Both the position numbers and the translations under genes were made by a program. Positions 1 to 18,967 of a stretch of DNA of 18,967 bases are shown here, piece after piece. Every line of letters begins with the position of its first letter. Within the stretch, counting starts at the first letter, position 1. Below the pieces are notes generated by a model. That model saw only the letters and a program-made list of their open reading frames with translations, did no database searches and was not told the DNA's origin. The stretch comes from Dehalococcoidales bacterium (GTDB lineage: Bacteria; Chloroflexota; Dehalococcoidia; Dehalococcoidales; Fen-1064), in the NCBI GenBank assembly GCA_028712845.1, contig JAQTPO010000024.1:1-18967 (forward strand). Reading direction: 5' to 3'.

Positions 1-237
1 CCTTTATCTGAAATAGTCCGTGCATTTAAAACCTATTCCTCACGGAAAATCAATGAACTCAGTAATTCTCAAGGCAAACCGGTCTGGCAACGCAACTATT
101 ATGAACATATAATTCGCAATGAAAGTGATTATCTCCAAATTGGAAAATATATCCTGTATAATCCGACCAAATGGGAATCAGACCGTGAGAATCCTGATGC
201 CAAATTAATAAATCCGCCTTTACCCTTCGAACATTAG
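1..237 (+). CDS. REP-associated/IS200-like transposase, C-terminal part (cut by window edge)
   Basis: An open frame enters at base 1 and ends at TAG 235-237, giving 78 residues. It contains the stretch GKPVWQRNYYEHIIRNE followed by a YILYNP motif and a Trp. This is the usual C-terminal signature of the Y1 (HUH) single-strand transposases of the REP-associated tyrosine transposase group, which act on hairpin ends of small repeats or IS200/IS605-like elements. The catalytic HUH and Tyr residues would lie upstream, outside the window, so activity cannot be judged. No obvious element end or target repeat is visible in the short gap after the stop. It converges with a decayed minus-strand gene. 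The family call is from memory of the motif and is fairly firm; whether it is RAYT or another Transposase_17 subgroup is open. Confidence 0.8.
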   Translation, partial: PLSEIVRAFKTYSSRKINELSNSQGKPVWQRNYYEHIIRNESDYLQIGKYILYNPTKWESDRENPDAKLINPPLPFEH

Positions 238-277
238 AAAAAGGATGATGGGTTTTATATGAACATTGTGTCCAGTT

Positions 278-459
278 TCAGGAAAATTTGAGCTCATTTT
301 TTGCTTCGTCAAATAGGTTAGGCTCATCTTTTGTAGAAATTAGTACCCCCATCTCTAAATTATTTACTTCAGAGAAATCATAACTACTGAATTATCTGCA
401 TGTCTTATTATTTCTGCTATTTGTGCTGACACATCTTGCGCTCTTAAAAATTTAGCCAT
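278..459 (-). pseudogene. Remnant of a phospholipase-D-like protein gene with a large internal deletion
   Basis: A good ribosome site (GGAG, 5 nt before ATG) at 459 starts a 31-codon frame (364-459) beginning MAKFLRAQDVSAQIAEIIR and running into VVMIS. This resembles the N-terminus of PLD-like nuclease/helper proteins, which start MAKFL and continue to an 'LISPYLK' strand. Near the stop, a second frame (278-370) reads NNLEMGVLISTKDEPNLFD and resembles the C-terminus of the same family ('NNxEMGVLI...D.LY.DA'). The catalytic HKD part between them is missing and the two ends are in different frames. The simplest reading is one gene that lost its middle. The family match is from memory and both pieces are short, so the identity is likely but not certain. 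Confidence 0.6.
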
Positions 460-489
460 TGTAACTCCATTTTTAAGGGTACCTTAGCA

Positions 490-1512
490 CTACAAAAGAC
501 TCTGCTGTGCAGATTTGTCTTTGTTGTAAGGTATGCCCAGATGCTGATAGGCAAGCGGTGTGGCTACCCGCCCGCGCGGCGTGCGGTCAAGGAAGCCTAA
601 TTGTAATAAATACGGTTCATAGACATCCATAATTGTGTCCGCCTCTTCGCTGATGGAAGCGGCAATGGTCTCCAGTCCTACCGGTCCCCCATTAAATTTG
701 TCGATGATAGTATGCAATACCTTGCGGTCGAGGTCGTCCAGCCCGATGGGGTCAACCTCCAGTTTAGAAAGCGCTTCGATGGCTACGTCTTTGGTGATAA
801 TACCCTTTGCTCTTACCTGGGCATAATCCCGCACCCTCTTGAGCAGTCTATTCGCCACACGCGGCGTCCCGCGGGCACGGCGGGCAATTTCTTCCAGTCC
901 GTCTGGTTCAGCCTTGATCTGCAGGATTTGGGCAGAGCGTTTGACAATTGTTTTAATGGCTTCATGGTCGTAGAAATCGAGGTGATAGACGCTACCGAAA
1001 CGGTCTCTAAGAGGCGCACCAAGCAAAGCGTAGCGTGTCGTCGCGCCGATTAAAGTAAAAGGCTGTAAATCTAGTCGCAGACTGCGAGCACCCGGTCCCT
1101 TGCCAATCATGAGGTCTATCGCTGAATCTTCCATTGCCGGATAGAGAACTTCTTCTACGGCTTTGTTAATGCGGTGTATTTCATCGATGAATAAAACATC
1201 CTGCTTTTTCAGATTGGTGAGTATGGCGGCAAGGTCGCCGGTGCGCTCGATGGCAGGACCGGATGTGATTCTGATTTGCACGCCCAACTCAGCGGCAACA
1301 ATATAGGCAAGAGTTGTCTTGCCTAAACCGGGAGGCCCATAAAAAAGCGTGTGGTCAAGTGCCTCGCCGCGCTTCTTGGCGGCGGCAATGGCGATGAGCA
1401 GGTTGTCCTTGACCTTGTTCTGCCCGATGAATTCAGACATCTGGCGGGGACGGAGGCTGGTCTCTATCGGGCTATCTTCAACAATGGGTTTCCCCGAAAC
1501 AATACGTGCGAT
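490..1512 (-). CDS. ruvB: Holliday junction branch-migration helicase RuvB (probable AUC start)
   Basis: RuvB is the hexameric AAA+ motor that drives branch migration of Holliday junctions with RuvA and RuvC in the cytoplasm. Counted from codon 1512, Walker A (GPPGLGKTT) is near residues 59-67, Walker B (VLFIDEIH) near 106-113, then sensor 1 (GATTR), the arginine-finger region (APLRDRFG) and a C-terminal winged helix ending about [14 protein letters not shown]. The first ATG is at 1440, but it has no ribosome site and would drop the conserved N-terminus. The 24 codons upstream encode it (ARIVSGKP ... [11 protein letters not shown]). The next in-frame stop is TGA 1525-1527, and no ATG, GTG or TTG lies between. 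ATC at 1510-1512 sits exactly where a Met is expected and 7 nt after AAAGGA. This gives 340 residues, normal for RuvB. It is separate from rpoBC, with its own promoter and an intervening terminator. ruvA and ruvC are not in the window. Confidence 0.93.
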
Positions 1513-1548
1513 GGCTATATCCTTTCAATAGATATTCTTTATGGCGGT

Positions 1549-1557
1549 ATTATACCA
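1549..1557 (-). promoter_or_regulatory. Extended -10 promoter of ruvB
   Basis: The minus strand reads TGGTATAAT, a perfect extended -10 (TGnTATAAT). A start of transcription would fall near 1542, giving a leader of about 30 nt before the proposed AUC codon. No good -35 hexamer is seen 17 nt upstream, which is acceptable for an extended -10 promoter. It lies just downstream of the rpoC terminator. Confidence 0.65.
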
Positions 1558-1579
1558 TACTGCGGGGTATCCTAAAATA

Positions 1580-1613
1580 AAGCGCCCTGTGAGCAAAAGT
1601 TCACAGGGCGCTT
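1580..1613 (-). terminator. Rho-independent terminator of the rpoBC operon
   Basis: A perfect inverted repeat (AGCGCCCTGTGA at 1581-1592 and its complement at 1601-1612, 8-nt loop) extends by an A-T pair at 1580/1613. On the minus strand the GC-rich stem is followed by TTTATTTT. It begins 24 nt after the rpoC stop, before the ruvB promoter. Confidence 0.92.
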
Positions 1614-1636
1614 CTAATTATTCGTATTGAGTCAAG

Positions 1637-4600
1637 TTACGGATTTACATCATCAACCGCATCATCCGCATCTGTAGCATCTGCAATTGTTTCCGGTTCT
1701 GCACCCGCATCGTCATCTTTTTCGTCGATGGACATATCGAGCTTAACGTCTTCCTCCGGGGCAAGAGCTGTCTCTTCATCCAGCTTGTCCAGCATTTCTT
1801 CAAGAGTCGCAACCGGCGCGGGCACCATTTCTTCAAGAGGTTTATAGCGGGCAGGAATGAGCCGCCCGATGATGACGTTCTCTTTCAAGCCGATTAATCT
1901 ATCGGTAGCCCTCTTAATAGAAGCTTCGGTCAGAATCTTCGTCGTCTCCTGGAAGGATGCCGCCGCCAGCCAGCTACTGGTGCTGAGCGCCGCCCTGGTA
2001 ATGCCCAGCAGTACCGGGTGCGCTGTGGCAGGTTCACCGCCCTCTGCCAGCACCTTGGCATTGATGTCTTCATACTGGAAGCGGTTTACCAATTCTCCCG
2101 GCACCAGTTCGGTATCACCGGATGAATCAGTCCGCACCTTAGAAAGCATCTGGCGGACGATAGTTTCGATATGCTTATCATTGATGGTAACGCCCTGAGA
2201 GCGATAAACTTTCAATACTTCATCGACCAGATATCTCTGGGCAACTTCTTTACCGGAGATATTCAAAATGTCCTGCGGATTAAGTTGACCTTCGGTGAGC
2301 TGTTGTCCGGCAGTTACTGTATCACCTGATTTGACACGAAGTCTGGTGGCTGAGGAGACATGGTAAACACGTTCATCTTTCTCTTCGTAAACTACGGATA
2401 GTTTGCCGCTTTCGGATACTACGGTGCCGGCAACCGGTGAAATAATACCCTGATTTTCATCGGACACTGTTACTACAGGAGCGTCTTTTCCGCCTTTAGT
2501 CTTTGACTTTGCGGCTGCAGCAGGGGATGCCAGTATTGTTCCTATTTCTACCCGCTGCCCATTCTTGACCGCAACTTTCCAGCCTGCCGGTAATTGATGT
2601 TCATCACTGAACATCTCACTGCTGGAAACCTTGATAGCCTGCCCATCGTCTGCCTGAGTTACTTCAACAACCCCGTTTATCTCGGATATAATAGCTTGAT
2701 TCTTCGGTGTTCTGGCTTCAAATAGTTCCTCAACTCTCGGCAGACCGGTGGTGATGTCAAGCCCCACCACACCACCGGTGTGGAACGTTCTCAGCGTCAG
2801 CTGAGTACCCGGTTCACCGATACTTTGAGCCGCAATAATGCCCACCGCCGTATTCATACCTATGATATGCCCCCGTGCCAGGTCACGCCCATAGCACCTC
2901 TGGCAAATACCCTGCTTTGCCTGGCAGGTAAGAGGAGACCGGATGTACACACTTTTGATGCCGGCGGCAGCAATCTGACTCGCTTTCTTGTCATCAACTT
3001 CCTGGTTCCGTTCAACGATGATTTCACCTGTCTTCGGGTCAACCACATCGCCGGCGGCAAGACGGCCGATAATACGTTCACCGAGGGACGGAAGCAGACC
3101 TTTTTCCTGTGTCTCATATATCCAGAGACCATCCAGAGTACCACAGTCTTCTTCCAGGACTATACAGTCATGGGCAACATCAACCAGACGTCTGGTAAGA
3201 TAGCCGCTTTCTGAAGTTCTCAGTGCGGTGTCTGCCAGACCTTTACGGGCGCCATGGGTAGAAATGAAGTACTCCAGCACGCTCAACCCCTCGCTGAAAC
3301 TCGCCTTAATGGGGAAGTCGATGATTCTGCCGGAGGGGTTAGTCATAAGACCACGCATGCCTGCCATCTGTCTAATCTGGGTCATATTACCCTTTGCCCC
3401 GGAGGTTGCCATCATATAGATGCCGCTGAACGGGTCAAGACTCTTCTGCGTTGCCTCAGTAACCTTATCAGTGGTCTCCATCCAGACTTTGACTACTTCA
3501 TCGTATCTTTCATCTTCGGTGATAAGCCCGTTTTCATACTGACTTTCAATAAGAATCGTCTTTTCTTCAGCTTCAGCAATTAACTTCGCTTTGGCTTTAG
3601 GCACTTCGATATCTTTCATCGCGATAGTGGTACCGGATTTGGTGGCAAAACGGAAACCCATCTCTTTAATTCTATCCATCACTGCCGCCATATCTTCATC
3701 ACCCATTCTTTTGGCGCAATCAGCCACAACCTTCTTGAGACTCGATTTATCAACAGTATAGTTGCGGAAGCCTATTTCCCGCGGGAAAGCATCGTTGAAG
3801 ATAATTCTGCCGACACTGGTTTTAATTCGCTTGCCCTCGTCATTCTGGTCTCTGACCTCTATTTCAGCCTTCAGATCGATGACATCGAGGTCGTAAGCCA
3901 GCTCGGCTTCTTTAAAACTACCGAATATCTTGCCTTCACCCTTAGCTCCGGGTCTGATATTGGTCAGGTAGTAACAACCCAGAACCATATCAAGAGTCGG
4001 GGTGACTACCGGGTCGCCGGAGGACGGCAAAAGCATATTGTGGATGCTCAGCATTTGTTCCCTGGCGCCTTTAACTGCCGCCTTGGAAAGAGGCAAATGA
4101 ACAGCCATCTGGTCGCCATCGAAGTCGGCATTGAATGCCGAGCAGACCAGAGGATGAATCTGGATAGCACTACCATCAATCAGCACCGGCTCGAAAGCCT
4201 GGATGCTGAGACGGTGCAGAGTCGGCGCGCGGTTGAGTAATACCGGTCGCTCTTTGACAACCTCTTCCAGGATGTCATAAACCTCAGGCTTGGCTCTTTC
4301 TACCTGCCGGCGGGCGCTCTTGATATTGTGCGCCAGTCCCTGTTCAATCAAACGACGCATGACGAAGGGTTTGAATAACTCCAGCGCCATCCGCCGAGGC
4401 AGTCCACACTGATGAAGCTTAAGCTCCGGGCCGACGACAATCACGGAACGCCCGCTGTAATCTACCCGTTTACCGAGCAGGTTCTGACGGAAACGTCCTT
4501 GCTTGCCACGTAACATATCCGAAAGCGACTTTAGTTTGTGGCTGCCGCTGATAGAAACGGGTTGTCCCCGCTTACCATTATCAATCAGAGAATCAACGGA

Positions 4601-5665
4601 TTCCTGTAACATTCTTTTTTCATTGCGGATGATAATCTCAGGCGCCCCGATTTCCACGAGGTGGCGGAGTCGGTTATTACGATTAATTACACGACGGTAA
4701 AGGTCATTAATGTCACTGATAGCGAAACGTCCGCCATCGAGCTGAACGGTGGGTCTGAGGTCGGGAGGCAAGACCGGCAAAACCGTGAGAATCATCCACT
4801 CAGGCTTATTGCCACTGCGGCGGAACGCCTCAATTACCTGCAAGCGCTTACTCGCCTTCCTCCGTCTTTGACCCGATGGTGAATGCCCCTCCTGAATCAT
4901 TTCACTGCGCAACTGGTCCAGATTGATTGCTTTGACTATTTTGAGAACGGCATCTGCACCCATTCCGGCTTCAAAGATATTGCCGTATTTTTGTTTTAAG
5001 TCGCGGTATTCAATTTCGGTAAGGAGTTTCTGAACACGCAGGTTTCTGACCTTTTCCACTTCGCTGGTTGCCTGGTCACCAGCCTCCTCATTCTCTTCCA
5101 CCAGGTCACGCCGCAGTTGGTTGACCTCTTCTACGGTCGCTTCTTTCATCGTTTCAACTTTAGCGTCAAGTGTCGTCTGGCGGTCGGAGGCTTCCTGTAC
5201 CGTATTCTTCTCTAATTGCGCAATCATTTCCTGCCGCGCCTGCTCATCAACGGAAGTGATGACATAATGGGAAAAATACAGAACACGTTCCAGATTTCGC
5301 GGCGCAAGGTCGAGCAATAACCCCAGCCGGCTGGGAATTCCTTTGGCAAACCAGATATGACTTACCGATGAGGCAAGTTCAATATGCCCCATACGCTCTC
5401 TTCTGACTTTAGAACGGGCGACTTCTACACCGCACTTATCGCAGATAATGCCCTTGAAGCGTACTTTTTTGTATTTACCGCAGAAACATTCATAGTCTTT
5501 AGTAGGGCCAAAGATTCTTTCACAAAAAAGTCCGTCTCTTTCCGGTTTCAAAGTGCGGTAGTTAATGGTTTCCGGTTTGGTAACTTCGCCATAAGACCAG
5601 CTTCTGATTTGCTCCGGCGACGCTAATGAAATACGAACCGCATCAAAATCATTTACTTCAAGCAT
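1637..5665 (-). CDS. rpoC: DNA-directed RNA polymerase subunit beta'
   Basis: This is the beta' subunit, which forms the RNA polymerase active site with RpoB. The 1342-residue protein has the N-terminal zinc ribbon C60-x-C62-x12-C75-x2-C78, a long charged helical stretch at about 140-225 in the clamp coiled-coil area, the catalytic magnesium loop NADFDGDQM at 512-520, the trigger-loop region with [19 protein letters not shown], and the second zinc site around [15 protein letters not shown]. Its last ~55 residues are a strongly acidic tail, and such tails vary between lineages. Translation starts at ATG 5665 with GAGG 9 nt upstream, inside the end of rpoB; only 1 nt separates the genes, so the two are probably translationally coupled. 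The operon ends at the hairpin 1580-1613. Confidence 0.99.
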
Positions 5666-5666
5666 T

Positions 5667-8600
5667 CTAATTTACCTCTTCGGGTTTAATTTCGGTCTCC
5701 GGGTTTGGGACATCAACGATTAGATTAGCAGGAGGCACCTCGCCTCCCAGTCCTGCCTCAATCTCCAGCTTCGGTGGTTCCGGAGCTTCTTTTACCACAA
5801 CGGTTTTCTCTCCATCACCCTCGTTAATTACTTCGATAGCCAGACCAAGACTCTGCAATTCTTTGACCAATACTTTGAAGGATTCCGGAACACTGGGCTG
5901 GAGGATATCCTCGTTCTTCAGGATTGCCTCATAAGCTTTTGTACGCCCTGTGACATCATCGGACTTGATAGTCAGCATCTCCTGAAGGATATGAGCCACA
6001 CCATAGGCTTCCAGAGTCCAGACTTCCATTTCACCGAAGCGTTGGCCGCCGAACTGTGCCTTACCACCCAGCGGTTGCTGGCTGATAAGAGAGTACGGTC
6101 CGGTGGAACGGGCATGAACCTTATCCTCAACAAGGTGATTGAGTTTCATAACATAAATATTGCCGACTGTTACCGGCTGGTCAAAAGACTCGCCGGTGTA
6201 CCCATCGCGCAGCATATACTTGCCGGTGGTCGGTGGCACCATATTGTTCTCCACCTTAACCTTGCGGATAGCTTCCGTTAGCGCCGGCGTTTTCAAGTCT
6301 TTAGCAGAGACGCCCTGTTCCTCCAGCCAAATACGCTGACAAATATCCGTCGCTTGCCCGCGTAATTTTTCGTTAAATACCTTGTCGCTCTTATAGCCGC
6401 GACTTTCCACCCATTTTTTAGCCACTTCCAGGTTCATTTCGGAGTGATTGTTTCCAATTGCCAACTCGATAGCGCCGGATCGTTGGGCTACCCATGCTCT
6501 CGCCAATCCATCCTCAATATCAACATCATCAGCACCGTCAAAAACCGGTGTCAGCACTTTGAAACCCAGCACCTGTGCTACCCAGCCGAGGTGTGTCTCC
6601 AGCACCTGTCCGATGTTCATACGTGACGGCACACCTATTGGATTCAGCACGACATCCACCGGTGTCCCATCCGGTAAGAAAGGCATATCTTCCGCGGGGG
6701 CTATAATAGACACCACACCTTTATTGCCATGACGTCCAGCCATTTTATCCCCGACGGAGATCGGACGTTTCTGTGCAATCCAGACCTGTACTTTCGTATT
6801 GACACCAGCGGATAATTCATCGCCGTCAAAAACCCTGACATTGACCACTTTGCCCCATTCGCCATGCGGAACACGCAGAGAGGTATCTTTGACTTCTCTG
6901 GCTTTTTCTCCAAAAATAGCGCGTAATAACTTCTCTTCCGCGGAGAGTTCTGTTTCTCCTTTGGGAGTAATTTTTCCGACGAGTATGTCATCCGGGCCTA
7001 CTTTAGCGCCGATGCGGATGATACCTTTCTCATCGAGCTCCCGCAGGCTTTCTTCACCGACATTGGGAATATCCCGCGTGATTTCTTCAGGACCGAGCTT
7101 GGTATCACGCGCCTCTACTTCGTATTTTTCAATATGGATGGAGGTAAAGGAATCGCTTTCTACCAGCCGGCTGCTGATGATAATAGCATCTTCATAATTG
7201 TAACCACGCCAGCTCATAAAAGCACACACTACATTCTGCCCCAGTGCCAGCTCGCCTTGTTCCGTAGAGGAACTATCTACAAGCACCTGTCCCTTTTCCA
7301 CAATGTCGCCTCTGTTGACGATGGGGCGTTGGTTAATACAGGTACCCTGATTGGTGCGGACGAATTTTAACAGGATGTAAGTATCTTTTTCTCCATCCTC
7401 TCTGGTAACAATAATTTCAGAGCTGGTAACGGAAGTTACTGTACCCGGATTTTCGGCAATTAAAACCTGTCCGCTATGTCTGGCGGCTTCCAGTTCCATG
7501 CCGGTGGCAACAATAGGCGCTGAGGGACGGAGCAACGGCACCGCCTGACGTTGCATGTTACTGCCCATCAAAGCCCGGTTAGCATCATCATGTTCCAGAA
7601 ATGGTATCAGGGCGGCGGCGACACTGAAGATTTGCTTGGGTGACACATCCATATAATCGATTTTTTCCCGCGCTTCAAAGATATAACTGCCGCCTACTCT
7701 GGCTTCTACACGCTCGTCCATAAACTGATTATTGGCATCCAGCCGTGCATTTGCCTGGGCAATGGTATATTTTTCATCCATATCTGCTGACATATATTCG
7801 ATTTCATCAGAAACAAAGGGTGTAACTTTAATGTTGCGCGATGTTTTGCTCAGTTTCGCAATAATTTCAGGGGTGGCAATGGTGCCAGCTTCAACAATCG
7901 CTTTCCCCTTGCTATCGAGCACTGCTTCTCGAATCACCTTGTCAGTCAATTGTTTGTTCTTACTTTTTAATTCCTTGACAACCTTACGATAAGGCGTTTC
8001 GATGAAACCATACTTATTCACCTTGCCATAGATTGCCAGAGAACCGATAAGACCTACGTTAGGACCTTCCGGCGTTTCGATAGGACAGATACGTCCGTAG
8101 TGGGAATAATGGACATCACGAGCTTCAAAACCCGCCCGTTCACGGGACAGACCGCCGGGACCCATTGCGGAAAGACGCCGTTTGTGTGTCAATTCAGCAA
8201 GCGGATTGGGCTGGTCCATAAATTGGGACAGTTGCGAACTGCTGAAGAACTCCCTGATAGAAGCAACGACCGGCCTGGTATTCACCAATACACTGGGCGC
8301 CGCCGCTTCCACAGGAATAGTGCTCATCCGCTCTTTGGCGACTCTTTCCAGACGGAGCAGTCCGATGCGGAACTGATTTTGTATCAATTCACCAACGGTA
8401 CGGATACGGCGATTTCCCAGATGGTCGATGTCATCACCGGTATCTTTGCCGTTGTTTATTAAAATAATGTGACGAATTATCTCTACGATATCTTCTCTGG
8501 TTAGAGCGCGCTGACTTTCCGGAATATTAAGGCCAAGACGCTTATTCAGCTTATAACGCCCTACTATCCCCAGGTCATAATGCTGAGCATTAAAAAGCTG

Positions 8601-9401
8601 GGCTTCTATCAGTTTCTTAGCATTATCGATACTGGGCGGGTCGCCGGGACGTAGTTTACGGTAAATATCCAGCAGTGCATCGGATTCATCATGGATTGAA
8701 GTGTCCCGTTCCAGAGTTGCTTTGATGTAGTGATGGTTAGGGGAATTATCTTCCTTGGCAAACATACTGAGCAATTTGTCATTACCGTTAAAACCGAGTG
8801 CGCGAAGTAACGTAGTGATGGCAATTTTTCTCTTACCGTTGATTTTGACCGAAAGGACGTCAGCGCTGCTGGTATCGAATTCCAGCCAGGCGCCGCGGTT
8901 GGAGATAAGTTTGGCGTGGCATAAATTGAGCCCGCTGGCAGGGTCTTCCTCCACGGTAAAGTAAGCGCCGGGACTACGTAAAAGTTGGCTCACTACGACA
9001 CGTTCCGCACCACTGGTGATAAAAGTGCCTTTGGCGGTCATCAGGGGAATATCGCCAAGGAAAATATCCTGCTCTTTAATTTCGCCGGTGGCTTTAATTA
9101 AAAGCCTCGCTCTAACGTACAAAGGAGCAGCGTAGGTCATATCGTGTTGACGGCATTCGTATTCGGATTGCCGCGGCTCACGGAACTCATAATTCACAAA
9201 TGTCAGTTCCAGTTTATTGCCGGTGAAGTCGCTGATAGGCGAGATTTCTTCCAGTACCTGCTTTAATCCTTCTTCCTGAAACCAGCGGAAAGAATCAAGC
9301 TGGATTTCGATGAGGTCAGGCACTTCCAGTATTTGCGGCAAACGGGTATAGGATTTTCTAGCTACCGGGGATTTGGCTGACGCAGTACGGATTAACGACA
9401 T
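5667..9401 (-). CDS. rpoB: DNA-directed RNA polymerase subunit beta
   Basis: This is the beta subunit of RNA polymerase and the target of rifampicin. The protein has 1244 residues and lacks large insertions. The rifampicin pocket ([11 protein letters not shown] at 387-397 through [12 protein letters not shown]) keeps Asp396, His406 and Ser411, equivalent to E. coli D516, H526 and S531, so a sensitive form is predicted; the Leu533 position is Met413. [20 protein letters not shown] lies in the conserved nucleotide-binding part. The C-terminus carries an acidic Pro/Glu-rich extension. ATG 9401 has AGAGGTG 6 nt upstream. rplK, rplA, rplJ and rplL, which precede rpoB in many bacteria, are absent here; the upstream neighbour is a toxin-antitoxin pair. 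The gene is first in the rpoB-rpoC operon, with a strong promoter at 9548-9576 and a ~140-nt structured leader. Confidence 0.99.
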
Positions 9402-9435
9402 AAAAACACCTCTAAAACTGCTTGTTACTTTTACT

Positions 9436-9475
9436 TAGCACAAAGAATAGTGCTACGTTGAATGCACACCAACGT
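9436..9475 (-). other. Two adjacent hairpins in the rpoB leader
   Basis: The ~140-nt leader contains two back-to-back inverted repeats: TAGCAC/GTGCTA (9436-9441 and 9450-9455, 8-nt loop) and ACGTTG/CAACGT (9455-9460 and 9470-9475, 9-nt loop). They share base 9455, so they would stack or compete. Neither has a U-run, so they are not terminators. A role in leader stability or control of rpoB translation is only inferred. Confidence 0.45.
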
Positions 9476-9547
9476 GTATTGCGGCGTTATTGAGAGAATA
9501 AAAAGCAAAGGCTAAAACCTTGTGAGGCATATATTTGACAAATTTTA

Positions 9548-9576
9548 ATAATACCACTACTAGGTATGGCTGTCAA
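9548..9576 (-). promoter_or_regulatory. Sigma-70-type promoter of rpoBC
   Basis: On the minus strand, TTGACA (9571-9576), a 17-nt spacer and TATTAT (9548-9553) form a near-consensus housekeeping promoter, with TGG directly before the -10. Transcription would start near 9541, about 140 nt before rpoB. The -35 box overlaps the last codons of the DUF3795 gene remnant. Confidence 0.85.
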
Positions 9577-9640
9577 GTTTTTTCCACTTCCCTTTCTTCA
9601 GTTTTCTGAGCTTCTTCAAATGCTCATCTCCGTGGATGGG
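9560..9640 (-). pseudogene. Tail of a second DUF3795 gene (duplicated 3' end)
   Basis: A 26-codon reading frame ending TAG at 9560-9562 reads PIHGDEHLKKLRKLKK and then GKWKKLDSHT. The first 16 residues match the C-terminus of the intact DUF3795 gene at 10828-11217 (PIHGDEHLKNLRKLKK). At DNA level, 9595-9640 and 10842-10887 match at 44 of 46 bases as a direct repeat. No Cys-rich body precedes it. Upstream the frame runs open for 16 codons back to the hicA stop without any DUF3795 similarity. It is therefore a remnant of a duplicated copy, or a piece moved by recombination. The rpoB promoter's -35 lies inside it. Confidence 0.7.
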
Positions 9641-9691
9641 GAGTTCCGCTTTGTTGGTGGCAAGGATTGGTTCCGAATCTTTAATGAGGAG

Positions 9692-9916
9692 TTATTTCTT
9701 CAGCGACTCAATGAAATCATCTACATTTATTTCCGTAATATTGAGGATTTTCCGCAGAACGCCACGTCCTAACTCCCGATGTTTAGGCACTGGAACAGGC
9801 GGGCGTCCATGACAAACTAACCAAACATGACTTCCTCTAGTGCGGGCTACCTGATAACCAAGCCGTTGTAGCGCTGAAATACATTCGTCACCAGAGACCA
9901 CCGGTAATTTGGTCAC
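9692..9916 (-). CDS. hicA: HicA family mRNA interferase toxin
   Basis: HicA toxins are small double-stranded-RNA-binding-fold ribonucleases that cut mRNA and tmRNA. The 74-residue protein shows the family pattern: a Gly-x-Lys-like start (VVSGDECISALQRLGY), then RTRGSHVWL with the catalytic His, then VPVPKHRELGRGVLRKIL. The start is GTG 9914-9916; it overlaps the hicB stop by 4 nt (GTGA), so translation is coupled to the antitoxin. Full length and no lesions suggest a working toxin. The order is antitoxin first, the common hicBA layout for short HicB proteins. Confidence 0.93.
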   Translation of the reverse strand: MTKLPVVSGDECISALQRLGYQVARTRGSHVWLVCHGRPPVPVPKHRELGRGVLRKILNITEINVDDFIESLKK

Positions 9917-10137
9917 GAGACAACAACCTCAACTTCCTCCATGAGGTACTTTTCGGGAACGGTTTCTCCCATTTCGCTCATGTGTTCTAAGCAAAGCTGT
10001 ATCACTTCTTTGATATTGGATAGGGCTTCTTTCTTGGTCTTACCCTGGGTGAAACAGCTATGCAATACAGGGACTTCAGCTACAAAGTAACCATCTTCAT
10101 CCTGAGTGATAACAACCGGCAGTTTCAGTACTTTCAT
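9913..10137 (-). CDS. hicB: HicB family antitoxin
   Basis: This is the partner antitoxin of HicA, which binds and blocks the toxin. The 74-residue protein has the partial RNase-H-like HicB fold signature: VVITQDEDGYFVAEVPVL, then CFTQGKTKKEALSNIKEVI. No helix-turn-helix or ribbon-helix-helix extension follows at the C-terminus, so DNA binding by this short form is uncertain. ATG 10137 has GGGGAGGTG just upstream. The extended -10 at 10169-10177 would drive the pair. Confidence 0.93.
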   Translation of the reverse strand: MKVLKLPVVITQDEDGYFVAEVPVLHSCFTQGKTKKEALSNIKEVIQLCLEHMSEMGETVPEKYLMEEVEVVVS

Positions 10138-10168
10138 CTCTCACCTCCCCACTTTCCATCGTGTTTTG

Positions 10169-10177
10169 ATTATAGCA
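10169..10177 (-). promoter_or_regulatory. Extended -10 promoter of hicBA
   Basis: The minus strand reads TGCTATAAT, a perfect extended -10, about 31 nt upstream of the hicB ATG. No convincing -35 hexamer is seen. The expected transcript starts near 10162 and has a ~25-nt leader with a strong ribosome site. Confidence 0.65.
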
Positions 10178-10318
10178 TACCCTGATTATTGACCTTTGGA
10201 CGGGATTACAGGATTTTTTCGGATTCTAAAATTGGTAGAACAAGTTGTAAATAAACATAACTTTATGCTGTCCTTTGATGTCGCTTGAGCGGAATCCGAA
10301 GTACTTCCGACTTTCACT

Positions 10319-10768
10319 TCAGCGGATTCTTTTCGCGGTTTTAATGTGCTCATCAAATTCCCAAATTTCAACATCTTGAGGAATTAAATGATATCTTGAT
10401 CGAATGTAATACTGCCCCAACGTTTCACTCCTTTTCAAGCTGAAATCTTTGAGTACGAAAAGTATCTTTCTAAATCCGGACGGAGCTACATAGAAAAAGA
10501 ACATAGCTTGGTCCCAAGTCGTTATTTTAGCACTCGGAACATTTCCTCCTTAGGTCCAGGTGTGCGACTTGCATTCCACGAGGACTTTTGGCTGTTTATT
10601 CCCGAGATCGAAATTATGGAGTTTTCGGTTATTGATCCCGATTTCAACTACAAAGTTACGAGTTAGGGTCAATCCTGATTGACCAAAGAATTCAAGTGCT
10701 TTCGCCTCAAAATCATTTCCGACCGAGGTATTACTTGTAGCCCCCTTACGCTGGAACGGTTTGTCCAT
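10319..10768 (-). pseudogene. PD-(D/E)xK nuclease-like gene interrupted by an in-frame TAA
   Basis: ATG 10768 with GGAGGAGCA directly upstream opens a frame that stops at TAA 10550-10552 after 72 residues. The same frame continues without any shift for 76 more residues to TGA 10319-10321. The two halves read naturally as one ~149-residue protein: the first ends KVLVECKSHTWT and the second continues GGNVPSAKITTWDQAMFFF. An Asp (NFDLGNK) followed by ECK resembles the D...ExK metal site of restriction-like nucleases. A single change from GAA (Glu) would explain the stop. It is thus probably a recently inactivated gene, or a base error in the assembly. The exact subfamily and substrate are not recognised. 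The last 56 bases overlap another open frame of no evident meaning. Confidence 0.75.
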
Positions 10769-10827
10769 TGCTCCTCCTGTTTAATTTATTCAATTGCGCT
10801 TTAGTCTAACGTCCACTTTAGTCCATT

Positions 10828-11217
10828 TCAGTTTATAGTCTTCTTCAGTTTCCTGAGATTCTTCAAATGCTCATCTCCGTGGATGGGTTCAAGGAAGTCC
10901 ATTTTCTGACAGGTTTCAAATTCGGCGCATTCCCAGCAACCATCAATTTCTTTCTTTTGACAGCACAACCTAACTCTACAGTAGGGATTTCCGCCGCCTT
11001 CATGGCAGGCGCGATTACACCGCAGTCTGACCATTGCACCCAGAACCTCATAGCATACCTCATAATTCCGGAGGGGCTTAAAAAATTTGGATAATCCCGG
11101 CGCCATCTGAGCAAATTTCTCTTCCCTGAGCTTCTTCCGCAAGTCTCTTGCCATATCGGCAATTTCACCTTTATGATTTATACAATCGGCGCAATCCAGC
11201 CCGCAGTAAGCTATCAG
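10828..11217 (-). CDS. DUF3795 family cysteine-rich protein (probable CTG start)
   Basis: DUF3795 proteins are small Cys-rich, probably metal-binding proteins of unknown function, common in anaerobes. Starting at ATG 11154 would give 108 residues but omit the hallmark N-terminal motif. The 21 codons upstream encode IAYCGLDCADCINHKGE, the typical opening of the family, normally preceded by Met. Here the codon at that place is CTG (11215-11217). The upstream in-frame stop is TAA, with no ATG, GTG or TTG between. The 129-residue product keeps further Cys groups (CNRAC, YCRVRLCC, CWECAEFETC). A weak AGAAG lies 5 nt before the CTG. Its 3' end has a near-identical copy at 9595-9640. Confidence 0.8.
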   Translation of the reverse strand: MIAYCGLDCADCINHKGEIADMARDLRKKLREEKFAQMAPGLSKFFKPLRNYEVCYEVLGAMVRLRCNRACHEGGGNPYCRVRLCCQKKEIDGCWECAEFETCQKMDFLEPIHGDEHLKNLRKLKKTIN

Positions 11218-11264
11218 GTTAACTTCTTTGCCCGTTGTTTACCCCTTTTTTTGTTCGCAGCAAG

Positions 11265-11270
11265 ATTATA
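11265..11270 (-). promoter_or_regulatory. -10 box upstream of the DUF3795 gene
   Basis: A perfect TATAAT on the minus strand lies about 48 nt before the proposed CTG start, placing transcription start near 11258. No -35 hexamer is recognisable, so this is a modest prediction. It would separate the DUF3795 gene from the upstream selenium/sulfur operon, which ends at 11299. Confidence 0.4.
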
Positions 11271-11298
11271 ATATGGCTTCCATCAGGGGGCCATTGTT

Positions 11299-11517
11299 CT
11301 ACATCTCGTGTATCGCCTGAATCTCCACGCCGACTTTATCCAGCGTCTCTTTGACCTGTGCTTGCTCATACAAGTTAAAACGGATGGCAATACCGCAATC
11401 GCTGGAGAACTGGCGCGGTGTAGGAACCAAAGTCACAGCGTAACCCTTGCTATTTAAGGCTTTCTGCGCCTGCATTGCAGAGGATGTAGTATGGAAAAGA
11501 GCAACCCCGTATTTCAT
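11299..11517 (-). CDS. DUF3343 / putative Se/S carrier-like protein
   Basis: The 72-residue protein shows the DUF3343 signature: FHTTSSAMQAQKAL, then VTLVPTPRQFSSDCGIAIRF, with conserved Cys41. The family is described as a putative selenium/sulfur carrier-like protein and is often found beside cysteine desulfurases, TusA/YedF proteins and SelD. The Cys is thought to hold a persulfide or perselenide, which is not proven. Its ATG overlaps the stop of the desulfurase gene by 4 nt, so it is the last member of a coupled four-gene operon. It would accept or hand on the sulfur or selenium released by that enzyme. Confidence 0.85.
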   Translation of the reverse strand: MKYGVALFHTTSSAMQAQKALNSKGYAVTLVPTPRQFSSDCGIAIRFNLYEQAQVKETLDKVGVEIQAIHEM

Positions 11518-12662
11518 TTACGAACGACCTTCTCAATTGCTATTAGCGTCTTCCGGATGTCTTCCGGTGTGGTAAAGACGCCGAGCGCCAGTCTCACCGT
11601 ACCTTCCGGGAAAGAACCGATGGTCTTATGCGCTAACGGAGCGCAGTGCAAACCGACACGAGCCAGTATATCATATTTTTCATCCAGCTTGAAGCCAATA
11701 TCCGAGACATGTTGACCGGCGACCGTAAAAGAGACGGTGGCGACAGATTGCGTAGAGTTCCGGCAACCGTACACCTTAACGCCTTTCATCACAGATAAAC
11801 CCTCAATTAATGCCTGTGTCAGTGCCTTTTCATTTTCCCTGATTGCCGTAACGCCTCTTTCCTGGAGCCATCGTATTCCGGCGCCCAGTCCGGCAATCCC
11901 AACAGTATTAGGAGTGCCGCTCTCATATTTATCCGGCAGGTAATCCGGCTGAACATCCAGTTCGGATTGGCTGCCCGTACCGCCACGAATGAACGGACTA
12001 AGAAGAGCAACATCGACGCTTTCTCCGATTACCAGCCCGCCGATGCCGGTGGGACCCAACAATCCTTTATGTCCGGTGAATGCCAGCAAATCGATATCCG
12101 TTGTCTGGATATCGATAGGCACAGCGCCGGCGGCTTGCGCCGCATCTACCAGTAACAGCGCGCCGGCACGATGAGCAATCCGGGCAATTTCATCAATCGG
12201 CAGGAGCGTGCCTGTGACATTGGAGGCATGGACCGCTACGACGAGCTTTGTTTTATTACTGACCACTTTCGCCAGTTTTCCGACATCGAGACTGCCGTCC
12301 TCATTGCACTGAGCAATATCCAGTTTAATCCCTTTATTCTCCAAATCACGCAGGGGACGCATCACCGCGTTGTGCTCCATCGAGGTCACTACCACATGGT
12401 CACCGGGCTTCAGCAAGCCGTAGAGAGCCAGATTAATGGCGTGGGTGGCATTACCTGTAAAAATGACTTTCATCGGGTCGTGACAATTAAAAAGTTGTGC
12501 AATGGCTTCTCTGGTATCATACACAATCTGCGCCGCCGAAATGGAAAGGCGGTGACCGGAGCGGCCGGGGTTCCCCCCGGCGCGCTCCAGAACATCGGCA
12601 ATTGCTTTCAGCACTTCCGGCGGTTTAGGCCAGGAAGTTGCCGCATTATCCAGATAAATCAT
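11514..12662 (-). CDS. Class-V aminotransferase: cysteine desulfurase / selenocysteine-lyase-like
   Basis: This PLP enzyme should release sulfur from cysteine (or selenium from selenocysteine) as an enzyme-bound persulfide or selenide. Of 382 residues, MIYLDNAATSWPKP is the classic opening, VDAAQ (Asp173) holds the PLP ring nitrogen, Lys199 in FTGHKGLLGPTG binds PLP, and Cys340 in RVGLHCAPLAHKTIG is the catalytic Cys. The RVGLHCAP(L/W)AH pattern points to the cysteine desulfurase family often called TIGR01977 rather than IscS or classic SufS. Its ATG overlaps the TusA-like gene by 4 nt, and its stop overlaps the DUF3343 gene by 4 nt. The neighbours suggest a role in selenium or sulfur delivery; substrate preference cannot be read from the sequence. 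Confidence 0.92.
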   Translation of the reverse strand: MIYLDNAATSWPKPPEVLKAIADVLERAGGNPGRSGHRLSISAAQIVYDTREAIAQLFNCHDPMKVIFTGNATHAINLALYGLLKPGDHVVVTSMEHNAVMRPLRDLENKGIKLDIAQCNEDGSLDVGKLAKVVSNKTKLVVAVHASNVTGTLLPIDEIARIAHRAGALLLVDAAQAAGAVPIDIQTTDIDLLAFTGHKGLLGPTGIGGLVIGESVDVALLSPFIRGGTGSQSELDVQPDYLPDKYESGTPNTVGIAGLGAGIRWLQERGVTAIRENEKALTQALIEGLSVMKGVKVYGCRNSTQSVATVSFTVAGQHVSDIGFKLDEKYDILARVGLHCAPLAHKTIGSFPEGTVRLALGVFTTPEDIRKTLIAIEKVVRK

Positions 12663-12880
12663 TTCTGTAACACCATTCGATAACTACCTCCCGATCTGGT
12701 TTCCACCGTTAATTTCCAGCCCAGATTCTTTGCCAGGCGGGTGACATTTTCCAGTGCCGTAGTTGTGTCAACAAGCACTTCAAATGTGCCTTGCTTTGCC
12801 TTTTGTAGAGCCTGACGGGTCATCAATACCGGCTGCGGGCAGGAAAGCCCGCAGGCATCTATTGTCCGGATATTGTTCAT
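12659..12880 (-). CDS. TusA/YedF-type sulfur carrier protein
   Basis: The 73-residue protein is a complete SirA/TusA domain: IDACGLSCPQPVLMTRQAL contains the CPxP motif with sulfur-binding Cys14, preceded by Cys10. Proteins of this family carry a persulfide from a desulfurase to acceptors. Full YedF proteins of selenium loci usually have a second, DsrE-like domain of about 100 residues; that domain is absent here, so this is a stand-alone carrier. The gene overlaps yedE upstream (4 nt) and the desulfurase downstream (4 nt). The context makes it the likely partner between the membrane transporter and the desulfurase. Confidence 0.92.
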   Translation of the reverse strand: MNNIRTIDACGLSCPQPVLMTRQALQKAKQGTFEVLVDTTTALENVTRLAKNLGWKLTVETRSGGSYRMVLQK

Positions 12881-13980
12881 GCTTTCACCTCCCGCATCGT
12901 CAATCCAATGATAGCACAGACTGCCAGTCCGACAAGCACAGTAACAGGTCCAAAAGCAGCCGTACCCGTCCCTGAACTGGCAATACTGAATGTATGGGCA
13001 AAGCCGGTGCCGACAATCATACCGGTAACGAAAATACCGGCATCGCCATCGCCTTCACCGGCGAGGAAGAGTTGTCTGCCGGGACAACCACCTGCCAGCG
13101 TGAAAGCCAGCCCGGCAAGCACCATCCCGCCGAAATTCCACCACTGGTCGGTATGCGCTGCAGGTTGGTTGGCAAAACCGGGATGGAACTGTCCCAATAT
13201 CAGGTTCATCACAAAGGCAACGACGACAAACGCAATGATACCGTTAAACAGATGCGTATCCTTGAGCATAACGACATCACGGATTGCGCCTACGGTACAG
13301 AAGCGGCTTCGCTGAGCAAGGAAACCGATAACCAGTCCTGCCGCCAGCGAGATAATGAGCAGGGCGTGTTGACTGCCCGGACCTTTGACAGAGAAGTTAA
13401 TCGGACCTGTGAGATTGCCGCTGGCATCCCTGCCGAACTGCGGTTGGAGGATAAGGAGCACAAGCAATACAACCATCACGATTGGCATTACCCAGCCTAA
13501 TGCCTTTGGCGCCGGGTGATTTCTCCCCAGGCTGAAACCGCGTCTCAGGAAAAGGATGCCGATGACTATCCCCACCCCCAGTCCAAGAATGCCGAAAATA
13601 GCGTTCCAGTCACCGCCTGCAAGCCGAAGATAGGCGCGCCAGGGACAGCCCAGGAAAACTAACGCGCCGAAAGCGGCAAACATACCGAGAAAGAATCTGA
13701 CCAGAGGAGCAGAGCCGGTGCGGGGTTTGAATTCGCGGAAAGCCAGTGCGGCAATGAATGCCCCCAGCAAGCCGCCGATGATTTCAGGACGGATATACTG
13801 GACGGTGGCAGTGTTATGCAGCCCCAGAGCTCCGGCAATATCACGGCAAAAACAGACCATGCAGATACCCATATTGCCGGGATTACCCAGTTTAACAAGA
13901 ACAGTGGCGATAATACCGATGATGCCGCCGGTGAGAATCGGTCCCCAACGGGACGTGAGAAAACGTGAAATAGCAGACAC
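12877..13980 (-). CDS. yedE: YedE/YeeE-family membrane transporter, selenium-type
   Basis: This polytopic inner-membrane protein of 367 residues has about ten hydrophobic segments. Key motifs are NPGNMGICMVCFCRDIAG near the N-terminus, FLGCPWRAYLRLAGGDWN in the first half, RSRFCTVGAIRDVVM in the second, and GGCPGRQLFLAGEGDGD near the end. The two-fold arrangement of Cys-containing YeeE/YedE repeats matches thiosulfate or selenium-compound transporters. The NMGICxxCF and RAYLRLAGGD stretches are those I associate with the YedE/FdhT selenium-metabolism subgroup. Start is GTG 13980 with AAGGAG 8 nt upstream. It is the first clear gene of a four-gene coupled operon behind the promoter 14210-14238. 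Whether selenium or sulfur is carried needs experiment. Confidence 0.88.
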   Translation of the reverse strand: MSAISRFLTSRWGPILTGGIIGIIATVLVKLGNPGNMGICMVCFCRDIAGALGLHNTATVQYIRPEIIGGLLGAFIAALAFREFKPRTGSAPLVRFFLGMFAAFGALVFLGCPWRAYLRLAGGDWNAIFGILGLGVGIVIGILFLRRGFSLGRNHPAPKALGWVMPIVMVVLLVLLILQPQFGRDASGNLTGPINFSVKGPGSQHALLIISLAAGLVIGFLAQRSRFCTVGAIRDVVMLKDTHLFNGIIAFVVVAFVMNLILGQFHPGFANQPAAHTDQWWNFGGMVLAGLAFTLAGGCPGRQLFLAGEGDGDAGIFVTGMIVGTGFAHTFSIASSGTGTAAFGPVTVLVGLAVCAIIGLTMREVKA

Positions 13981-13998
13981 TAAAACAGCTCCTTTTCG

Positions 13999-14181
13999 TT
14001 ACGTATTTTTTATTTCTCCTGCGGCAAGAAATCCATAACGTCGGAGCCTGTGAATAGTTAAAAGAAGCGAGTCAACAGGGCAACGCCGATGATTTCCTGC
14101 ACAGGGAAATTGCCAGAACGATGCATCACGCGCATCTTGCCGGATGTGAATCAGGTTCTGCGGTTCAAGACAATCATCTCG
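13999..14181 (-). other. yedE leader with overlapping small reading frames, possibly a frameshifted small gene
   Basis: Between the promoter and yedE, an excellent ribosome site (AAAGGAGGG, 6 nt spacing) precedes ATG 14177. That frame reads MIVLNRRT, hits TGA (14151-14153), then runs on to TAA at 14058-14060. A neighbouring frame is open from 14181 to TAA 13999-14001 (60 codons), just before the yedE ribosome site. It contains protein-like sequence (LIHIRQDARDASFWQFPCAG, then RRCPVDSLLL) but has no start codon. A one-base indel near 14165 would join the ATG to this frame and give a ~59-residue protein ending 18 nt before yedE. I do not recognise it. It may be a small gene with a frameshift, a leader peptide, or a structured RNA read as protein by chance. 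Confidence 0.35.
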
Positions 14182-14209
14182 TTACCCTCCTTTTTATATA
14201 ACTAAAGGA

Positions 14210-14238
14210 ATTATACAGAAAAGAGCACAAGAGAACAA
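14210..14238 (-). promoter_or_regulatory. Promoter of the yedE selenium/sulfur operon
   Basis: On the minus strand, TTGTTC (14233-14238), a 17-nt spacer and TATAAT (14210-14215) form a good housekeeping promoter. Transcription would begin near 14203, leaving a leader of about 220 nt before yedE. Confidence 0.7.
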
Positions 14239-14246
14239 GAGCAGTG

Positions 14247-14264
14247 CACAAATACGCATTTGTG
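14247..14264. promoter_or_regulatory. 18-bp palindrome upstream of the yedE promoter
   Basis: CACAAAT-ACGC-ATTTGTG is a perfect 7-4-7 inverted repeat whose centre lies about 52 bp before the predicted yedE transcription start, just upstream of the -35 box. The core AAAT-N4-ATTT has the spacing of FNR-type sites (TTGAT-N4-ATCAA). It is placed for an activator. It is not a terminator for the DUF362 gene, since no U-run follows on the minus strand. Confidence 0.4.
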
Positions 14265-14293
14265 GTGAGCAGTGGTTATTCAGTGGGAATCAG

Positions 14294-15487
14294 CTACATC
14301 TTCACCACTTTTCTAACGGCGCTTGCCAGTCCGAAGACAATATTACCCACAAACGGCCGGCGGGGTACGATGGCACTATAGCGGCAGACTTCGTGACAGC
14401 ACATACAGCGGATGCAGAGCTTGTCATCGATTCTTGCGGTTTTATCGACTATGGCAACCGCACCGGTGGGACAAACTTTAACGCATTCGTTACAGGCGGT
14501 GCAACGTTTCTTCTGGACACGCGGTCTGGGGGAAATCTGCCCCACCGCAAATTTTACCAGGCCCCGGGGGGCGCGGTTAACTGCTAAACGACTGAAACTG
14601 GCAGGTAGTTTGAAATCAGGGACAACCACGGAGTCAATGCTTTCGCCGGCTACTGCAATCTTATTGAGGTCATTTGTACCCAACCCTCTTTCACCGGCAT
14701 AACGGGTAGTGAGCACATCATCCGGCTTCAATCCGATAATCCGGCTTGCCACGGTATCTAAAGCCACCGTGTCCTTGCTCGCCAGTATTAAACCCATGTT
14801 CCTCAATTGTCCTGAGCCGGGTCCCTCTCCTTCCATCGCAATAATGCCATCCATAACGGTCAATTGCGGCTTTGCCACCGAGAAAATATCCACCAGCGTT
14901 TGGCAGAAATCCTCTGTTCTCAAGTATTCGCCATGAAAACGACGGCGCAAACCGGCGGGGATGATGCCGTACATATTCTTGACGCCGCCGGTGAAAGTGA
15001 CCAGCGAATGGGTCTTGAACTTGGGCAAGTTAATAATGACATCAGCCTCCAACACAATTCTGGAGACATAAATATTCTTGAGAACCACACCATCGCACTT
15101 TCTTTCCACGAAGCCCGCTTCTCTCAGATTAACAAGCCTGACACCCATCCTATCACACGTCTCACGGAAACCGGAGATTTTGAAGCCGTCTTCATTACCT
15201 TCTTCGATATCATCGCCAACGGTAATCTCAACACCTATCTCCTGAAGTAAAACGAGTACCGCCTCAACAAAAACGGTATGCGTGACGATACCTCTTTCGA
15301 CTGGAGACGGCGGCGAAAGATGATTGATTTTGACAAAGACCTTATTGCCGGGCTTTACCACCGATTTTAACCCGCCAACCAGCTCCAGACTATTTCTCAC
15401 CGCAGGTATAAGTTCAGTAAGGTTGTATCTACTCGCCTTGACAATGGAGACTATAGCTTGTACGTTATTTTGGTTTTCAGTTTTCAC
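14294..15487 (-). CDS. DUF362 protein with C-terminal two-cluster ferredoxin domain
   Basis: The protein has 397 residues from GTG 15487 (AAGGA 7 nt upstream). An N-terminal DUF362 domain (about 15-290; e.g. VKINHLSPPSPVERGIVTH, INLPKFKTHSLVTFTGGVKN) is followed by a bacterial ferredoxin domain with two CxxCxxCxxxC sets: Cys329/332/335/339 and Cys358/361/364/368, predicted to bind two [4Fe-4S] clusters. DUF362 iron-sulfur proteins are widespread in anaerobes and of unknown reaction. A longer frame reaches ATG 15661, but the extra 58 codons lie across the divergent fmdB gene and its promoter and carry no DUF362 similarity, so the GTG is preferred. No signal peptide is seen. It precedes the yedE promoter, but linkage to selenium metabolism is only by position. 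Confidence 0.9.
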   Translation of the reverse strand: MKTENQNNVQAIVSIVKASRYNLTELIPAVRNSLELVGGLKSVVKPGNKVFVKINHLSPPSPVERGIVTHTVFVEAVLVLLQEIGVEITVGDDIEEGNEDGFKISGFRETCDRMGVRLVNLREAGFVERKCDGVVLKNIYVSRIVLEADVIINLPKFKTHSLVTFTGGVKNMYGIIPAGLRRRFHGEYLRTEDFCQTLVDIFSVAKPQLTVMDGIIAMEGEGPGSGQLRNMGLILASKDTVALDTVASRIIGLKPDDVLTTRYAGERGLGTNDLNKIAVAGESIDSVVVPDFKLPASFSRLAVNRAPRGLVKFAVGQISPRPRVQKKRCTACNECVKVCPTGAVAIVDKTARIDDKLCIRCMCCHEVCRYSAIVPRRPFVGNIVFGLASAVRKVVKM

Positions 15488-15507
15488 TATTAGTCCTTGC
15501 CCGGACA

Positions 15508-15525
15508 ATGCGACAAAAGTCGCAT
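15508..15525. promoter_or_regulatory. CRP/FNR-type palindromic operator between DUF362 and fmdB genes
   Basis: ATGCGAC-AAAA-GTCGCAT is a perfect 18-bp inverted repeat. Its core TGCGA-N6-TCGCA has the 5-6-5 layout of CRP-family sites (TGTGA-N6-TCACA). If fmdB uses TATGAT (15546-15551) as -10, the centre falls at about -41.5, the classic activator position. On the minus strand a TATAAT (15542-15547) would place the site just inside the DUF362 transcript. Regulator identity is unknown. Confidence 0.5.
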
Positions 15526-15580
15526 ACGCCGTCTGTTCTATATTATATGATAACACCAGTGGAGCAAAGGAGGGTCTAAA

Positions 15581-15763
15581 ATGCCAATCTATGAATATGA
15601 ATGTCAGAAATGTGGCAAGAAATTCGAGTATTTTCACTGGTTCGGTGGAGATGAAAAGCAACTAAAGTGCCCAAAGTGCGGCGACGAGAAGCCGCAGAGG
15701 CTTATGTCTGCCACTGCCGGGGGTTGTTCAGGAGGTTCCTGCGCCCCCAGGAAATCAACCTGA
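15581..15763 (+). CDS. FmdB family zinc-ribbon protein
   Basis: This 60-residue protein opens MPIYEYECQKCGKKFE, the FmdB/CxxC_CxxC_SSSS hallmark, and has two zinc-binding pairs: Cys8/Cys11 and Cys30/Cys33. A Gly/Cys tail (GGCSGGSC, Cys49 and Cys54) follows, common in the family. FmdB proteins were named as putative regulators of formamidase/amidase operons, but most are functionally unassigned. ATG 15581 has AAAGGAGGG 6 nt upstream. It is the first gene of a plus-strand unit whose second gene is the predicted selenoprotein, divergent from the DUF362 gene across a palindromic operator. Confidence 0.93.
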   Translation: MPIYEYECQKCGKKFEYFHWFGGDEKQLKCPKCGDEKPQRLMSATAGGCSGGSCAPRKST

Positions 15764-15772
15764 GGTCCGAAC

Positions 15773-15795
15773 TGGTAAGGCAGTTTGCCTTACTA
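15773..15795 (+). other. Intercistronic hairpin between fmdB and the predicted selenoprotein gene
   Basis: GTAAGGCA (15775-15782) and TGCCTTAC (15786-15793) form a perfect 8-bp stem with a 3-nt loop, which can be lengthened by a G-U and a T-A pair. It starts 9 nt after the fmdB stop. No U-run follows, so it is not a standard terminator; an RNA-stability or processing role is more plausible. Confidence 0.5.
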
Positions 15796-15833
15796 AAAGA
15801 TGAGCTGCAATAAATACAATGAAAGGGAAATCA

Positions 15834-16010
15834 ATGATATTGTGGTTAGTAGTTGGCGGTTTAGCCGGGGCGGTTATCGGTGGTCTGGTAGGTTATCTGG
15901 GGAAATGCTCCGGCAGTACTTGAAGAATAACATCCAGTCCCTGGTCAGGGGCGATTATTGGTGCGTTGTTCGGATTGGCGATTGTGCTGGCTATTACTTC
16001 CAGTTCTTAA
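15834..16010 (+). CDS. Small membrane selenoprotein, DUF6132-like (TGA read as selenocysteine)
   Basis: The reading frame ATG 15834 to TAA 16008-16010 has 59 codons with one internal TGA (15921-15923, residue 30). It encodes a hydrophobic helix rich in Gly (LWLVVGGLAGAVIGGLVGY, residues 3-21), the segment KCSGST-TGA-RITSSPW, and a second helix (GAIIGALFGLAIVLAI). DUF6132-type proteins, as I recall them, have two such helices joined by GCSxGTCPITSxP; here Cys25 and the TGA match the two Cys at identical spacing. A hairpin with a GGUC loop, 19 nt after the TGA, matches a bacterial SECIS. AAGGG lies 6 nt before the ATG; an in-frame ATG at 15819 has no clear ribosome site. If TGA were only a stop, a 29-residue fragment would result and the perfectly preserved second helix would be unexplained. 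A Cys-to-stop mutation remains the alternative. Confidence 0.75.
15937..15952 (+). promoter_or_regulatory. Predicted bacterial SECIS element
   Basis: GTCCCT (15937-15942) pairs with AGGGGC (15947-15952) in a 6-bp stem (one U-G pair) closed by the tetraloop GGUC. The exposed G-U in the loop is the SelB contact known from the E. coli fdhF SECIS, whose loop is also GGUC. The loop begins 19 nt after the TGA here and 18 nt in fdhF, within the range usual for bSECIS elements. Confidence 0.72.
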
Positions 16011-16014
16011 ATAG

Positions 16015-16255
16015 AAAGCCCTATTGCGCTTCAATAAATTCGACGATTCGAATATCAATTTCTCGGTAGTGCTCAAATCAGTGAATCGCGGGGCGCATTT
16101 TGCGCTGAAGCGCCATTTCATCAAAGCCGTTACACAAGCAGTTTCAGAATGAAGGTATTGTTATCGAGTTCCCTGTCTGAAGGCTGTACTTTAACGGCAA
16201 TGCGCCTTCGGGAATGCCTGACCGAACAGCCGCAACAGCTGATTTGGCTACCTGA
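16015..16255 (+). pseudogene. Decayed C-terminus of an MscS-family mechanosensitive channel
   Basis: A frame from 16015 to 16152 reads LRFNKFDDSNINFSVVLK and ALKRHFIKA, like the MscS C-terminal domain ('VRFxxFgDSSINFxVxL...HEFIKRLH'). The next piece of the same domain, LHKQFQNEGIVIEFPV, lies in another frame (from 16127), is cut by TGA 16178-16180 where relatives have Arg, and goes on RLYFN to TGA 16253-16255. So there is at least one frameshift and one nonsense change, and the channel's membrane part is missing. It begins 4 nt after the predicted selenoprotein gene and overlaps the end of the convergent kinase-like gene by 8 nt. The family match is by eye. Confidence 0.7.
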
Positions 16256-16865
16256 ATAGCTCTATCAACGTCATCGCCAGCCCGGCAAAAAGCGGTATAG
16301 TCAGATTATCATTGACAGGCAGCGGAATAGCTTCGGCAATTGTAGCCACTATTGCTCCGATAACCACCGCCGGTATGGAAATATCCAGCCCTGTACAACG
16401 CAGGATAAACCCGACCGCGAGACAGGCAGCCAGGCAAGCCAGATGACCTGCCGGTTTTGTCTTCTGTTTTCCATTATTACCGTTATTCCTGCCGATAATA
16501 GTCGCCATGGCATCTCCCATTGCCAGAAAACAGACTGACGCCACCGCAATATCACGAGTGAATACCAGGAAGGAGATTAGTGCGGCAAGGAGCATATAGC
16601 TGGCACCGGTAAGATGCATTGCCTCCGATTCCCGCAAAACCAGTCTGAAAAAAGAGCAGAACCACCTGTTTACTACCGGTGATTTAAACCTGATGAATTC
16701 AAGCAGGAGAAAGGTAACGGTTGCCATCCCTAATAGCGACAAATAAATAACACGGGGAATAAAAATGGCACTGATACCAATAGATAAGCCAACTAATATG
16801 TGGCTGAAACCTCTTCTGAGTATGGCAGGTATTCTGGTAATCCGCTCCGCCCTCATCTCTCCCAT
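16248..16865 (-). CDS. Dolichol/phytol/diacylglycerol kinase-family membrane protein
   Basis: The 205-residue polytopic protein has about six hydrophobic segments and the motifs of the CTP-dependent polyprenol/diacylglycerol kinase group (SEC59, DGK1, VTE5): ESEAMHLTGASYMLLAAL at 80-97, GDAMATIIGR at 117-126, and EAIPLPVNDNLTIPL at 178-192 with Asn/Asp in the VNDN box. Such enzymes phosphorylate lipid alcohols in the membrane; the substrate is unknown here. ATG 16865 lies 1 nt after the stop of the surface-protein gene, with no clear ribosome site, so coupled translation is likely. A second ATG nine bases on (16856) is possible. The loop usually rich in Lys (NNGKQKTK) is present. Confidence 0.85.
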   Translation of the reverse strand: MGEMRAERITRIPAILRRGFSHILVGLSIGISAIFIPRVIYLSLLGMATVTFLLLEFIRFKSPVVNRWFCSFFRLVLRESEAMHLTGASYMLLAALISFLVFTRDIAVASVCFLAMGDAMATIIGRNNGNNGKQKTKPAGHLACLAACLAVGFILRCTGLDISIPAVVIGAIVATIAEAIPLPVNDNLTIPLFAGLAMTLIELFR

Positions 16866-16866
16866 T

Positions 16867-18477
16867 TTAAAGCTTACGCCAGGGCTTCTGACGTCTCAAG
16901 ATGAATCCCGCAACGCCCATTATCAAACCAACGACCACCAGCGCCCCGATGAGCCACCAATTAATTGTTTTAGTCTTTGGTTGCAGCGGTGTTTGAGAAT
17001 TTTCTTTAACGGTAAATGTCCGGGAAAGTTCCCCGAGACTGACAGTTTGTGTACCGACTTTGTCACCTGCAACAGTGAAACTTAAAGATTGACTCGATTT
17101 ACCCGCCAGTGTAATGCGTCTGGTATCGGTCACGGCATCGTTAAGCTTCAGGATAACTTCATACTCGCCCGTAAGGTCGCCGGTATTCGTTAGCAGCGCG
17201 CTAACAAGTATGTTTTCACCCGTCTCGATTTCACCCGGAGTGATGGTTAAATCACTCAGCGTAAATGATGCCGGAGTCGCCGTTGCAGGAGCCGTAGAGG
17301 TAGTCGGCGTTGATGTTGGGGTTGTTGTCGGGACAACAGGTGTAGTAGTAGATGCCGGGACAGATGTTGGGGTCGTGGTCGGTGTTGTCGCTGTTGCCGG
17401 CGCAGGTTTGGCAATCAGGGTAAAAACCGTAAAGTGCTCCACATTCCCGGTCACAGTATTTGCGGTTTCATCTACCTGGCAATCTTGAAGAGATACCCAC
17501 TTGTTGTTATTAGCATCCCACCAGGCAATAACCAGGTCTTTTTTCTGGACTCCGGCGGGAAATGAAGCGGGGTCGAAGAATAATGTTATCTGGATAGGCT
17601 GGCTGAAAATCAATCCGTTCGGACGGAAATCATAAGCCTTTCCGATGATGAAACTATCTTTAGGCGGCTCAGGCTCATTTTCTTTTTTAACCTCCATCAT
17701 GAGGATGGCAGTAATGATTTCGCCATTTTCAGTTAATTTTACACCCTTTGGTAGGTTCAGTACTGCTTTGCCATCAAGTGATTTAGCTTCTGCCGCTTCT
17801 TTTAATGTGCCGTCTAAATTAACCAGTTTTGTCAGGTAGGTGATAGGTTCAGATTGCGATACCACTGTTCCCCCACCTCCAGCACCACCTCCACCTACAC
17901 CACCTCCACCGCCTGCTGGTACGGCGACACCATAGCCAACTGTACCCATAGCTTTTTCCAGTTCTCCTGGGGGCAGAAGACCCTTTGCGTCATAAGTTAG
18001 AATAGAAACCTTGACGTTAGCTTGAAGAATTTGCCCGAAAACATTGTAAGCGCCCGTGGCACTACCGGCAGGAAACACTAAGGGAACATCCTGGGTAGCT
18101 GTAACAGTCTCTCCTTTCTTAGGGAAAGGTTTATAACTGATAGTGAAGCTGGGGTTAAGCACGACTTCTGTGCTGCCTTGTCTGGCTACTACTTTGATAA
18201 CAATACTGGCTTCACTCACAGATAATCCCATAAATTCCGCTTCCTTTATACAGGTAGCGGTGCCGCTCGCCCGCACATAGAAAGTTTCGCCAGCGCCAGC
18301 ATAATCAAGGGGAGTCTGCTTATCTGTCTTAAAGAAAGTGAAGGTATAGCCATATGTAAAATAATCGTTAATATTAAGCGCCAGCGCAGGTTCCGGTTTT
18401 ATCAGGACGCCTGCCAGCAAAGATAGCAGCATCACCGGAACACTTATTAATCGCCAGAAGCGTTTCTTAAACATCAT
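16867..18477 (-). CDS. Secreted, membrane-anchored surface protein with CARDB domain
   Basis: The 536-residue protein has a signal peptide (residues 1-33, cut after ALA), an N-terminal beta-rich region (35-180), a pure Gly-rich hinge (189-203), a second beta domain (about 210-350), a Thr/Pro-rich linker (357-403), a CARDB/APHP-type Ig-like domain (404-492), and a C-terminal transmembrane helix (about 507-527) followed by RRQKPWRKL on the cytoplasmic side. It should therefore be displayed on the outside and held by its C-terminus. Its last 130 residues resemble the next gene (shared AGKSSQ and domain layout). ATG 18477 lacks a well-spaced ribosome site; GAGGA instead serves a three-codon frame (GTG...TGA) whose stop overlaps this ATG, hinting at reinitiation. 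Function and ligand are unknown. Confidence 0.85.
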   Translation of the reverse strand: MMFKKRFWRLISVPVMLLSLLAGVLIKPEPALALNINDYFTYGYTFTFFKTDKQTPLDYAGAGETFYVRASGTATCIKEAEFMGLSVSEASIVIKVVARQGSTEVVLNPSFTISYKPFPKKGETVTATQDVPLVFPAGSATGAYNVFGQILQANVKVSILTYDAKGLLPPGELEKAMGTVGYGVAVPAGGGGGVGGGGAGGGGTVVSQSEPITYLTKLVNLDGTLKEAAEAKSLDGKAVLNLPKGVKLTENGEIITAILMMEVKKENEPEPPKDSFIIGKAYDFRPNGLIFSQPIQITLFFDPASFPAGVQKKDLVIAWWDANNNKWVSLQDCQVDETANTVTGNVEHFTVFTLIAKPAPATATTPTTTPTSVPASTTTPVVPTTTPTSTPTTSTAPATATPASFTLSDLTITPGEIETGENILVSALLTNTGDLTGEYEVILKLNDAVTDTRRITLAGKSSQSLSFTVAGDKVGTQTVSLGELSRTFTVKENSQTPLQPKTKTINWWLIGALVVVGLIMGVAGFILRRQKPWRKL

Positions 18478-18518
18478 AGGTTCACAATAATCCTCGGTAG
18501 AACTCTCTTGCCTTGTCT

Positions 18519-18527
18519 ATTTTACCA
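18519..18527 (-). promoter_or_regulatory. Extended -10 promoter of the 536-residue surface protein gene
   Basis: TGGTAAAAT on the minus strand matches an extended -10 (one mismatch in the hexamer) 42 nt before the ATG, just downstream of the terminator at 18533-18570. No -35 box is recognisable. Confidence 0.45.
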
Positions 18528-18532
18528 CGGGT

Positions 18533-18570
18533 GAATAAAAAGGAGGAGTGTAATCTCCTCCTTTTTATTC
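18533..18570 (-). terminator. Rho-independent terminator after the right-edge surface protein gene
   Basis: A perfect 16-bp inverted repeat (18533-18548 and 18555-18570, 6-nt loop) has the GC-rich part GGAGGAG/CTCCTCC next to the loop and an A-run/T-run at the base. On the minus strand the stem ends CTCCTCCTTTTTATTC, giving the needed U-run. It is symmetric enough to work in both directions. Confidence 0.9.
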
Positions 18571-18593
18571 CTTATATCATGACGTAATCAGCA

Positions 18594-18967
18594 CTAATAT
18601 TTCTTTCTGCGCATCATTATCGCTACCACAACCCCAGCAGCAACGATAATGACGCCACCAATGATGCCGACTATCAACGCCCAGTTTGTCTTCGCAGGTG
18701 GAGGTGGTGGAGTCACTGCCTCCGCCACAACAAATGAGCTGGACATACCGTCAATATTCACGGTATAAGTCCCTGCCTTATCTTTGGAAGTCGTGAAGGT
18801 TACCGTCTGGCTGGATTTGCCCGCAACGGTAACCGACTTGCTGGTAACAACCACGTTATCTATCTTCAGCTCGACCTCATAGGTGCCGGAGACATCACCG
18901 GAGTTCGAGACCCTGACACTGATAGTCACTGTTTCATTGGTTTCTACCGCAACAGGTGTCACCGTCA
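18594..18967 (-). CDS. CARDB-domain surface protein, C-terminal part (5' end beyond window)
   Basis: The frame enters from the right edge and ends at TAG 18594-18596. The visible ~123 residues are a CARDB/APHP-type domain (TPVAVETNETVTISVRVSN ... GTYEVELKI ... VAGKSSQTVTFTTS), a short poly-Pro linker (TPPPPPAK), a transmembrane helix (WALIVGIIGGVIIVAAGVVV) and a basic tail (RRKKY). This is the same end as the neighbouring 536-residue protein, so the two are tandem paralogues anchored outward by the C-terminus. A GTG at 18960-18962 is internal (the sequence before it continues the domain) and is not the start. The upstream architecture is unknown. Confidence 0.85.
   Translation of the reverse strand, partial: TVTPVAVETNETVTISVRVSNSGDVSGTYEVELKIDNVVVTSKSVTVAGKSSQTVTFTTSKDKAGTYTVNIDGMSSSFVVAEAVTPPPPPAKTNWALIVGIIGGVIIVAAGVVVAIMMRRKKY

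Follow-up and report, generated by a model that had tools for sequence, protein, structure and literature searches.

A small gene in an 18,967-nucleotide stretch of a Dehalococcoidales genome (hereafter the window), together with its relatives in other Dehalococcoidia, very probably represents an undescribed selenoprotein family, as judged from comparative sequence analysis. The predicted proteins belong to the DUF6132 family (PF19628), are about 70 residues long or shorter, and would carry selenocysteine (Sec), encoded by an in-frame TGA, at the position where their relatives have the second of two conserved cysteines. A 2026 catalogue comprises 119 prokaryotic selenoprotein families (PMC13188914 Table 1), among which DUF6132/PF19628 has no entry, in agreement with the initial annotation of this DNA, whose author knew of no described selenoprotein of this kind. 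The nine families of PMC12013277, as far as the accessible part of that article goes, do not name DUF6132, and the NCBIfam models assigned to its three hypothetical-protein families in PMC13188914 Table 1 gave no match to members of the present family. In the open-licence literature we found no report on DUF6132, on PF19628 as a selenoprotein, or on Dehalococcoidia selenoproteins of this kind; a report elsewhere is possible.

If the assignment is correct, the selenoproteome gains a family whose selenium site belongs to a membrane protein no longer than about 70 residues, and the role of selenium in the uncultured Dehalococcoidia becomes testable with a very small protein. It would also provide a functional clue for DUF6132 as a whole, namely that the second Cys is chemically critical, because Sec replaces it in all 23 genes found here, whereas the first Cys can be shifted or absent.

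The window gene and its predicted product

The initial annotation had described a 58-residue frame, protein-like on both sides of a single in-frame TGA placed four residues after a Cys. Translation gives the same coordinates and the same C-x4-TGA spacing (Table 1), the product being MILWLVVGGLAGAVIGGLVGYLGKCSGST-U-RITSSPWSGAIIGALFGLAIVLAITSSS; a second in-frame ATG is found upstream of the start codon, at 15819. The proposed membership in DUF6132 is borne out as well, since the window protein, with Cys put at the TGA, scores 41.2 bits against the Pfam model (cut-off 23.2, E 1.2e-10) in a match that covers residues 5-53 and hence extends across the TGA. None of the NCBIfam models exceeds its cut-off for the window protein, and in a scan of the 23 family members a single member matches a single model, weakly.

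Table 1. Features of the window and, in the last five rows, loci of the paralogue in other genomes
Feature	Position	Strand	Basis
Putative Se/S carrier protein	11299..11517	-	PF11823, 81.1 bits, cut-off 25
Cysteine desulfurase family	11514..12662	-	TIGR01977, 481 bits over 377; selenocysteine lyase SclA model 404, below 525
TusA-family protein resembling YedF	12659..12880	-	PF01206 over cut-off; TIGR03527 60.3 bits, below 110
YedE-type putative selenium transporter	12877..13980	-	TIGR04112, 478.7 bits, cut-off 200
FmdB-type zinc-ribbon protein gene, 70 nt upstream of the DUF6132 gene	15581..15763	+	TIGR02605
Shine-Dalgarno-like AAGGGA, 5 nt before ATG	15823..15828	+	Read from sequence
DUF6132 candidate selenoprotein gene, 58 aa, Sec at residue 30, stop TAA	15834..16010	+	Translation and PF19628 match
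Codon TGC of Cys25, putative Sec partner	15906..15908	+	Cys in 18/23 Sec genes and in each of the 31 C-x4-C proteins of 36 database matches
TGA, predicted to be read as Sec30	15921..15923	+	Translation; TGA at the aligned codon in 23/23 genes
bSECIS-type hairpin GUCCCU-GGUC-AGGGGC, 6 bp, tetraloop starting with G	15937..15952	+	Folding; codon constraint; covariation
Tail-TGA paralogue	L043:1495-1806
Tail-TGA paralogue	L044:1492-1803
Tail-TGA paralogue	L048:1360-1656	-
Tail-TGA paralogue	L049:411-707	-
Tail-TGA paralogue	L050:1357-1656	-

An AlphaFold2 model of the window protein places helices at residues 2-22 and 36-57, with low confidence (mean pLDDT 66.7, about 55 in the loop). Both predicted helices show the glycine-zipper spacing GxxxGxxxG, which is shared with the glycine-zipper families PF13441, PF13488 and PF05433; the window protein matches these profiles weakly but scores below their cut-offs. 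To our knowledge, the definitions of these families include no Cys/Sec pair. Across the 23 Sec proteins, Lys and Arg average 1.87 per loop compared to 0.13 and 0.43 in the flanks, which are partly cut. By the positive-inside rule, this concentration suggests that the loop between the helices is cytoplasmic in the Sec proteins; for the other DUF6132 forms (31 counted, one skipped), the same counts are indecisive as to the side of the loop.

TGA-form relatives in the Dehalococcoidia

Profile searches of whole genomes, with stops read through, yielded 22 further TGA-form genes in 21 sampled Dehalococcoidia genomes, of which G150 carries two, and all 23 genes have TGA at the same aligned codon. 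When PF19628 was run against the class of G004 (Dehalococcoidales bacterium isolate STB_135, one of the TGA-form carriers), 9 of 393 sampled genomes matched, with ten genes over the cut-off that each contain exactly one TGA. A later search of the same 393 genomes with a 23-row profile matched 11 of them and brought no additional intact gene, the extra two matches being a truncated copy in G002 and a paralogue in G308. At the level of the order of G342, a profile of the Sec genes matched 27 of 156 genomes, 18 of which have TGA at the site and five of which have the paralogue described below; four were set aside. A phylum sample of 400 genomes held true TGA forms only in G004 and G245, and none of 299 genomes from the phylum of Propionivibrio exceeded the cut-off. 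With Cys substituted for Sec, PF19628 recognizes 20 of the 23 members at an E-value of 0.01 or lower.

The Cys-x4-Sec pair proposed for the window protein recurs widely, as C-x4-U is found in 18 of the 23 genes, but it is not invariant: three genes (G004, G806 and G815) have CU instead, and two (G829 and G150b) have no partner Cys at all. No clear Cys form at the site was seen among the sampled Dehalococcoidia genomes. A 57-residue frame containing GYLGQVSGDVSGNCRIKNSPYSGAIF (G163:C19:3311-3412, within L076, G163:C19:1-9000) has Cys at the site and gives a weak partial match (E 3.8e-4); it is either a degenerate Cys form or a product of chance. The truncated G002 copy, a DUF6132 gene without its first half (MIWRATSNPWSGA...) at about 1490-1600 of L091 (G002:C66), lies directly after the apparent end of a thioredoxin gene, and has kept the hairpin described below while showing TGG where TGA would be expected.

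Cysteine forms and other database relatives

A database search with the Sec profile, in which scoring was confined to the 7996 candidates sharing most words, returned 36 proteins, which were inspected singly and checked by script. Thirty-one are full-length C-x4-C proteins, four (P0031, P0032, P0034 and P0035) stop exactly before the Sec site, and one, the metagenome protein and close relative P0004, has Trp at the Sec position (KCSGSGWIITSSPW). Homologues had been expected to carry either Cys or TGA at this codon, and this is largely what we find, with TGA in all 23 genes and Cys in 31 of the 32 full-length database relatives. The Trp of P0004 could stem from a TGA called with another genetic code or from a true TGG. 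That four proteins break off at the site suggests truncation of these genes by gene callers at the TGA, so the family is probably under-annotated.

The Cys forms typically read KCSSGTCPLTSNP, their named sources, given for a few, being Omnitrophica and Verrucomicrobia. They contain the motif GCSxGTCPITSxP, with its second Cys at the place of the TGA, as the initial annotation had stated, and in an alignment of 26 of the 31 rows both Cys are invariant. Cys and Sec forms have in common the two hydrophobic glycine-rich helices, the residue pair in the loop and the TSxP motif. The Sec members differ in having a TGA-encoded Sec for the second Cys and in not always keeping the first, and the residue following the site is Gly instead of Pro in 18 of the 23. 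In a tree that sets the 23 Sec rows beside 30 other sequences, of which 29 are Cys forms and one is P0004, the two kinds are separated by one branch, the support of which is very low (17/7), so that a single Cys-to-Sec change is no more than compatible with the tree.

A hairpin downstream of the TGA

Published limits for bSECIS elements are a loop of 3-9 nt with G in the first two places, a stem of 4-16 bp, a spacing of 16-37 nt, and a minimum free energy (MFE) of -7.5 or lower (PMC13188914). All 23 genes are able to form a hairpin after the TGA with G in the first two loop places, and loop, stem and spacing fall within these limits across the family. The loop starts 18-20 nt past the TGA, except in G811 and G812, where two extra codons bring the distance to 25 nt. 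In the window, the hairpin starts 13 nt and its GGUC loop 19 nt after the UGA, the stem has 6 bp, and a 45-nt stretch has an MFE of -9.5; the bare hairpin, at -7.4 kcal/mol, is just short of -7.5 if the limit applies to the hairpin alone. The corresponding 45-nt stretches fold at -8.5 kcal/mol or lower in all 23 genes. Seven of the 23 bare hairpins are weaker than -7.5 kcal/mol, among them those of the window and of G816 (-3.9); in G816 another fold is favored and the hairpin is not the lowest-energy structure.

Taken alone, the window hairpin is not significant (fold z -0.83; 89 of 1000 synonymous recodings were as stable), and the number of recodings giving an equally stable hairpin ranges from 4 to 494 of 1000 trials per gene. 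Its significance derives from the family. In every one of the 23 genes, the hairpin has CCC for Pro and GGG for Gly, compared to 38 GGG among the 226 other Gly codons of the same genes and to a local usage of 13-47% CCC and 14-38% GGG at the 22 loci with enough codons. In a 22-nt alignment of these sequences, which are related rather than independent, four of seven stem pairs are changed on both sides in a compensatory manner; covariation amounts to 0.164, compared to 0.108 (sd 0.014) in shuffled alignments, none of 500 of which reached as high a value, and 85.7% of the cells are paired, compared to 83.0% (sd 0.8). All six slid versions score lower, and the further pair types are not unusual (41 of 500 shuffles). 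A stem is also kept despite amino acid changes in the hairpin, namely Trp and Ser to Arg in G802 and Ala to Ile in G836.

With its in-frame UGA, Cys homologues, bSECIS-type hairpin and Sec near a Cys, the family resembles the bacterial selenoproteins with CxxU or CU motifs (PMC13188914 Table 1), from which it differs by the C-x4-U spacing and by the predicted two-helix membrane scaffold of about 70 residues or fewer.

Selenocysteine machinery and gene neighborhood

The TGA form had been expected in genomes that use Sec, and this holds for most carriers. SelB (TIGR00475) exceeds its cut-off in 17 of the 21 carrier genomes compared to 5 of 20 order-mates without the gene (Fisher p 0.0005), and a tRNA-Sec of at least 60 bits is present in 15 of 21 compared to 6 of 20. 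One or both are found in 19 of 21 carriers compared to 6 of 20 order-mates (Fisher p 9e-5), the 20 comparison genomes being the first listed rather than a random draw. The threshold of 60 bits was chosen by us; weaker hits, which reach 57 bits, probably represent serine or leucine tRNAs, and all 14 control genomes give matches at E 0.001. The two carriers with neither SelB over the cut-off nor a clear tRNA-Sec, G754 and G836, have assemblies that are fragmented by their contig numbers; that of G754 amounts to 0.9 Mb, and in G836 a SelB-like fragment, some 48 positions long, lies close to the end of a contig. Across the class, tRNA-Sec shows no significant association with the gene (7/9 compared to 21/36, p 0.45) because Sec use is common there.

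In the window, the four minus-strand genes from the Se/S carrier to YedE form a compact selenium-type cluster near the DUF6132 gene. Five of seven loci with YedE relatives come from Dehalococcoidia, Dehalococcoidales or Chloroflexi MAGs (75-81% identity), the remaining two being a 69% partial match in one of those MAGs and a Propionivibrio locus (58%); this distribution points to Dehalococcoidia as the probable source of the window. The FmdB-type gene is perhaps in the same operon as the DUF6132 gene, and FmdB is likewise found upstream on the same strand in G046 and G069. There is no single conserved operon among the Sec-DUF6132 loci, and the neighbors vary. In G046 and G069, a 4Fe-4S ferredoxin-type gene ends 2 nt short of the start codon; in G836 this gap is 48 nt, and a thioredoxin and a YgaP-like transmembrane protein are also encoded upstream. 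Single cases are a peroxiredoxin after the G815 gene and MsrB after the G817 gene, and glutaredoxin-PDZ proteins are encoded near G150b (Pfam-tested) and, by BLAST cluster, near G342 and G817. A methyltransferase precedes the genes of G245, G275, G362 and G755 (one Pfam-tested), and what we take to be a UvrB-like gene comes next after those of G816 and G829; these two kinds of neighbor give no support for a redox role.

Proposed mechanism and alternative explanations

In our view, it is very likely that the TGA is a selenocysteine codon, in a scheme of which we infer the redox part. SelB with Sec-tRNA would read the TGA through, with the hairpin 13 nt downstream as a guide, to give a 58-residue product with two glycine-zipper transmembrane helices, the connecting loop of which would hold Cys25-x4-Sec30 where the Cys relatives hold Cys-x4-Cys. 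At the membrane surface, probably on its cytoplasmic face, the Sec selenolate would be the reactive group. Where Cys25 is present, Sec30 could form a selenenylsulfide with it, and a thioredoxin or ferredoxin system would recharge the Sec, so that the protein may act as a small membrane redox relay or reductase. Since two of the 23 genes are without any Cys partner, the selenenylsulfide cannot be general. The second position would be the essential one, because Sec is constant in the 23 genes while the partner Cys varies, and the first Cys would probably act as the resolving one.

Two explanations dispense with selenium altogether. If the TGA were an ordinary stop, the gene would encode a 29-residue peptide, or be a pseudogene or the result of a sequencing error, and the downstream frame would be a relic. 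This may account for the four database proteins that end there and for the G002 copy without its first half. However, all 23 genes share this TGA and conserve both protein and hairpin beyond it, and a relic would be expected to lose the frame, the DUF6132 score and the stem pairing; we regard an ordinary stop as extremely improbable. Decoding as another amino acid, such as Trp via a changed code or leaky read-through, would fit the Trp in P0004 and the TGG in the truncated G002 copy. This is very improbable, given that TGA is an ordinary stop elsewhere in the same organism, where it terminates five of the 12 other window frames examined (yedE, yedF, desulfurase, DUF3795 and fmdB), that full-length database relatives with a single exception have Cys at the site, and that the SECIS-type hairpin is accompanied by SelB and/or tRNA-Sec in nearly all carrier genomes.

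A different question is whether the Cys/Sec pair of a genuine selenoprotein might bind or pass on metal or selenium rather than serve thiol redox chemistry. Several neighbors point this way: on a Riemerella plasmid, 2 nt separate a Cys-form DUF6132 gene (GCSTGTCAITSKP) from the heavy-metal-associated-domain gene that precedes it; G046 and, judged by sequence similarity, G069 have ArsR-type regulators some 0.9 kb upstream; and the window gene is near the selenium cluster. Moreover, a Sec-containing putative mercuric transport protein has been catalogued (PMC13188914 Table 1). We nevertheless think such a role unlikely, if well short of implausible, as the thioredoxin, ferredoxin, peroxiredoxin, MsrB and glutaredoxin-type neighbors beside several Sec genes speak for redox chemistry, and as a partner Cys that is absent in 2/23 and shifted in 3/23 fits a reactive selenol more readily than a site built from two ligands.

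A paralogue with TGA in the C-terminal tail

Five order-mates (G791, G792, G793, G794 and G308) contain a DUF6132-like paralogue (24.6 and 25.2 bits in the two tested) whose loop has neither Cys nor Sec and whose tail is like DGCGTERPKFG-TGA-APFNWG, the frame remaining open for 24-30 codons beyond the TGA; the G793 paralogue is without the tail Cys. In three of the five, a simple 8-bp hairpin with the loop CGGG(A/G)A follows 20 nt after the TGA, and the other two have only 3 bp there without a bulge. A database search returned 49 proteins, 40 of which end in FG, as if at that stop; one, P0079, continues into a similar tail (INWGLVEELEQKED), with no Cys at the site. Codon differences after the tail TGA show no third-position preference. 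These features are suggestive of a second selenoprotein family candidate.

Downstream of the tail paralogues, a ferredoxin-like gene is present in three of five cases and an FmdB-like gene in three of five by script, with a fourth read from the DNA, all named by motifs. It is conceivable, though doubtful when all parts are taken together, that the DUF6132 scaffolds of the Dehalococcoidia form a membrane selenol relay with the 4Fe-4S ferredoxin and the FmdB zinc ribbon. A minimal two-helix oligomer would take up ferredoxin electrons at a Sec on the membrane surface, and in sister genes the Sec would have shifted from the loop between the helices into the C-terminal tail, so that one fold would have given rise to two new selenoprotein families.

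Elsewhere in the window, a HicA/HicB-type toxin-antitoxin pair is found at 9692-10137 on the minus strand (PF07927, 49.9 bits; PF15919, 38.1 bits), and positions 1-237 (+) hold the end of an IS200-like (Y1_Tnp) transposase-type frame that scores just under the Pfam cut-off.
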